Assembly: GCA_900114805.1 (NCBI GenBank)
Contig: FOZN01000002.1
Span: forward strand, 186,001 to 250,000
Source of the DNA: Agrococcus baldri
GTDB lineage: Bacteria; Actinomycetota; Actinomycetes; Actinomycetales; Microbacteriaceae
Direction: 5' to 3'
Length of the DNA stretch: 64,000 nt
Positions 1 through 64,000 of the stretch are shown in pieces. The position numbers and the translations under genes are program-made. The notes beneath the pieces were generated by a model, which saw nothing but the letters and a program-made list of their open reading frames with translations, had not been told where the DNA came from and ran no database searches. Positions within the stretch are counted from its first letter, which is position 1, and each line of letters begins with the position of its first letter.

Positions 1-474
1 GGTGCCGGACACCTTCGCGCCGCGCTGCAGGTCGAAGGCCCGCAGGCTCTCCCCCAGCTCGACGTGGTCGCGCGCCTCGAAGTCGAACGCGCGCTGCTCG
101 CCGTGGGTGCTGAGGGTGACGAAGTTCTCCTCGCCGCCGGCGGGCACGTCGGGGTGCACGAGGTTGCCGAGCCTCGAGACGGATGCGTCGAAGGCGGCCT
201 CGGCGTCGGTCACGCGAGCCTGCGCATCCTTCACGCCGCCGGCGAGCGCCTTGCCCTGCTCGATGAGCGCCGGGCGCTCCTCCTTCGCGGCCCTGCCGAC
301 CAGCTTGGCGTGCGCGTTCTGCTCGGCGCGCAGGCCCTCGTACTCGGTGATGGCGGCGCGGCGGGCGGCCTCGGCGGCGAGCGCCTCGTCGACGTACGAC
401 ACCGGGTCGCCGCGGCGCTCCTGGCTGGCCTTGACGAGGTCGGGCTGGTCACGCAGCAGCTGAGGATCGATCAC
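1..474 (-). CDS. serS: Seryl-tRNA synthetase, N-terminal part (cut by window edge)
   Basis: Charges tRNA-Ser with serine in the cytoplasm. The visible 158 codons begin MIDPQLLRDQPDLV, the standard start of bacterial SerRS, and continue into the Ala/Glu/Arg-rich helical arm (long antiparallel coiled coil that grips the tRNA-Ser variable arm, about residues 25-110). The catalytic class II domain lies outside the window. I chose GTG at 472-474 because it gives the family N-terminus and because a TAGACT -10 box (481-486) lies 6 bases upstream, implying a leaderless mRNA. It is divergent from the lipid kinase gene. Family assignment is secure; only the 3' part is missing. Confidence 0.93.
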   Translation of the reverse strand, partial: MIDPQLLRDQPDLVKASQERRGDPVSYVDEALAAEAARRAAITEYEGLRAEQNAHAKLVGRAAKEERPALIEQGKALAGGVKDAQARVTDAEAAFDASVSRLGNLVHPDVPAGGEENFVTLSTHGEQRAFDFEARDHVELGESLRAFDLQRGAKVSGT

Positions 475-480
475 GGCACC

Positions 481-486
481 AGTCTA
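481..486 (-). promoter_or_regulatory. -10 box of serS (leaderless)
   Basis: TAGACT on the minus strand, 6 bases before the GTG start. Transcription should begin at or next to the start codon. No clear -35 is visible. Confidence 0.55.
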
Positions 487-545
487 CGAGCGGTCAGGCG
501 GATGCCGTCCCAGGCTCCTCGGGGTCAGCGCCGGGCCGCGCGGGG

Positions 546-551
546 TACGGT
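546..551 (+). promoter_or_regulatory. -10 box of the lipid kinase gene (leaderless)
   Basis: TACGGT, 6 bases before the ATG at 558. Together with the serS box it forms a compact divergent promoter region of about 80 bp. Confidence 0.5.
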
Positions 552-557
552 TCCCCC

Positions 558-1535
558 ATGCGAGCAGGCGTCGTCTTCAATCCGGTCAAGCTGTCGCGCG
601 ACGAGCTCGCGCCGCAGGTCGAGACGGCGCAGCCGCTCGAGTGGTCGGAGCCGGTCTGGTTCGAGACCGACCCGGACGACGGCGGTGAGGCGGCGGTTCG
701 CGCGGCGCTGGACGCCGAGATCGATCTGCTCATCGTGGCCGGCGGCGACGGCACGGTGCGCATCGCGGCAGATCTGATCACCGGCACGACGGTGCCGCTC
801 GCGATCATCCCGGCCGGCACCGGCAATCTGCTCGCCCGCAACCTCGGCATCGATGTGACGAGCCTGCGCACCGCCATGCGCACGGCGTTCGAGGGCGAGG
901 AGCGCGAGATCGACCTGGGCGAGCTCGAGCTCGAGTCGTCCGACGGCACGCGCTCCCGCCACGCCTTCGCGGTGATGGTCGGGTTCGGGCTCGACGCCGA
1001 GATGATCGAGGCGACCGACGAGGAGCTCAAGAAGAAGGTCGGCTGGCTGGCCTACGTCGATGCGGCGGGGCGCGTGATCGCCTCGCTCGACAAGGTGCGC
1101 GTGCAGGTGCGCATGGACAGCCGGCGGACGGTGCGGCAGACGGTCAACACCATGGTGATCGGCAACTGCGGCACCGTCACGAACGGCATCGTGCTGCTGC
1201 CCGACGCGGCGATCGACGACGGCCTGCTCGACATCGCGCTCATCCGCCCGCGCGGCGCGCGCGGCTGGCTGCAGGTGGCCGGCTACATCACCCGCAACAA
1301 CCTGCTGGTGACGAAGCTGCTGCGACGCAGGGGCCACCTCGGCAAGCAGCGCACGGGCGCGGCACTCGGCTACGGGCAGGCGAAGGAGACCGTCGCGCGG
1401 CTGCTCGAGCCGCGCGCCGTGCAGGTCGACGGCGATGTGGTCGGCGACGCGGTGGCGCTGCGTGCGACGATCCGCGAGGACGCGCTGGTGGTGCGGGTGC
1501 CGAAGAAGCGCGCCGGCCGCGGCCCGGCTGTCTGA
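558..1535 (+). CDS. Diacylglycerol/lipid kinase family protein (YegS/DgkB-like)
   Basis: Predicted ATP-dependent lipid kinase of 325 aa, the usual length for the soluble DAGK_cat family. It likely phosphorylates diacylglycerol or a related lipid at the inner membrane face. The nucleotide-binding signature GGDGTVR occurs near residue 63, followed by the second family motif PAGTGNLLARNLGI (about residues 92-105). The C-terminal half is the beta-sandwich domain and ends in a VDGDVVGDAV segment typical of the family. ATG at 558 is supported by the -10 spacing. The serS-dgk-pheA neighbourhood is common in Actinobacteria. The exact lipid substrate cannot be read from sequence. Confidence 0.88.
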   Translation: MRAGVVFNPVKLSRDELAPQVETAQPLEWSEPVWFETDPDDGGEAAVRAALDAEIDLLIVAGGDGTVRIAADLITGTTVPLAIIPAGTGNLLARNLGIDVTSLRTAMRTAFEGEEREIDLGELELESSDGTRSRHAFAVMVGFGLDAEMIEATDEELKKKVGWLAYVDAAGRVIASLDKVRVQVRMDSRRTVRQTVNTMVIGNCGTVTNGIVLLPDAAIDDGLLDIALIRPRGARGWLQVAGYITRNNLLVTKLLRRRGHLGKQRTGAALGYGQAKETVARLLEPRAVQVDGDVVGDAVALRATIREDALVVRVPKKRAGRGPAV

Positions 1536-1559
1536 GCCCGCTCGGCCCTGCTGCTCGGC

Positions 1560-1598
1560 CCTACTGCTCCGGCCTACTGCTCCGGCCTACTGCTCCGG
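1560..1598. repeat. Three tandem copies of a 13-bp unit spanning the pheA stop codon
   Basis: The unit cctactgctccgg occurs three times without change at 1560-1572, 1573-1585 and 1586-1598, with a degenerate copy just before. On the minus strand each unit carries GAGCAGTAG, so the pheA stop codon and last codons are triplicated. It lies between the convergent lipid kinase and pheA genes. Confidence 0.9.
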
Positions 1599-2528
1599 CT
1601 CGCCGGCCAGCAGCCCGCGCAGCCAGTCGCGGGCATCCTCGAACGAGGCGTCCGTGTAGCGGCGCTCGACCTCGCTGCGCTGGCCGTCAGCGCGCGGGTA
1701 CGAGCCGAGGAACGTCACCTTCGGTGAGAAGCGCTTGAGGCCCAGCAGCGCATCCGCCACCCGCTCGTCGCGGATGTGCCCGCTCGCGTCCATCACGAAG
1801 CGGTAGCGGCCGAGTCGGTCGCCGATGGGGCGCGACTGGATGAGCGAGAGGTTGACGCCGCGGGTCGCGAACTGCTCGAGCATGTCGAGCAGCATGCCCG
1901 CCTCGTCGCTCGGCAGCTCGACCACGAGGCTCGTCTTGTCGGCGCCGGTGGGCTCGCCCGGAGCGCCCGCGCGACCGACGAACAGGAACCGGGTCACCGC
2001 ATCCGCGTTGTCGCCGATGCGGTCGGCCAGCACCTCGAGGCCATCGACCCAGTGGCCGATCGTGGGGGTCGACAGCGCCGCCTGCGCTGCGCCGCCGCCC
2101 ACCAGCTCGGCGGCGGCGGTGACGTTGGAGGCGGCCGGCAGGTGGGCCCGGCCGGGCAGCTCGCGCTGCAGCCAGCCGGTGCACTGCGCCCAGGCGACCG
2201 GGTGCGCGGCGATCACCGTGATGTCCTCGAGGCGCGTGCCGGCGGGGGCGACCAGCGAGAAGTTCACGCTCACCACGTGCTCGGAGAGGATGCGCAGCCC
2301 GGGGATCGCCGCGAGCGCGTCCTGCGCGGCGGTGACGCCGCCCTCGATGGAGTTCTCGATCGCGATCATGGCGGCGTCGCTGCGGCCCTCGGCGACGGCG
2401 GTGAGCGCCTCGGCGACGTTCGCGACCGGCACCCGCTCGGCGTCCTCGAGCCCGGGCACCTGCTCGAGCGCGGCCTCGGTGAACGTGCCGCGAGGGCCGA
2501 GGAAGGTGACGACGCGCGGCTGGCTCAT
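1587..2528 (-). CDS. pheA: Prephenate dehydratase
   Basis: Converts prephenate to phenylpyruvate, the committed step of phenylalanine synthesis. The 313-aa protein starts with [15 protein letters not shown], the canonical N-terminus of the PDT domain (about 1-190). It has the catalytic-region TRF motif in [10 protein letters not shown] near residue 180, and a C-terminal ACT domain (about 200-290) carrying the [18 protein letters not shown] element of Phe feedback inhibition. There is no fused chorismate mutase; a separate one lies at 47310-47600. The start is supported by a -10 box 7 bases upstream. The stop codon lies inside a 13-bp tandem repeat, and the next repeat copies lie beyond it untranslated. 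Confidence 0.96.
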
Positions 2529-2535
2529 GGATGCC

Positions 2536-2541
2536 AGCCTA
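2536..2541 (-). promoter_or_regulatory. -10 box of pheA (leaderless)
   Basis: TAGGCT on the minus strand, 7 bases before the pheA ATG at 2528. No -35 is obvious. Confidence 0.5.
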
Positions 2542-2593
2542 CGGCCGTGCGCACGCCCTGCCGCCGCTGAGCCACGGGTGCTTGGATGGGGCC

Positions 2594-4243
2594 ATGAGCA
2601 GAGCAGGCACGACCGCCCAGCCCCAGGACCTCATCGATCTCGCCGCCCTCGAGCGCGCGTACTTCGAGCTCGTGCCCGACGTGGCGAACCCCGACCAGGC
2701 GGTGGCGTTCGGCACCAGCGGCCACCGCGGCAGCGCCCTCGACACCGCCTTCAACGAGACGCACATCCTGGCGATCACGCAGGCGATCTGCGAGTACCGC
2801 GCCGACCAGGGCATCACCGGGCCGCTCTTCATCGGCCGCGACACGCACGCGCTCTCGCTGCCCGCCGAGCGCACGGCGCTCGAGGTGCTGGTCGCCAACG
2901 GCGTCAGGGTGACGGCGGATGCGCGGGGCTCGGTGACGCCGACCCCGGCCGTCTCGCGCGCCATCCTCGACTACAACCGGGACGCATCCGCCAGTGACGG
3001 ACGGCAGAGCGACCGAGCCGACGGGATCGTCGTCACGCCGAGCCACAACCCGCCCCGCGACGGCGGCTTCAAGTACAACCCGCCGCACGGCGGGCCTGCC
3101 GACTCAGATGCGACGGGCTGGATCGCGAAGCGCGCGAACGAGCTGATCGCTGGCGGCCTCGAGGGCGTGCGACGGGTCGCCGTGGAGGGCTCGAGCGACA
3201 GCCGCGTCGAGCTGTACGACTTCCGCGAGGAGTACGTGAAGGGGCTCGGCCGGGTCATCGACTTCGAGGCGATCAAGGCCGCTGGCATCAGGATCGGCGC
3301 CGACCCGCTGGGCGGCGCGGCGGTCGAGTACTACGGCGCGATCGCCGAGCGGTACGGCATCGACCTGACCGTCACGAACCCCACGGTCGACGCCACCTGG
3401 GCGTTCATGACGCTCGACTGGGACGAGAAGATCCGCATGGACTGCTCGAGCCCGAACGCGATGGCCTCGGTGCTCGCGCGCAAGGACGAGTTCGACATCC
3501 TCACCGGCAACGACGCCGACGCCGACCGGCACGGCATCGTCACGCCCGACGGCGGGCTGATGAACCCCAACCACTTCCTCGCCGTCGCGATCGAGTACCT
3601 CTACGCGCACCGGCCGGGCTGGCGCGCCGACGCCGCCATCGGCAAGACGCTGGTCTCCTCGTCGATGATCGACCGGGTGGCGGATGCGCTCGGTCGCCGC
3701 CTGTGGGAGGTGCCGGTCGGGTTCAAGTGGTTCGTGCCCGGCCTGCTCGACGGCTCCGTCGGCTTCGGCGGCGAGGAGAGCGCCGGCGCCTCGTTCCTGC
3801 AGCTGGACGGCACGGTCTGGACGACGGACAAGGACGGCATCCTGCTGTGCCTGCTGGCCTCGGAGATCCGTGCGGTGACGGGCAAGTCGCCCTCGCAGCT
3901 GTACGGCGAGCTGACCGAGCGCTTCGGCGCGCCCGTCTACGAGCGGGTGGATGCGCCGGCGACGCGGGAGCAGAAGGCGCGGCTCGGCAAGCTCACGGGC
4001 GACGCGGTGACGGCGACCTCGCTGGCCGGCGACCCGATCGTGGCGAAGCTGACCGAGGCGCCCGGCAATGGCGCTGCGATCGGCGGGCTGAAGGTCGTCA
4101 CCGAGCGCGCCTGGTTCGCCGCGCGGCCGTCGGGCACCGAGGACGTCTACAAGATCTATGCCGAGTCGTTCGTGGGCGCCGACCACCTGCGCGAGGTGCA
4201 GGCCGAGGCGAAGGCGATCGTCGATGCGGCCCTCGCTGGTTGA
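2594..4243 (+). CDS. pgm: Phosphoglucomutase (alpha-D-glucose phosphate-specific)
   Basis: Interconverts glucose 1-phosphate and glucose 6-phosphate for glycogen and envelope sugar metabolism. The 549-aa length matches bacterial Pgm. It shows the FGTSGHRG substrate-loop motif near residue 39, the catalytic phosphoserine loop [13 protein letters not shown] (about residue 144), the Mg2+ loop [10 protein letters not shown] (about 306), a sugar-binding GGEESAG motif (about 394), and the phosphate-binding end [16 protein letters not shown]. The reading frame is open further upstream, but ATG at 2594 gives the normal N-terminus ([16 protein letters not shown]), and a weak -10-like TTGGAT sits 6 bases before it. 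A strong hairpin follows the stop codon immediately. Confidence 0.96.
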
Positions 4244-4266
4244 CGGAGGCCCGGCGGGCCTCCGTC
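4242..4266 (+). terminator. Hairpin terminator of pgm
   Basis: GACGGAGGCCC, a 3-base loop (ggc), and the exact complement GGGCCTCCGTC. It begins within the pgm stop codon. No U-tract follows, as is common in GC-rich actinobacteria. Confidence 0.7.
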
Positions 4267-4329
4267 GCGAGGGCCGCCGAGCGCGCAGCGCGAGGATCGC
4301 TGGTTGACGCGCCGCCCGCCAGCCCACTG

Positions 4330-4393
4330 ACCGGTGGAGCAGACCGCGACCAGTGGAGCGGCTGGACCACCGGTGGCAGGTAACTCCACCGGT
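4330..4393. repeat. Nested inverted repeat between convergent pgm and capA
   Basis: ACCGGTGGAG (4330-4339) pairs perfectly with CTCCACCGGT (4384-4393). Inside the loop, CCAGTGG and CCACCGG form a second imperfect stem, and CCACCGGTGG is itself palindromic. It lies 40-100 bp beyond the capA stop and could end capA transcription. Its two-stem layout resembles the 58- and 61-bp repeat families elsewhere in the window, but the sequence differs. Confidence 0.6.
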
Positions 4394-4431
4394 CGGCGAG
4401 TCGTCGGGCCGGCGCGCGGCGTGGTCGGAGG

Positions 4432-5670
4432 TCAATCCTCGAACGAGTCGGTGACGATCCGCACGTCGGGACCCAGCGCATCCGTCACCAGCTGCATCCC
4501 CGACTCGACCGTCAGCTCGTTCCGCCAGGCCGACCGCGTGATCGGCTCGGCGGCGTCGACCAGCGGGTGCAGCTGCAGATTGCGCCGGTTGACCCACTGC
4601 CCGTTCGCGAACTGCGCCGGCGTCAGGTCGAAGTGCATGTAGATCGGCACGGCGGCCGGGTCGACCACCTCGATCTCGCCGCCCGGCAGCCCGACGAGCT
4701 CGAACTGCGCCACCGCGCTCACCACCCGCGGGATCGCCATCTGCGTCGTCACCGAGTTGCCGAGCGAGTAGTAGACGAACGCGCGCGAGCCGTCCTCGCG
4801 CGTCAGCCACTCCGCCTCCTGCAGCACGTGCGGGTGCGTGCCGAGGATGACGTCGGCGCCCAGCTCGGCCAGCCGCTGCGCCTGCTCGCGCTGCCGCTCG
4901 TTGACCGTGCCCGAGTACTCGTCACCCCAGTGCACCGCGACGATGGTGGCGTCGGCGGACTCCTCCGCCTCGGCCAGCTGCGTCTCCACCAGCGGATCGT
5001 CCAGCCAGGTGACGGCGTGGTCGCCGGTGGGGGTGTTCGAGAGGTCGACGAAGTTGAGGAACGCGACCGTGAGGGCCGTGCCGTCGTCGCCGGCGATGAC
5101 GGTGGTCGGCACCTCGGCCTGCTCGGCCTCGGAGCGGAAGGCGCCGTGGATCAGCAGCGGGTCGAGCCCGTCCCACACCTCGCGCGTGCGGTCGATGCCC
5201 TCCTGGCCGCGGTCGAAGGTGTGGTTGTTGCCGAGCCCGATGGTGTTGCAGCCGGCGTCGGCGATGCCCTCGGCGAACTCGACCGGCGCGTTGAACGCCG
5301 GGAAGTACGTCAGTCCCATCTCGACGCCCCCGCTGGGCGCCTCCTGGTTGCAGTAGACGAGATCGCTGTCGGCCCAGATCGGCCGCGCCGCATCCCAGAA
5401 GTGCCCGTACTCGTAGGTGCCGTCGGGCTGCAGCGCGTCGGCGGTCACCGAGTCGTGCGGCAGGATGTCGCCCATCGCGCTCACCGCGACGGTCACCGGC
5501 TCCGGCGTCGGGGTGGGGGTGGCGGATGCGCTGGGCTCGGCCGCGGGGTCGCTGGCACCGGGGTCGGTCGCACCGGGCGTCGGGTCGAGCGCGCCCTGCT
5601 GGCAGCCGGTCAGCAGCAGGATGCCCAGCGCGGCAACGCCCAGCAGCCGCGGCGCTCGGAGCTGCCGCAT
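4432..5670 (-). CDS. CapA-family lipoprotein (poly-gamma-glutamate capsule type metallophosphatase fold)
   Basis: A 412-aa secreted protein. Its N-terminal signal ends in a lipobox (LLTGC near residue 20), so it is probably a membrane-anchored lipoprotein. A Pro/Thr/Ala-rich linker (about 25-65) follows, then a CapA/PGA_cap domain beginning SAMGDILPHDSV. Conserved features include NNHTFDRGQEGIDRT, a VHWGDEY metal-ligand segment, and ILGTHPHVLQ near residue 280. CapA proteins act in capsular poly-gamma-glutamate export or attachment, but many actinobacterial members lack capB/capC and have no proven role; none are seen here. The start overlaps the stop of the upstream Gly/Ser-rich gene (TGATG), so the two are probably translationally coupled. 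Confidence 0.85.
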   Translation of the reverse strand: MRQLRAPRLLGVAALGILLLTGCQQGALDPTPGATDPGASDPAAEPSASATPTPTPEPVTVAVSAMGDILPHDSVTADALQPDGTYEYGHFWDAARPIWADSDLVYCNQEAPSGGVEMGLTYFPAFNAPVEFAEGIADAGCNTIGLGNNHTFDRGQEGIDRTREVWDGLDPLLIHGAFRSEAEQAEVPTTVIAGDDGTALTVAFLNFVDLSNTPTGDHAVTWLDDPLVETQLAEAEESADATIVAVHWGDEYSGTVNERQREQAQRLAELGADVILGTHPHVLQEAEWLTREDGSRAFVYYSLGNSVTTQMAIPRVVSAVAQFELVGLPGGEIEVVDPAAVPIYMHFDLTPAQFANGQWVNRRNLQLHPLVDAAEPITRSAWRNELTVESGMQLVTDALGPDVRIVTDSFED

Positions 5671-5972
5671 CAGGCGTTCGCCATGGCGATGTAGATGACC
5701 ACCAGGATCACGATGACGACGAGCGTCATGCCCCAGTCGCCGGCCGTGCGCGGCCCACCGCCGCTGCTGCGGTGCGATCTGCTCGAGCTCGAGCCCCGGT
5801 TCCAGCTGCTCGAGCCGCTCGAGCGGCGTGAGCTGCTCGAACCGCCGAAGAAGCCGCCGCCGCCCGACCGCGACCCGCCGCCGAAGAAGCTGCGGGAGCC
5901 GCCGCTCGAGCGGAAGCCTCCGCCGCCGCCGCTGCGCGAGCCGCCGCTCTTGAATCCGCCCATCTTCGCCAT
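5670..5972 (-). CDS. Gly/Ser/Arg-rich small membrane protein, function unknown
   Basis: A 100-aa protein I do not recognise. Residues 3-75 are almost entirely Gly, Ser, Arg and Phe in SGGG/RSSGG-type runs. A single hydrophobic helix (about 80-97, LVVIVILVVIYIAMA) ends the protein, so it looks like a tail-anchored protein with a disordered basic domain. It begins 24 bp after the vanY stop and its TGA overlaps the capA ATG, making it the middle gene of a vanY-orf-capA operon of envelope proteins. A second in-frame ATG three codons in is an alternative start. The lack of frameshifts and the tight coupling argue that it is expressed. Confidence 0.7.
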   Translation of the reverse strand: MAKMGGFKSGGSRSGGGGGFRSSGGSRSFFGGGSRSGGGGFFGGSSSSRRSSGSSSWNRGSSSSRSHRSSGGGPRTAGDWGMTLVVIVILVVIYIAMANA

Positions 5973-5996
5973 GCAGGCAGAGTATCGGGCGACGCC

Positions 5997-6836
5997 TCAG
6001 CCGTAGTTCGGCGCGTGGCCCGCCCCCAGGAACTCCTCGTAGGTGGCGATGCCCTGATCGTGCATCGCGCTCGCGACCTCGACACCCACGAAGCGCAGGT
6101 GCCACGGCTCCCACTCGTAGCCGGTGATGCCCTCGAGCCCGCGCGGGTATCGCACGATGAAGCCCTGCTGCCAGGCGTTCTCGGCGATCCAGCGGCCGGC
6201 GGCGGTGTCGCCGAAGCAGGTGTTGAGGCGGCACTGCCCGCCGGTGCCCACGACGTCCACGGCGAGACCGGTCTGGTGCTCGCTGTGGCCGGGCCGCGCG
6301 CTCGTCGTGTCAGCCTCGGCCTGCCCCCACCGGGCGACGTAGTTGTTGTACAGCCCCGTCTGGGTCGCGTAGCTGCGGTACGACGAGAAGACGTGCACGC
6401 CCTCGCCGATCGCCGCCCGCATGGCAGTCGACAGCCCGGCCAGCGCGGCGTCGGTCTCGGGCCGCACGGTCTCGTCGCCGTCCTGGGCGATCGAGACGCT
6501 CACGAGCTGCGGCACGTAGTCGGCCGGCTGCAGCGGGTTGCGCTTGTTGACCAGCACCTGCGCGCTGCTCGCGGGCCCGGCGTCGAAGCCGCTCGGCGGC
6601 CCCTGCTGGTCGGTGCCGGGCTCCGGCTCGGGCTCGGGCTCGGTCTCGGGCGGCGAGACAGTGGTGACCGGCGCCGGGGTCGGCGTGCCGCTCGGCACCG
6701 CGCTCGGCGTGGGCGCGGGCGTCGGCGCCTGCGAGGTGACGGTGGGCTCGGCGGTCTCCGGGGGTTCCGGCGCGACCGGCTCGGCACAGCCGGCCAGCAC
6801 GAGGACGGCGGCCATCGCCACCAGAAGTCTGCGCAT
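5997..6836 (-). CDS. D-alanyl-D-alanine carboxypeptidase, VanY/LAS family lipoprotein
   Basis: A 279-aa secreted zinc peptidase predicted to trim the terminal D-Ala of peptidoglycan stem peptides. The N-terminus has a signal with a lipobox (VLAGC, about residues 16-20). A long Pro/Thr/Glu-rich linker (about 22-80) follows, then the VanY domain. Zinc and catalytic motifs are intact: SARPGHSEHQTGLAVDV (His and Asp ligands) and EPWHLRFVG (catalytic Glu and His ligand). ATG at 6836 places the signal peptide correctly, and a -10-like CACGAT lies 6 bases upstream, although the frame is open far upstream. It is the first gene of the operon with the Gly/Ser-rich protein and CapA, suggesting a joint cell-wall role. 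Confidence 0.9.
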   Translation of the reverse strand: MRRLLVAMAAVLVLAGCAEPVAPEPPETAEPTVTSQAPTPAPTPSAVPSGTPTPAPVTTVSPPETEPEPEPEPGTDQQGPPSGFDAGPASSAQVLVNKRNPLQPADYVPQLVSVSIAQDGDETVRPETDAALAGLSTAMRAAIGEGVHVFSSYRSYATQTGLYNNYVARWGQAEADTTSARPGHSEHQTGLAVDVVGTGGQCRLNTCFGDTAAGRWIAENAWQQGFIVRYPRGLEGITGYEWEPWHLRFVGVEVASAMHDQGIATYEEFLGAGHAPNYG

Positions 6837-6917
6837 CGTTCCATCGTGCCATCTCCCGCCTGCGAGCACGTGCTCGCGCACGGCGCCGATGTCGGGTAGT
6901 GTTGGCAGGTCATTCGC

Positions 6918-8747
6918 TTGGCTAACGACCCGACCCAGAATGGAACCCTCTTGACCCAGCGCGAACCGCGCCCCGCCGGCCCCTCGCAGCCCGACGCATC
7001 CGCCCCCCTCATGACCCGCCGCCAGATCACGCTCGTGATCGTCGGCCTGATGATCTCGATGTTCCTGTCGTCGGTGTCGCAGACGGTCGTCGGCACCTCG
7101 ATGCGCACGATCGCCGACAATCTGCACGGGCTCGACCTGCAGGTGTGGGTCGTGACGGCGTTCCTGATCGTGTCGACGATCGTCACGCCCATCTACGGCA
7201 AGCTCAGCGACATCTTCGGCCGCCGGCCGCTGTTCCTGATCGCGATCGTGCTGTTCCTGGTGGGCTCGATCGCCTGCTCGTTCGCGCAGGACATGGTGCA
7301 GCTCGCCGCCTTCCGAGCCCTCCAGGGCCTCGGCGCCGGCGGCCTGATGTCGCTGCCGATGACGATCATGGCCGACGTGCTCAACCCCAGGGAGCGCGCG
7401 AAGTACCAGGGCTACTTCCTGGCGGTGTTCGGCGTCTCGTCCATCCTCGGACCGCTCATCGGCGGCGTGCTCGCGGGTGCGCCCGAGATCCTGTGGCTCG
7501 ACGGCTGGCGCTGGGTGTTCCTGTTCAACCTGCCGATCGGCGTCGTCGCGGTCTGGATGGTCTTCCGGTTCCTGCACCTGCCCGCGCACCACGAGCGCGT
7601 GAGGATCGACTGGTGGGGTGCGGCGCTGCTGGTGGTCGGCGTCGTGCCGCTGCTGCTGGTCGGCGAGCAGGGCCGCGAGTGGGGCTGGCTCTCCCCCGCC
7701 GCCATCGTCTGCTACGCCGTCGGCTTCATCGGCATCGCGCTGTTCATCTGGGTCGAGCGCCGGATGGGCGACGCTGCGCTCATCCCACTGCACCTGTTCC
7801 GCTCGAGCACCTTCTCGATGGCGACGATGCTGGGCGTGTTCACCGGCTTCGGCATGTTCGCGGCCATGATGCTCATCCCCTTCGTGCTCCAGATCGTGCA
7901 CGGCATGAACCCCACCGAGGCGGGCTTCGCCACGCTGCCGATGATCCTCGGCCTCATGATCGCCTCGATCGGCTCGGGCCAGATCATCGCCCGCACCGGC
8001 AGGTACCGGCTGTTCCCGGTCGTCGGGCTCGGCATCATGGCCGTCGGCTACGGGGTGCTCGTCACGCTCTCCTACGACAGCCCGCTGTGGGCACTGCTGC
8101 TGGCGCAGCTGCTGATCGGCCTCGGCCTCGGTCAGCTCATGCAGACGCTGACGATCGCCTCGCAGAACGCCGTGCGGGCGAAGGACATGGGCGTGGCGAC
8201 GAGCGCCGCCACCTTCTTCCGGCAGCTCGGCGGCACGGCCGGCGTGGCGGTCGCGTTCTCGCTGCTGTTCTCACGGCTGCCGGAGACGCTGCGCGACTCC
8301 TTCTCGCGGCCAGACCTGCGCGCCGACATGGCGGCGGCGCTCGAGGACCCGGCCGTGCTCGCCGATCCCGGCAACGAGCGCATCCTCGACGTGCTGCAGC
8401 ACCCCGAGCAGATCGGCGGCGCGCTGAACTCCGACTCGTCGTTCCTCAACAGCGCCGACCCGAGGCTGGCCGCGCCGTTCCTCGACGGCTTCAACACCGC
8501 CACGCTCATGCCCTTCTGGGTGGCGCTCGCCACGATCAGCGTGGCGTTCGTGCTCGCGATCTTCTTCAAGGCGCCGCCGCTGCGTCAGAAGTCGGCGATG
8601 GAGGAGACGATGGAGGAGCGCGCTCGCATCGCGCAGCTGGAGGCGGATGCGTCGGCCCCGGGCTCGTACGCTCCTCCCGTCACGACGTCGTCGATGCGGA
8701 TCGTGCAGCCGAGCGGCGGGACCGAAGGGTCGCATCGCGGATCCTGA
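6918..8747 (+). CDS. MFS multidrug exporter, DHA2 (14-TM) family
   Basis: A proton-driven drug exporter of about 609 aa with 14 predicted transmembrane helices. It has the family motif A loop GKLSDIFGRRPLF after TM2 and the motif C region GPLIGGVLAGAP in TM5. It resembles EmrB/QacA-type proteins. A soluble tail of about 45 residues follows the last helix. The start is uncertain: TTG at 6918, TTG at 6951 (MTQREPRP...) and ATG at 7011 are all in frame and upstream of TM1. A TAGTGT -10 box at 6897-6902 would allow either TTG. No adjacent TetR or MarR regulator is present. Substrates cannot be predicted. Confidence 0.88.
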   Translation: MANDPTQNGTLLTQREPRPAGPSQPDASAPLMTRRQITLVIVGLMISMFLSSVSQTVVGTSMRTIADNLHGLDLQVWVVTAFLIVSTIVTPIYGKLSDIFGRRPLFLIAIVLFLVGSIACSFAQDMVQLAAFRALQGLGAGGLMSLPMTIMADVLNPRERAKYQGYFLAVFGVSSILGPLIGGVLAGAPEILWLDGWRWVFLFNLPIGVVAVWMVFRFLHLPAHHERVRIDWWGAALLVVGVVPLLLVGEQGREWGWLSPAAIVCYAVGFIGIALFIWVERRMGDAALIPLHLFRSSTFSMATMLGVFTGFGMFAAMMLIPFVLQIVHGMNPTEAGFATLPMILGLMIASIGSGQIIARTGRYRLFPVVGLGIMAVGYGVLVTLSYDSPLWALLLAQLLIGLGLGQLMQTLTIASQNAVRAKDMGVATSAATFFRQLGGTAGVAVAFSLLFSRLPETLRDSFSRPDLRADMAAALEDPAVLADPGNERILDVLQHPEQIGGALNSDSSFLNSADPRLAAPFLDGFNTATLMPFWVALATISVAFVLAIFFKAPPLRQKSAMEETMEERARIAQLEADASAPGSYAPPVTTSSMRIVQPSGGTEGSHRGS

Positions 8748-8819
8748 GTGCGCACCCAGGATCGAGGCGTACGTTCTGTACCCCGGAGCGATCGCTCCCA
8801 TCGATCAAGGAGGTTGGGC

Positions 8820-9014
8820 ATGGGTCTCGACGACAAGATCTCGAACGCAGCCAAGGAAGGCATCGGCAAGGCGAAGGAGGGTGTCGGTGACGCCACCGAC
8901 AACGAGCGCCTGGAGGCGGAGGGCCACAAGGACCAGGCCGTCGCCAACGCCAAGCAGGCCGGCGAGCACGTGAAGGACGCCGGGGACGACGTCAAGGACA
9001 CGTTCCGCGGCTGA
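8820..9014 (+). CDS. CsbD-family stress protein
   Basis: A 64-aa hydrophilic helical protein of the CsbD family, a general-stress protein in Bacillus whose biochemical role is unknown. It shows the family pattern of Lys/Glu/Ala-rich helices with repeated GKAKEGVGDATDN and VKDAGDDVKDTF segments. The start is fixed by a strong ribosome site AAGGAGG just upstream of ATG at 8820. A strong hairpin follows at 9030. Stress induction is known for the family but not visible here. Confidence 0.88.
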   Translation: MGLDDKISNAAKEGIGKAKEGVGDATDNERLEAEGHKDQAVANAKQAGEHVKDAGDDVKDTFRG

Positions 9015-9029
9015 TCTCCCGATACCACG

Positions 9030-9065
9030 AGAGGCCGGGGCACCCGCGATGGTGCCCCGGCCTCT
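9030..9065. terminator. Bidirectional hairpin terminator between csbD-like gene and citE-like gene
   Basis: A perfect 15-bp stem AGAGGCCGGGGCACC / GGTGCCCCGGCCTCT with a 6-base loop (cgcgat). It sits between two convergent genes, 15 bp after the first stop and 7 bp before the second. Confidence 0.85.
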
Positions 9066-9071
9066 TGCGTG

Positions 9072-9923
9072 TCAGTAGTTGAGCTCGCCCAGCGCCGCGG
9101 CGTCCGCCTCGATGCCGAAGTCGCGCGCCTGGGTCTGGATCTTCTGCGCACGCGCGAGGCGGGGCAGGTCGCTGCCGTCGGTGATCTTCCCGCCCGACTC
9201 CTCGAACGCGCGCACGAAGCCGTGCGCCCACGCCACGTCCTCGGCGCTCGGCGCGAGGCCGGCATTGATGGTCGCGGCCTGCGTGTGCGTGAGGCACAGC
9301 TTGCCCGACATGCCCATCTCCTTCGACAGCCTCGTGCCGTCGGCCAGCGCGCCCATCGACAGCGTCGGGCCGTCGATCGGCGCCGGCAGCCTGGCGGCGC
9401 GGGAGGCGATCACGAGCTGCGATCGGGCATAGGCGAGGGCGATCGGGTCATCGCCGGTCGCGGTGTCGCGCTTGAAGTCGCCGGTGCCGAAGGCGAGCCG
9501 GAACGTCGACGGCGCGCTGGCGATCCGCTCGACGTGGAGCACCCCGCGAGCCGTCTCGACCAGCGCGAGGATCGGCATGCCCTCCGGCAGGCGGTCGGCG
9601 GTGTCGTCGACGTGGCTCGCCGACTCGGTCTTGGCGAGCATGACGCCCTCGAGGCCGGGCGCGTCCTTCAGCTCGGCCAGGTCGGTGCTCCAGAACTCGC
9701 TCGCGGCGTCGTTGATGCGCACCCAGGCGCGGTGGCCGGTGGAGAGCCACTCGACCGTGTCGGCGCGGGCCTGCGCCTTGTCCTTCGCCGCGACCGCGTC
9801 CTCGATGTCGATGATGATCGCGTCCGCCTCGCTCTCCTGCGCGATCTCGAACAGCTCGGGCTTGGAGGCCGGCACGAGCAGCCAGGAGCGGGCGATCAGG
9901 GGCGAGATGACGGTTCTGGGCAC
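9072..9923 (-). CDS. HpcH/HpaI aldolase / CitE-like CoA-ester lyase
   Basis: A 283-aa TIM-barrel enzyme of the CitE/malyl-CoA lyase superfamily, predicted to cleave or hydrolyse a beta-hydroxyacyl-CoA with Mg2+. Visible signatures are RSWLLVPASKPELF at the N-terminus, the IDIEDAV metal and substrate segment (about 38-44), VMLAKTESA (about 93-101) with the catalytic Glu, and the SRAARLPAPIDGP motif (about 180). The GTG start at 9923 is supported by a -10 box 7 bases upstream. There is no citD/citF citrate lyase operon nearby, so it is a stand-alone lyase, possibly a citramalyl- or malyl-CoA thioesterase-like enzyme. The substrate is unknown. Confidence 0.85.
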   Translation of the reverse strand: MPRTVISPLIARSWLLVPASKPELFEIAQESEADAIIIDIEDAVAAKDKAQARADTVEWLSTGHRAWVRINDAASEFWSTDLAELKDAPGLEGVMLAKTESASHVDDTADRLPEGMPILALVETARGVLHVERIASAPSTFRLAFGTGDFKRDTATGDDPIALAYARSQLVIASRAARLPAPIDGPTLSMGALADGTRLSKEMGMSGKLCLTHTQAATINAGLAPSAEDVAWAHGFVRAFEESGGKITDGSDLPRLARAQKIQTQARDFGIEADAAALGELNY

Positions 9924-9930
9924 GCCCTTC

Positions 9931-9936
9931 AGCCTA
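9931..9936 (-). promoter_or_regulatory. -10 box of the citE-like gene (leaderless)
   Basis: TAGGCT on the minus strand, 7 bases before the GTG at 9923. Confidence 0.45.
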
Positions 9937-9951
9937 TCCGGCGGAGCGGGC

Positions 9952-9957
9952 TAGCAT
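9952..9957 (+). promoter_or_regulatory. -10 box of small membrane protein gene (leaderless)
   Basis: TAGCAT, 6 bases before the ATG at 9964. It is divergent to the citE-like promoter about 20 bp away. Confidence 0.45.
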
Positions 9958-9963
9958 CGCGCT

Positions 9964-10185
9964 ATGGCCTCCGGCGTCCTCACCCTCCTGCTCGTCGCGA
10001 TGCTCGGGCTCGCGCTGCTGCTGATCGCGGGCGGCATCGTGATGCTGGTGATCGGCTCGCGCCGGCACGACGACTCCACCTCCCGGCCGTTCCTCGCCCT
10101 GGGCGTCAGCCTGCTGATCGTCGGCACCGTCGTGCTGGTGCCCTCGCTCGTGATGGCCGGTCGCGTGTTCCTCGGCTTGGGCTGA
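9964..10185 (+). CDS. Small two-helix membrane protein, unknown
   Basis: A 73-aa protein with two hydrophobic helices (about 5-30 and 42-66) separated by a short basic loop (RRHDDSTSR), so it is a helical hairpin. I do not recognise a family. The next gene on the same strand (10330) has the same length and layout, so the two may be diverged duplicates. The start is supported by a -10 box 6 bases upstream. A small but real gene is likely from the codon usage and the promoter. Confidence 0.65.
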   Translation: MASGVLTLLLVAMLGLALLLIAGGIVMLVIGSRRHDDSTSRPFLALGVSLLIVGTVVLVPSLVMAGRVFLGLG

Positions 10186-10270
10186 GCCGCACAGCGGACG
10201 TCGCGCTTCGCCGCCCTCGCATCCGTCAGCGCTCCAGCCATCGGCCTCGGCGGCGGCTCGTTCCGCGCTG

Positions 10271-10293
10271 GTCGCCGACAGCAAGTCGGCGAC
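10271..10293 (+). terminator. Hairpin between the two small membrane protein genes
   Basis: GTCGCCGAC, loop agcaa, then GTCGGCGAC: a perfect 9-bp stem located 85 bp after the first gene's stop. No U-tract follows. Confidence 0.5.
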
Positions 10294-10329
10294 GCTGACG
10301 ATGGCCGGGTCGTGTGATGGACTGTGGCC

Positions 10330-10545
10330 ATGCCAGCACCCTTCGCCGTCCTGCTCGCCGTCTTCGTCGTCGCCGTCGTTCTGCTCGTGATCGGCATCGT
10401 CATGAGCATCCGCGGCACAGGATCGACCCCGAAGGTGGGCGGTTGGCTGGCGGTCATCAGCGGCCTGGTCGCACTGTGCTTCGGCGTCGTCCTCGGCATC
10501 TCGCTCATCGGCTCGTCGATGGACGACGTGCCGGGTCTCTGGTAG
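10330..10545 (+). CDS. Small two-helix membrane protein, unknown
   Basis: A 71-aa protein with helices at about 4-25 and 39-62 and a short Gly/Thr/Pro/Lys loop between them. It has the same layout as the product of 9964-10185, with the pattern of aliphatic helix, IGIVMSIRG-type turn and second helix, suggesting a diverged tandem duplication. ATG at 10330 is preferred; a GTG two codons earlier is possible. Its stop lies 6 bp from the convergent S4 gene stop. Confidence 0.6.
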   Translation: MPAPFAVLLAVFVVAVVLLVIGIVMSIRGTGSTPKVGGWLAVISGLVALCFGVVLGISLIGSSMDDVPGLW

Positions 10546-10551
10546 CGATCG

Positions 10552-10923
10552 TCAGCCGTCGCGCCCGCGGAGCCGATCGATCTCGCGCCGCTCGCGGCTG
10601 GTCGGGCGGCCCGCGCCCCTGGGCCGGTGCGGCACCTGCGCCGCATCGATCGCGGAGGGGCGCGGCGGCGAGCGATCCTCGATCGCCTCGGCGGCGGCCG
10701 GCGCCCCGACCCGCTTCTTCAGCAGCTGCTTGACGATCACGATGCGGTCGAAGCCGTGGATGCGCACCCGCACCTCATCGCCGATGCGCACCTGCTGCGA
10801 GGCCTTCGCCGGCTGGCCGCCGAGCTTCACGTGCCCGCCGCGGCACGCCTCGGTCGCGGCGGCTCGGGTCTTCACGAGCCGCACCGCCCAGATCCAGACG
10901 TCGATGCGCACGCGCTCGCTCAT
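10552..10923 (-). CDS. S4-domain RNA-binding protein (HslR/Hsp15-like)
   Basis: A 123-aa protein with an N-terminal S4 RNA-binding domain (about 5-65, starting VRIDVWIWAVRLVKTRAAA, with GGHVKLGGQPAKASQQVRIGD). The C-terminal tail is Pro/Arg-rich and basic. Homologues such as E. coli Hsp15 bind 50S subunits carrying stalled nascent chains. The ATG overlaps the recQ stop codon by four bases (ATGA), so it is translationally coupled to recQ and transcribed with it. The start is fixed by this overlap and the S4 domain boundary. Confidence 0.88.
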   Translation of the reverse strand: MSERVRIDVWIWAVRLVKTRAAATEACRGGHVKLGGQPAKASQQVRIGDEVRVRIHGFDRIVIVKQLLKKRVGAPAAAEAIEDRSPPRPSAIDAAQVPHRPRGAGRPTSRERREIDRLRGRDG

Positions 10924-12944
10924 GCTTCGGACAGCACCTCCAGCACGGCGTCGCCGTAGCGCTCGAGCTTCGACTCGCCCACGCCGGAGACGGTCGAGAG
11001 CTCGACGAGCGTCGCCGGCCTGCGCTCGGCGATCGCCGCCAGCGTCTTGTCGTTGAAGACGACGTACGCCGGCACCGACTGCTCCTTCGCCGTCGCCGCG
11101 CGCCACGAGCGCAGCGCCTGGAAGAGCACCTGCTGGGCGTCGTCGAGCTGCAGCGTCGACGCCGAGCGCTTCGCGGCCTTCGCCGGTGCCTTCGTCTCGT
11201 GCCGCAAGCGCACCTCGCGCTCACCTGCGAGCACTGCGGCAGACGCATCCGTCATCGCCAGCACGCCGTACTCGCCCTGCACCTGCAGCAGCCCCTGCGC
11301 CAGCAGCTGCCGCACGATGCCGCGCCACTGAGTGGCGGGCAGGTCGGCGCCGATGCCGTAGGTGGCCAGCTGGTCGTGACCGAAGCGGCGGATGCGCTCG
11401 GTGTCGCCGCCGACGAGGATGTCGACCAGGTGCCCGGCGCCGTAGGCCTGCCGTCGCTCGCGCTGCAGCCGCACGATGGTGGAGAGCAGCTTCTGCGCCG
11501 GCACGGTGCCGTCGTAGGAATCGGGCGGGGTGAGGCAGGTGTCGCAGTTGCCGCAGGGTTCGCTGGGCTGGCCGAAGTAGGCGAGCAGCTGCACGCGGCG
11601 GCACTCGACCGTCTCGCACAGCGCGAGCATCGCATCGAGGTGCATGGTCTGGTTGCGCTTGCGCTGCGCGTCGCCGACCCCGTCGGCGATCATGCGGCGC
11701 TGCTGCACGACGTCCTGCAGCCCGTAGGCGAGCCAGGCCGTCGAGGCCTCGCCGTCGCGGCCCGCGCGGCCGGTCTCCTGGTAGTACCCCTCGATCGACT
11801 TGGGCAGGTCGAGGTGCGCGACGAAGCGCACGTCGGGCTTGTCGATGCCCATGCCGAACGCGATCGTCGCGACCATCACGACGCCGTCTTCGCGCAGGAA
11901 CCGCTGCTGGTTCGCCCCGCGGACGGCCGCGTCGAGGCCGGCGTGGTACGGCAGCGCGTCGATGCCCTGCGCCCGCAGCCACTCGGCGGTCGACTCGACC
12001 GACTTGCGCGAGAGGCAGTAGACGATGCCGGTCGCGCCCGGGTGCTCGTCGCGCATGATGCGCAGCAGCTGGGCCTTCGCATCCTGCTTGGGGGCGATGC
12101 GGTACTGGATGTTCGGCCGGTCGAAGCTCGAGACGTACACGTGCGCGTCGCGCAGCCCCAGGCGCTCGACGATCTCGGCACGCGTCTCGACCGTCGCGGT
12201 CGCGGTGAGGGCGATGCGCGGCACCTGCGGCCAGCGCTCCCCCAGCACCGACAGCTGCAGGTAGTCGGGACGGAAGTCGTGCCCCCACTGGCTGACGCAG
12301 TGCGCCTCGTCGATCGCGAACAGCGCGATCGGCGCCGCATCGAGCAGGCTCTGCGCGACCGGCAGCCGCTCGGGCGCCAGGTAGAGCATGTCGAGCTCGC
12401 CGGCGAGCAGCCGCTGCTCGACCTCGCGGCGCTCGTCGATCGACTGGGTGGAGTTGAGGTAGGCCGCCCGCACGCCGAGCTGCTCGAGCGCGTCGACCTG
12501 GTCGTGCATGAGCGCGATCAGCGGACTGATGACGACGCCGGTGCCCTCGCGCACGAGCGACGGGATCTGGTAGCAGAGGCTCTTGCCGCCGCCGGTGGGC
12601 ATGAGCACCACCGCGTCGCGGCCGGCCACCACGTCGTCGATGATCGCGGCCTGCTGGTCGCGGAACGCGTCGTAGCCCCACACCCGGGTGAGCGCCTCGA
12701 GCGGCGTGGCGGCCTTGGCGGATGCGGCGATGCCGGGCGCGCGGGCGGGCTGCGGACGGACGGCGGTGCGGCCGCGTGCGCCGACTTCGCCGCCCGTGGT
12801 GCGCGCACCGACGCCGGCGAGCACCGGCGCATCGTCGTCGATGGGCGGCACCCAGCCGTCGTCGGGTGCGTCGTACTCGCCCCACGGCTCCGGTGCGTCG
12901 TCGTCGCCGGGCGGTGCCCACTGGTCGTGCTGCGCGTCCGTCAC
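10920..12944 (-). CDS. recQ: ATP-dependent DNA helicase RecQ
   Basis: A 3'-5' DNA helicase for recombination repair and fork processing, 674 aa. An acidic Asp/Pro/Trp-rich N-terminal extension (about 1-80) precedes the helicase core. The core shows Walker A MPTGGGKSLCYQIP, the DEAH box with the RecQ aromatic loop in FAIDEAHCVSQWGHDFRP, and motif VI QETGRAGRDG. The zinc-binding RecQ-Ct region has its cysteines in CETVECRRVQ and PCGNCDTC. An HRDC domain ends the protein (about 600-674). GTG at 12944 is chosen because AAGGGGGA lies 5 bases upstream; an ATG nine codons earlier is the alternative. The downstream S4 gene is coupled by ATGA overlap. Confidence 0.95.
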   Translation of the reverse strand: MTDAQHDQWAPPGDDDAPEPWGEYDAPDDGWVPPIDDDAPVLAGVGARTTGGEVGARGRTAVRPQPARAPGIAASAKAATPLEALTRVWGYDAFRDQQAAIIDDVVAGRDAVVLMPTGGGKSLCYQIPSLVREGTGVVISPLIALMHDQVDALEQLGVRAAYLNSTQSIDERREVEQRLLAGELDMLYLAPERLPVAQSLLDAAPIALFAIDEAHCVSQWGHDFRPDYLQLSVLGERWPQVPRIALTATATVETRAEIVERLGLRDAHVYVSSFDRPNIQYRIAPKQDAKAQLLRIMRDEHPGATGIVYCLSRKSVESTAEWLRAQGIDALPYHAGLDAAVRGANQQRFLREDGVVMVATIAFGMGIDKPDVRFVAHLDLPKSIEGYYQETGRAGRDGEASTAWLAYGLQDVVQQRRMIADGVGDAQRKRNQTMHLDAMLALCETVECRRVQLLAYFGQPSEPCGNCDTCLTPPDSYDGTVPAQKLLSTIVRLQRERRQAYGAGHLVDILVGGDTERIRRFGHDQLATYGIGADLPATQWRGIVRQLLAQGLLQVQGEYGVLAMTDASAAVLAGEREVRLRHETKAPAKAAKRSASTLQLDDAQQVLFQALRSWRAATAKEQSVPAYVVFNDKTLAAIAERRPATLVELSTVSGVGESKLERYGDAVLEVLSEA

Positions 12945-13029
12945 GCGTCCCCCTTCGCGTCCATGACGCATCCCACCCTAGGCCGAGCCGCCGACACGGC
13001 TCGCCGCCGGTCGCCTCGCTGTGGATGGC

Positions 13030-13788
13030 TCAGCGACGGCGCGAGAGCCACTCCTCGAAGCCGATGCGGCCCTTGTGCTGCTCGGTGAAGTTGGCGCCCG
13101 AGCGCAGGTAGTCGAGCATCGACGGCGGGAACGGGCCGTTGACGATCAGGCCGCGGGCGCCGGTGGCCGCCTGCCAGGCCTTCGCGAGGTCGCGCGAGAG
13201 CCGCACCTGCGGGCCGGCGATCTCGATGAAGCGCTTGCCGCTGGGGTCGAGCGCCTCCTCGGCGCAGAGGTCGGCGACCTCGCTCACGGCGACCGGCTGC
13301 ATGCGGCCGCCCAGCACGACCGGGATGGCGCCGAGCGCGGAGCCGGCCTCGAACTGGTCGACCGACCACTCGTGGAACTGCGCGGCGCGCACCACCGAGA
13401 CCTCGAGCGCGGAGTTCAGGTAGGTGAGCTCCTGCTCGTGCTTGCGGCGGTGGTACGAGAGCTTCGAGACGTCGACGCCGAGGATCGAGAGCACGACGGC
13501 CCGCTGCACCTCTGCCCGCTCGGCGGCGGCGACGATGTTGCGCGCGCCGATGGTGAAGGGCTTCGGGTCGAGCGGATTGCGCGAATTGGAGGAGTCGACG
13601 ATCACGTCGACGCCCTGGAAGGCGGCATCGAGGCCCTCACCGGAGACGATGTCGGCCTTGACGCCGGGGGAACCCGCGATGGCCTTGCCCGACCGCGACA
13701 GCGGGGCGACATCGGCGCCCCGCCTGCTCAGTGCCCGAACGATCGCCGAGCCCGCGTTCCCCGATCCACCGATCACGACGATGCGCAT
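13030..13788 (-). CDS. NAD(P)-binding atypical SDR / NmrA-like protein
   Basis: A 252-aa Rossmann-fold protein. The N-terminus MRIVVIGGSGNAGSAIV is the GxxGxxG dinucleotide motif of the NmrA/atypical SDR group. VVLSILGVD and FHEWSVDQF fit NAD(P)H-binding YtfG/NmrA-like proteins, which lack the classical catalytic YxxxK. The role may be quinone reduction or redox sensing; the substrate is unknown. A TAGCGT -10 box lies 6 bases before ATG 13788, so the mRNA is probably leaderless. The gene is monocistronic, with the DEAD-helicase terminator just upstream of its promoter. Confidence 0.82.
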   Translation of the reverse strand: MRIVVIGGSGNAGSAIVRALSRRGADVAPLSRSGKAIAGSPGVKADIVSGEGLDAAFQGVDVIVDSSNSRNPLDPKPFTIGARNIVAAAERAEVQRAVVLSILGVDVSKLSYHRRKHEQELTYLNSALEVSVVRAAQFHEWSVDQFEAGSALGAIPVVLGGRMQPVAVSEVADLCAEEALDPSGKRFIEIAGPQVRLSRDLAKAWQAATGARGLIVNGPFPPSMLDYLRSGANFTEQHKGRIGFEEWLSRRR

Positions 13789-13794
13789 GCCCTA

Positions 13795-13800
13795 ACGCTA
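13795..13800 (-). promoter_or_regulatory. -10 box of NmrA-like gene (leaderless)
   Basis: TAGCGT on the minus strand, 6 bases before the ATG at 13788. Confidence 0.5.
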
Positions 13801-13866
13801 CGCCCGGTCCTGCACAACGCAAGTCGGCCTCGCGGCCGTGCGCCGCATCCGCTCGCGGAACGCGAA

Positions 13867-13921
13867 CGACCCCTTCCGGACAGCGTCCCGGTGCACCGGG
13901 CGCGCGAGGCGGAAGGGGTCG
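13867..13921 (-). terminator. Nested hairpin terminator of the DEAD-box helicase gene
   Basis: A perfect 12-bp outer stem CGACCCCTTCCG (13867-13878) / CGGAAGGGGTCG (13910-13921) encloses a perfect palindrome CCCGGTGCACCGGG (13887-13900). It starts 10 bp after the helicase stop codon. Confidence 0.75.
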
Positions 13922-13931
13922 CTGAGGCGGT

Positions 13932-15971
13932 CTAGACGGATGCGGTGGGCTGCGCCTGCGCGTCGGTGCCGGCGGCGGCCGGCTCGTGCTCGGCGATCTC
14001 GGCGGCGGCCGGCGGGGCCGTCAGCGTGTCGAGCAGATCGTCGCCGGGCGTGACGGGGATCATCGGCGCCTCGATCTCGGCCCGGTCCAGCAGCTGCTGG
14101 GTGCGCTTGCGGCGCGCCGGCGCGATCACGGTGACGACACGGCCGTCGTTGCCCGCGCGGCCGGTGCGGCCCGAGCGGTGCATGTAGGTCTTGTACTCGT
14201 CCGGCGGGTCGGCCTGCACGACGAGCGCGATGTCGTCGATGTGGATGCCACGGGCGGCGACGTCGGTCGCGACCAGCACGTCGACCTTGCCGCGCTTCAG
14301 CTTCTCGAGCGAGCGGTTGCGCTTCGCCTGCGTCAGGTCGCCGTGCAGGCTGACCGCTGCGATGCCGGCGTCGCCGAACTGCTCGGCGAGCCGCTCGGCG
14401 TAGGCGCGAGTGCGCGTGAAGACGATGATGCGGCCGGGGTTGCGGACGATCTGCTCGAGCACCGCATCCTTGTCGTAGCGATCCGTGACGAGGATCTGGT
14501 GGTCGATCGTCGACGTCGACTGCTCCTCGCCGGCCACCTCGTGGACGGACGGCTCGGGGAGGAACTCCTTGACGATGGTCTGGACCTCGGCGTCGAGCGT
14601 CGCCGAGAACAGCAGCTTCTGGCTGCCCGGCTTCGTGCGACGCAGGATGCGCTGCACGGGCTCGAGGAAGCCGAGCTCGCACATGTGGTCGGCCTCGTCG
14701 ACCACCGCGATCTCGACCGCGCCGAGGTTCAGCTTGCGCTGCTCGACGAGATCCTCGATGCGGCCGGGCGTGCCGATCACGACGTCGACGCCGCGTCGCA
14801 GCCCCTCGACCTGCCGATCCTGCTTCACGCCGCCGACGATGACGGTCGTGAAGACGCCGACCTCGCGGCCGAGCGTCATGATCGTGTGGTTGAGCTGCTG
14901 TGCGAGCTCGCGCGTCGGAGCCAGCACGAGCGCGCGCGGGGCGCGGCCGATCTCGCGGCGCTCGGAGCGGCCGCGCAGCAGCATCTCGACGATCGGCGCG
15001 CCGAAGGCGATGCTCTTGCCGGAGCCGGTGCGGCCGCGGCCGAGCACATCGCGCCCTGCGAGCACGTCGGGGATCGTGGCTGCCTGGATCGGGAACGGCG
15101 AGACCGCGCCCATGCCGGTCAGCGCGCGGGAGATGCTGTCGCCGATGCCGAGGTCGGCGAAGGAGATGCCCGCGACGTCCTCGGCGCTCGTCGCCTTCGC
15201 CTCGAGGCGCTCGAGCACGACGTCGTCCTTCGGCTGGAAGGGGTTCGAGTCCTTCGAGGGGTAGTACGTGCTGTCGCGGCGGGGCTGCTCGTCGAAGCTG
15301 CGGCGCTCCTCGCGGCGCGGGCGGTCGTCGAAGCGACGCTGGCCCTGCTCGCGGCGGTCGCCGAAACTCCGCTGATCGCGGTCGTCGCGACGGGGCGCGC
15401 GGTCGTCGAAGCGACGCTGACCCTGCTCGCGGCGGTCGCCGAAGCTCCGCTGATCGCGGTCGTCACGACGCGGCGCGCGGTCGTCGAAGCGACGCTGACC
15501 CTGCTCGCGGCGGTCGCCGAAGCTCCGCTGATCGCGGTCGTCGCGGCGGGGGCGGTCCTCGAAGCGGCGGTTGCGGTCCGGCGCAGCGCCGGAGCGGCCG
15601 CGGCCGTTGTGCTCGTCGCGGGCGCGGTCGAAGCCGCGCGGGCGCTCGCCGCGGTGCACGCGCTCGTCGCCCTGGTGGTCGCGGCCGCCGTGGCTGCCGC
15701 CGCGGGTGCGGAAGGAGGGACCGCGCTGGTGGTCGCGGTTGCGCTCCTCCGGCGGGGTCCAGTTGGGACGACCCGAGCTGGAGCGGCCGGAGCGGCCGCC
15801 CTGCGCGCCGCCGTCGCGGCGGCTGTCGCGCTCGCTCTGATTCCAGCGGCCCTTCGAGGGCTGCTCGTCGCGGAAGCCGCGGTGGCCCTTGCTGCGGGAG
15901 CCGGGTCGGCTGCTGCTGTCGCGGTCGTTGGATCGGTGGGCGCCCTGAGGGCGCGAGTGGTTGTGTGCCAT
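13932..15971 (-). CDS. DEAD-box ATP-dependent RNA helicase with RGG/RD-rich N-terminal repeats
   Basis: An RNA helicase of about 679 aa for ribosome assembly or RNA turnover, often cold-induced. The N-terminal ~240 residues are disordered and rich in Arg/Asp/Gly/Ser, including three near-identical 26-aa repeats (RDDRDQRSFGDRREQGQRRF core) encoded by 78-bp DNA repeats. The core has the Q-motif PFPIQAATIP, Walker A GRGRTGSGKS, the DEAD box VVDEADHM, motif III LFSATL, and motif VI HRSGRTGRAG. The C-terminal tail is acidic and Ala-rich. Unusually the disordered arm is N-terminal, whereas DeaD/CsdA arms are usually C-terminal. ATG 15971 (MAHNHSRPQ) or ATG 15980 could start; neither has a strong ribosome site. 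A leader hairpin lies at 15989-16008. Confidence 0.93.
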   Translation of the reverse strand: MAHNHSRPQGAHRSNDRDSSSRPGSRSKGHRGFRDEQPSKGRWNQSERDSRRDGGAQGGRSGRSSSGRPNWTPPEERNRDHQRGPSFRTRGGSHGGRDHQGDERVHRGERPRGFDRARDEHNGRGRSGAAPDRNRRFEDRPRRDDRDQRSFGDRREQGQRRFDDRAPRRDDRDQRSFGDRREQGQRRFDDRAPRRDDRDQRSFGDRREQGQRRFDDRPRREERRSFDEQPRRDSTYYPSKDSNPFQPKDDVVLERLEAKATSAEDVAGISFADLGIGDSISRALTGMGAVSPFPIQAATIPDVLAGRDVLGRGRTGSGKSIAFGAPIVEMLLRGRSERREIGRAPRALVLAPTRELAQQLNHTIMTLGREVGVFTTVIVGGVKQDRQVEGLRRGVDVVIGTPGRIEDLVEQRKLNLGAVEIAVVDEADHMCELGFLEPVQRILRRTKPGSQKLLFSATLDAEVQTIVKEFLPEPSVHEVAGEEQSTSTIDHQILVTDRYDKDAVLEQIVRNPGRIIVFTRTRAYAERLAEQFGDAGIAAVSLHGDLTQAKRNRSLEKLKRGKVDVLVATDVAARGIHIDDIALVVQADPPDEYKTYMHRSGRTGRAGNDGRVVTVIAPARRKRTQQLLDRAEIEAPMIPVTPGDDLLDTLTAPPAAAEIAEHEPAAAGTDAQAQPTASV
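15322..15555. repeat. Three in-frame tandem 78-bp repeats in the RNA helicase gene
   Basis: Units begin near 15322, 15400 and 15478 with an exact 78-bp period and only a few base differences. They encode three 26-residue copies rich in Arg and Asp. Copy number can vary without a frameshift. Confidence 0.92.
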
Positions 15972-15988
15972 TGCTCGCATTTCATTGC

Positions 15989-16008
15989 GCGCGAGATCGA
16001 ACTCGCGC
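15989..16008 (-). promoter_or_regulatory. Hairpin in the RNA-helicase leader, close to the start codon
   Basis: GCGCGAG, loop atcgaa, then CTCGCGC: a 7-bp stem ending 9-18 bases before the candidate ATGs. The leader is up to about 190 bases long (15981-16169) with no clear promoter seen. It could modulate ribosome access, but this is inference. Confidence 0.35.
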
Positions 16009-16169
16009 AGGTAGTGCCGCAGTCATCGCGGGGATACTGATCAACCGCGAGATCGCCCGCGGGATATCCGGCCGCGGAGACACTCCATGTGACGCACACG
16101 CGTCTGTTCCGAGCCGACCGTGCAACCTTACGGCAAAGCCCCGTCTCGCGATAGGGGCAGTTGCCCGGC

Positions 16170-17195
16170 TCAGCCCGCCTGGTCGTGCCCGCGCACGCCG
16201 CCGCGCATCACCGAGGAGGTCCACTGGCGGCCGTCGAACCAGCGCTGCTCCGCCCGCCGGAACGGATCCGGGTACCAGGCTGGCTGCGCCTGCCCTGTAT
16301 TGGCCTGCAACCCGATCGGCTGCGGTGCACCGTCGTGGGTGCTCGGCCCCTGCGGGGGTGCCTGCACCCGCTGCTGCGCCTGCCAGGCCGCGTAGACGCG
16401 CCGCTGCGCGTCGTGCGCCTCCTGCTCGAGCCGGTGGAACTCGGCCGGCGTCGGGATCGGCGGCGGCTGCCGCGGGTCGGCGACCTGCTCGCGGCCGTAC
16501 AGGTCGCGCTCGGCGCCCTCAGCGCGCTGCCCGAACGACGGTGACGGATGCGTGGGCCCGCCCTCGTGCGTCGGCCGCGGGCCCAGATGCGGCGGCTGGG
16601 CCAGCCGGGCCGGCTGCGCCGGCGACGGGGCGGAGGCTCGGGTCGCGGAGGGCTGCACGGGATCGACGCGCGAGCCCTGCTCGCGGCCGAAGGTCGACAC
16701 GTGCTGCGGCACGGAGCCGGTGGAGCCGGGCATCGGCCCGACCGGCGGCGTCGGTGCCACCGGCGGCTGCGCCGCAGGGCTCACCACCCGCACGCCGGCC
16801 GGGCCCTGGGCGTCGCCGGGCAGCGAGGGCATCGGCATCGTCGGCTGCGCCAGCACGCGGGCGTCGCGCGCGGCGTAGTAGTGCATCGAGGAGTCGGAGG
16901 CCCACTGCCCGTCGATGCGCAGCATGGACCGCCCGCCGGGCTGCAGCGGCGGCACGAAGGTGAGCCGCGTGCCGGTGCCGGCGGGGGCGCGCACGGTGAG
17001 GGTGGCTCCCTCGACCTGTCCGTTCGCGCGGGTCACGAAGATCGTCACCGGCAGGTCGCCGGCCGGCACGTGCAGGGTGATGTCGCCCCAGTCGAGCGGC
17101 GCCCGCAGCCCGCCGATGTCGAGGGTCGGCGGCTGGCGGTACGCATCCAGCCGACCGTCCTGCAGTGCGGCGCGGACGATCAGGAATGCCGGCAT
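16170..17195 (-). CDS. DUF2510-containing Pro-rich protein, unknown
   Basis: A 341-aa protein. The N-terminal ~115 residues form a beta-rich domain of unknown type (DWGDITLHVPAGDLPVTIFV). Residues 120-290 are a Pro/Gln/Ala-rich disordered linker with a short helical patch (about 255-285, rich in Glu, Gln and Ala). The end carries a DUF2510 motif (AWYPDPFRRAEQRWFDGRQW), a small Trp-rich module common in actinobacterial membrane or secreted proteins. There is no signal peptide or membrane helix, so it is likely cytoplasmic. The start is set by AAGGAGG 6 bases before ATG 17195. It lies downstream of the RND pump on the same strand, 78 bp away, and may be co-transcribed. Confidence 0.75.
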   Translation of the reverse strand: MPAFLIVRAALQDGRLDAYRQPPTLDIGGLRAPLDWGDITLHVPAGDLPVTIFVTRANGQVEGATLTVRAPAGTGTRLTFVPPLQPGGRSMLRIDGQWASDSSMHYYAARDARVLAQPTMPMPSLPGDAQGPAGVRVVSPAAQPPVAPTPPVGPMPGSTGSVPQHVSTFGREQGSRVDPVQPSATRASAPSPAQPARLAQPPHLGPRPTHEGGPTHPSPSFGQRAEGAERDLYGREQVADPRQPPPIPTPAEFHRLEQEAHDAQRRVYAAWQAQQRVQAPPQGPSTHDGAPQPIGLQANTGQAQPAWYPDPFRRAEQRWFDGRQWTSSVMRGGVRGHDQAG

Positions 17196-17273
17196 GCTCG
17201 GCCTCCTTCACTGCGGGAGCGCTCGGTCGTGCTCATCCAACCAGCGCACCCCCAGCGTCCGCTGGGAGCGCGG

Positions 17274-20200
17274 TCACCGCTGGCTGGCAGCGGCGAGCTC
17301 GCCTCGACGCTCGGCGCGCGTGCCGCTGCCGCGGCGCACGCGCCGCCGCTCGATCGCACCCTCGACGACCAGGTAGAGCACCGGCAGCACGATGAGCGTC
17401 AGCACCGTCGACGAGATCAGGCCGCCGATCACCACGATCGCCAGCGGCTGCGAGATGAAGCCGCCCTGACCGGTGAGGCCGGCCGCCATCGGCACGAGCG
17501 CGAAGATCGTCGCCGCTGCGGTCATCAGGATGGGCCGCAGCCTGCGCTCGGCGCCCTCGACGAGCGCCTCGCGCACGCTCAGCCCCCGGTCCCGGTACTG
17601 GTTGACGAGGTCGATGAGCACGATCGCGTTGGTGACCACGATGCCGACGAGCATCAGCACACCGACCATCGAGGCGACGCCCAGCGGCACCCCGGTGATG
17701 AGCTGCATGGCGATCGCGCCGGTGGCCGCGAAGGGCACCGAGACCAGCAGCAGGAACGGCTGCAGCAGGCTCTTGAAGGTGGCCACCATGACGACGTAGA
17801 CGAGCAGCACCGCGATCAGTGCCGCGATCCCGAGCTGGGTGAACGCATCCGTGATCTGGGTGGCGACGCCGCCGATCTCGGCGGTCGCGCCCTCGGCGAG
17901 CTCGAGCCCGTCGAGCTCTGCCTGCAGGCTCGCGGAGAGCCCGCCGACATCCGCCGCGTCGGGCGTGACGGTGACGGTCGCCGTGCGGCTGCCGTCGCTG
18001 GTGGCGATCGAGACGGGGCCGGTGACCTCGGTCACCTCGGCGACGTCCGACAGCGGCAGCGGGCCGGCGGGCGTCGGCAGCTCGAGGCTGCGCAGCTCGT
18101 CGAGCGTCGAGGCAGGCGCGATGGCGTCGAGCCAGATGCGCACGAGCGAGCCGTCGAGCTGGATGTCGCCGATGGGCGTCGGCTGCATCGCCTGCGCGAC
18201 CAGGCCGGAGACCGCCGCCTCGCTGAGCCCCAGGCTCGCCGCCAGCTCGCGGTCGACGGCGACCTGCACGAGCGGCTGGGCGCCCTCGAGCGAGTCCGTC
18301 ACCTGGGCGACGCCGTCGAGTCCGGTGAGGCGGTCGGAGACGGATGCGGTGGCCGCCTCGAGCGCCTCGGGCGTCGGCGCCTGCACCTCGACGGTGATGT
18401 CGCTGCCGCCCAGGCCGCCGGAGGAGCCGACCGTCACCTCGCCGGTCGCCGCGTCGCCGATCTCGAGGATGTCGGCGCGCAGCGCCTCCATGTCGGTGCC
18501 GTCGGCGGCGATGACGCCGTAGCGCACCGAGCTGCCGCCTCCGCCGCCGGTGAAGGCGGCGAACGCGCCGGCGCCGCTGGAGACGGTCGCCGAGACCGTC
18601 TCCACGCCGTCGAGCGCCTGCAGTTCGGCGGAGAGCGCCTCCGCCTCGTCGAGCTGCGCGTCGAGCGATGCGCCGGGCTCGAGCTGCTGCGAGAGCTGCA
18701 CGGTGGTCTGGCCGTCGTCGCCGAGGAAGTTGATCGCCATGAGCGGCACGGCTGCGCCGCTCGCGCCCAGCACGAGCACGGCGCCGATCAGCACCAGCCA
18801 GGGCTTGCGCAGCGTCGCCAGCAGCACGGGCCGGTAGGCGCGGCGCAGCCGGTCGCTGCGCTCTGGCCGGTCGGCCGGCTCGATCGGTGCTGCACCGACC
18901 GCTGCGGTTCCGGATGCTGCCGCGCTGTGGACCCGTTCGAGATCGCTGGACCCGCCAGAACGGGTCCGCCGATCTCCAAGGGGTCCACGAGCGGGGGCGG
19001 ATGCGCGGCGGCGGCCGAAGATGCCGCGCCGGGCGGGCTGCACGGCGGCCTGCTGCTCTGTCTGCGCCGCTCGCTCGGCCGCGACCCGCTCGGCCTCGAC
19101 GGCCTCCTTCGGGCGCTTGAGCAGCCAGGACGCGAGCACCGGCACGATCGTCAGCGCGATCACCAGCGACGACAGCAGCGCGATCGTCACCGTCAGCGCG
19201 AAGGGCCGGAAGAGCTCGCCGGTGATGTCGCTGACGAAGGCCAGTGGCAGGAACACGATGACGGTGGTGACCGTCGACGCCGTGATCGCGCCCGCGACCT
19301 CGCGCACCGCATCCAGGATCGCCTTCGCCTTCGAGGCCTGGAAGGCCAGGTGGCGCTTGATGTTCTCGATCACCACGATCGAGTCGTCGACGACGCGGCC
19401 GATCGAGATGGTCAGCGCGCCGAGCGTGAGCACGTTCAGCGAGAAGCCGGCGCCCCACATGCCGATGAACGTCATCAGCACCGACATCGGGATGGAGATG
19501 GCGGTGACGATCGTCGAGCGCAGCGACCACAGGAAGATGAGGATCACGAGCACGGCGAACACCAGCCCCAGCACACCCTCGACCGCGAGCGCCTCGATCG
19601 AGTGCTCGATGTAGGGCGCCTGGTCGAGGATCGTGGTGATGGCGACGTCGTCGCCGAGCTCTGCCTGGATCGCTGGCAGCAGCTCGTGCACGGCGTGCGA
19701 GACGTCGACGGTGTTCGAGGCCTGCGTCTTGGTGATCGACAGCGTGATGGAGGGCTGGCCGTCGACGAGCGCGACGGAGGTGACGGGATCCTCGGTGAGC
19801 GCGACCTCCGCCATGTCGCCGATCGTGACGGTCTCGGCGGCGGGGCCGTCCCCGACGGCACCCGGCTCGACAGCGGTGCCGCCCTGGTCTCCAGCGCCCG
19901 CCTCGCCGCCGGTGCCGCCCTGGCCGCCAGCGCCCGCCTCGCTGCCGCCCGTGAGGGGCAGGTTCGCCACGTCATCGACCGAGCCGAGCCGCTCGCCGAT
20001 CTGCACGCTGAGCGTCTGGCCGTCGTCGTCGACGGTGCCGCCGGGCAGCAGCTGCCCCTGCTGGTCGATCGCGTCGCGGATGCTCTGCCTCGACAGCCCG
20101 GCAGCCGTGAGCGCCTCGTCGTCGGGGCTGATGGTGATGCGCTGGCCCGGTGCGCCCTGCAGCTGCACCGCGCGCACGCCCTCGGTGCGCTCGAGCTGCG

Positions 20201-20684
20201 GCACCGCGATGGTCTCGATGCGGTCGACCAGCGCCGCGGTGTCCTCGCCGCCGGTGACAGCCAGCTGCAGCACGGGGAAGTCGGCGATCGAGCCGGTGAG
20301 CACCGTGGGCTCGACGCCCTCTGGCAGCTGGCTCGCGATGCGGTTGACGGCCTGCTGCACGCGCTGCTCGGTGGTGGCCATGTTCACGCCGTACTCGAAC
20401 TGCGCGACCACCACGCTCGAGCCCGTGGAGGAGGTGCCGCTGGTGCCCTCCAGGCTCTGCACCGACTGCACCGCCCGCTCGATGGGCTCGGTGACGTCGG
20501 CGCTGATGATCTCGGGGCTCGCGCCCTGCATGTTCGACATCACCACGACCGCCGGCAGCTCGAGCTCGGGAGTGAGCTCGGTCTTCAGGCTCGACAGCGC
20601 CACCCCGCCGAAGATCGCGATGCAGATGGTCACGAGCGCGACGAGCGCCTTGTTCTTCATGCTGGCGAGAGAGAGCAGATGCAC
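17274..20684 (-). CDS. RND efflux transporter, AcrB/SwrC-like
   Basis: A 1136-aa inner-membrane efflux pump of the HAE-RND superfamily. Two homologous halves each have a leading helix, a large extracytoplasmic porter loop and five further helices. The proton-relay Asp pair is visible in ISIGRVVDDSIVVIEN (TM4). The first porter loop has a Gly/Thr-rich insertion (about 250-280, GGTGGEAGAGDQGGT). The central cytoplasmic loop (about 520-620) is long and contains, in frame at residues 567-586, a 58-bp palindromic repeat. GTG 20684 is chosen because GGGAGG lies 9 bases upstream. No membrane-fusion or outer-membrane partner is nearby, as expected in a Gram-positive. The MerR/TipAS gene just upstream may regulate it. 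Confidence 0.93.
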   Translation of the reverse strand: MHLLSLASMKNKALVALVTICIAIFGGVALSSLKTELTPELELPAVVVMSNMQGASPEIISADVTEPIERAVQSVQSLEGTSGTSSTGSSVVVAQFEYGVNMATTEQRVQQAVNRIASQLPEGVEPTVLTGSIADFPVLQLAVTGGEDTAALVDRIETIAVPQLERTEGVRAVQLQGAPGQRITISPDDEALTAAGLSRQSIRDAIDQQGQLLPGGTVDDDGQTLSVQIGERLGSVDDVANLPLTGGSEAGAGGQGGTGGEAGAGDQGGTAVEPGAVGDGPAAETVTIGDMAEVALTEDPVTSVALVDGQPSITLSITKTQASNTVDVSHAVHELLPAIQAELGDDVAITTILDQAPYIEHSIEALAVEGVLGLVFAVLVILIFLWSLRSTIVTAISIPMSVLMTFIGMWGAGFSLNVLTLGALTISIGRVVDDSIVVIENIKRHLAFQASKAKAILDAVREVAGAITASTVTTVIVFLPLAFVSDITGELFRPFALTVTIALLSSLVIALTIVPVLASWLLKRPKEAVEAERVAAERAAQTEQQAAVQPARRGIFGRRRASAPARGPLGDRRTRSGGSSDLERVHSAAASGTAAVGAAPIEPADRPERSDRLRRAYRPVLLATLRKPWLVLIGAVLVLGASGAAVPLMAINFLGDDGQTTVQLSQQLEPGASLDAQLDEAEALSAELQALDGVETVSATVSSGAGAFAAFTGGGGGSSVRYGVIAADGTDMEALRADILEIGDAATGEVTVGSSGGLGGSDITVEVQAPTPEALEAATASVSDRLTGLDGVAQVTDSLEGAQPLVQVAVDRELAASLGLSEAAVSGLVAQAMQPTPIGDIQLDGSLVRIWLDAIAPASTLDELRSLELPTPAGPLPLSDVAEVTEVTGPVSIATSDGSRTATVTVTPDAADVGGLSASLQAELDGLELAEGATAEIGGVATQITDAFTQLGIAALIAVLLVYVVMVATFKSLLQPFLLLVSVPFAATGAIAMQLITGVPLGVASMVGVLMLVGIVVTNAIVLIDLVNQYRDRGLSVREALVEGAERRLRPILMTAAATIFALVPMAAGLTGQGGFISQPLAIVVIGGLISSTVLTLIVLPVLYLVVEGAIERRRVRRGSGTRAERRGELAAASQR
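18929..18986. repeat. 58-bp nested palindromic element, copy 1, inside the RND pump gene
   Basis: The outer arms GGACCCGTTCGAGATC (18929-18944) and GATCTCCAAGGGGTCC (18971-18986) pair at 14 of 16 positions. The inner arms GGACCCG / CGGGTCC pair perfectly around ccagaa. It is read on the minus strand as 20 in-frame residues beginning GPLGD and ending SSDLERVH. A second copy of exactly the same length lies at 34291-34348. Confidence 0.85.
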
Positions 20685-20737
20685 GCGACGATCCTCCCAC
20701 CACAACGGTGAGGGGCGGATGCGCGCTGGAACTGAGA

Positions 20738-20761
20738 GAGGCGGCCCTTTCGGGCCGCCTC
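20738..20761 (-). terminator. Hairpin terminator of the merR gene
   Basis: GAGGCGGCCC, loop tttc, then GGGCCGCCTC: a perfect 10-bp stem 62 bp beyond the merR stop and upstream of the RND pump start. It partly separates merR and pump transcription. Confidence 0.65.
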
Positions 20762-20822
20762 CGTGACGCCAGCGCCGAGGCCCGTCCGCGGCCTCGGTCT
20801 CAGCTCCTCGATCGTCCGTCGG

Positions 20823-21563
20823 CTACCGCTGCCGCGCCGCGACGAACGCCAGCATGGCGTCGCGCACGTACGCCGCGCCCTCGGTGCCGCCGTAGTTGGC
20901 GGCGAATCGCTCGTCGGCGACGTACATCTCGCCCAGGCCCGCGAAGGCCTCGAGCTCGGGCTCGCGCTGCCAGCCGGCGCCGACCCAGCGGTAGTGCCGC
21001 TCGACGAGCGCCTGCACCGTGTCGGAGTCGACGCTCTCGCCCTCCTCGCGCGCTGCGGCGTAGCCTGCCGCGATGTCGAGGTGCTCCTGGCCGAACGCCT
21101 GCCTGCCCTCGTCGGACATGCCCTTCCACCAGTCCTGGCCGCGCTTCCACGCAGCGGCACCCCATCGCTCGGTCACCTCCTGCTCGTACTGGCTCTGATC
21201 GAACCCGTCGAGCGCTTCCTCTGCCGTCATGGCAGCTCCTTCCTCTCGTGCCCGCAGCGTCTGCTCGACGGCGCGGATCTGCCTGTGGACGCGATCGGCC
21301 TCACGCTCGAGGTCGACGAGGTGCGCCGCGAGCGCCTCCTCGTCGGATGCGCGCTCGAGGCTCGCGGCGATCGCTGGGATCCCCACACCCAGTCCGCGCA
21401 GCAGCAGGATGCGCTGCAGGCGACTGAGTGATGCCTCGTCGTACCAGCGCATGCCGCCCGCATCGGTGCGGGCAGGGTGCAGGATGCCGACGGCGTCGTA
21501 GTGCCGCAGTGTGCGGCTCGAGACGCCGGCGAGCTTCGCGATGCGCTGGATCGACCACTCCAT
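20823..21563 (-). CDS. MerR-family regulator with TipAS drug-sensing domain
   Basis: A 246-aa transcription regulator. The winged HTH (about 1-70: MEWSIQRIAKLAGVSSRTLRHYD) is followed by the dimerisation coiled coil (about 75-115), then a TipAS-like domain (about 120-240) with the WWKGMSDEGRQAFGQEHLDIA pattern. In Streptomyces TipAL this domain covalently or tightly binds thiopeptides and activates transcription of its own gene. The ATG at 21563 is fixed by a MerR-type promoter whose start point falls next to it. It lies upstream of an RND pump on the same strand and divergent from crcB. Likely autoregulated; drug sensing is inferred. Confidence 0.9.
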   Translation of the reverse strand: MEWSIQRIAKLAGVSSRTLRHYDAVGILHPARTDAGGMRWYDEASLSRLQRILLLRGLGVGIPAIAASLERASDEEALAAHLVDLEREADRVHRQIRAVEQTLRAREEGAAMTAEEALDGFDQSQYEQEVTERWGAAAWKRGQDWWKGMSDEGRQAFGQEHLDIAAGYAAAREEGESVDSDTVQALVERHYRWVGAGWQREPELEAFAGLGEMYVADERFAANYGGTEGAAYVRDAMLAFVAARQR

Positions 21564-21570
21564 GAGCACG

Positions 21571-21601
21571 ACGCTAGAGGTTGACGCAACGTCAATGTCA
21601 A
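21571..21601 (-). promoter_or_regulatory. MerR-type promoter and operator of the merR/tipAS gene
   Basis: Minus-strand -35 TTGACA (21596-21601) and -10 TAGCGT (21571-21576) are separated by 19 bp, the long spacing typical of MerR-activated promoters. The spacer contains the perfect dyad TTGACGCAACGTCAA (21581-21595). Only 7 bases lie between the -10 and the ATG, so the mRNA is leaderless. Confidence 0.85.
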
Positions 21602-21654
21602 GCCTTCGGGCGAGCCCGGCCGGCGGATGCGTCCGGTGGCGCGGCCCGGGCGGC

Positions 21655-21660
21655 CTACGC
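21655..21660 (+). promoter_or_regulatory. -10 box of the crcB pair (leaderless)
   Basis: TACGCT, 7 bases before the ATG at 21668. No fluoride riboswitch fits in the 60-bp upstream region. Confidence 0.5.
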
Positions 21661-21667
21661 TGGGCGG

Positions 21668-22060
21668 ATGCTGCTGCGATCCGTGCTCGCCGTGCTGGTC
21701 GGCGGCGCACTCGGCACGGCGGCGCGAGCGCTGCTGCAGGAGGCGATCCCGGAGTGGTGGCTGCTGCTCGCCGTCAACGCGCTCGGCTCGGCGCTGCTGG
21801 GCGTCTCGGTGGCGGCGCTCGCCGACGCTCCCGCCTGGGTACGGCACGGCATCGGCGCAGGGGTGCTCGGCGGCTTCACCGCCTTCAGCGCGGTGGCGGT
21901 CGCGAGCGTGACCGCCGCAGCCAGCACCGGCGGCTTCGCGACCATCATCCCGGCGCTGCCGGGCATCCTGCTCGCGCTCGGCATGCTCGCCCTCTGCCTG
22001 CTGGCCGCCTGGGGCGGCCTCGCGCTCGGCCACCGGCTGGCGAGGGGCAGGGCCGCATGA
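21668..22060 (+). CDS. crcB: Fluoride channel FluC/CrcB, subunit 1
   Basis: A 130-aa protein with four transmembrane helices, the usual FluC size; it exports fluoride from the cytoplasm as a dual-topology dimer. The pore Asn is present in LAVNALGSALLG. The phenylalanine-box region reads GGFTAFSAVAVAS, lacking the usual second Phe of the FST(F) pattern. Such diverged members generally pair with a second CrcB, and one follows with a 4-base ATGA overlap. ATG 21668 is chosen because a -10 box lies 7 bases upstream, although the frame is open back to 21581. Confidence 0.88.
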   Translation: MLLRSVLAVLVGGALGTAARALLQEAIPEWWLLLAVNALGSALLGVSVAALADAPAWVRHGIGAGVLGGFTAFSAVAVASVTAAASTGGFATIIPALPGILLALGMLALCLLAAWGGLALGHRLARGRAA

Positions 22061-22431
22061 GCGCGCTCGAGCTGCTGGGCATCGCGATCGCGGGCGGGCT
22101 GGGCGCGACCGTGCGCTTCCTGGTCGGCGTCCTCGCGGGCGAGCGCCCCGTGCGGGCAACCGTCGCTGTCAACCTGGCCGCGAGCCTGATCGCGGGATTC
22201 TGCGCCAGCCTGCTGCCGCTCGACGAGACCTGGCGCGCCATCCTGGTGACGGGCTTCTGCGGCGGCCTCTCCACCTACTCGGCCTTCGCCACCCAGGCGG
22301 TCCAGCAGCTCGAGCGGCGTCGCGCCGGCCACGCGTTCGCGACGATCGCGGTGACGCTCGTCGGCGGCGCCCTCGCCGCGGCCGTGGGCCTGCTGCTCGG
22401 GGCGATGCTGGTGCCGGCCGTCGCGATCTGA
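22057..22431 (+). CDS. crcB: Fluoride channel FluC/CrcB, subunit 2
   Basis: A 124-aa, four-helix FluC protein, coupled to subunit 1 by an ATGA overlap. The pore Asn lies in VAVNLAASLIAG, and the Phe-box region is GFCGGLSTYSAFATQ, with Tyr replacing the first Phe but the last Phe kept. The two subunits have complementary deviations, consistent with an obligate heterodimer in which the subunits insert with opposite topology. Charges at the termini fit opposite orientation only loosely by eye. Confidence 0.88.
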   Translation: MSALELLGIAIAGGLGATVRFLVGVLAGERPVRATVAVNLAASLIAGFCASLLPLDETWRAILVTGFCGGLSTYSAFATQAVQQLERRRAGHAFATIAVTLVGGALAAAVGLLLGAMLVPAVAI

Positions 22432-22491
22432 GCGATTCGGAACGCTGTCCACATGCGATGCCCTGGCACAGCCGATGGACAGGCTCGATGG

Positions 22492-22497
22492 TATGAT
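22492..22497 (+). promoter_or_regulatory. Extended -10 promoter of the DUF3073 gene
   Basis: TGgTATGAT (TG at 22489-22490) is an unusually good extended -10 for this GC-rich DNA. The start point would be near 22504, giving a leader of about 70 bases. No -35 is evident. Confidence 0.6.
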
Positions 22498-22575
22498 CGA
22501 GGTTGGACTTGTTAGAGGAAGTTCTCCCATCGTTCGCCGGCCGCAGCGCCGGCGCCAGTAGCAAGGGGGTCCAGC

Positions 22576-22782
22576 ATGGGTCGTGGTCGCCAGAAGGCAA
22601 AGCACACGAAGATCGCGCGTGAGCTGAAGTCGTACAGCCCGGACGTCAACTACAACGCGCTCCAGTCAGAGCTCGGCGGGGCCACAGACACCGCGCAGCT
22701 CGACAAGTGGGCCGACTACGCCGACGTCGAGTCGGAGGACGACGACTACGCTGACGAGTACCAGACGGGCCGCACCGCTTGA
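22576..22782 (+). CDS. DUF3073 protein
   Basis: A 68-aa actinobacteria-specific protein of unknown function (family of M. tuberculosis Rv0810c). It starts MGRGRQKAKHTKIAREL, a basic conserved N-terminus, and ends in an acidic tail rich in Asp/Glu/Tyr. In many actinobacteria it lies directly beside purM; here purM is 3 kb away with sdaA and two membrane genes between them. The ribosome site AAGGGGG precedes ATG 22576, and the strong extended -10 promoter suggests high expression. Confidence 0.88.
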   Translation: MGRGRQKAKHTKIARELKSYSPDVNYNALQSELGGATDTAQLDKWADYADVESEDDDYADEYQTGRTA

Positions 22783-22827
22783 GCTGACACCATCGGCTCC
22801 GTGCGCTTTCAAGCGAAGGAGCTGATC

Positions 22828-24321
<1,494 letters not shown>

Positions 24322-24427
24322 CCGTCACGCCGATCCCGAGGCCCGAGACGGTCCCGGCGCAGGCTCGCAGCGGAGGCCAGAGATGGCCTTCGCTCTCAGC
24401 GCGCCGCGCGCATCCGTCACCAGACGA

Positions 24428-24457
24428 CGAATGGCCCGCCGATCGGCGGGCCATTCG
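24428..24457. terminator. Bidirectional palindromic terminator between sdaA and DUF4190-like gene
   Basis: A perfect palindrome: CGAATGGCCCGCC, 4-base loop gatc, GGCGGGCCATTCG. It lies between convergent stops at 24321 and 24470. Confidence 0.85.
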
Positions 24458-24469
24458 CGTGCGTGCGGC

Positions 24470-24865
24470 TCAGTAGTTGATCTCGCCCACCGAGGCCGCA
24501 ATCGCGGCGAAGATGATGAGCGGGATGACGATCGTCCAGAACACGATGTTCCAGATGAAGCCGAGGATCGAGACCACGAGGCCCCAGATCGCCATGGTCT
24601 TGGCAGCCGGCTCCTTCGCCAGGCCGATGCCCGAGAGCACGGCGCCGGCGATGGCGTTCAGGAAGATCGGGATGATGATGCTGGAGATGCCGAGGATGAG
24701 GCCCCACATCGAGAGCTTCTTGCTCGTCGAGGTGTTGACGGCGTAGTTGCCGTAGGCCTGGCCGGCCGGCTGGTAGGACTGGTATCCGCCGGCAGAGCCT
24801 GCGGGCTGGTATCCGCCAGCCGGGTCGGGCTGCTGAGCGGGCTGCTCGGGGGGCGTGTAGGTCAT
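24470..24865 (-). CDS. DUF4190-like small membrane protein
   Basis: A 131-aa protein. The first ~48 residues are Pro/Gln/Tyr/Gly-rich and cytoplasmic in appearance. Two or three hydrophobic helices follow (about 53-78, 90-125) with the DUF4190-like pattern KLSMWGLILGISSIIIPI ... AGAVLSGIGLA. Function unknown. It resembles the product of the next minus-strand gene (24999-25607) in layout, suggesting duplication. A weak GAGGAA site precedes the ATG, and a TAGGCT -10 lies at 24923-24928. Its stop is 13 bp from the shared terminator. Confidence 0.75.
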   Translation of the reverse strand: MTYTPPEQPAQQPDPAGGYQPAGSAGGYQSYQPAGQAYGNYAVNTSTSKKLSMWGLILGISSIIIPIFLNAIAGAVLSGIGLAKEPAAKTMAIWGLVVSILGFIWNIVFWTIVIPLIIFAAIAASVGEINY

Positions 24866-24898
24866 GAAGGTTCCTCGCGTGAATGGAAGCTGGGTGCA

Positions 24899-24919
24899 GG
24901 GGACGCGTGCCGCGTCCCC
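24899..24919 (-). terminator. Hairpin downstream of the 202-aa DUF4190 gene
   Basis: GGGGACGCG, loop tgc, CGCGTCCCC: a perfect 9-bp stem. It ends the upstream membrane gene about 80 bp after its stop and lies against the start of the next gene's transcript. Confidence 0.6.
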
Positions 24920-24998
24920 ATGAGCCTAGGCGCTCGGGGCCGAGCGCGCGCTGGTTCCTGTCGCGACGCCCGGCTCGCGACTGGCGATGCGCAGTGCG

Positions 24999-25607
24999 TC
25001 AGGGACCGCCGGCTGCGAAGACGACCGCGCCGAGGAAGGCGATCAGGGGCAGCAGGTAGAACAGCAGCACCCACAGCAGTCCGAGCACGGAGGCGACCAG
25101 CCCAACGATCGCCATCGCCTTGCCGCTCGGCTCGCGCCTGAGCGCCAGGAAGCCGAACACGATGCCGATGATCGGCACGACCACGAAGATCCACGCGAAC
25201 ACCACCGAGCACAGCCCGAGCACGAGCGCGGTGATCGACAGCCCGCGCGAGGGCTGCGGCACGTAGCCGAAGCCGGGCGCGTGGTAGACGGGCACCCCGT
25301 ACGGCGTGACGTTCGAGGCCTGCGCTGCCGCCGGGTGGATGAGCGGCGCGTCGCGGGCGTCGAAGGGGGTGGCGTAGTGCGGCGCGGCGTAGTGCGGCGC
25401 GGCGTACTGCGGCAGGGCGTACCGGGGCGGCGCGTACTGGGGCTGCCCTGTCGAGGGCCGCCCGTGCTGCAGCTGCTCGTGCTGGGGCCGGGCGTAGCTC
25501 GCGCCGAACGCCGACTCGTGCTGCTGCGGCTGCGAGGGCGCCTGCTGGGAGAGGGCACCGTCTTCGGCCAGGTCACGGGGCCGGAAGCGGTCAGGGTCAG
25601 ACTGCAT
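24999..25607 (-). CDS. DUF4190 membrane protein with Tyr/Pro/His-rich N-terminal arm
   Basis: A 202-aa protein. Residues 1-125 are low complexity (Gln, Pro, His, Tyr, Ala) with short repeats such as PQYAAPHYAAPHYA. Two membrane helices with a conserved linker follow (about 130-155 and 168-200; FGFLALRREPSGKAMAIVGL), matching DUF4190. Function unknown; it is probably an integral membrane protein with a disordered cytoplasmic arm. AGGAGG 6 bases before ATG 25607 sets the start. A GATCGT microsatellite lies 20-53 bp upstream, in the leader or promoter. Confidence 0.78.
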   Translation of the reverse strand: MQSDPDRFRPRDLAEDGALSQQAPSQPQQHESAFGASYARPQHEQLQHGRPSTGQPQYAPPRYALPQYAAPHYAAPHYATPFDARDAPLIHPAAAQASNVTPYGVPVYHAPGFGYVPQPSRGLSITALVLGLCSVVFAWIFVVVPIIGIVFGFLALRREPSGKAMAIVGLVASVLGLLWVLLFYLLPLIAFLGAVVFAAGGP

Positions 25608-25626
25608 CCCGCACCTCCTGCCTCGA

Positions 25627-25660
25627 GATCGTGATCGTGATCGTGATCGTGATCGTGATC
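25627..25660. repeat. Hexanucleotide microsatellite (GATCGT)5GATC upstream of a DUF4190 gene
   Basis: Five perfect tandem GATCGT units (25627-25656) plus GATC. It sits 20-53 bp before the ATG, so copy-number changes would alter leader or promoter spacing. Confidence 0.9.
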
Positions 25661-25772
25661 CGGGGTTCTGCTCCTGGTCTCCTGCCGCCTGACACCGTAC
25701 GCGGGCCGGGTCAGAGCAACCTGGACGCCTGCCCACACCCCGCCGCATGGGCGAAACGGCGCCCGCGCCCGC

Positions 25773-26861
25773 TCAGCGGTACGCGCCGGTGAGGCGCACG
25801 GCGCCGCCGTCGACGCCCTTGGCGCCGCGCACCCAGCCGGCGAAGTCGGCGGGCGCGTCCTGCACGCCGCCCACCGTCCACGCGGGGATGCCGGCGGCCT
25901 CGCTCGCGGCGATCACGTCGGCCGCATCGGCCTGGTCGACGACCACGAGCATGCCGAGCCCCAGGTTCCACGTGCCCTCCGCGTCGGTGAGCGGGAAGCC
26001 GCCCAGCTGCGCGAGCGCGTCGAACACCTCCGGCACCTGCCAGCCGGCGCGGTCGATCTCGACCGCGAGCTGCTGCGGCAGCACGCGCGCGAGGTTGGCG
26101 GCGATGCCGCCGCCGGTGACGTGCGAGATCGAGCGGATGCCCAGGCCTGCCTCGAGCATGCCCAGCAGCGGGGAGGTGTAGAGGCGGGTGGGCTCGAGCA
26201 GCACCTCGGCGGCGACGCCGCCCAGCTCGTCGACCCGGTCGGTGAGCGCGACTCTGCGCTCGGCGAGGATGTGGCGCACGAGGCTGAAGCCGTTCGAGTG
26301 CAGGCCGGAGGAGGCCATCGCGACCACGACGTCGCCGGACTGCACGCGCTCGGCGCCCAGCACCGCATCCGCTTCGACGATGCCGACGGCGGCACCTGCC
26401 ACGTCGTAGTCATCGGGCTGCATGAGACCCGGATGCTCGGCCGTCTCGCCGCCGACCAGCGCGGTGCCGGTGGCCTCGCAGGCCTCGGCGATGCCGCGCA
26501 CGATGTCGGCGATGCGCTCGGGCACGACCTTGCCGGTGGCAATGTAGTCGGTCATGAACAGCGGCTTGGCGCCCACCACGATGATGTCGTCGACGACCAT
26601 GCCGACGAGGTCCTGGCCGATGGTGTCGTGCTTGTCGATGGCCTGCGCGAGCGCGATCTTCGTGCCGACGCCGTCGGTGGAGGTGGCCAGCAGCGGCTTC
26701 GCGTACGAACCCGCCGCCGAGAGGTCGAACAGCCCGGCGAAGCCGCCGAAGCCGCCGAGCACGCCCGGCCCGTGGGTGCGGCTGACGGCCGCCTTCATGA
26801 GCTCCACCGCGCGGTCGCCCGCCTCGGTGTCGACGCCGGCGGAGGCATACGGATCGGTCAT
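25773..26861 (-). CDS. purM: Phosphoribosylformylglycinamidine cyclo-ligase (AIR synthetase)
   Basis: Closes the imidazole ring, FGAM to AIR, the fifth step of purine synthesis. 362 aa, normal length. It shows YASAGVDTEAGD at the N-terminus, the GVGTKI phosphate and ATP loop (about 65-70), the central VGMVVDDIIVVGAKPLFMTDY segment, GGETAEHPG (about 137), and HVTGGGIAANLARVLP (about 245). ATG 26861 has a TACCCT -10 box 6 bases upstream. It is not adjacent to purF, its usual partner; about 5.4 kb of other genes separate them and the two are on opposite strands. Confidence 0.97.
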   Translation of the reverse strand: MTDPYASAGVDTEAGDRAVELMKAAVSRTHGPGVLGGFGGFAGLFDLSAAGSYAKPLLATSTDGVGTKIALAQAIDKHDTIGQDLVGMVVDDIIVVGAKPLFMTDYIATGKVVPERIADIVRGIAEACEATGTALVGGETAEHPGLMQPDDYDVAGAAVGIVEADAVLGAERVQSGDVVVAMASSGLHSNGFSLVRHILAERRVALTDRVDELGGVAAEVLLEPTRLYTSPLLGMLEAGLGIRSISHVTGGGIAANLARVLPQQLAVEIDRAGWQVPEVFDALAQLGGFPLTDAEGTWNLGLGMLVVVDQADAADVIAASEAAGIPAWTVGGVQDAPADFAGWVRGAKGVDGGAVRLTGAYR

Positions 26862-26867
26862 GCTCCC

Positions 26868-26873
26868 AGGGTA
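26868..26873 (-). promoter_or_regulatory. -10 box of purM (leaderless)
   Basis: TACCCT on the minus strand, 6 bases before the purM ATG. A 61-bp palindromic repeat lies 21 bp further upstream. Confidence 0.5.
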
Positions 26874-26894
26874 TCGAGCCGCCGGTGCTCAGAT

Positions 26895-26955
26895 TCAACG
26901 TGTCGGGTGCGCACTCGGCGCACCCGGTGCGGCAAACCGGCACCTGACACGTTGA
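26895..26955. repeat. 61-bp intergenic nested palindrome, copy A
   Basis: The outer arms TCAACGTGTCGGGTGC and GCACCTGACACGTTGA pair at 15 of 16 positions (one G-T). The inner hairpin CGCACC c GGTGCG is at 26919-26931. Copies of identical length lie at 45624-45684 and 52183-52243. This copy is between the divergent purM and tdh genes. Confidence 0.9.
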
Positions 26956-27010
26956 GTTCTGATGGCAGGATGGCGTTGGCATACCCACCACCCCGTCGAT
27001 GGAGACCTCC

Positions 27011-28060
27011 GTGCATGCACTCGTGACCCGAGGCAAGCCGGGACTCGAGCTGGTCGAGATCCCCGAGCCCGAGACCCCGCCCGGCCATGTGAAGGTGCGC
27101 GTGCTGCGCGCCGGCATCTGCGGCACCGACCTGCACATCGATGGGTGGGATGCGTGGGCGCAGTCGGCCGTGCAGCCCGGGCTGACCGTCGGGCACGAGT
27201 TCTGCGGCGAGATCGTGGAGGTCGGCGAGGGCGTCACCGACTATGTCGCCGGGCAGCTGATGAGCGGCGAGGGGCACGTGGTGTGCGGCCACTGCCGCAA
27301 CTGCCGCGCGGGCCGCCGGCACCTGTGCATCCGCACCTCGAACCTGGGCGTGCAGCGCGACGGCTGCTTCGCCGAGTACGTGGTGCTGCCGGCCACCAAC
27401 GTCTGGGTGCACCCGGGCGCGACCGCGGCCACCGCATCCCCGCAGGAGCTCGACGTGTTCGGCATCTACGACCCGTTCGGCAACGCGGTGCACACGGCGC
27501 TGAAGTTCCCGGTCGTGGGCGAGGATGTGCTGGTCACCGGCGCCGGCCCGATCGGGCTGATGGCGGCGATGGTCGCGCGGCACGTCGGCGCCCGCCACAT
27601 CGTCGTCACCGACCTGTCGGAGGCGCGGCTCGAGCTCGCGCGCTCGCTCGGCTTCCGGGCGCTCAACCCACGCGAGCAGGAGATCAAGGACGTGCAGGGC
27701 GAGCTCGGCATGACCGAGGGCTTCGACGTCGCGCTCGAGATGTCGGGCGCCCCGGCCGCGCTCAAGGGCATCATCGAGAACCTCAACTTCGGCGGCCGGA
27801 TGGCCATGCTCGGGCTGCCCTCGGCGCCCATCGAGCTGGACTTCAGCAAGGTCGTCTCGCACATGCTGACCATCCAGGGCATCTACGGCCGCGAGATGTT
27901 CGAGACCTGGTACGCGATGAGCGCCATGGCGCAGTCAGGCCTCGACATCTCCCCCATCATCACCGACCGCTTCGCCTTCGCCGACTGGGAGGGCGCATTC
28001 GACCGTGCCCGCTCGGGCGCCGCCGGCAAGGTCATCCTCGACTTCACCCAAGGAGCCTGA
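27011..28060 (+). CDS. tdh: L-threonine 3-dehydrogenase
   Basis: Zinc NAD+ enzyme oxidising L-threonine to 2-amino-3-ketobutyrate, which Kbl then cleaves. 349 aa with strong family matches: [14 protein letters not shown] with the catalytic Cys, [12 protein letters not shown], structural zinc cysteines in [15 protein letters not shown], the Rossmann motif [14 protein letters not shown] (about 172), and [14 protein letters not shown] near the end. GTG 27011 (VHALVTRGK, matching MKALSKLK of E. coli) fits a GGAGA site 6 bases upstream; the ATG at 26999 overlaps that site and is unlikely. kbl follows after 3 bp. Confidence 0.95.
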
Positions 28061-28063
28061 TCC

Positions 28064-29242
<1,179 letters not shown>

Positions 29243-29268
29243 GCGAATACGCGAATCGGGATGATTAA

Positions 29269-30231
29269 TTGACGCTGGGCTTGGACGCAACGAGCGGATG
29301 GATCGGAGTAGCGCAGGTCGCGGTGACACTCGCAATTCCGCTCGCTATTGAAGTACGAAGCGTCGCACGCAGTTGGAATTTCCGATTGCCGACAATCTCA
29401 ATCATGCAACTCACGATTCTGAGCGTAGCCAGTGCTGCATGCCTGACGGTATTGACATTGGCTCTTCTCGCTCTGGAGTCAGGTAGGGAGTTTAAGCTCT
29501 CGCCTCCTGTCATCAGCTTCATACTCACGGCATTTATCGGTGTTGTACTGACTCCATCGCTAATACCCGCCGCAGCGATACTCCGAGTTGCGGTGGTCAA
29601 ACCCAAGGGTCTTGCTGCAGATCTCCAAGAGATCGTAATTCGGATGATTGCGGTCCAGAAGCGAATGCGTGCCAGCGCCAGTCGAGTTCGCAGACTACTT
29701 CATCGAGGTCTTTCGCTGAGTGAGTCCATGTCCGATCAGTACGCGCGCGCCAAGCTACTCGCCGAGCCATCTGAGACGAGCCTGAGCAAATTGGAGCAGG
29801 CAGTACTCCTTAGGGTTGTGCGCGATGCTCAACCTCCGCTCGAGCCAGCCGACGCGCTGAAATCCAGTCTCGTTGCGCGCCTTTCCGGAATCCCACTCGC
29901 CCTCGCCGAGTTCGAACGCACCGATGCACATGCGCAAGTGTCGATATCAATACTCAAGCGGCAAGTGCGTCTCGTGATCACAGCTCACTTGGAGTTGGAA
30001 CGAATTGCGGCTTTCGACGCCACTCGCCAGGCCCAGTTTGAAGAAGTTGTCGCGAGCGAGAAGCGGCACGCTGAGGTAGTCGCGCAGAGAGCACTGGCTT
30101 TGATCGAGAGAACCTTGGATGCGCTCGGGCGTTCAGACGCGGCACTAGAGGACTTTCTCGGCGCCGCGGATGCTATCCAGCAGCAATTGGACTCGACCGT
30201 CAAACGTCTCGAGACGAGCGTCGGCGAGTGA
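29269..30231 (+). CDS. Low-GC, foreign-looking membrane protein with helical cytoplasmic domain, unknown
   Basis: I do not recognise this 320-aa protein. Three hydrophobic segments (about 12-30, 46-68, 79-105) are followed by a soluble region of about 210 residues, almost all predicted helical, with many Arg, Glu and Leu and a coiled-coil-like end. Base composition and codons (att, aat, agt, gta, agg) differ clearly from all neighbours, indicating recent transfer. The TTG start overlaps a tiny ATG ATT AAT TGA, and no ribosome site is visible; the next in-frame ATG (29404) lies inside the second helix. It may be read from the tdh-kbl transcript, 26 bp upstream. The layout resembles membrane-anchored effector or sensor proteins, but no motif supports a role. 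Confidence 0.65.
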   Translation: MTLGLDATSGWIGVAQVAVTLAIPLAIEVRSVARSWNFRLPTISIMQLTILSVASAACLTVLTLALLALESGREFKLSPPVISFILTAFIGVVLTPSLIPAAAILRVAVVKPKGLAADLQEIVIRMIAVQKRMRASASRVRRLLHRGLSLSESMSDQYARAKLLAEPSETSLSKLEQAVLLRVVRDAQPPLEPADALKSSLVARLSGIPLALAEFERTDAHAQVSISILKRQVRLVITAHLELERIAAFDATRQAQFEEVVASEKRHAEVVAQRALALIERTLDALGRSDAALEDFLGAADAIQQQLDSTVKRLETSVGE

Positions 30232-30506
30232 AAGTGCGCATATGTGAGTTGATTGGCGCGTCGGAATAACTGTCGCGCTTGATGCTCGTTCTCGTCGGTT
30301 AAGTAAAGTGATGGCCGACACAGTCGACGGCAACTCACTTGGGCGGCGCTGAGAACAACGGTTCCAGTCGCAGCGGAGTGCCACGCCGAATCGGACGGTG
30401 ATGAAGTGGCAGCGTGAGAGGCCCGCAGCTTCGAGCGTGCTGAGTCGCATCCGTTGACCCTCTGCAGTGACCGCCTTACCGTCGGTCTAAAGGGTGGAGG
30501 CCGACG
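30232..30506. other. Non-coding tail of the low-GC island and promoter region
   Basis: 275 bp with no supported gene; the first ~200 bp share the lower GC of the preceding gene. An 8-bp inverted repeat GTGAGTTG (30244-30251) / CAACTCAC (30331-30338) brackets 79 bp. A consensus promoter for the next gene lies at the right end. No tRNA or attachment site was seen. Confidence 0.5.
30454..30482 (+). promoter_or_regulatory. Promoter of the 30507 gene
   Basis: -35 TTGACC (30454-30459), a 17-bp spacer, and -10 TACCGT (30477-30482), one of the few two-box promoters in the window. A GGAGG ribosome site (30496-30500) follows. Confidence 0.65.
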
Positions 30507-31241
30507 ATGGAGATCGCACGCGGGGTATGGCTCGCACGCAGCGCGCTCGCACTGGTGCTCGCCAGTGTCGCGACCGCTCCGGCCGCCGCCGCTCCCGCAG
30601 CGACGAGCGTGCCGGGGCTGCCCGACGACGTCGCAGCGTTCTTCGCCGAGCAGGCGCCGGAGGTGCTCGAGGCCACCGAGCTGCACGGCACCGCCGCGGG
30701 CAGTGTGCATGAGGTCTTCGCCTGGAGCGAGGCGTACCTGAGCGGCGCCGCGGGCGGGCCCACCGTCTCGCTCGACGAGTGGATCGCGCCGGTCGAGCGG
30801 CTCGGCGAACCGGTCGGCACGATCACCGCCTACCGGCCGGCGCCGGATGAACCCGCGACGTTCGCCGCGACGAGCGACGACGCCGAGCTGGCGGCGGCGC
30901 TGCTCGGCGTGCGGTCCGGATCCCGGCTGGTGCTCGATGCACCGGCGGACGCCTGGTTCGCGCTCATCGACGGCACCGTCACGCCGCTCGACGAGCACGC
31001 GACCGAGCTGCTGCCGGCCGGCCGCGCCACGCTCGAGGAGCTGCAGCCCAGCGTGGTCGAGCGCTACGCGAGCATGCGCGCGCAACCCGACGACGTCACC
31101 GCACCGGTCGGCAGCAGGACCCCCGATGGCTCGGTCCCGCAGCCGTGGCTGCTGGGGGCGGGCATCGCCGCGGTGGTCATCGGGCTGCTCGCCGTGCTCG
31201 GGCTCGTGCTGCGCGCCCGTCGCAGGCGCCGCGCGGCGTGA
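30507..31241 (+). CDS. Secreted, C-terminally anchored protein, unknown
   Basis: A 244-aa protein with an N-terminal signal peptide (about 1-29, cleavage near PAAAAPA) and a C-terminal membrane helix (about 215-236) followed by RARRRRRAA. The middle is an extracytoplasmic acidic domain with no recognised family. The arrangement (signal, exported domain, helix, basic tail) is that of a type I membrane protein facing outward. It has its own two-box promoter and a GGAGG site. A hairpin at 31270-31294 follows. Confidence 0.78.
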   Translation: MEIARGVWLARSALALVLASVATAPAAAAPAATSVPGLPDDVAAFFAEQAPEVLEATELHGTAAGSVHEVFAWSEAYLSGAAGGPTVSLDEWIAPVERLGEPVGTITAYRPAPDEPATFAATSDDAELAAALLGVRSGSRLVLDAPADAWFALIDGTVTPLDEHATELLPAGRATLEELQPSVVERYASMRAQPDDVTAPVGSRTPDGSVPQPWLLGAGIAAVVIGLLAVLGLVLRARRRRRAA

Positions 31242-31269
31242 TCGCCGGCGGCGCGCGCGGCCTTCGACA

Positions 31270-31294
31270 CGGTGTGCGCCTGCGGCGCGCACCG
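31270..31294. terminator. Hairpin between convergent genes
   Basis: CGGTGTGCGCC, loop tgc, GGCGCGCACCG: an 11-bp stem with one G-T-type mismatch, between stops at 31241 and 31310. Confidence 0.6.
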
Positions 31295-31309
31295 GCTCAG
31301 GCAGCGGGG

Positions 31310-32179
31310 TCAGAAGACGGGCTTGCCGCCGGTGACGCCGAGCACGGTGCCGGAGACGTAGCTGGCCTCGTCGCTGGCGAGGTAGACGAACGCGGTCGCG
31401 ACCTCGATCGGCTGGCCGGGGCGGCCGAGCGGCGCGTTCATGCCGAAGTCCTTCACGCTCGGCTTCGTGGCCGGCTGCAGCGGGGTCCAGATCGGGCCCG
31501 GGGCGACCGCGTTGACGCGGATGCCGCGGCCACCGAGCTGCGCGGCGAGGTTGACGGTGAAGTTGTTGATCGCCGCCTTCGTCGAGGCGTAGTCGAGCAG
31601 CGTCTCCGACGGCTCGAACGCCTGGATGGATGAGCAGTTGACGATGCTCGCGCCCTCCTTCAGGTGCGGCAGCACGGCGCGCGTCAAGTTGAACATCGCG
31701 AAGATGTTCGTCTCGAACGTCTGCCGCAGCTGCTCGTCGGAGATCTGCTCGAGCCCGTCCTGCGCCATCTGGTAGCCGGAGTTGTTGACCAGGATGTCGA
31801 GCCCGCCGAGCTCCTCCATCACCTTCGCGCAGAGGTCCTGATTGGCCTGGTCGGTGCGCTGGTCGCAGGGCACCAGCACCGCGCGGCGACCGGCGGCCTG
31901 GATCTGGCGGCCGGTCTCGTCGGCGTCGTCCTGCTCCTGCGGCAGGTAGGCGATGGCGACGTCGGCGCCCTCCTTGGCGAAGGCGATGGCGGTGGCGCGG
32001 CCGATGCCGGAGTCGCCGCCGGTGACGAGGGCGCGCTTGCCCTCCAGCCGGCCGCGGCCGGTGTAGCTGGTCTCGCCGTGATCGGGCACCGGGTGCAGCG
32101 CGTCGGTCCGTCCGGGCCACTCCTGCTGCTGCTCGGGCAGATGCTTGATGGATTCCGTGTCGGGTTGCATGGCGACCAC
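31310..32179 (-). CDS. SDR-family oxidoreductase (YhdF/general-stress type)
   Basis: A 289-aa classical short-chain dehydrogenase with a 40-residue N-terminal extension (PEQQQEWPGRTDALHPVPDHG) typical of the YhdF/YdaD/Gsp39 stress-linked group. Motifs: NAD(P) loop VTGGDSGIGRATAIAFA (about 52), NNSGYQ, catalytic Ser in NCSSIQA, and YASTKAA as the YxxxK pair (about 199). Substrate unknown. The start is GTG 32179, preceded by GGGGAG; an in-frame ATG three codons later is the alternative. It is divergent from purF. Confidence 0.9.
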   Translation of the reverse strand: MVAMQPDTESIKHLPEQQQEWPGRTDALHPVPDHGETSYTGRGRLEGKRALVTGGDSGIGRATAIAFAKEGADVAIAYLPQEQDDADETGRQIQAAGRRAVLVPCDQRTDQANQDLCAKVMEELGGLDILVNNSGYQMAQDGLEQISDEQLRQTFETNIFAMFNLTRAVLPHLKEGASIVNCSSIQAFEPSETLLDYASTKAAINNFTVNLAAQLGGRGIRVNAVAPGPIWTPLQPATKPSVKDFGMNAPLGRPGQPIEVATAFVYLASDEASYVSGTVLGVTGGKPVF

Positions 32180-32243
32180 GATGCTCCCCTTGCCTGACCA
32201 TTCGGTGGGTGACCCGACGCATCCGCCCGCACGTCCCGCTCGA

Positions 32244-32249
32244 TAGGCT
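32244..32249 (+). promoter_or_regulatory. -10 box of purF
   Basis: TAGGCT, giving a leader of about 28 bases that contains the AAGGAG ribosome site before GTG 32284. Confidence 0.5.
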
Positions 32250-32283
32250 GGGTCGTCAGCCCCACGACAGAAGGAGCTCGCCT

Positions 32284-33741
32284 GTGTGCGGCATCGTCGG
32301 CATCGTCTCCGACTCGAGCGTCAACCAGCAGGTCTACGACGCGCTCGCGCTGCTGCAGCACCGCGGGCAGGACTCCACCGGCATCGCGACCGCCGACGGG
32401 CGCTCGATCCACGTCAAGAAGGCCAAAGGCCAGGTGCGCGAGGCCTTCCGCACCCGCGACATGCGCGCGCTGCTCGGCCACCTCGGCCTCGGCCACGTGC
32501 GCTACGCGACCCGCGGCGAGGCCGAGAACGAGCTCGAGGCGCAGCCGTTCTACGTGAACGCGCCCTACGGCATCGTGCTGGTGCACAACGGCAACCTGAC
32601 GAACTCGCGCGAGCTCGAGCGCGAGCTCGCCACCGTCGACCACCGGCACGTGAACTCCGGCAGCGACACCGAGATGCTCGTGAACGTGCTGGGCTCCGAG
32701 CTGCAGACGCTGGTCGCCACCGGCGCCCTCGACGCCGACCGCGTCTTCACCGCCGTGCGCCGCGTGCACGAGCGCATCCAGGGCTCCTACGGCGTCATCG
32801 CGCTGATCGCCGGGTACGGCATGCTCGCCTTCCGCGACCCCTTCGGCATCCGGCCACTCGTGCTGGGCTCGCGCCGCAGCACCAAGGGCCGCACCGAGTG
32901 GATGGTGGCGAGCGAGTCGGTCGCCCTGACCGGCTCGGGCTTCACGCTCGAGCGTGACGTCAGGCCGGGAGAGGCGATCTTCATCGCGCCCGACGGCGAG
33001 CTGATCACCGAGATGACCCACGACAGCCCGGTGCTCATGCCCTGCTCGTTCGAGTACGTCTACCTCGCCCGCCCCGACTCGGTGATGAACGGCATCAACG
33101 TCTACGAGTCGCGCCTGCGCATGGGCGAGCGGCTGGCCGACACGATCGCGCAGTACACGCCCGCGGGCAACATCGACGTCGTGATGCCCATCCCGGACTC
33201 CTCCCGCCCGGCAGCCATGGAGGTCGCGCGGCGGCTCGGCATCGAGTACCGCGAGGGCTTCTACAAGAACCGCTACGTCGGCCGCACCTTCATCATGCCC
33301 GGGCAGGCCGCCCGCAAGAAGTCGGTGAAGCAGAAGCTGAACGCGCTCGAGAGCGAGTTCCGCGGCAAGAACGTGCTGGTCGTCGACGACTCGATCGTGC
33401 GTGGCACCACCAGCCGCGAGATCGTCGAGATGATGCGCTCGGTCGGCACGAACTCGGTCACCTTCACCTCGGCCGCTCCCCCGGTGCGCTACCCGCACGT
33501 GTACGGCATCAACATGCCCTCGCGCGCCGAGCTCATCGCATCCGGCCGCACCATCCCGCAGGTGAACGAGGCACTCGGCAGCGATTTCCTCGTCTACCAG
33601 GAGGTCGAGGACCTGCAGCGCGCGATCCTCGACGGCTCGTCGATCGAGGGCCTCGACCTGTCGTGCTTCACCGGCGAGTACGTCACCGGCGGGGTCACCG
33701 ACGAGTACCTCGAGTGGGTGGAGCGCACGCAGCTCAGCTGA
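32284..33741 (+). CDS. purF: Amidophosphoribosyltransferase (GPAT)
   Basis: First step of purine synthesis: PRPP and glutamine give phosphoribosylamine. 485 aa. The start GTG 32284 places Cys at position 2 (CGIVGIV), the glutaminase nucleophile exposed after Met removal, so there is no propeptide. The phosphoribosyltransferase domain has the PRPP loop LVVDDSIVRGTTS (about 362-374). AAGGAG precedes the start. The [4Fe-4S] ligands of the B. subtilis type are not all present: PPVRYPHVYGIN has no Cys, and only one Cys remains in LDLSCFTGEY, so this is probably a cluster-free enzyme. It is separated from purM. Confidence 0.96.
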   Translation: MCGIVGIVSDSSVNQQVYDALALLQHRGQDSTGIATADGRSIHVKKAKGQVREAFRTRDMRALLGHLGLGHVRYATRGEAENELEAQPFYVNAPYGIVLVHNGNLTNSRELERELATVDHRHVNSGSDTEMLVNVLGSELQTLVATGALDADRVFTAVRRVHERIQGSYGVIALIAGYGMLAFRDPFGIRPLVLGSRRSTKGRTEWMVASESVALTGSGFTLERDVRPGEAIFIAPDGELITEMTHDSPVLMPCSFEYVYLARPDSVMNGINVYESRLRMGERLADTIAQYTPAGNIDVVMPIPDSSRPAAMEVARRLGIEYREGFYKNRYVGRTFIMPGQAARKKSVKQKLNALESEFRGKNVLVVDDSIVRGTTSREIVEMMRSVGTNSVTFTSAAPPVRYPHVYGINMPSRAELIASGRTIPQVNEALGSDFLVYQEVEDLQRAILDGSSIEGLDLSCFTGEYVTGGVTDEYLEWVERTQLS

Positions 33742-33751
33742 GCGGTGGAGC

Positions 33752-34906
33752 TCAGCCGACGGGTTCACGGGCGGCAGACGGCGCCCAGACACCGACCGCT
33801 GCCACCAGGCACGCCAGCGCTGCCCCGAGCACGACGTCGGGCAGCGGCACCGCGTGCAGCAGCAGCGCCGCGAGGCTGGCCCCCGCTGCGCCCGCGAGCA
33901 GCAGCAGCGCGGTCGCGCCGGTCGCGACCCGGTGACCGGCGCGCCGTGCGAGCTCTGCAAGGGCGACGGATGCGGCGAGCGCCACACCGAGCACGACCGC
34001 GGCCACCCAGTCCAAGACCCCGGGCCGCGCGATGGGGGCCGCGAGCGCCGCGGCGCCGCCGACCGTCGCGAGGACCGCTGCGGACCGGCCGCCGGCTCGT
34101 TCGGCGAGCATCGCCAGCGGCGGGCCCAGCAGCGCCCCGAGCGCGAGGGTGAGGGCGATCGGCCCGGCCGGCTGCGGGTGGTCGGCGCCGATCGCAGAGA
34201 GCGCCGGACGCAGCGCAGCGAGCGCGGTGAGGCCGGCGGCGGCGATGGCCAGCAGGGCCAGAAGCGCCGGCTGCGCGGTCTCCGCGGCGCGGACCCCTTC
34301 GAGATCTGAGGACCTGTTGTGGCGGGTCCCCTGATCCGGAACAGGTCCATCGACACGATCCGACGGTGGATTCGACGCCGTGGCGAGTGCCGCGATGACC
34401 AGCTGCAGGAGCGCGGCGGCGATGAGCGCGATGCTCACGCCGAGCGCCGATGAGGCGGCGGCGACGGCGACCAGCGCGACGCCCGCCGCGGCGGCGAGCA
34501 GCGTAGGAGCCGGGCGCACCCGCGGCGCGAGCACCGGGTCGGCGGCGACCTGCGCGCGCACGCCGGCGATCTGCACGCCGGCGGCCAGGCCGAGCGCTGC
34601 GGCGACCGCCAGGTGCGGCGGCTGATCGAGCAGCGCGAGGGCCGCCGCGCCGGCAGCGGCAATCGCGGCGACCGTCGCCGCAGCGAGCAGCAGCGCACGG
34701 GGCGCGGTGCCGGCGCGAGCGGAGACCGCACCCAGCACGGCGATGGCGAGCGCTGCCGCGGCGAGCGCGCAGGCCGCACCGAATGCGAGCGCGAGGGGTG
34801 CGCGCTCGCGCCCCAGCGCATCCGTCACCAGTGCGGCTGCGGCGAGCCCGTGCGCGACCCAGGCGAGTGCGTGCCCGCTGCCGAGCCGTGCGCGCCGGGT
34901 CGCCAC
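33752..34906 (-). CDS. Polytopic membrane protein carrying an in-frame palindromic element, unknown
   Basis: A 384-aa, Ala/Leu-rich protein with about 11-12 predicted membrane helices in two groups of roughly six, divided by a central hydrophilic loop (about 182-212). The 6+6 layout is like that of an MFS transporter, but I see no MFS signature. The central loop consists mostly of a 58-bp palindromic repeat read in frame (residues 187-206). It starts GTG 34906, two bases after the stop of the upstream membrane gene, so they form an operon. It is convergent with purF, with stops 10 bp apart. Confidence 0.75.
   Translation of the reverse strand: MATRRARLGSGHALAWVAHGLAAAALVTDALGRERAPLALAFGAACALAAAALAIAVLGAVSARAGTAPRALLLAAATVAAIAAAGAAALALLDQPPHLAVAAALGLAAGVQIAGVRAQVAADPVLAPRVRPAPTLLAAAAGVALVAVAAASSALGVSIALIAAALLQLVIAALATASNPPSDRVDGPVPDQGTRHNRSSDLEGVRAAETAQPALLALLAIAAAGLTALAALRPALSAIGADHPQPAGPIALTLALGALLGPPLAMLAERAGGRSAAVLATVGGAAALAAPIARPGVLDWVAAVVLGVALAASVALAELARRAGHRVATGATALLLLAGAAGASLAALLLHAVPLPDVVLGAALACLVAAVGVWAPSAAREPVG
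34291..34348. repeat. 58-bp nested palindromic element, copy 2, inside a membrane protein gene
   Basis: Same length and layout as 18929-18986, with 40 of 58 positions identical by my alignment. The outer arms GGACCCCTTCGAGATC / GATCCGGAACAGGTCC pair at 12 of 16, and the inner arms GGACCTG / CGGGTCC at 6 of 7 plus a wobble. Read in the same frame as copy 1: begins GPVPD and ends SSDLEGVR. Confidence 0.82.
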
Positions 34907-34908
34907 GC

Positions 34909-35412
34909 TCAGATTCCGCTGGGGCGGTCGCGCTCCTGCGCCTGGTCGTCGCCGGGCTCGCCGGGCAGCGGCCGGCGTTCGGGCTCAGCGGCCTCGTCGT
35001 GCGCGAGGTGCTCGAACGATGCCTCGCCGGCGTCGGAGGGCGCGACCGCCGCCTGCGGCTGCTCGGGCGCCTCGACGTCGGTCTGCTCGGCCATCAGCAT
35101 GCGGCCGCGCTTGGCGAGCGCGCGGTCGACCAGCAGCGCGACGACCGCGCCGACGCCGACGCCGAGCACCACGCCGACCACGATCGCCAGGCCGAGGATT
35201 CCGGTGGTGTCGACGGGCTGACCGGCCTCGTCGACCCCCGGCGCCTGCACCGCGGAGACCAGCCAGGCGACGAGCGCGCCGACCACGGCGCCGAGCAGCA
35301 TGAAGACGCCGAACCTCGGCGAGCGCCGCACCCGCACCTCGACGTCATGGCGGCGCTGCGCTGCGGGCTGCCCGCCGTCGTGCTGGTCGGCAGGATCGGG
35401 CGTCTGGTCCAT
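34909..35412 (-). CDS. Two-helix membrane protein with acidic tail, unknown
   Basis: A 167-aa protein. A polar N-terminus (MDQTPDPADQHDGG) and an Arg-rich patch lead into helix 1 (about 36-58), an exported loop, and helix 2 (about 71-95). The cytoplasmic tail of about 65 residues is rich in Glu, Pro and Ala. No family is recognised. The frame is open upstream, but ATG 35412 gives the natural N-terminus. Stop and next start are 2 bp apart, so it is co-transcribed with the 384-aa membrane protein. Confidence 0.7.
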   Translation of the reverse strand: MDQTPDPADQHDGGQPAAQRRHDVEVRVRRSPRFGVFMLLGAVVGALVAWLVSAVQAPGVDEAGQPVDTTGILGLAIVVGVVLGVGVGAVVALLVDRALAKRGRMLMAEQTDVEAPEQPQAAVAPSDAGEASFEHLAHDEAAEPERRPLPGEPGDDQAQERDRPSGI

Positions 35413-35548
35413 GCCCCGATCATCCCACTGCCGGAGGCCCCGCGGGCGCGCCCCACCGCATCCCTCCGACACGAACCTTCGGTAGCCTCGCCCATGGTGC
35501 CCTTGGCCCATTGCAACCCCTCCCGCCCCTTGCACAACGAGGTGAACC

Positions 35549-36925
35549 ATGGCGAACACGCCTGCCGGAACGAAGCAGTCCGGAGCCCCGCTCGCACGCG
35601 CGATGCGCCCCATCAACAACGTCGTCGAACGGTGGATACCGTCGGCGCTCGTCTTCGCGATCGTCCTGACGCTGATCGTGGCGCTGCTCGCCCTGACGGT
35701 GACGCAGACCAACCCGGTCGACCTGGTCACGTACTGGGGCGACGGGCTGGCCGGTCTGCTCGCCTTCATGACGCAGATGGCGCTCATCCTGCTGCTCGGC
35801 CACATGCTCGCCAACACGCGGCCGGTGCGCAAGCTCCTGCGCCGGCTCGCGTCACTGCCGCAGACGCCCGTGCAGGCCTACCTGTTCGTCTTCGTCATCG
35901 CGGCGGTCGCCTCGCTGATCACCTGGGGCCTCGGCCTCGTCGTCGGCGGCCTGCTGGCGCGCGAGGTCGCGGCCTCCGGCAAGGAGCGCGGCCTCAAGCT
36001 GCACTTCCCGATGCTCGTCGCCGCCGGCTTCTCAGGCTTCGTCGTCTGGCACATGGGCTACTCGGGCTCGGGGCCGCTGACCGCCGCGACGCCTGACTCG
36101 TTCATCGCCGAGCACCTCGGCGGCGAGGTCATCCCGATCACCGAGACCACGTTCGCCCTGCCCAACCTCATCGGCGCCGTCGTCACGATCGTCGCCGTCG
36201 CCGTCGCACTCTCGCTCGTGGCGCCCCGCGGCGCCGACAGGATCGTCGAGCTGCAGCTCGACGCGCGCGAGCACATCGTCGAGCAGGAGGAGGAGGTCGT
36301 CACCCCCGCCGACCGCATCGACGCCAGCCGCATCATCACGCTCATCGTCGGCGCAGCGCTGGTGTTCTACCTGGTGGTGCACTTCGTGCAGGGCGGCACC
36401 ATCACGCTCGACATCGTCAACTGGTCGTTCCTGGCGCTCATCTTCCTGGTGGTGCGCAGCCCGTTCGAGATCATTCGCCTCACCAAGGAGGCCGCCTCCA
36501 ACGTCGGTGAGATCCTGCTGCAGTTCCCGCTCTACGCGGGCATCCTCGGCATCATGACCGGCTCGGGCCTCGTGCAGGTCTTCTCGGACGGCTTCGTCGC
36601 CATCTCGAACCCGACGACGTTCGGCATCTTCGCGCTGCTGTCGGCGGGCCTGGTGAACTTCTTCGTGCCCTCGGGCGGCGGGCAGTTCGCGGTGCAGGCG
36701 CCGATCATGCTCGACGCCGCAGAGCGGCTGGGCGTCGACCCGGCCATCCCGATCATGGCGGTCGCCTACGGCGACCAGTGGACCAACATGATCCAGCCGT
36801 TCTGGGCGCTGCCGCTGCTGGCGATCGCGGGCCTGAAGATGCGCGACATCCTCGGCTACACCACCGTGACGCTCATCGCCTCCGGGCTGGTGTTCGCGGG
36901 CATCCTGCTGGTCTGGTCGCTCTGA
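35549..36925 (+). CDS. Short-chain fatty acid transporter, AtoE/TIGR00366 family
   Basis: A 458-aa integral membrane protein with about 11-12 helices, predicted to import short-chain fatty acids such as acetoacetate or butyrate. Family features include ERWIPSALVFAIVLTL at the first helix, GFSGFVVWHMGYSGSGPLTA (about 160-180), NFFVPSGGGQFAVQAPIM (about 370), and YGDQWTNMIQPFWALP (about 410). GAGGTG precedes ATG 35549. No ato operon lies nearby, so it is a stand-alone transporter. It is divergent from the two-gene membrane operon. Confidence 0.9.
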   Translation: MANTPAGTKQSGAPLARAMRPINNVVERWIPSALVFAIVLTLIVALLALTVTQTNPVDLVTYWGDGLAGLLAFMTQMALILLLGHMLANTRPVRKLLRRLASLPQTPVQAYLFVFVIAAVASLITWGLGLVVGGLLAREVAASGKERGLKLHFPMLVAAGFSGFVVWHMGYSGSGPLTAATPDSFIAEHLGGEVIPITETTFALPNLIGAVVTIVAVAVALSLVAPRGADRIVELQLDAREHIVEQEEEVVTPADRIDASRIITLIVGAALVFYLVVHFVQGGTITLDIVNWSFLALIFLVVRSPFEIIRLTKEAASNVGEILLQFPLYAGILGIMTGSGLVQVFSDGFVAISNPTTFGIFALLSAGLVNFFVPSGGGQFAVQAPIMLDAAERLGVDPAIPIMAVAYGDQWTNMIQPFWALPLLAIAGLKMRDILGYTTVTLIASGLVFAGILLVWSL

Positions 36926-36939
36926 CCGCCTGACCGCTG

Positions 36940-36969
36940 GATCGGCCCCTGCCTCGGCGGGGGCCGATC
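36940..36969. terminator. Hairpin terminator after the fatty acid transporter gene
   Basis: GATCGGCCCC, a 10-base loop, then GGGGCCGATC: a perfect 10-bp stem 15 bp after the stop. Confidence 0.75.
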
Positions 36970-37112
36970 TGCGTCTCAGGGCGGGCGGATGCGTCGGGTC
37001 GCCCCGCGCACGCTCCGACCGTCAGACGGGTGGGCGGTTCCGCAACGAGATCTCGGCCGGTCAAGGACCAGATGGGCGTCTGGAGAACGGCCCCGGCGGC
37101 GGGCTGCGCCTC

Positions 37113-38057
37113 TCAGCGGCGGTGGCGGAAGAGCGAGTTCGTGCGCAGCGAGGTCTTCGACAGCGCGCTGGTGGTCAGCGACGAGCGCACGAGCGAGGAG
37201 CCGCGACGGCGCATCCGCTCGGCGTCGGCCAGGTCGAGCCTGCCGACCAGCGCCTCGGTCGCCTCGTCGAGGTGGGTCGGCAGCCCCTGGCGCACGCGCG
37301 CGGCCGCGGCCTCGGCCGCCCGCCGCGCCTGCTCGGCGGCGCGGTGGGCGTCCTGGCCCTGCGACGCCTGCTGCACCTTCGAGTCGACGCGCGAGCGCAG
37401 CTCCTCGATGCGCGAGAGCCGGTCCCCACCGGGCAGCTGCTGCTGCCGCGGCGGCTGGCGCTGCTGCGGCGGCTGCTGCTGCGGCTGGCGCGGCTGCTGG
37501 TGCCCCTGCTGCCACTGCTCGCCCTGGCCCTGCTGCTGGCCCTGGCCGCGAAACTGCTGGGGCTGCTCGGCCGCGCGCCGTGCGCCCTGCCCCTCCCACT
37601 CGGGGTGGGCGTGATCGATCGCGCGCGCAGCGCGCTCCTGCTCCACCGCCGCGGCGGCCGCGTTGATGCGCTCCCGCCACGACTGCGGCACCTTGCTGAC
37701 CAGGTGCTCGGCCTGCGAGCTCGCCTCGCCGTAGCGCTGCGTCGCCTCGCGCTGCACCTGCTGCACGCCGCTGCGCACCTGCTCCTGCGTGCGCCGGGCG
37801 GCACCGCGCGCACGCTCCCGGAGGGCGCCGAAGCCGCCGCGCATCATGAGGAAGCCGATGAACGTCGCGGCGCCGGCGAGCAGCACCGGCACGAGCGCAG
37901 TCTCGAGCGCGTAGTCCATGCCCATCACGAGCGCAGTCTGCGCCACCCACGGGAGCCACTGGATCAGCGCGGGCACGCCGTTGAGCAAGAGGATGACACC
38001 GATCACCGTGGTGACGAGCGGACCGACCCACCCCTTGGACTGCACGACCTGCGCCAT
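37113..38057 (-). CDS. Membrane protein with Gln-rich linker, unknown
   Basis: A 314-aa protein. Two membrane helices near the N-terminus (about 11-30 and 56-74) are followed by an Arg/Glu/Ala coiled-coil-like region (about 80-145). A strongly Gln-rich segment follows (about 165-212, runs of QQ and QPQQQPPQQ). A helical Arg/Ala region and a Ser/Thr/Arg end (SSLVRSSLTTSALSKTSLR) complete it. No family is recognised. A CATACT -10-like box lies 6 bases before ATG 38057. The sterol-carrier gene upstream ends only 18 bp away. Confidence 0.7.
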   Translation of the reverse strand: MAQVVQSKGWVGPLVTTVIGVILLLNGVPALIQWLPWVAQTALVMGMDYALETALVPVLLAGAATFIGFLMMRGGFGALRERARGAARRTQEQVRSGVQQVQREATQRYGEASSQAEHLVSKVPQSWRERINAAAAAVEQERAARAIDHAHPEWEGQGARRAAEQPQQFRGQGQQQGQGEQWQQGHQQPRQPQQQPPQQRQPPRQQQLPGGDRLSRIEELRSRVDSKVQQASQGQDAHRAAEQARRAAEAAAARVRQGLPTHLDEATEALVGRLDLADAERMRRRGSSLVRSSLTTSALSKTSLRTNSLFRHRR

Positions 38058-38075
38058 GTGCTCAGTATGGCGGGC

Positions 38076-38450
38076 TCAGTCGCCCTTCGGGTGAGGCAGG
38101 CGGACGAGCGGCAGCCAGGGCGACACGTCGGCGCGCACGCCCGAGGCGTGCACGGCTCCGCGACCCACCGCATCCGCCCACGTCTCCGTGCCGCACGCGA
38201 GCGCCAGCCAGGTCGCCGCATCGGTCTCGATCACGTTCGGCGGGGTGCCGCGGGTGTGGCCGGGGCCCTCGACCGCCTGCACGGCCCCGAAGGGCGGCAC
38301 CCGCATCTCGACGCTCTTGCCGGGTGCCCGATCGGCCAGGCACTGCAGCGTGTAGCGCACCGCGAGCGCCGTCTGCGCACGCTCCGCGCCGGGCGCCAGA
38401 GCGGCGCGCACGGCGTCCATGCCATCGGTATCGGGGATGCGCTTGGCCAC
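38076..38450 (-). CDS. SCP2-like sterol-carrier family protein (Rv0807-like)
   Basis: A 124-aa protein resembling the small sterol-carrier-like family that sits beside purine genes in many actinobacteria (Rv0807 next to purF in M. tuberculosis). It has VRYTLQCLADRAPGKSVEMRVPPFGAVQ and ETDAATWLALACG, fitting an SCP2-fold hydrophobic pocket. Ligand and role are unknown. The frame is open to 38528, but GTG 38450 gives the family-like start VAKRIPDTDG and has a TACCCT -10 box exactly 6 bases upstream. It is divergent from purD. Confidence 0.78.
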   Translation of the reverse strand: MAKRIPDTDGMDAVRAALAPGAERAQTALAVRYTLQCLADRAPGKSVEMRVPPFGAVQAVEGPGHTRGTPPNVIETDAATWLALACGTETWADAVGRGAVHASGVRADVSPWLPLVRLPHPKGD

Positions 38451-38456
38451 GTTCCG

Positions 38457-38462
38457 AGGGTA
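38457..38462 (-). promoter_or_regulatory. -10 box of the sterol-carrier-like gene (leaderless)
   Basis: TACCCT on the minus strand, 6 bases before GTG 38450; it decides the start over upstream in-frame ATGs. Confidence 0.5.
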
Positions 38463-38534
38463 GCCATCGGGTGATGCGGGGTGGCTCATAGGCGATCCAT
38501 CCGAGCTGGCGGCCCGGCCGTCCCGCATCGTTCA

Positions 38535-38540
38535 TAGACT
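38535..38540 (+). promoter_or_regulatory. -10 box of purD-purC (leaderless)
   Basis: TAGACT, 6 bases before GTG 38547. Confidence 0.5.
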
Positions 38541-38546
38541 GGGCCG

Positions 38547-39806
38547 GTGCGAATCCTGGTTCTCGGCAGCGGCGCGCGCGAGCACGCCATCATCGCGGCA
38601 CTCCTGGCGGAGGGCGGTCACGACATCACCGCAGCGCCGGGCAACGCCGGCATCAAGCGCGACGTCGAGACGGTGCGGCTCGACATCAAGTCGCCGCAGC
38701 TCGTCACCGAGCTCGCCACCGAGGGCGGCTTCGACCTGGTCGTGATCGGCCCGGAGGCGCCGCTGGTGGCGGGGGTGGCGGATGCGCTGCAGAAGGCGGG
38801 CGTGCCGGTCTTCGGACCGACGCAGGCGGCCGCGCGCATCGAGGGCTCGAAGTCGTTCGCGAAGGAGGTCATGGCGCGCGCCGGCGTGCCCACCGGCATC
38901 GACACCACGGCCACGACCATGGACGAGGTGCGGGCTGCGCTCGACGCCTCCAAGCCCCCGTTCGTGCTGAAGGCCGACGGGCTCGCCGCCGGCAAGGGCG
39001 TCATCGTCACCGCGGACCGCGAGGCGGCCGAGGCGCACGCCGAGGCCTTCCTGCCCGACGGCCCGCTGCTGATCGAGGAGTACCTGGCCGGGCCCGAGGT
39101 GAGCCTGTTCGTGCTCACCGACGGCGAATCGGTCGTGCCGCTCGCCCCCGCGCAGGACTACAAGCGGCTCGGCGACGGCGACGCCGGCCCGAACACCGGC
39201 GGCATGGGCGCATACTCGCCGCTGCCGTGGCTCGCCGAGCGATTCGGCAGCGAGCAGGCCTTCGTCGACGAGGTGGTCGAGTCGGTCGCGAAGCCGACGA
39301 TCCGCGCGATGGCCGAGGCCGGCACGCCCTTCGCCGGGCTGCTCTACTGCGGCCTGATCGTGACGAAGTCGGGCGTGAAGGTGATCGAGTTCAACGCCCG
39401 CTTCGGCGACCCCGAGACGCAGGTGGTGCTGCCGCGCATCGAGTCAGGTCTGGCGGATGCGCTGCTGGCGGCCGCGAACGGCACCCTCGGCACCGCCGCG
39501 CCACTGGTGTGGCGCGACTCGGCGGCGGTGACGGTGGTGCTCGCGAGCGAGGGCTACCCGGCCGAGCCGGTCACCGGCCGCCTGATCGCCGGCGTGGACG
39601 CCGCAGCCGCCGTGGACGGCGTGCAGGTGCTGCACGCCGCGACCGGCGAGGGCGAGCAGGGGCTGACCGCCACGGGCGGCCGGGTGCTCAACGTCGTCGG
39701 CACGGGCGCGACGCTCGCCCAGGCTCGCGAGCGCGCCTACGAGGCGCTCGGCAAGATCGAGCTGCTCGGTGGCCAGGCGCGCACCGACATCGCGGCCGGG
39801 GCATGA
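38547..39806 (+). CDS. purD: Phosphoribosylamine-glycine ligase (GAR synthetase)
   Basis: Second purine step: phosphoribosylamine + glycine + ATP give GAR. 419 aa, an ATP-grasp enzyme. Signatures: MRILVLGSGAREHAI at the N-terminus, GPEAPLVAGVADAL, the ATP-grasp segment KADGLAAGKGV (about 147), LIEEYLAGPEVSLF, and the PurD signature FNARFGDPETQ (about 286-296). The start is GTG 38547, supported by the -10 box. Its stop overlaps the purC start by ATGA, coupling the two. Confidence 0.97.
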   Translation: MRILVLGSGAREHAIIAALLAEGGHDITAAPGNAGIKRDVETVRLDIKSPQLVTELATEGGFDLVVIGPEAPLVAGVADALQKAGVPVFGPTQAAARIEGSKSFAKEVMARAGVPTGIDTTATTMDEVRAALDASKPPFVLKADGLAAGKGVIVTADREAAEAHAEAFLPDGPLLIEEYLAGPEVSLFVLTDGESVVPLAPAQDYKRLGDGDAGPNTGGMGAYSPLPWLAERFGSEQAFVDEVVESVAKPTIRAMAEAGTPFAGLLYCGLIVTKSGVKVIEFNARFGDPETQVVLPRIESGLADALLAAANGTLGTAAPLVWRDSAAVTVVLASEGYPAEPVTGRLIAGVDAAAAVDGVQVLHAATGEGEQGLTATGGRVLNVVGTGATLAQARERAYEALGKIELLGGQARTDIAAGA

Positions 39807-40681
39807 GCTCGGCGGAGGCGGGTCTCGAGCTGCCCGGCTGGAGCCTCGCCTACAGCGGCAAGGTGCGCGACCTCTACGTCGCCGAGGGGCAGTCGCTCGA
39901 GAGCGCGCCCGAGATGCTGATGGTCGCCTCCGATCGCGTCTCGGCTTTCGACCAGGTGCTCGAGCCGGCCATCCCCGGCAAGGGCGCCCTGCTGACCTCG
40001 CTGTCGCTGTGGTGGACGGAGCGGCTCGGCCTGCCCTCGCAGCTCGCGCCCGACGCCGATGCCCGCACCCCCGCATCCGTCGCCGATCGGGCGATGCTCG
40101 TGCGCACCCTCGACATGCTGCCGATCGAGTGCGTCGTGCGCGGCCGCGTCACCGGCTCGGGGCTGAAGGAGTACCAGCAGGTCGGCTCGATCTCGGGCGT
40201 CGAGCTGCCCGCGGGCCTGGCCGACGGCGTCGAGCTGCCCGAGCCGATCTACACGCCCGCATGGAAGGCGCCGCAGGGCGAGCACGACGAGAACGTCTCG
40301 TTCGAGCGCACCGTCGAGCTGGTCGGGCGGGAGGACGCCGAGGCGATCCGCGAGCTGAGCCTGTCGGTCTACCGGCGGGCCGCCGTCATCGCCGCTGAGG
40401 CGGGGCTCGTGCTGGCCGACACGAAGTTCGAGTTCGGCCGCGACCGGGTGACGGGCGAGCTGCTGCTCGCCGATGAGGTGCTCACCTCGGACTCGTCGCG
40501 CTACTGGGATGCGGCGGCGCTGGCCCAGGGCCGCGTCGAGTCGTTCGACAAGCAGATCGTGCGCGACTGGCTGGCCGACAACTGGGCGGGCGAGGGCGAG
40601 GCTCCCGCGCTGCCGCCGGCGATCGTCGAGCGCACGGCCGCCCGCTACGGCGAGCTGCTGGAGCGGCTCACCGCCGACTGA
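39803..40681 (+). CDS. purC: Phosphoribosylaminoimidazole-succinocarboxamide synthase (SAICAR synthetase)
   Basis: Joins CAIR with aspartate to give SAICAR. 292 aa, the usual length for the long bacterial/fungal-type enzyme. Motifs: YSGKVRDLY (about 15), the ASDRVSAFDQVL signature, ECVVRGRVTGSG, and LADTKFEFG (about 203-211), with EVLTSDSSRYW near the end. It overlaps purD by four bases and is translationally coupled. It is convergent with the zinc metallopeptidase gene, stops 2 bp apart. Confidence 0.97.
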   Translation: MSSAEAGLELPGWSLAYSGKVRDLYVAEGQSLESAPEMLMVASDRVSAFDQVLEPAIPGKGALLTSLSLWWTERLGLPSQLAPDADARTPASVADRAMLVRTLDMLPIECVVRGRVTGSGLKEYQQVGSISGVELPAGLADGVELPEPIYTPAWKAPQGEHDENVSFERTVELVGREDAEAIRELSLSVYRRAAVIAAEAGLVLADTKFEFGRDRVTGELLLADEVLTSDSSRYWDAAALAQGRVESFDKQIVRDWLADNWAGEGEAPALPPAIVERTAARYGELLERLTAD

Positions 40682-40682
40682 C

Positions 40683-41591
40683 TCAGACCTGCGGCGCGTT
40701 CCAGGTGTCGCAGGCGCCGACGCCGCCGTTGAAGCCGTTCGAGAGCCACGTCTGGCGCTGCTCGCTCGAGCCGTGCGTCCAGCCGTCGGGGTTCACGCCG
40801 CCGCCGCCCATCTGCTGCAGCCGGTCGTCGCCGATGGTTCGCGCGGCGTCGAGCGCCTGCTGCATCTGCTCTTCGGTGACCGCTTCGATCACGGGCGCGC
40901 TGCCGTCGTCGTCGGCGGTCTGCGGTGCGGCGGCGATCCAAGCGCCGGCATAGCAGTCGGCCTGCAGCTCGCTGCGCACGGCCGACGACTGCGGCCCGGT
41001 GTCGCCCTGCTGCACGCGGCCGAGTTGGCCGGTGACGTTCTGGATGTGGTGGCCCCACTCGTGCGCGAGCACGTACATCTCCGCCAGGTTGCCGCCCTGA
41101 GCGCCGAACTGGTCGCGCATCTGTGCGAAGAAGGTCTCGTCGAGGTAGATGCGCTGGTCGGGCGGGCAGTAGAACGGGCCGACCGCGCTCGTGGCGTCGC
41201 CGCAGCCGGTCGAGACCTGCCGGTCGAACAGCTGCACGGTGGGATCGGCGTACTCCAGCTCGTTCGACTGCATAGTGGCCGTCCAGAAGGCCGACATCGA
41301 GTCGGCCCCGCCCTCCATGCGGCAGGTGACGTTGGCCGGGTCGTTGGCGTCGGCGCCGGTGCAGCCGGTCACCTCTTCAGACCCCTGCGACTGCTCCTGC
41401 GACTGCGGCTGGATGGGGTCGCCGGGCGCGAGCCCCGTGAGGTCGACGCCGAAGATCATCGAGACGATCACGAGGATCACCGTGATGATGCCGCCACCGC
41501 CGACCGCGATCGTGCCGCCGCCGATGCCGCCGCCACCGCCGCCCTTGCTGACCGCGCTGGTGTCGAAGTTCGCGTCGCCCCTGAACGTCAT
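40683..41591 (-). CDS. Neutral zinc metallopeptidase (YpfJ/KPN_02809 family)
   Basis: A 302-aa membrane-anchored peptidase. The N-terminus has a Gly-rich stretch (about 15-32) followed by a membrane helix (about 34-50). A linker rich in Gln/Ser (about 60-75) leads to the peptidase domain. The zinc-binding HEXXH motif is intact in VLAHEWGHHIQNVTG, and further conserved parts are DRQVSTGCGDA, GPFYCPPDQ and ELQADCYAGAW. The catalytic domain probably lies outside the membrane. Substrates are unknown. A TAGTGT -10 box 6 bases upstream supports ATG 41591. Confidence 0.9.
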   Translation of the reverse strand: MTFRGDANFDTSAVSKGGGGGGIGGGTIAVGGGGIITVILVIVSMIFGVDLTGLAPGDPIQPQSQEQSQGSEEVTGCTGADANDPANVTCRMEGGADSMSAFWTATMQSNELEYADPTVQLFDRQVSTGCGDATSAVGPFYCPPDQRIYLDETFFAQMRDQFGAQGGNLAEMYVLAHEWGHHIQNVTGQLGRVQQGDTGPQSSAVRSELQADCYAGAWIAAAPQTADDDGSAPVIEAVTEEQMQQALDAARTIGDDRLQQMGGGGVNPDGWTHGSSEQRQTWLSNGFNGGVGACDTWNAPQV

Positions 41592-41597
41592 GGCAGA

Positions 41598-41603
41598 ACA
41601 CTA
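41598..41603 (-). promoter_or_regulatory. -10 box of the zinc metallopeptidase gene (leaderless)
   Basis: TAGTGT on the minus strand, 6 bases before ATG 41591. Confidence 0.5.
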
Positions 41604-41687
41604 GCCCGCCGCGCGGGGCAGCACCCGGGCATCGCCGCGACCCCGCGCGCGGACGCGACGCGCGCATCCGCCGACCGCGTCCTTCCG

Positions 41688-41693
41688 TAGACT
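41688..41693 (+). promoter_or_regulatory. -10 box of the purS-purQ operon
   Basis: TAGACT; the leader would be about 33 bases and contains AGGGAG before ATG 41734. Confidence 0.5.
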
Positions 41694-41733
41694 GGTGGTG
41701 CACCCCCATCCACTCATTCGCAGGGAGCGACCC

Positions 41734-42000
41734 ATGGCCCTCATCGTCGTCGACGTCATGCCCAAGGCAGAGATCCTCGATCCGCAGGGCAAGGCCGTCT
41801 CGCGCGCCCTCGCCCGGCTCGGCCACGAGGCCGTCGGCGACGTGCGCGTGGGCAAGCGCTTCGAGCTGCGCATCGACGGCGACGTGACGGATGCGCTGCT
41901 CGAGCAGGTGCGCACGGTCGCCGACGAGGTGCTCGCGAACACCGTGATCGAGGACGTCGTCGGCGTGCACGTGGTCGACGAGGCGGAGGTCGGCAAGTGA
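41734..42000 (+). CDS. purS: FGAM synthase, PurS subunit
   Basis: The small subunit (88 aa) that bridges PurL and PurQ in the three-part FGAM synthase of Gram-positives. Family pattern: [30 protein letters not shown] and [15 protein letters not shown] 41734 has an AGGGAG site; the frame upstream is not family-like. Its stop overlaps the purQ start by four bases (GTGA), so stoichiometric coupled translation is likely. Confidence 0.96.
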
Positions 42001-42686
42001 AGGTCGGTGTCATCACCTTCCCGGGCACGCTCGACGACCGGGACGCGCAGCGGGCCGTGCGGCTCGCGGGCCACGAGCCGGTGGCGCTCTGGCACGGCGA
42101 GCACGACCTGCACGGCGTCGACGCGCTCGTGCTTCCGGGCGGCTTCTCCTACGGCGACTACCTGCGCTGCGGCGCGATCGCCGCACTCTCGCCGATCATG
42201 ACGGAGGTCGTCGACGCGGCGAACAGGGGCATGCCCGTGCTGGGCATCTGCAACGGCTTCCAGATGCTGGCCGAGGCGCACCTGCTGCCCGGCGGCCTGG
42301 TGCGCAACGAGACCGGCCTGTTCGTGCGCCGCGACCAGCGCCTGCGCGTCGAGCGCACCGACACCGCCTGGACGAACCGCTTCGACGAGGGCCAGGAGAT
42401 CGTCATCCCGCTGAAGAACGGCGAGGGCCGCTTCGTCGCGACGCCCGAGGAGGTCGAGCGCCTCGAGGGCGAGGGCCTCGTCGCGTTCCGCTACCTGGGC
42501 GAGAACCCGAACGGCTCGATCGACGACATCGCCGGGCTGTCGAACGCCGCCGGCAACGTGGTGGGCCTCATGCCGCACCCCGAGCACGCGGTCGAGCTCG
42601 GCTTCGGCCCGACGACCACGCGCATGAAGGCCGGCCTCGACGGGCTGGAGATCTTCAAGAGCGCGCTGGAGGCCGTGGCGGCCTGA
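41997..42686 (+). CDS. purQ: FGAM synthase, PurQ glutaminase subunit
   Basis: The class I glutamine amidotransferase that supplies ammonia to PurL. 229 aa. The catalytic triad is visible: Cys in [10 protein letters not shown] (about 86), and His and Glu in MPHPEHAVE (about 197-199). The N-terminus [17 protein letters not shown] and [13 protein letters not shown] are PurQ signatures. It starts GTG 41997, overlapping purS. purL follows 645 bp later, after a DUF3817 gene. Confidence 0.97.
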
Positions 42687-42696
42687 GGCCCAGATG

Positions 42697-42702
42697 TAGA
42701 CT
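42697..42702 (+). promoter_or_regulatory. -10 box of the DUF3817 gene (leaderless)
   Basis: TAGACT, 6 bases before ATG 42709, directly after the purQ stop. Confidence 0.5.
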
Positions 42703-42708
42703 GGCTAC

Positions 42709-43203
42709 ATGACAGACGCCTCGCGCACCACCTCGTCCCGCCTCGCTCCGAAGCGGATCTACCGCTTCCTCGCGATCGCCGAGGCCGTCACCTGGACGCT
42801 GCTGATCATCGCGATCATCGCGAAGTACGCCTTCCAGCTCGACACGCTCGTGCCGATCGCCGGGCCGATCCACGGCTTCGTCTTCCTCTCCTACGGCGCG
42901 ATGCAGCTCGTGGTCGGCCACAACCAGCGCTGGAGCGCGGGCACCGTGCTGCTGGGCATCGTGACGGCGATCGTGCCGTACGCGACGATCCCGTGGGAGC
43001 GCCGCCTCGAGCGCCGCGGGATGCTCGAGGGCGACTGGCGCATGCAGGCCACCGACGATCCCCGCGACCAGCGCCCGATCGACCGGCTCTTCCGCTGGGC
43101 GATCAACCACGCGGTGCTGCTGGTGATCGCCGTGGTGATCCTGGTCGCGATCGTCTTCTTCCTGCTGCTGCAGGCGGGCCCGCCCACCGAGTGGTTCGCC
43201 TGA
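42709..43203 (+). CDS. DUF3817 membrane protein
   Basis: A 164-aa protein with four predicted helices, the first three (about 17-40, 50-68, 80-100) forming the DUF3817 domain (YRFLAIAEAVTWTLLI, GPIHGFVFLSYGAMQ). The last helix is near the C-terminus (about 136-157). Function unknown. The gene has its own leaderless-type promoter but sits between purQ and purL, so it may also be read through from purSQ. Confidence 0.85.
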   Translation: MTDASRTTSSRLAPKRIYRFLAIAEAVTWTLLIIAIIAKYAFQLDTLVPIAGPIHGFVFLSYGAMQLVVGHNQRWSAGTVLLGIVTAIVPYATIPWERRLERRGMLEGDWRMQATDDPRDQRPIDRLFRWAINHAVLLVIAVVILVAIVFFLLLQAGPPTEWFA

Positions 43204-43292
43204 CCCCGAGCTCGCCCACGACGGGGTCGCCGCGGCAGCCGCTCGGCATCGCGCGCTCGCATCCGCCCCCTGAACGGGCGCGCGAGCCTCGA

Positions 43293-43298
43293 TAGGAT
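43293..43298 (+). promoter_or_regulatory. -10 box of purL
   Basis: TAGGAT, giving a leader of about 27 bases with a GAGGAG ribosome site before GTG 43331. Confidence 0.5.
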
Positions 43299-43330
43299 CG
43301 ACGCATCCCCCGAGTCGTCTGAGGAGACCC

Positions 43331-45610
43331 GTGACCAAGACCCCCCGTGACACCGTCGAGGTCGCCGCATCGACCCCCGAGCGCGAGCAGCCCTTCGCGG
43401 CGCTCGGCCTGAAGCCCGACGAGTACGAGCGGATCCGCACGATCCTCGGGCGCCGCCCCACGAGCGCCGAGCTCGCGATGTACTCGGTGATGTGGAGCGA
43501 GCACTGCTCCTACAAGTCGTCGAAGACGCACCTGCGCCGGTTCGGCGAGAAGGTCACCCCCGAGATGCGGGAGCGGCTGATGGTCGGCATGGGCCAGAAC
43601 GCCGGCGTCATCGACGCCGGCGAGGGCTGGGCCGTCACCTTCAAGATCGAGTCGCACAACCACCCCTCGTTCGTCGAGCCCTTCCAGGGCGCGGCCACCG
43701 GCGTCGGCGGCATCGTACGCGACATCATCTCGATGGGCGCGCGCCCGGTCGCGGTGATGGATGCGCTGCGCTTCGGCGAGATCGACCACCCCGACACCGC
43801 TCGGGTCGTGCACGGCGTCGTGGGCGGCATCTCCTTCTACGGCAACTGCCTCGGCCTGCCCAACATCGGCGGCGAGACGGTCTTCGACGCCGTCTACCAG
43901 GGCAACCCGCTCGTGAACGCGCTCGCTGTCGGCGTGCTGCGGCATGAGGATCTGCACCTCGCGAACGCCACCGGCGTCGGCAACAAGGTCGTGCTCTTCG
44001 GCGCCCGCACCGGCGGCGACGGCATCGGCGGCGCCTCCATCCTCGCGTCAGAGTCGTTCGACGACGAGGGCCCCGCCAAGCGCCCGGCCGTGCAGGTCGG
44101 CGACCCCTTCGCCGAGAAGGTGCTCATCGAGTGCTGCCTCGAGCTCTACGCCGCGGGCGTGGTCGAGGGCATCCAGGATCTGGGCGCCGCCGGCATCTCC
44201 TGCGCGACCAGCGAGCTGGCCGCCAACGGCGACTCCGGCATGCAGGTCGAGCTCGACCACGTGCTGCTGCGCGACCCGACGCTCACGGCCGAGGAGATCC
44301 TCATGTCGGAGTCGCAGGAGCGCATGATGGGCATCGTCAGCCCTGAGAAGCTCGACGAGTTCCTGGCGATCACGGCCAAGTGGGATGTCGAGACGAGCGT
44401 GCTGGGAGAGGTCACCCGCGACGGCCGCCTGGTCATCACGCACTCAGGCGAGACGATCGTCGACGTCGACCCGAAGACGGTCGCGATCGACTCCCCCGTC
44501 TACGACCGCCCGATGGAGCGCCCGATCTGGCAGGACGCGCTGCAGGCCGACACCGCCGCCGCGCTGCCGCGCGTGAGCGGCGCGGCCCTCGGCGACCAGC
44601 TGCGCACCCTCACCGGCACCCCGAACCTGGCCGACGCATCCTGGATCACCGACCAGTACGACGACTACGTGCTCGGCAACACGGCGCTGTCGATGCCCGA
44701 CGACGCCGGCATGGTGCGCATCGACGAGGAGTCGGGGCTCGGCTTCGCCGTCTCGGTCGACGCGAACGGCCGCTACTGCCAGCTCGACCCGCGCGAGGGG
44801 GCGAAGGCGGCACTGGCCGAGTCGTACCGCAACGTCGCCGTCACCGGCGCGACGCCGGTGGGCATCAGCGACTGCCTGAACTTCGGCAATCCCGAGATCC
44901 CCGCGGTCATGTGGCAGTTCGCCGAGGCGGTCGACGGCCTGGCAGACGGATGCGTCGAGCTCGGCATCCCGGTCACCGGCGGCAACGTCTCGTTCTACAA
45001 CCAGACCGGCGAGACGCAGATCCACCCGACGCCCGTCGTCGGCGTGCTGGGCCTGATCGACGACGTCGACAGGCGGATCCCCTCTGGCTGGCAGGACGAC
45101 GGGCAGGCGCTGTTCCTGCTCGGCACCACCCGCGACGAGCTCGACGGCTCCGCGTGGGCCGGCGCCATCCACGACCACCTCGGCGGCGTCCCGCCGCGCG
45201 TCGACCTGGCGGCCGAGAAGCGGCTCGCCGGCCTCATGCAGGGCATCGCCTTCGAAGGCCTCGCCACCGCCGCGCACGACCTCTCGGAGGGCGGGCTCGG
45301 CATGGCCGTCGTCGAGGCATCGCTGCGCTTCGGCATCGGCGCGCGCATCTGGCTCTCAGGCCTCACCGAGCGCGATGGCATCGACGAGACCGCTGCGCTC
45401 TTCTCCGAGTCGGGCGCCCGCGCGATCGTCGCCGTGGCCCGCGAGGACGAGGTGAAGTTCAGCGGCATGTGCGAGGCGCGCGGCGTACCCGTGCTGCGCA
45501 TCGGCGTCACCGACGCGACCAGCGCCACGGTCGAGATCCAGGACGTCGCGACGCTCTCGCTCGACGAGCTGCGTGCGGCGAACCGGGCACCGCTGGCCCG
45601 CTTCGCCTGA
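43331..45610 (+). CDS. purL: FGAM synthase, PurL catalytic subunit (small type)
   Basis: ATP-dependent amidation of FGAR to FGAM, working with PurS and PurQ. The 759-aa length marks the small PurL without fused glutaminase. Motifs: [15 protein letters not shown] (about 55-69), [10 protein letters not shown] (about 105), [25 protein letters not shown], and [19 protein letters not shown] (about 550). GTG 43331 has a GAGGAG site. It is followed by a 61-bp palindromic repeat that may end transcription. Confidence 0.97.
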
Positions 45611-45621
45611 CCCGACCGGAT

Positions 45622-45686
45622 TCTCAACGTGTGAGGTGCGCGTCCAGCGCACTGTGTGCGGCGGAGCGACACCTCACACGTTGAGA
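45622..45686. repeat. 61-bp intergenic nested palindrome, copy B
   Basis: Core 45624-45684. The outer stem extends to 17 perfect bp, TCTCAACGTGTGAGGTG / CACCTCACACGTTGAGA. The inner hairpin CGCAC tgt GTGCG is at 45648-45660. Relative to copies A and C, the outer stem carries a matched C-to-G / G-to-C exchange. It lies after purL and may act as its terminator. Confidence 0.9.
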
Positions 45687-45715
45687 TCGGACGCCATGGC
45701 GTGCAGTGTCCAATC

Positions 45716-45721
45716 TATGCT
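45716..45721 (+). promoter_or_regulatory. -10 box of the DUF1761 gene (leaderless)
   Basis: TATGCT, 6 bases before ATG 45728. Confidence 0.5.
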
Positions 45722-45727
45722 TCAGCC

Positions 45728-46162
45728 ATGGAGCTCACCGTGCCCGCCATCAACATCTGGGCCGTCCTGCTCGCGACGGTCGCCGCGATGCTGGTCGGCT
45801 TCGTCTACTACCACCCGAAGGTGCTCGGCGCCTCGTGGATGAAGGCGATCGGCCATACCGACGAGACGGTCGGCAGCGGGCCGAAGCCGTGGGTGTACCC
45901 GCTGATCATCGTGTGCGCGTTCGCGACCGCCTGGGTGCTCGCCGGCGCCGCCTGGCTCTCGCAGGAGTTCTACGGCGGCAGCTTCCTGCTCAACACCCTC
46001 ATCACCGCCTGGATCCTCTTCGTCGGCTTCACCCTCGCGCGCGTGGTCGTGCACGACGCCTTCGACCCGCGCGGCTTCCGCGTCACCGGCCACACCGCCC
46101 TCAACGAGCTGCTCGTGATCACCGCGATGGCGCTGGTCATCGGCGTCTGGCCGCCGGCATGA
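45728..46162 (+). CDS. DUF1761 membrane protein
   Basis: A 144-aa protein with four predicted helices matching DUF1761: INIWAVLLATVAAMLVGFVYY at the start, then LGASWMKAIG, and C-terminal TALNELLVITAMALVIG. Function unknown. ATG 45728 is supported by the -10 spacing. It overlaps the next gene (SRPBCC) by ATGA, so the two are co-translated. Confidence 0.85.
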   Translation: MELTVPAINIWAVLLATVAAMLVGFVYYHPKVLGASWMKAIGHTDETVGSGPKPWVYPLIIVCAFATAWVLAGAAWLSQEFYGGSFLLNTLITAWILFVGFTLARVVVHDAFDPRGFRVTGHTALNELLVITAMALVIGVWPPA

Positions 46163-46653
46163 GCGATATCGCGCTGACGCTCGAGCGCTCGATCGATGCG
46201 TCGACGGATGCGGTGTGGCGCGTCATCACCGACCTGGAGGGCTCCGAGGCGGTGCTGTCGGGTGTGAGCCGCATCGAGCGGCTCGCGGGCATGGGCTGGT
46301 CGATCGGCACCCGCTGGCGGGAGACGCGGAAGGCGATGGGCGGCGAGTCGACGGAGGAGATGGAGGTCGTCGGCATCGACGAGGGGCGCTCGACCATGAT
46401 CGCGGCCGAAGCCCACGGCCTGGCGTACCGCACCGAGTTCACGCTCGAGCCGCTCGCCGGCGGGAAGGGCGCCGGCGGCACCGCCGAGTCGGAGGGCACG
46501 CTGCTGCGGATGCGCTTCAGCGGCAGCTATGTCTCGCCGTCGTGGCTGCAGCGGGCGATGGCGAAGCTGACCTCCGGCATCGGCATGTCGGTGACGCGGA
46601 AGATGATGCAGCAGGATCTCGACGACATCGCGGCGGCCGCCGAGCGCGCCTGA
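46159..46653 (+). CDS. SRPBCC (START-like) family protein
   Basis: A 164-aa protein with the helix-grip fold predicted for polyketide-cyclase/dehydrase or lipid-transfer proteins: LERSIDASTDAVWRVITD at the N-terminus and a long C-terminal helix (KLTSGIGMSVTRKMMQQDLDDIAAAA). The ligand is unknown. It is coupled to the DUF1761 membrane gene by a 4-base overlap, suggesting work at the membrane. Confidence 0.85.
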   Translation: MSDIALTLERSIDASTDAVWRVITDLEGSEAVLSGVSRIERLAGMGWSIGTRWRETRKAMGGESTEEMEVVGIDEGRSTMIAAEAHGLAYRTEFTLEPLAGGKGAGGTAESEGTLLRMRFSGSYVSPSWLQRAMAKLTSGIGMSVTRKMMQQDLDDIAAAAERA

Positions 46654-46699
46654 GGCTCAGGGCTCGCCGAAGCGGTTCCGCCGCCGGCAAGCGCCGTCA

Positions 46700-46705
46700 T
46701 ACAGT
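46700..46705 (+). promoter_or_regulatory. -10 box of the DUF2510/TM2 gene (leaderless)
   Basis: TACAGT, 7 bases before GTG 46713. It supports this GTG over the one at 46704, which overlaps the box. Confidence 0.5.
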
Positions 46706-46712
46706 GGACGAC

Positions 46713-47306
46713 GTGAGCGATCCCCAGCCCGATGCCCCCGGCTGGCACGACGACCCCGACGGCAGGCGCCGCTGGTGGAGCGGCACCCACTGGGGCGCCT
46801 ACGCACCCTGGGCCGAGCCGAGCGAGGTGGCGCAGCCGGAGGCGCGGCCGGAGCGGCCGACGCTCGACCGCTCGCTGACCTTCGACCCGACTGTCGGCGG
46901 GCGGGCCAAGCGTGCCAACGGCGGCGACGACGAGCGCCCGGTGCGCGGCACCGGGCCGCTGCCGCGCCCGGCCGCCGGCGGCGGCGCACCGGGGCGGCCG
47001 ATCGCCTGGGAGGGTGCCGCCGCGCAGCCCACCGGCCGCCCGTCGAAGCAGATGGCGACCGCCTACGTGCTGCTGATCGCGCTCGGCCTGCTGGGCGCGC
47101 ACCGCTACTACCTCGGCAGGCTCGGCTCGGGCATCGTGCAGATGATGCTGTCGTTCGCCGCCGCCGCCGCAGTGGTCGTGCAGACCGGCGACAGCGCCGC
47201 GCCCCTGTGGCTGCTGGCGGTGCCGGCGGCGGCCGCGATCTGGTGGATCAGCGACCTCTTCCGCACCGCCGCGATGGTGCGCGAGCACAACCGCCGCGCG
47301 CACTGA
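46713..47306 (+). CDS. DUF2510 and TM2-domain membrane protein
   Basis: A 197-aa protein with two recognised modules. The N-terminal DUF2510 has APGWHDDPDGRRRWWSGTHW (about 7-26). A disordered Arg/Pro/Gly-rich linker follows (about 40-105). The C-terminal TM2 domain (about 110-185) has AYVLLIALGLLGAHRYYLGR plus a third hydrophobic stretch. TM2 proteins are widespread membrane proteins of unknown function. GTG 46713 is chosen from the -10 spacing. It is convergent with the chorismate mutase gene, stops 3 bp apart. Confidence 0.82.
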   Translation: MSDPQPDAPGWHDDPDGRRRWWSGTHWGAYAPWAEPSEVAQPEARPERPTLDRSLTFDPTVGGRAKRANGGDDERPVRGTGPLPRPAAGGGAPGRPIAWEGAAAQPTGRPSKQMATAYVLLIALGLLGAHRYYLGRLGSGIVQMMLSFAAAAAVVVQTGDSAAPLWLLAVPAAAAIWWISDLFRTAAMVREHNRRAH

Positions 47307-47309
47307 CCG

Positions 47310-47600
47310 CTAGTCGCTGCCCGCGATCCGCTCGTGGTGGTGGATGACCTCGGCGATCACGAAGTTCAGGAACTTCTCGGCGAACTCGGGGTCGAGATCG
47401 GCGTCCTCCGCCAGCCGCCGCAGCCGCGCGATCTGCTCGCGCTCGCGCGCCGGATCGCTCGGCGGCATCCCGTGCTCGGCCTTTAGCTCGCCCACCGACT
47501 GCGTCAGCTTGAAGCGCTCGGCGAGCGTGTGGAGCAGCACCGCGTCGACGTTGTCGATCGAGCGCCGGTAGCGCTGCAGCTGCTCCTCGGGGGTGGCCAT
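47310..47600 (-). CDS. Chorismate mutase, AroQ class
   Basis: Converts chorismate to prephenate, the substrate of PheA (also in this window). 96 aa, all-helical AroQ type: YRRSIDNVDAVLLHTLAERFK gives the first helix with its active-site Arg, followed by VGELKAEHG with the catalytic Lys and REREQIARLRRLAEDADLDP. It is cytoplasmic with no signal peptide, so of the C. glutamicum Csm kind, which is activated by complex formation with DAHP synthase. A TAGGCT -10 box lies 6 bases upstream of ATG 47600. Confidence 0.92.
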   Translation of the reverse strand: MATPEEQLQRYRRSIDNVDAVLLHTLAERFKLTQSVGELKAEHGMPPSDPAREREQIARLRRLAEDADLDPEFAEKFLNFVIAEVIHHHERIAGSD

Positions 47601-47606
47601 GCCTCC

Positions 47607-47612
47607 AGCCTA
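47607..47612 (-). promoter_or_regulatory. -10 box of chorismate mutase gene (leaderless)
   Basis: TAGGCT on the minus strand, 6 bases before ATG 47600. The divergent ABC-F gene has a TAGCCT box at 47665-47670. Confidence 0.5.
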
Positions 47613-47724
47613 GAACGCTCGCTGATCCGCGGCGGTCGCGCCGGGTCTTTCGCCGCCGCAGTGCTAGCCTGATCGGCTCGTCCCCCACGGGTGCCCGTGC
47701 CGCGGCCCAGCGGCGGTGAGAACC

Positions 47725-49413
47725 ATGCCGCACCTGCACATCGACCAGGTCGCCTTCGCACTGCCGGATGGCGAACCGCTGCTCGACGACGTCTCGTTCC
47801 ACGTCACGGCAGGAACGACCACCGCACTCATCGGCGAGAACGGCGCGGGGAAGACAACGCTGCTGCGCATCGTTCGCGGTGAGCTCCCGGCGCTCTCGGG
47901 CGTCGTGCACCGCGACGGCGCCCTCGGCGTGATGGACCAGCTCGTCGGCGTCGGCCAGCCCGGGCTCACGGTCGCCGGCCTGCTCGGCTCGGTCGCGCCC
48001 GCGCGCATCCGCACCGTGCTGCAGCAGCTCGAGCAGGCCGAGGACGCCGCGATCGAGCGCGACGACGAGGCCTCCCACATCGGCTACGCGACAGCGATCG
48101 CCGAGTACGCGGAGGCGGGCGGCTACGACGAGGAGGTGCGCTTCGACGAATGCACGGTCGCGGCGCTCGGCATCCCCTTCGAACGAGCCCGGCACCGGTC
48201 GGTGGACTCGCTCTCCGGCGGCGAGCAGAAGCGGCTCGTGCTCGAGTACCTGCTGCGCAGCGAGCACGAGGTGCTGGTGCTCGACGAGCCCGACAACTAC
48301 CTCGACGTGCCCGCGAAGCGCTGGCTCGAGGATGCGCTGCGCTCGACGCGCAAGGCGGTGCTGCTCGTCTCGCACGACCGGGCGCTGCTGGCCGCTGCGG
48401 CCGACCGGATCGTCACCCTCGAGCGCGGCGCCGCGGGCAGCACCGCGTGGGTGCACGGCGGCGGCTTCGGCGACTACCGGCGGGCGCGCGAGGCGCGGTT
48501 CGAGCGGCTCGACGAGCTGCGGCGCCGGTGGGACGAGGAGCACGCGAAGCTGCGGCGTCTCGTCGAGGCGATGAAGGCCAAGGCCTCGGCGAACGACGGC
48601 TTCGCGTCGCGCTACCAGGCGGCCCGCACCCGCCTGCGCCGCTTCGAGGACGCGGGCGCGCCGGAGGCCCGTCCGCCCGACCAGCACGTCACGATGCGGT
48701 TGCGCGGATCGCGCACGGGCAAGCGCTCCGTGGTCGCCGAGCGCCTCGAGCTCACGGGCCTCATGCAGCCGTTCGACGCGGAGCTCTGGCTCGGCGACCG
48801 GGTGGCGGTGCTCGGCTCCAACGGCTCGGGCAAGTCGCACTTCCTGCGGCTGCTCGCCCGCGGCGGCTCCGATCCCGATCCGACGCTCGGCCACGTCAGC
48901 GAGCCCGGGTCCCGGCTCGAGCCGGTGCCGCACACCGGCGTCGCGCGCCTGGGTGCGCGGGTGGTGCCGGGCCTGTTCGCGCAGCGGCACGAGCATCCCG
49001 AGCACGTCGGGCGCACCCTGCTCGAGCTCCTCGCCCGCGGCGACGGCGACCGGCAGGGCATGGGTCGCGAGGCTGCCTCGTCGGCGCTCGACCGCTACGG
49101 CCTCGTGCGGCAGGCGCAGCAGCGCTTCGAGGAGCTCTCCGGCGGCCAGCAGGCGCGGCTGCAGATCCTGCTGCTCGAGCTCTCGGGCGCCACGCTGCTG
49201 CTGCTCGACGAGCCGACCGACAACCTCGACCTGTTCTCGGCCGAGGCGCTGCAGGACGCGCTCGAGCGCTTCGAGGGCACCGTGGTCGCCGTCACGCACG
49301 ACCGCTGGTTCGCGGAGCGCTTCGACCGGTTCCTGATCTTCGGCGCCGACGGCGAGGTGCGCGAGAGCGAGCAGCCCGTGTGGCACGAGGGGCGCGTGCG
49401 GCGAGAGCGCTGA
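47725..49413 (+). CDS. ABC-F family ATPase (ribosome-associated type)
   Basis: A 562-aa soluble protein with two ATP-binding cassettes and no membrane domain, the layout of ABC-F translation or antibiotic-protection factors. Cassette 1: Walker A GENGAGKTT, signature LSGGEQKRL, Walker B VLVLDEPDNYLD. A charged interdomain linker follows (about 255-300, RRRWDEEHAKLRRLVEAMK). Cassette 2: GSNGSGKSH, LSGGQQARL, LLLLDEPTDNLD. The first Walker B has DNYLD rather than TNHLD. It may protect ribosomes from antibiotics or rescue stalled ones; sequence alone cannot say. ATG 47725 fits a GGTGAG site; the leader is about 48 bases. Confidence 0.9.
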   Translation: MPHLHIDQVAFALPDGEPLLDDVSFHVTAGTTTALIGENGAGKTTLLRIVRGELPALSGVVHRDGALGVMDQLVGVGQPGLTVAGLLGSVAPARIRTVLQQLEQAEDAAIERDDEASHIGYATAIAEYAEAGGYDEEVRFDECTVAALGIPFERARHRSVDSLSGGEQKRLVLEYLLRSEHEVLVLDEPDNYLDVPAKRWLEDALRSTRKAVLLVSHDRALLAAAADRIVTLERGAAGSTAWVHGGGFGDYRRAREARFERLDELRRRWDEEHAKLRRLVEAMKAKASANDGFASRYQAARTRLRRFEDAGAPEARPPDQHVTMRLRGSRTGKRSVVAERLELTGLMQPFDAELWLGDRVAVLGSNGSGKSHFLRLLARGGSDPDPTLGHVSEPGSRLEPVPHTGVARLGARVVPGLFAQRHEHPEHVGRTLLELLARGDGDRQGMGREAASSALDRYGLVRQAQQRFEELSGGQQARLQILLLELSGATLLLLDEPTDNLDLFSAEALQDALERFEGTVVAVTHDRWFAERFDRFLIFGADGEVRESEQPVWHEGRVRRER

Positions 49414-49416
49414 CGC

Positions 49417-50052
49417 TCAGCCGCGCACCGCCAGCCGCGCCTCGAGCCCGAGCCGCACGGCGGGCCACTCGGAGGCGACGATCGAGTAGACGACGGTGTC
49501 GCGCAGCTGCCCGCGATGCAGCACGTGGCTGCGCAGCACGCCATCCTGCTTCGCGCCCAGCCGCTCGATCGCGTCGCGCGACTGCCGGTTGTGGAAGTGC
49601 GTGCGGAACTCCACCGCGACGCAGCCGAGCCGGTCGAACGCCCGCTCCAGCAGCAGCAGCTTCATCGCCGCGTTCACGCCCGTGCCCTGCGCCGCCACCG
49701 CCAGCCAGGTCGAGCCGATCTCGAGCCGCGGCGTCGCCGCGTCGATGTGCATGTAGGTGGTCATGCCGACCGCGCGCCCGTCGACGACGATCGCCCACGG
49801 CACCATCGCGCCGACGTCGCGCAGACCGATCCGTCGCTCGATCTCCGCCAGCATGACGGCCTCGTCGGGCTCCGGCACCGAGGTGTACCAGGCGCGCTGC
49901 CACAGCTCGCCGCCCGCCGCCGCGGCGACGAGGTCGCCCGTGTGCGAGGCCGCGAGCGGCTCGAGGGTGACGAGCGGATGCGTCAGCACGGGTTGGTCGA
50001 GGATGCCGAGGGTCTCGGGGTGGTCGACGCTGCCCGGTCGGTCGCTGCTCAT
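49417..50052 (-). CDS. GNAT-family N-acetyltransferase (RimJ/RimL-like)
   Basis: A 211-aa acetyl-CoA-dependent N-acetyltransferase of the RimJ/RimL subgroup. Family pattern: TLEPLAASHTGDLVAAA near the N-terminus, then the acetyl-CoA site region GSTWLAVAAQGTGVNAAMKLLLLERAFD and VEFRTHFHNRQSRDAIERLGA. The target is unknown. The frame is open far upstream; ATG 50052 gives the proper domain start and has a CACAAT -10-like box 6 bases upstream. It is convergent with the ABC-F gene, stops 3 bp apart. Confidence 0.87.
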   Translation of the reverse strand: MSSDRPGSVDHPETLGILDQPVLTHPLVTLEPLAASHTGDLVAAAAGGELWQRAWYTSVPEPDEAVMLAEIERRIGLRDVGAMVPWAIVVDGRAVGMTTYMHIDAATPRLEIGSTWLAVAAQGTGVNAAMKLLLLERAFDRLGCVAVEFRTHFHNRQSRDAIERLGAKQDGVLRSHVLHRGQLRDTVVYSIVASEWPAVRLGLEARLAVRG

Positions 50053-50109
50053 GCGCCCATTGTGCTCGCCGACTGGCGGGCCGGGGCGCCCCAATGCGAC
50101 GATGCCGGG

Positions 50110-50745
50110 GTGATCGTGCACTTCAAGCTGGCCGCCCTCGAGCTCTGCACCCTGGTCGACCGCGTGCCGCTCGAGCGCCTCGACGGGCCGGGCCTGGGCG
50201 AATGGAGCCTGCGCGAGCTGATCGGCCACGCCTCGCGCGCGATCAGCACGGTCACCGACTACCTGGCGGCACCGGAGCCCGCGGCGGCCACGGTGCAGTC
50301 GGCGAGCGAGTACCTCGAGGTGGTGCTGCGACGCCAGGGCGACGACGAGGCGATCGCGCTGCGGGGCAAGGCCGCCGCCCAGCAGCTCGGTGCCGACCTG
50401 CCGGACGCCCTCGCCCGACTCGCGAGCGCCGCCATCGCGGCGGTCGATGCCGCCGACCCTGAGCGGCGCATCGCGATCGGCACGGCGTCGACCGCCGGCG
50501 TCGGCGTCGCCATGCCGCTGGAGGAGTACCTGCGCACGCGCGTGTTCGAGCTCACCGTGCACGGCATCGACATCGCCGACGCGGCGGGCCTCGAATGGAC
50601 GCCGCCGACGGCGCACCTGATCGACGCGCTGCACCTGGCCGCGGTGAACGCATCCGCTCGTCACCGCGGCGTCGAGGCGCTGCGGATCCTCACCGGCCGG
50701 CGCCCGGACATCGGGCTCGCGGGCGTCATGGCGGCGGGCGGCTGA
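50110..50745 (+). CDS. Maleylpyruvate isomerase / DinB-like protein (TIGR03083 type)
   Basis: A 211-aa protein with a DinB-like four-helix bundle: LERLDGPGLGEWSLRELIGHA, typical of mycothiol-dependent maleylpyruvate isomerase N-terminal domains. The later part has RTRVFELTVHGIDIADAAGL, carrying the second conserved His of the metal site. Such proteins are thought to be mycothiol-dependent metal enzymes in actinobacteria; the substrate is unknown. GTG 50110 has a GACGAT -10-like box 6 bases upstream; GTG 50116 is an alternative. Confidence 0.83.
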   Translation: MIVHFKLAALELCTLVDRVPLERLDGPGLGEWSLRELIGHASRAISTVTDYLAAPEPAAATVQSASEYLEVVLRRQGDDEAIALRGKAAAQQLGADLPDALARLASAAIAAVDAADPERRIAIGTASTAGVGVAMPLEEYLRTRVFELTVHGIDIADAAGLEWTPPTAHLIDALHLAAVNASARHRGVEALRILTGRRPDIGLAGVMAAGG

Positions 50746-50786
50746 GCGCAAGAAAGCGACGCGTACGCACGAAAACGCCGTCGCGG

Positions 50787-52175
<1,389 letters not shown>

Positions 52176-52182
52176 CCCGATC

Positions 52183-52243
52183 TCAACGTGTCGGGTGCAC
52201 GCTCGCCGCAATTATTGCGGCAGCTGCGCACCTGACACGTTGA
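52183..52243. repeat. 61-bp intergenic nested palindrome, copy C
   Basis: The outer arms TCAACGTGTCGGGTGC / GCACCTGACACGTTGA are identical to copy A. The inner hairpin CGCAAT t ATTGCG (52207-52219) is wholly different in sequence from copies A and B but still pairs. It lies between gdhA and the DUF899 gene. Confidence 0.9.
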
Positions 52244-52283
52244 AATTTCGGGCGGCGGGGTTCCGCGGTGATGTGAACGGCGT

Positions 52284-52289
52284 TAACAT
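52284..52289 (+). promoter_or_regulatory. -10 box of the DUF899 gene (leaderless)
   Basis: TAACAT, 6 bases before ATG 52296. Confidence 0.5.
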
Positions 52290-52295
52290 CGCGGC

Positions 52296-53027
52296 ATGAC
52301 GCTGACCGATGAGAGTGTGCCCGCGCCCCCGATCGTCGACCGCGACGCGTGGCTGCGCGAGCGCGAGGCGCTGCTGGCGCGCGAGAAGGCCCATACCCGC
52401 GAGGGCGATGCGATCGCCGCCGCCAGGCGGCGGCTGCCGATGACCGAGGTGCCGAGCGTCGAGCTCGTCGGCGAGCACGGCACGGTGCGGCTGCTCGAGC
52501 TCTTCGACGGCCGCCCGCAGCTCGTGCTGTACAAGCACATGTGGCACGACGGGCAGCCGATCGAGGGCCAGTGCGAGGGCTGCACCGCGACGATCTGGGA
52601 CTTCCACGACGCCTCGTACCCCAACGCCCGCGGCATCTCGTTCGCCGTGCTCAGCAGGGGGCCGATCGACGAGCTCGCGCCCTTCCGCGCGTTCATGGGC
52701 TACACGCATCCGTGGTTCTCGAACCGCGAGGTCGACGACCCGCTGCTCGGGCCCGAGACCGAGGGCGCCTACGTGGCGCTGCTGCGCCGGGGCGAGCGCA
52801 TCTTCGCGACCAACTGGATCACCGGTCGCGGCGTCGAGGCGATGATGAGCTCGATGGCGATCGCCGACATGACCGCCTACGGCCGGCGCGAGGCGTGGGA
52901 GGATTCCCCCGCCGGCTGGCCGCAGGATGCGACCTTCACCGCCTGGCGCACGGATGGACGCCCGACGCCGCAGTGGAGCCGGCCGGGTGCGACGCCGGTC
53001 GACGCATCCGCGCACCACCACCACTGA
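52296..53027 (+). CDS. DUF899 thioredoxin-like protein
   Basis: A 243-aa protein of the DUF899 family, thioredoxin-fold proteins of unknown function. Typical parts: REALLAREKAHTREGDAIAAARRRLPM (family N-terminus), LLELFDGRPQLVLYKHMW, and QCEGCTATIWDF where the redox Cys-x-x-Cys would lie (here CEGC). RGRGVEAM-type residues and a WEDSPAGWPQ tail complete the match. It ends in four His residues, an unusual natural tail that may bind metal. Confidence 0.85.
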   Translation: MTLTDESVPAPPIVDRDAWLREREALLAREKAHTREGDAIAAARRRLPMTEVPSVELVGEHGTVRLLELFDGRPQLVLYKHMWHDGQPIEGQCEGCTATIWDFHDASYPNARGISFAVLSRGPIDELAPFRAFMGYTHPWFSNREVDDPLLGPETEGAYVALLRRGERIFATNWITGRGVEAMMSSMAIADMTAYGRREAWEDSPAGWPQDATFTAWRTDGRPTPQWSRPGATPVDASAHHHH

Positions 53028-53133
53028 CCGTCAGCACTGACAGTCGTCACTGACTGCCCCCACAGGCTGCCACCAGTGACTGCCGACTCCGACTGCCGCG
53101 ACCGACGACACGCACCGACGAAAGGCTCGACCC

Positions 53134-53544
53134 ATGACAGCGATGTCCATCTACATCTGGTTCCCCGGCACCGCCCGCGAGGCGCTCACCTTCTACCAGG
53201 GGGTCTTCGGCGGCGAGCTCGAGCTGCACACGCTCGCCGACATGGGTCGCACGGACGGCCCGGCGGATGCGATCGGGCACGGCATGCTCGTCGGCCCCGT
53301 GAGCTTCTACGGCACCGACGCGGTCGGCGACGACGAGCCGCTCGACATGCGGGGCGCGAGCGTCGCGCTGCTCGGCACCGCCGATCCGGAGACGCTCACG
53401 CGCTGGTACGAGGCGCTCTGCGAGGGCGGCACGGTGCTGGATGCGCTGCAGGAGCGCCCGTGGGGCGCGAGCGACGGCCAGGTGGTCGACCGCTTCGGCC
53501 TGCGCTGGCTGATCGGCTTCGAGCACGGCGCGTCAGGTCAGTAG
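53134..53544 (+). CDS. VOC-superfamily (PhnB-like glyoxalase fold) protein
   Basis: A 136-aa protein of the vicinal oxygen chelate fold, PhnB-like subgroup: IYIWFPGTAREALTFYQGVFGGELEL at the start and WYEALCEGGTVLDALQERPWGASDGQVVDRFGLRWLIG at the end (given as two adjoining family blocks). Members bind metals and catalyse varied reactions or confer resistance; the substrate is unknown. AAAGGC precedes the ATG. The 3' end of the gene is partly repeated twice just downstream. Confidence 0.85.
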   Translation: MTAMSIYIWFPGTAREALTFYQGVFGGELELHTLADMGRTDGPADAIGHGMLVGPVSFYGTDAVGDDEPLDMRGASVALLGTADPETLTRWYEALCEGGTVLDALQERPWGASDGQVVDRFGLRWLIGFEHGASGQ

Positions 53545-53603
53545 TCGCAGCGCTTCGAGCACGCCGCGACAGCGCAGCGCAGCGCTTCGAGCACGCCGCG
53601 TCA
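53517..53603. repeat. Short direct repeats derived from the end of the VOC gene
   Basis: CTTCGAGCACGGCGCGTCA at the end of the VOC gene (53517) recurs with one or two changes at 53553 and 53585. The last two copies share a perfect 22-bp block (53547-53568 and 53579-53600). They fill the space between the VOC and MerR-HEAT stops. Confidence 0.85.
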
Positions 53604-54593
53604 GCCGAGGAGCCGCAGCGCCGCCCTCGCGGTCATCGCCACGCCGGGCTCGTCGTCGCCCGCGAGCCGCCGAAGAGCGGCAGTCGCGACAGGTCCCGGC
53701 AGCTCGATGAGCGCCTGCGCGATGCGCCGGCGCACCTCAGGCCCGGCGCCCTCCAGCCGCGCGACCAGGTGACGGATGCTGGGCTCGGGTCCCGTGGCCT
53801 CGGCGAGGCTCGCGAGCGCCTCGGCCGCATCCACGTCGCGCTCACCCTCGACGACCATGGCGACCAGCACCGGCTCGGCGGCGTGGTCGCCGCGGCCAGC
53901 CAGCGCGAGCGCCGCGCGACCGCGCACCACCGGGTCGGCGTCCTCGAGCGCGACCCGCAGGGTCGCATCCGCCCCCGGTCCCCGCAGGTCGGCGAGCGCA
54001 TCCACCGCCCGGCGCCGCACCTCGAGCTCTGCCGATGCGAGCGCTGCGGCGAGCGGCGGCAGCGCGGCCGCCGCATCGCCCGCCGCGAGCGCCCAGCGCA
54101 GCGTGCCGGCCACGTTCTGCTCCTGTTCGCCGAGGACCGCCTCGGCCAGCGCGATGCCGCCGAGCGTGCCGCCGGTGCCCGCGTCGAGCGCCGCTCGCTG
54201 GCGATCGAGCGGCTGCTCGGACCCGAGGCCCCGCAGCAGGCTGACGATCTGCAGCGCGCCCTCCCAATCGGTGGAGCCGGCCTGCTCGATGCCGCGCAGC
54301 CGTGCGAGCAGCTGGCGCTCGTGCGCGATGCGCGCCTCGGCCTGCGCGATCAGCCGCGGCACCAGCGCCGCGGGCGAGGAGCGCTCGTCATCGAGCAGCG
54401 CGCCGATCTCGCCGAGCGAGAGCCCGAGGGTGCGCAGCGCTTCGACCCGCAGCAGCCGCTCGACATCAGCTCGCGCATACTCGCGGTAGCCGCCGCTCGT
54501 GCGCGCGGAGGGCACGACGAGACCGAGCCGGTCGTAGTGGCGCAGCATGCGGCTGCTGACCCCCGAGCGGCGGGCGACCTCGCCGATCAGCAT
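53601..54593 (-). CDS. MerR-family regulator fused to HEAT repeats
   Basis: A 330-aa fusion. The MerR winged HTH (about 1-70, MLIGEVARRSGVSSRMLRHYDRLGL) and a coiled-coil dimer helix (about 75-110) are followed by about six HEAT/Armadillo-type helical repeats (about 120-330) with repeated patterns such as AAALASAELEVRRRAVDALADLRG. HEAT repeats here take the place of the usual ligand domain and probably bind a protein partner. Its start overlaps the stop of the upstream HEAT-only gene by one base (TGATG), so the pair is one operon. An obvious hypothesis is that the two HEAT proteins interact. Confidence 0.88.
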   Translation of the reverse strand: MLIGEVARRSGVSSRMLRHYDRLGLVVPSARTSGGYREYARADVERLLRVEALRTLGLSLGEIGALLDDERSSPAALVPRLIAQAEARIAHERQLLARLRGIEQAGSTDWEGALQIVSLLRGLGSEQPLDRQRAALDAGTGGTLGGIALAEAVLGEQEQNVAGTLRWALAAGDAAAALPPLAAALASAELEVRRRAVDALADLRGPGADATLRVALEDADPVVRGRAALALAGRGDHAAEPVLVAMVVEGERDVDAAEALASLAEATGPEPSIRHLVARLEGAGPEVRRRIAQALIELPGPVATAALRRLAGDDEPGVAMTARAALRLLG

Positions 54594-55372
54594 CAGCCGG
54601 CACCGACCGCAGAGCCTGGCCGGTGCACGTCCTCCGGCGTCGGTTCGGCTCCCGTGTCGACCGGCTGCGGCGCATCGCGGCGGATGACTGCCCGCGTGGC
54701 CTCCTCGAGATGGCCGGCGAAGCTGCTGTCGGGGTCGCGCAGCAGCGCCAGGGTCGCGACGGCGTGCACCCGCACCCGCTCCTTCCCGGCGGCGGCAGCC
54801 TCCTCGAGCGCGGGGACCGCGGCGTCACCCAGTTCGACGAGCGCACGGCTGAGGCTGCGCTGCACCTCCGCATCGCCGCGGCCGAGCTCGGCGATCAGGT
54901 GCGCTGCCAGCCGCGCCTCCTCGCCCGCCGGCACCAGCGTCACCGCCGCGCGCCACGCGGCGCGCGCCACCTCGGCGTCGGCGTCGTGCAGCAGCGCCGC
55001 CTCGAGCGCCGGCCAGCTCGACGGCTCGCCGAGCTTCGACAGCGTGTGCAGGGCCTGCGCCCGGGCCTGCGCGACCGGCGATGCCAGCTCGGCCTCCACC
55101 AGTGGCAGCGTGGCGGTCGCCGGATGCCGCGTGACCGCCCAGGTGAGCATGTCGCGCACGTAGAAGTCGGGCTCCGCGCCGAAGCGGGCGATCAGCGCGC
55201 CCAGCCGCGAATCGTCGGGGTAGGTGCCGGCGGTCAGCGCCGCCTGCAGCCGCACCGACGAATCCCCGTGGGTCAGTGCGGCGTGCAGGCCGGCCCCTCC
55301 GGCGGCGCGCTGCACGTCATGCGCGCTGTGGTGCGAGCTTTCGGGCTGGCTGTCCTGCTGGGTCGTGGGCAT
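54593..55372 (-). CDS. HEAT-repeat protein, partner of MerR-HEAT regulator
   Basis: A 259-aa soluble protein built of about six HEAT-type repeats (HAALTHGDSSVRLQAALTAG, then VAQARAQALHTLSKLGEPS and VQRSLSRALVELGDAA). There is no HTH or signal peptide. ATG 55372 has a perfect AGGAGG site; the frame is open to 55402. It is the first gene of the operon with the MerR-HEAT regulator and is expressed from a promoter with the long MerR spacing, so the regulator very likely controls its own operon. Confidence 0.85.
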   Translation of the reverse strand: MPTTQQDSQPESSHHSAHDVQRAAGGAGLHAALTHGDSSVRLQAALTAGTYPDDSRLGALIARFGAEPDFYVRDMLTWAVTRHPATATLPLVEAELASPVAQARAQALHTLSKLGEPSSWPALEAALLHDADAEVARAAWRAAVTLVPAGEEARLAAHLIAELGRGDAEVQRSLSRALVELGDAAVPALEEAAAAGKERVRVHAVATLALLRDPDSSFAGHLEEATRAVIRRDAPQPVDTGAEPTPEDVHRPGSAVGAG

Positions 55373-55393
55373 GGGGAGCACCTCCTGCAGCAC

Positions 55394-55424
55394 AGCCTGC
55401 ACCTTGTCACCGTGTCACAGTCAA
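55394..55424 (-). promoter_or_regulatory. MerR-type promoter of the HEAT/MerR-HEAT operon
   Basis: Minus-strand -35 TTGACT (55419-55424) and -10 CAGGCT (55394-55399) with a 19-bp spacer containing the repeated halves GTGACAC and GTGACAA. A weak -10 and long spacer are hallmarks of MerR-activated promoters. Confidence 0.65.
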
Positions 55425-55503
55425 GGACGAGGGCGAGCCTGCCCGCCTGCGCGCCCCGGCGCATCCGCCCGTCTTCTGATGCCGAACGGGGCGCGGCGGT
55501 GCA

Positions 55504-56790
<1,287 letters not shown>

Positions 56791-56823
56791 GGAGCTTCCC
56801 TTCGACGGGTTCGCGTACACCCG

Positions 56824-56829
56824 AGTCTA
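56824..56829 (-). promoter_or_regulatory. -10 box of purA
   Basis: TAGACT on the minus strand; the leader would be about 27 bases with a GGGAAG ribosome site before ATG 56790. Confidence 0.5.
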
Positions 56830-56891
56830 TCGAGCGGCGCCCGCGCGCCCGGACCGCCGGGCCGCCCGCTGCCGGGCCGTGCGGCACGCGA

Positions 56892-57785
56892 TCAGCGCTC
56901 TGCGGCCGCTCGGCTGGTCCGCACCGCGGCGAGCGGCAGGTCGTGGGCTCGCGCCCACGCCTCCCACGCCTCGGCGGTCCTGGTGCAGAAGGACTCGGCG
57001 AGCGCGCGCCCGAGGCGGGGCGGGTCGGCGGCGACGTCCTCGAGCTCGAGCAGCTGCACCAGGCGGGCGCTGAAGTGCGGCTCGAGCGCAGCGAGCGCGA
57101 CGTGCCCCTCCGATGCCGGGTACACGGCGTAGAGCGGATGCGCACCGCCCAGCGGCCCGTGCGCGCCGGTGAGCCCGTGCTGGAGCGGCATCGCCAGCTG
57201 CTCGGCCGCGGCGGCGATCGCGACCTCGATGCGGGCCCCGGCGCCGTCGCGGCTGCGGGCGAGCAGGGTCGCGAGCACCGCCGTCGACGCCTGCTCGGCA
57301 GCGGCGAGATCGGCGTAGGGCGCGACCGGCATGCGCTGCGGGTCGAGGAGGCCCGTCGCCGCCTGGTAGGTGAGGTCGTGCCCGGGAACGTCGGCGTCGC
57401 CGGCGCCGTGGCCGACGATGTCGACCTGGCAGAGGTGCGCGTGCCGCGCGCTGACGTCTGCGAAGGCGAGCCCGAGCTTCGCGAGCGTGCGAGCGCGATG
57501 CGAGGTCAGCAGCACGTCCGCGTCGGCGAGCAGCGCCTCGAGCTCCCGCCGGCCGGCATCCTGCCGGAGATCCAGCGTGAGCAGGCGCTGGCGGACGTGC
57601 AGCGCGTCGAAGTAGCTCGGCGCTGCGCCCTGCAGCGGGTCGCCGGCGGGCGGCAGCACCGAGGTCACCGCTGCGCCGAGGGACACGAGCCGTGCGGCCG
57701 CGACCGGGCCGGGGAGGTTCACCGCGATCGTGACCACGCGCACGCCCGCCAGCGGGGCGGCGCGCGCTGCATGCTCGGCGGTCAC
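56892..57785 (-). CDS. CaiB/BaiF-family CoA-transferase-like protein (short form)
   Basis: A 297-aa protein of the family III CoA-transferases and acyl-CoA racemases. PLAGVRVVTIAVNLPGPVAAARLVSLGA is the family N-terminus, with DLRQDAGRRELEALLADADVLL and GHDLTYQAATGLL in the middle. It is shorter than full members (about 360-400 aa) and resembles AMACR-type proteins trimmed at the C-terminus; the usual catalytic Asp region (here GHDLTYQA) is kept. The substrate is unknown. It starts GTG 57785, overlapping the TIGR01777 gene stop by four bases (GTGA), so the two are co-translated. Confidence 0.8.
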   Translation of the reverse strand: MTAEHAARAAPLAGVRVVTIAVNLPGPVAAARLVSLGAAVTSVLPPAGDPLQGAAPSYFDALHVRQRLLTLDLRQDAGRRELEALLADADVLLTSHRARTLAKLGLAFADVSARHAHLCQVDIVGHGAGDADVPGHDLTYQAATGLLDPQRMPVAPYADLAAAEQASTAVLATLLARSRDGAGARIEVAIAAAAEQLAMPLQHGLTGAHGPLGGAHPLYAVYPASEGHVALAALEPHFSARLVQLLELEDVAADPPRLGRALAESFCTRTAEAWEAWARAHDLPLAAVRTSRAAAER

Positions 57786-59143
57786 GGCCTGCCGGCCTCG
57801 AGTTGACGGCCGAGCTGGTGCCGCAGGGCGTCCTCCAGCTGCGGGTGGCGCCAGCGGTGGCCGAGCGCCGCGAGCTTCGCGGGCAGCACGCGCTGGTCGG
57901 CGAGCGCGAGCTCCTGCATGCCCTGGTGGCCGAGCAGCACGCGCGGGCCGAGCGACGGCGTGGGCAGCAGCGCCGGGCGATGCAGCGCCGCGGCGAGCGC
58001 GGCCGCGAACTGCCGCTGTCGCACGGGCTCCGGCGCGACCGCGTTGCCCGGTCCCTCGAGGCGATCGTCGGTCAGCGCGCGGGCGTAGATGTCGACCAGG
58101 TCGTCGAGCGCGATCCACGACTGCCAGTGCGCACCGCCGGCGAGCGGGCCGCCGAGCCCCGCTGCATAGATGGGCCGCAGCACCTGCAGCATGCCGCCGC
58201 GGGCCGCCTGCACCAAGCCTGTGCGCACCTGCACCGCGCGCACGCCGGCGTCGGCTGCCGCGCTGGTCTCCGCCTCCCACTCCTCGACGACCTCCGCGAG
58301 GAAGCCGGCGCCGGCACCGCTGCCCTCCGTGAGCAGCGCATCGCCGCGATCGGCGCCGTAGCGGCCGATGGCGGATGCGCTGACGAAGGCCCGCACGCCG
58401 CTGGCGGCCGCGAGCTCGGCGAGCCGGGCGGTGGGCCCGATGCGGCTGGAGCGGATGCGGTGGCGGTGCTGGTCGTCGAAGCGGCCGAAGATCGAGGCGC
58501 CGGCCAGGTGCACGACGGCGTCGACGCCCTCCAGCAGCTCTGGCGACGGCGCGGCCGGATCCCAGCGCCGCTCGCCCTCCTCGGCCTCGCGGCGGACGAG
58601 GCGCACGACCTCGTGCCCGCCGGTGGTGAGGAAGGCAGCCAGGGCGGTGCCGACCAGGCCGCTCGAACCGGTGATCGCGATCGTCATGGGCGCCGACGCG
58701 AGCTCGTGATGGCGCGCGATGTCATCGGCGAGCTGCCGGTGGCGGTAGACGAACATGGGGCGCAGCAGCTGCGAGCCGACCGGGGCGTCGACGATGTCGT
58801 GCACCCGCGTGCCCTCGCCGCCGGCCACCAGCGTCACGGGCTCGAAGCGGTGCTCGTGGCGCCAGCGCACCGCCGCGAGCGCCGCGGAGTCGAACCCGTC
58901 GCCGACGCGCTCGTCGACGAAGGCGCGGCCTTCCCGGTAGCCGCTCGGGTCGTGCTGCGCGGCCCACACCTGGCCGCCCGGCAGGGCGAGCTCGGCCCGT
59001 CCGTCGGCGAGCGACGCCGCCTCGCGCCGCACCCTGCCCGGCAGCCACGGCGGCAGCATCCGCTGCAGCGCGCCCGGCCGCGCGTGCCACGCGAAGACCT
59101 CGTCGATCGGTGCCTCTATCGTGCTCCAGTGCTGGATGCCCAT
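57782..59143 (-). CDS. TIGR01777-family epimerase with N-terminal SRPBCC domain
   Basis: A 453-aa fusion protein. The N-terminal SRPBCC domain (about 1-150, STIEAPIDEVFAWHARPGAL) is followed by an atypical SDR/epimerase domain (about 155-450) with the NAD(P) loop IAITGSSGLVGTALAAFL, VVHLAGASIFG, ASAIGRYG and the C-terminal DUF1731 segment (PALLPTPSLGPRVLLGHQGM). Family members are linked to cell division or nucleoside-diphosphate-sugar chemistry, unproven. ATG 59143 has a TACGGT -10 box 6 bases upstream. It is coupled to the CoA-transferase gene downstream. Confidence 0.9.
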   Translation of the reverse strand: MGIQHWSTIEAPIDEVFAWHARPGALQRMLPPWLPGRVRREAASLADGRAELALPGGQVWAAQHDPSGYREGRAFVDERVGDGFDSAALAAVRWRHEHRFEPVTLVAGGEGTRVHDIVDAPVGSQLLRPMFVYRHRQLADDIARHHELASAPMTIAITGSSGLVGTALAAFLTTGGHEVVRLVRREAEEGERRWDPAAPSPELLEGVDAVVHLAGASIFGRFDDQHRHRIRSSRIGPTARLAELAAASGVRAFVSASAIGRYGADRGDALLTEGSGAGAGFLAEVVEEWEAETSAAADAGVRAVQVRTGLVQAARGGMLQVLRPIYAAGLGGPLAGGAHWQSWIALDDLVDIYARALTDDRLEGPGNAVAPEPVRQRQFAAALAAALHRPALLPTPSLGPRVLLGHQGMQELALADQRVLPAKLAALGHRWRHPQLEDALRHQLGRQLEAGRP

Positions 59144-59404
59144 AGCGCGACCGTACGCCCCGCAGCCGTGTGCTTCGCCGCACGCAGCCTCGCGGGGCAT
59201 GGCCGGATCCGGTGGGATGACGGATGCGCTGTCGCCCGCGGGCGCGTACGCTGGCCCGGTGCGTGATTCGGTGATGCCCCTCGGGCGTGAGGAGGTCGAC
59301 GGCGGCAACCCCGTCGTCGGCAGGTGAGCGCTGCTCCCCTCCCCCACCCATCACTCAGCTCGCCGGCAGCGACCTCGCGCCGGCGCAACGGAAGGCCCTT
59401 CCTC
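59144..59404. other. Gene-free stretch with a possible gene remnant
   Basis: 261 bp without a convincing gene. A GTG at 59261 opens a 21-codon frame (MPLGREEVDGGNPVVGR part, stop at 59324-59326) that faintly recalls the start of aminoglycoside phosphotransferase-like genes; too short to call. The right end holds the leader of the FBP gene with its GGAAGG site. Confidence 0.3.
59150..59155 (-). promoter_or_regulatory. -10 box of the TIGR01777 gene (leaderless)
   Basis: TACGGT on the minus strand, 6 bases before ATG 59143. Confidence 0.5.
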
Positions 59405-59896
59405 ATGCTCCCCATCGGCGAGCAGCAGCTCCGCGGCGCGTTCGTGAACGCCAGCCGCAAGGAGACATCGCTCATCACCCCGCCAGACAACCTCGACGAG
59501 ATCGACTGGGCATCGCTCGACTTCCTCGGCTGGCGCGACCAGAAGCTCCCGCGCCGCGCCTACGCGGTCCTCCCCACGCTGGACGGCGATCTCGTCGGCG
59601 TGCTGTTCCAGCAGGCCGAGTCTGCACCGCGCGCCCGCGCGCAGTGCAGCTGGTGCCAGGACGTGCAGCTGCCGAACGACGTCGTCTTCCTCAGCGCGAA
59701 GCGGGCCGGCCCCGCCGGCCGCAAGGGCGACACGATCGGCACGCTCGTGTGCGAGCGGTTCCAGTGCTCGAAGAACGTGCGGGCGCTGCCCGTGCTCGCC
59801 TACGAGGGCTACGACCGCGAGGCGGCGCGCGATCGGCGCATCGACGAGCTGCGGCTGCGGGCTGCGGAGTTCGCGGCGGCCGTCACCCGGCCCTGA
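59405..59896 (+). CDS. FBP-domain (FusB-like treble-clef) protein
   Basis: A 163-aa protein with the FBP/EF-G-binding zinc-finger domain. QLRGAFVNASRKETSLITPP is the family start, and the treble-clef cysteines occur in AQCSWCQDV and LVCERFQCSKNVR (about 80-130). Named for fibronectin binding, the fold is that of FusB, which frees EF-G stalled on ribosomes by fusidic acid, so a translation or ribosome role is more likely. ATG 59405 has GGAAGG about 9 bases upstream; the frame is open to 59324. Confidence 0.85.
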   Translation: MLPIGEQQLRGAFVNASRKETSLITPPDNLDEIDWASLDFLGWRDQKLPRRAYAVLPTLDGDLVGVLFQQAESAPRARAQCSWCQDVQLPNDVVFLSAKRAGPAGRKGDTIGTLVCERFQCSKNVRALPVLAYEGYDREAARDRRIDELRLRAAEFAAAVTRP

Positions 59897-59979
59897 GTGC
59901 CGGCGCGCCCGGTCGGGCGGCGCGATCCGATGACGGATGCGTCGGCCCGGCCGGGCGCGCGGCGCCTGCGCCCGAGGCG

Positions 59980-60462
59980 TCAGTTGCCGGAGGCGTCGGT
60001 GGGGCGCTCGATGTCGCCCTCCCAGCCGGCGTCGACGGCCGCGTCGGGGGACGTGCCCTCGGCGAGCTCCTTGAACCTCCGCAGGTCGCGGCCGACCTGG
60101 AGGTCGTCGATGCCGAGCATCTGCCCGATCTTCTCGACGGCGCCCTGCGGCTGCCAGTCCATCTGCAGCATCACGCGGGTGTGGGCGTCATCGATGCGGT
60201 GGAACGTGACGACGCCGGCGTGCGTCTCGCCGTCGACGCTCTGCCACGCGACGCGCTCATCCATGTGCTGCTCGGTGATCTTCGCGTCGAACTCGCGCTC
60301 GATGCCTGCGATGGACACCTCCCAGTGCAGCATGTCGTCGCCGTGCTGCGTGACGGACTCGACGCCGCCCATGAATTCCGGGAACCGCTCGAACTGGGTC
60401 CAGAGCGAGTAGACGGCGCTGATCGGTGCCTCGACGTCGATGCGGTCGGTGAGTTCAGCCAT
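59980..60462 (-). CDS. SRPBCC family protein (polyketide cyclase/coenzyme Q-binding like), copy 2
   Basis: A 160-aa START-like protein of the Coq10/polyketide-cyclase group: DRIDVEAPISAVYSLWTQFERFPEFMGGVE is the family N-terminus (given as one domain block), with HWEVSIAGIEREFDAKITEQ in the beta-sheet. It binds an unknown hydrophobic ligand. It lies 36 bp downstream of a clear paralogue on the same strand; both share FP.FM.GV and W.VS.AG..., so they arose by tandem duplication. Confidence 0.85.
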   Translation of the reverse strand: MAELTDRIDVEAPISAVYSLWTQFERFPEFMGGVESVTQHGDDMLHWEVSIAGIEREFDAKITEQHMDERVAWQSVDGETHAGVVTFHRIDDAHTRVMLQMDWQPQGAVEKIGQMLGIDDLQVGRDLRRFKELAEGTSPDAAVDAGWEGDIERPTDASGN

Positions 60463-60498
60463 GGTTGTGCTCCCTACTGTCGTCGGTGTCGCGGCAGA

Positions 60499-60942
60499 CT
60501 ACGCCGCCTCTTCGAGCGTCCCCTCCACGAACGCCCGCTCCACGAGCGCCCGGAACCGCTGCAGGTCGCAGCGGATGGTGCGCTCGTCGAGCTCGTGCGC
60601 GGTCGTGGCGCACGTGGTGGAGCCGCGCGGCGACCAGATCGCGCGCACGGTCATGCACGTGCGCTCGGGCCCGGCGTCCTCGAGGTCGATCCACCAGCCC
60701 ATCGTGGTCTGGTCGACGCTCACCCAGGCGATGCGCCTATCGGGCACCAGCTCGGTGATCACCGCGTAGAAGACGGGGTCGACGCCCGCGACGGAGACGC
60801 GCCAGCGCATCCGCTCCTCGGTCTCCAGATGCACCAGGTCGACACCCGTCATGAACGAGGGGAACTGCCCGACGGCGGTCCACATCTCGAACACCCGATC
60901 GCGCGGAGCCGCGATCTCGATGCGCTCATCCACCTGCAGCAT
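60499..60942 (-). CDS. SRPBCC family protein, copy 1
   Basis: A 147-aa START-like protein paralogous to the next gene (LQVDERIEIAAPRDRVFEMW, FPSFMTGVD, RWRVSVAGVDPVFYAVITE). A CTTCGA-rich C-terminal half carries RCDLQRFRALVERAF. ATG 60942 is chosen over the upstream in-frame ATG (61026) because it gives the paralogue-like start and lies after a GGGGGA stretch. It is the first gene of a two-gene operon. Confidence 0.83.
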   Translation of the reverse strand: MLQVDERIEIAAPRDRVFEMWTAVGQFPSFMTGVDLVHLETEERMRWRVSVAGVDPVFYAVITELVPDRRIAWVSVDQTTMGWWIDLEDAGPERTCMTVRAIWSPRGSTTCATTAHELDERTIRCDLQRFRALVERAFVEGTLEEAA

Positions 60943-60959
60943 GCATCCCCCAACCGTGA

Positions 60960-62528
<1,569 letters not shown>

Positions 62529-62621
62529 CCCCCGACGCGCGACGGGCCGCCGCCGCTCCCGCCGGCGAGCCATCGGCCGAGCGCCCGGCAGCGCCCCAGC
62601 GCGCTGTGCTGTACTGAGCGG

Positions 62622-64000
62622 ATGGCCGACGCGCTCGAGCTGTTCTCCCCCGCCACCCGTGCGTGGTTCGCGGGCGCGTTCGCCGCTCCGACCCCCGCGC
62701 AGGAGCAGGCGTGGACCGCGATCGCGCGCGGCGACCACACGCTCGTGGTCGCGCCGACGGGCTCCGGCAAGACGCTCGCGGCGTTCCTCTGGGCGATCGA
62801 CCGGCTGCATCGCGAGGACGCGGCGCCGCACGCCGAGCGCGAGCCGGGCGTGCGCGTGCTCTACGTCTCGCCCCTCAAGGCGCTCGCCGTCGACGTCGAT
62901 CGCAACCTGCGCGCACCGCTCGCCGGCATCGCCGCGCGCAGCCGCGCCGATGGCGCCGAGGTGCCGCCGGTGCGCATCGGCCTGCGCACGGGCGACACTC
63001 CCCAGGAGGAGCGGCGGCAGCAGGCGAAGCATCCGCCCGACGTCCTCATCACGACGCCCGAGTCGCTGTTCCTGCTGCTCACCAGCCGCGCGCGCGAGAC
63101 CCTGCGCACGGTGGAGACCGTCATCGTCGACGAGGTGCACGCGGTGGTGCCGACCAAGCGCGGCTCGCACCTGGCGCTGAGCCTCGAGCGGCTCGACGCC
63201 CAGCTGCCGCAGCCGGCGCAGCGCATCGGCCTCTCGGCGACGGTCAACCCGATCGACGAGGTGGCGGCCTTCCTCGGTGGTTCGGCGCCGGTGACGGTGG
63301 TCGCGCCGCCGAGCGAGAAGCGCATCGAGCTCACGATCACCGTGCCCGTCGACGACATGACCGACCTGCGCGGCTCGCGCGCCGCCGAGGCGGCACCGAC
63401 CGGCAGCGCCTTCGGCTCGACGAAGCCCGAGACGCCCTCGATCTGGCCGCACATCGAGCGCGAGGTGCTCGAGCTCATCGACCGGCACCGCTCGACGATC
63501 GTGTTCGTCAACGCGCGCCGGGCCGCCGAGCGGCTGACGGCACGACTCAACGAGCTCGATGCCGAGCGGCTCGACGAGGCCGAGCAGGCAGGGGCCGATC
63601 GGGCGGCGGGCGCCCCGGCGGCGAAGAGCCCGGCGACGGATGCGGGAGCCGGCACGAGCGGCGACGGCGTCGTCCTGCGCGACGTGACCGAGCACATCCG
63701 CCTGCGCCTCGCTGAGCGCGCCGCGGCGCGCGAGGCCGCTGGCACCGACGCGGAGGCGCCGCCGCTCGCGCGCGCCCACCACGGCTCGGTCTCGAAGGAG
63801 CAGCGCGCCGAGATCGAGGATCAGCTGAAGTCGGGCCGGCTGCGCTGCGTGGTGGCGACCTCGAGCCTCGAGCTCGGCATCGACATGGGCGAGGTCGACC
63901 TGGTGGTGCAGGTCGAGGCGCCGCCGTCGACAGCGAGCGGGCTGCAGCGCGTCGGCCGCGCCGGGCACAACGTCGGCGACGCCTCGCGCGGCGTCATCAT
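62622..64000 (+). CDS. lhr: Lhr-family large ATP-dependent helicase (5' part, runs off window)
   Basis: The first 459 codons of a large SF2 helicase of the Lhr type, a 3'-5' DNA/RNA helicase induced by DNA damage in mycobacteria. Visible: FAAPTPAQEQAW (Q-like motif), Walker A VAPTGSGKTLAAFLWA (about 44), VLYVSPLKALAVDVDRNL, LITTPESLFLLL, the DEVH box VIVDEVHAV (about 169), GLSATV, then HHGSVSKEQRAEIED and the RecA2 part ATSSLELGIDMGEVDLV, ending at GLQRVGRAGHNVG. An Ala/Glu-rich linker (about 315-385) separates the two RecA folds. The C-terminal winged-helix/DUF1998 part lies beyond the edge. Confidence 0.93.
   Translation, partial: MADALELFSPATRAWFAGAFAAPTPAQEQAWTAIARGDHTLVVAPTGSGKTLAAFLWAIDRLHREDAAPHAEREPGVRVLYVSPLKALAVDVDRNLRAPLAGIAARSRADGAEVPPVRIGLRTGDTPQEERRQQAKHPPDVLITTPESLFLLLTSRARETLRTVETVIVDEVHAVVPTKRGSHLALSLERLDAQLPQPAQRIGLSATVNPIDEVAAFLGGSAPVTVVAPPSEKRIELTITVPVDDMTDLRGSRAAEAAPTGSAFGSTKPETPSIWPHIEREVLELIDRHRSTIVFVNARRAAERLTARLNELDAERLDEAEQAGADRAAGAPAAKSPATDAGAGTSGDGVVLRDVTEHIRLRLAERAAAREAAGTDAEAPPLARAHHGSVSKEQRAEIEDQLKSGRLRCVVATSSLELGIDMGEVDLVVQVEAPPSTASGLQRVGRAGHNVGDASRGVI

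Follow-up and report, generated by a model that had tools for sequence, protein, structure and literature searches.

Two nested palindromes lie inside genes in the stretch of Agrococcus baldri DNA analysed here, a window of 64,000 nucleotides, and the locus raises the question of what kind of repeat can settle in reading frames in this way and how its sequence is maintained. The original prediction regarded the palindromes as a possible protein-coding element. Both of those read at 18929-18986 and 34291-34348 proved to be real and to lie at these places; when the unit is taken as the stretch that aligns without gaps to other copies, it measures 60 bp and runs over 18928-18987 and 34290-34349. 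The window contains the following features:

17274 to 20705, minus strand: RND efflux pump ORF with Pfam ACR_tran in three stretches; copy 1 lies in its central linker, and the ORF was used for the orthologue alignment
18928 to 18987, no strand assigned: palindrome copy 1, a 60-bp nested palindrome in the RND pump ORF, linker type TTCGAGAT
33752 to 34906, minus strand: multi-TM ORF of 384 aa, with copy 2 between its two hydrophobic halves
34290 to 34349, no strand assigned: palindrome copy 2, a 60-bp nested palindrome in the hydrophobic multi-TM ORF
13866 to 13922, no strand assigned: weak copy of 57 bp in the gap between two genes, TTCC / GGTGCACC type (model R2, E 2.2e-4 and 0.002), probably decayed

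The palindrome family and its unit

The reported identity of 40/58 between the two palindromes was reproduced directly, and 47 of 58 positions agreed when one was compared with the reverse complement of the other; in inverted orientation the copies are alike over 39 nt (87%, E 1.4e-5). The inverted repeat of copy 1 extends to 18927-18988 with arms that are 86% complementary, and 23 of its 27 stem positions are paired, against a maximum of 22 among 100 first-order Markov windows. Copy 2, with 19 of 27 positions paired, does not by itself exceed the mean chance maximum of 19.07, and it is absent from the inverted-repeat listing of the window. A plain DNA search of the 2.90-Mb genome with copy 1 found four further places (E 1.4e-9 to 1.6e-5), copy 2 not among them. 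No match was obtained in an Rfam 15 scan of the window at gathering score, and a Pfam search with the multi-TM ORF returned no family.

The covariance-model search suggested with the original prediction revealed more copies. Model R1, made from ten copies, located 18 distinct places in the own genome (E <=0.0145), and the broader model R2, made from 104 copies, located the same 18 plus three weak ones among the 150 of 3001 candidates that were scored. Copies 1 and 2 were both in the training set, and their model E-values are partly given by construction. Since only the best candidates were scored in the genome searches (150 in one genome and 55 or 22 in many), copy numbers are lower bounds; several assemblies are fragmented. 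Within the genus, 18 of 24 genomes carry the palindrome with R1 as with R2; neither model matched in G003, G009, G012, G015, G021 and G023, with completeness values of 78% for G003 and 86% for G015. Beyond Agrococcus, R2 gave matches in two of 36 Microbacteriaceae genomes and in one of 39 from the order at large (R1: 3 and 1), and in a separate draw of 249 genomes of the family it matched nine, five of them Agrococcus. One genome of another genus, G031, harbors a sister family with 11 full-length places (E <=0.1), of which ten measure 62 nt and the other 61 nt; five of these were read. DNA searches of plasmids with a G018 array and of phages with a window copy gave no match. A literature search covering few subscription papers brought up no evident description of a repeat of this kind from Agrococcus or Microbacteriaceae. 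Kinship with TTCGACAGGCTCAG, presumably a common repeat in other genomes, was considered and dropped; a literature search for TTCGACAGGCTCAG gave nothing. Orthologues of the multi-TM gene (33752-34906) occur in exactly the 18 palindrome-carrying genomes of the 24 and not in the other six, a co-occurrence that probably just marks one clade.

The unit has the architecture GGACC-14 nt-GGACC-loop-GGTCC-14 nt-GGTCC, with GGACC boxes at positions 2-6 and 21-25 and GGTCC boxes at 36-40 and 55-59; in some copies a box reads CGACC. It is 60 nt long in 105 of 107 genus copies and 59 nt in two, the 107 being the 113 recorded copies less two in a duplicated segment of G007 (L088) and four from other genera, all of which were dropped from most counts. 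The G007 loci L087 and L088, on one contig (C3:38720 and C3:355212), share a pair of palindromes together with its flanks but are inverted relative to each other, which reflects either an inverted duplication or an assembly effect. The outer-box pairs 3-58 to 6-55 are intact in 103 or 104 of 104 copies; for the inner boxes, pairs 22-39, 24-37 and 25-36 are intact in 101 or 102 copies and pair 23-38 in 91. Part of this box conservation is detection bias, as the models more readily pick up units of 60 nt with intact boxes.

Between the boxes, the linkers differ from genome to genome. They are CGTTCGAGAT-like in the genome under study (G000) and in its close relative G018, TCCTGCGTC- and TCGCGCATC-like in G008 and TCTCGGCAGCG-like in G014, G016 and G022, and TTCCACC or TTCCGCC linkers with GGTGCACC loops are found in G004, G007, G019 and others. 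In addition to the TTCGAGAT type, G000 has four strong copies of this TTCC/GGTGCACC type. Direct repeats of the arm unit, with periods of 19, 38 or 51 bp, adjoin some copies. In G018 (L060:1870-2046) several direct repeats of 19 bp lead into a complete palindrome, and 30 bp further on lies a gene for a DDE_3/HTH (IS630-type) transposase (2077-3072); as this gene adjoins one G018 array only, the enzyme was dropped as a candidate mover. One contig end of G018 (L142:1875-2004) lies inside an array of arm units with a 51-bp period, and this array is probably longer than assembled.

Stem covariation over the 104 copies was 0.392, compared with 0.132 in shuffled sets and at most 0.117 with slid partners. 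Pairs changed on both sides numbered 17 against 17.8 in shuffles and hence showed no excess, and covariation computed from just the ten own-genome copies did not stand out clearly from shuffled sets (39/500). A linker pairs to 0.728 with its partner in its own copy, to 0.572 with that of another copy in the same genome and to 0.436 with that of a copy from another genome. In 11 pairs of orthologous copies from close genomes, 21 pairs were broken and 3 compensated.

Placement relative to genes

When the 113 copies were classified, 53 fell between co-directional, 34 between convergent and 13 between divergent genes, 10 fell in genes and 3 were left unassigned. One of the 100 intergenic copies (L073) truly lies inside an open multi-TM ORF of G018 that was missed by the gene calls, which came from a codon-usage finder trained on the window. 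At the genus loci, gaps with copies were co-directional in 47, convergent in 29 and divergent in 13 cases; for empty gaps of at least 60 bp at the same loci the numbers were 42, 8 and 29. Moreover, 35 of 51 co-directional copies were nearer to the upstream stop. Intergenic copies are thus biased to the 3' ends of genes. Copy-bearing gaps are long (median about 200-275 bp), the offsets inside them differ by tens of bases, and more than one copy, or an array, can occur in a single gap. The hairpin is not followed by a T-run, the flank from +1 to +10 being rich in C and G with no excess of T. A canonical intrinsic terminator was rejected on this ground and also because it gives no reason for shared linkers.

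Within the own genome, four ORFs hold five of the 18 strong copies: the RND pump, the multi-TM ORF, dnaX (two copies; assigned by Pfam) and a double ABC-transporter ORF with one copy, which we take to resemble CydDC. G018 adds a copy at the tail of an ORF that presumably resembles TsaE, and further in-gene calls lie at gene ends, one in L068 (G018) and one in L033 (G001). As predicted, both window copies lie in genes, on two minus-strand ORFs, and in the same codon phase, an agreement that chance would give in one case out of three. The phase is constant for each gene in each species where the copy was read; it is phase 2 in the RND pump and the multi-TM ORF and phase 1, not the phase of the window copies, in the dnaX, cydDC-like and tsaE-like ORFs. 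The SSDLE motif noted in the translations is indeed common to the two window copies through their common phase, but with two phases in use there is no single encoded peptide.

These data bear on the idea that the palindrome is a protein-coding element in the Rickettsia sense that has spread mainly through ORFs. Such an origin would fit the share of strong own-genome copies found in ORFs and the openness of 73 of 105 copies in all six frames, an excess that is modest given that random 60-mers of the window are open at 0.81 per frame. About 0.90 of the window is coding and yet only 10 of 113 copies lie in called genes, so that genes are avoided or purged of copies. In addition, the two codon phases speak against it, and coding does not explain the length, since intergenic copies have the same 60 nt and the sister family of G031 has 62. 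We therefore regard a coding element as very improbable, and coding looks like a by-product. The broader part of the original prediction, a multi-copy family of nested palindromes able to sit in frame in genes, in tolerant linkers, is supported.

The copy in the RND pump is shown to be a new insertion. Of the 21 Agrococcus orthologues aligned, only those of G000 and G018 have it, and the eight aligned orthologues from other genera all lack it, in an alignment of 29 of 30 loci (L130 gave no segment); the residues are thus not shared by the pumps of distant genera, which would have spoken for ancestral sequence. Searching 19 other genus RND loci (L113-L131) with R2 revealed no copy at the linker and a single match (L126) well outside it. 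The absence of the 20 or so residues from orthologues was seen as far as the copy itself is concerned, but there is no precise 60-bp gap because the linker is hypervariable. At the multi-TM site, a copy is present in G000, G018, G019 and G005, and R2 matched in 3 of 17 other loci searched. Just upstream of its RND pump, G018 has a gene for a MerR/TipAS-type regulator that ends beside a palindrome (L058:3842-4585), and at about 20708-20825 of the window, likewise upstream of the pump, a different GC-rich hairpin is found where G018 has the palindrome.

Linkers at shared loci and their possible renewal

When copies were grouped by flank homology, 40 pairs from distant genomes occupied the same locus; random placement over about 1630 gaps, as extrapolated from the window, would give 2.7. 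The pairs are non-independent and gaps are not equally likely. The count includes 16 of 20 locus groups and leaves out a large chained cluster, two pairs in close or duplicated segments and a within-genome pair. On rechecking, both flanks were homologous in 37 of the 40 pairs and one flank in 3. Identity in the variable columns is 0.590 within a genome versus 0.440 between distant genomes, and sharing a locus adds nothing to it: the difference between same and different loci was -0.009 (s.e. 0.022), or -0.012 (s.e. 0.024) for pairs with both flanks. Hence the 14-nt linkers follow the species and not the locus, and this also holds, in the same frame, in the dnaX, cydDC-like, tsaE-like and multi-TM ORFs.

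G019, the genome closest to G000 and G018 by RND protein, has 15 strong copies, 12 of which share their locus with a copy in G000 or G018; for 11 of the 12, both flanks are homologous. Nearly all of its copies at shared loci carry the linkers of G019, and the G000 and G018 copies carry theirs. Same-locus identity was 0.443 (n=17) versus 0.423 at different loci (n=583) and, slightly lower, 0.413 at random; 10.9% of permutations reached the same-locus value. At the tsaE-like tail, G018 and G019 agree at the same offset in 20 of 24 flank, 20 of 20 box and 13 of 28 linker positions; the corresponding numbers are 15/24, 18/20 and 11/28 in the cydDC-like ORF and 10/24, 20/20 and 6/28 for G000 and G019 in dnaX. 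Exceptions are a G000-G019 pair at L075, 0.81 alike with both copies of TTCC type, and a locus common to G000 (L018), G018 (L049) and G013 (L029), where copies are 0.89-0.94 alike and the intergenic flank is nearly identical. The latter stretch has therefore probably been exchanged between lineages. The RND protein of G013 is about 76-82% identical, and one copy of this genome has the G000/G018 linker type.

One way to arrive at this pattern is independent insertion, each lineage having its own mobile type that refills the same permissive gaps with nothing overwritten in place. The length of the copy-bearing gaps, the varying intergenic offsets and the gaps with several copies or arrays would agree with it. 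However, 40 coincidences against 2.7 would demand an about fifteen-fold preference, the flank bases match at the same offset on both sides of the tsaE-like tail copy, with the cydDC-like and dnaX counts pointing the same way, and the codon phase is the same at the same gene in each species. We consider independent insertion unlikely.

The gap sequence around occupied loci is mostly unalignable between species. A clean 60-bp empty site was sought in G000 for five copies present in G018 only (L059, L061, L064, L065 and L067) and for a sixth in the window; none was found, the gap contents being non-homologous, and at L065 and L067 the G000 gap is several kb longer than that of G018. Reading by eye revealed a different hairpin in the G000 gap at two sites where G018 carries a copy. 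In a gap of G000 (L155, C7:280000-299999, reverse strand), a dispersed-looking GGTCGAGGAGGCCGC-like repeat fills the space that a palindrome occupies in G018. A check of 105 copies for target-site duplications showed exact direct repeats at their ends to be as frequent as in mismatched flanks.

That loci remain occupied within unalignable surroundings could also be due to selection. A host protein would bind boxes and linkers, its specificity would drift in each species and all sites would follow, with no copying at old loci; the hairpin might be a 3'-end or terminator-like signal. The almost invariant outer boxes, the 3'-end bias of gaps and of co-directional copies and the other hairpin at two G018-copy sites are consistent with this explanation. 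It has to face, on the other hand, the arrival of a new copy in the RND pump, the decay of stem pairs between orthologous copies, in-gene copies of the same dialect for which there is no obvious regulatory reason, the share of detection bias in the box conservation and the missing T-run. We hold selection, the main rival of the copying set out below, to be possible rather than probable.

Alike linkers within a genome imply copying. Higgins et al. reportedly proposed gene conversion among REPs in 1988. RecA-type conversion seems unlikely where two types have only a few bases in a row in common. This would leave either an enzyme that acts on the folded strand or selection through a binding protein that co-evolves with the sites, of which we prefer the enzyme at a little under even chances. 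Our tentative reading, held with a confidence just short of evenly balanced, is that the palindromes are REPIN-like elements, short and non-autonomous, that belong to one set of Agrococcus species and are copied or overwritten by a putative factor. Such a factor, still present in the cells, would recognise the pair of boxes in the folded single strand and copy the unit, sometimes to a new place, as for the RND copy, and more often over an existing copy. Overwriting would let each species drift to its own linker 'dialect', and copies in genes would survive only where a stop-free insert of 20 residues in a linker or tail is harmless. As stems decay between orthologous copies, their palindromy would seem to be gained at birth or by overwriting rather than by steady repair. 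A search for Y1_Tnp, the domain of a RAYT or IS200/IS605-type enzyme, found none in the 24 genus genomes, and the same search was positive in 5 of 14 controls including E. coli. It is conceivable, if doubtful, that a dedicated RAYT-free system rewrites fixed hairpin addresses throughout the genome, which share little beyond four 5-bp boxes, to the current dialect of the species, in both arms and with no movement, between genes as well as in frame within genes such as dnaX.

If copies indeed stay put while their sequence is replaced species-wide, this would be concerted evolution of short dispersed repeats lacking the homology needed by ordinary gene conversion. Several of the 18 carrier genomes share loci with different dialects, which makes copying, overwriting and selection separable among close strains. 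Furthermore, flexible linkers of core proteins, as in the clamp-loader subunit DnaX, can gain and keep 20-residue inserts of non-coding origin.

Comparison with known repeat systems

The nearest known kind of repeat is the REPIN. A REPIN is an inverted pair of REPs copied by RAYT, RAYT homologues carry Pfam 01797 (PMC3116915, PMC8049555, PMC2817692) and REPs exceed 100 copies per genome (PMC2817692). Like these elements, the Agrococcus palindromes have inverted arms able to fold as a hairpin and are dispersed and mostly extragenic; a sequence type of its own in each genome, long maintenance and local arrays are further common traits. In contrast, a Pfam 01797 gene is missing from the 24 Agrococcus genomes. 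About 20 copies of fixed 60-nt length stand against many tens to hundreds, the species-variable part lies within the paired arms and not in the spacer alone, and no tag of the GTAG/GTGG type was seen.

With Rickettsia palindromic elements (PMC10969869), the family has in common the in-frame insertion in unrelated ORFs, which applies to a minority of Agrococcus copies. It differs in its length of 60 nt versus about 150, in the location of about one tenth of the copies in genes and in the use of two codon phases with no conserved peptide. The DNA uptake sequence dialects of Neisseriaceae (PMC3630211) likewise combine a short invariant core with a species dialect, form inverted pairs in intergenic hairpins and have a few copies in genes, whereas they comprise thousands of 10-12-mers and the Agrococcus repeat about 20 copies of 60 nt. 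Finally, prokaryotic MITEs (PMC10969869) are also small, non-autonomous inverted repeats located mostly between genes; the Agrococcus repeat is unlike them in being GC-rich and free of target-site duplication in 105 copies.
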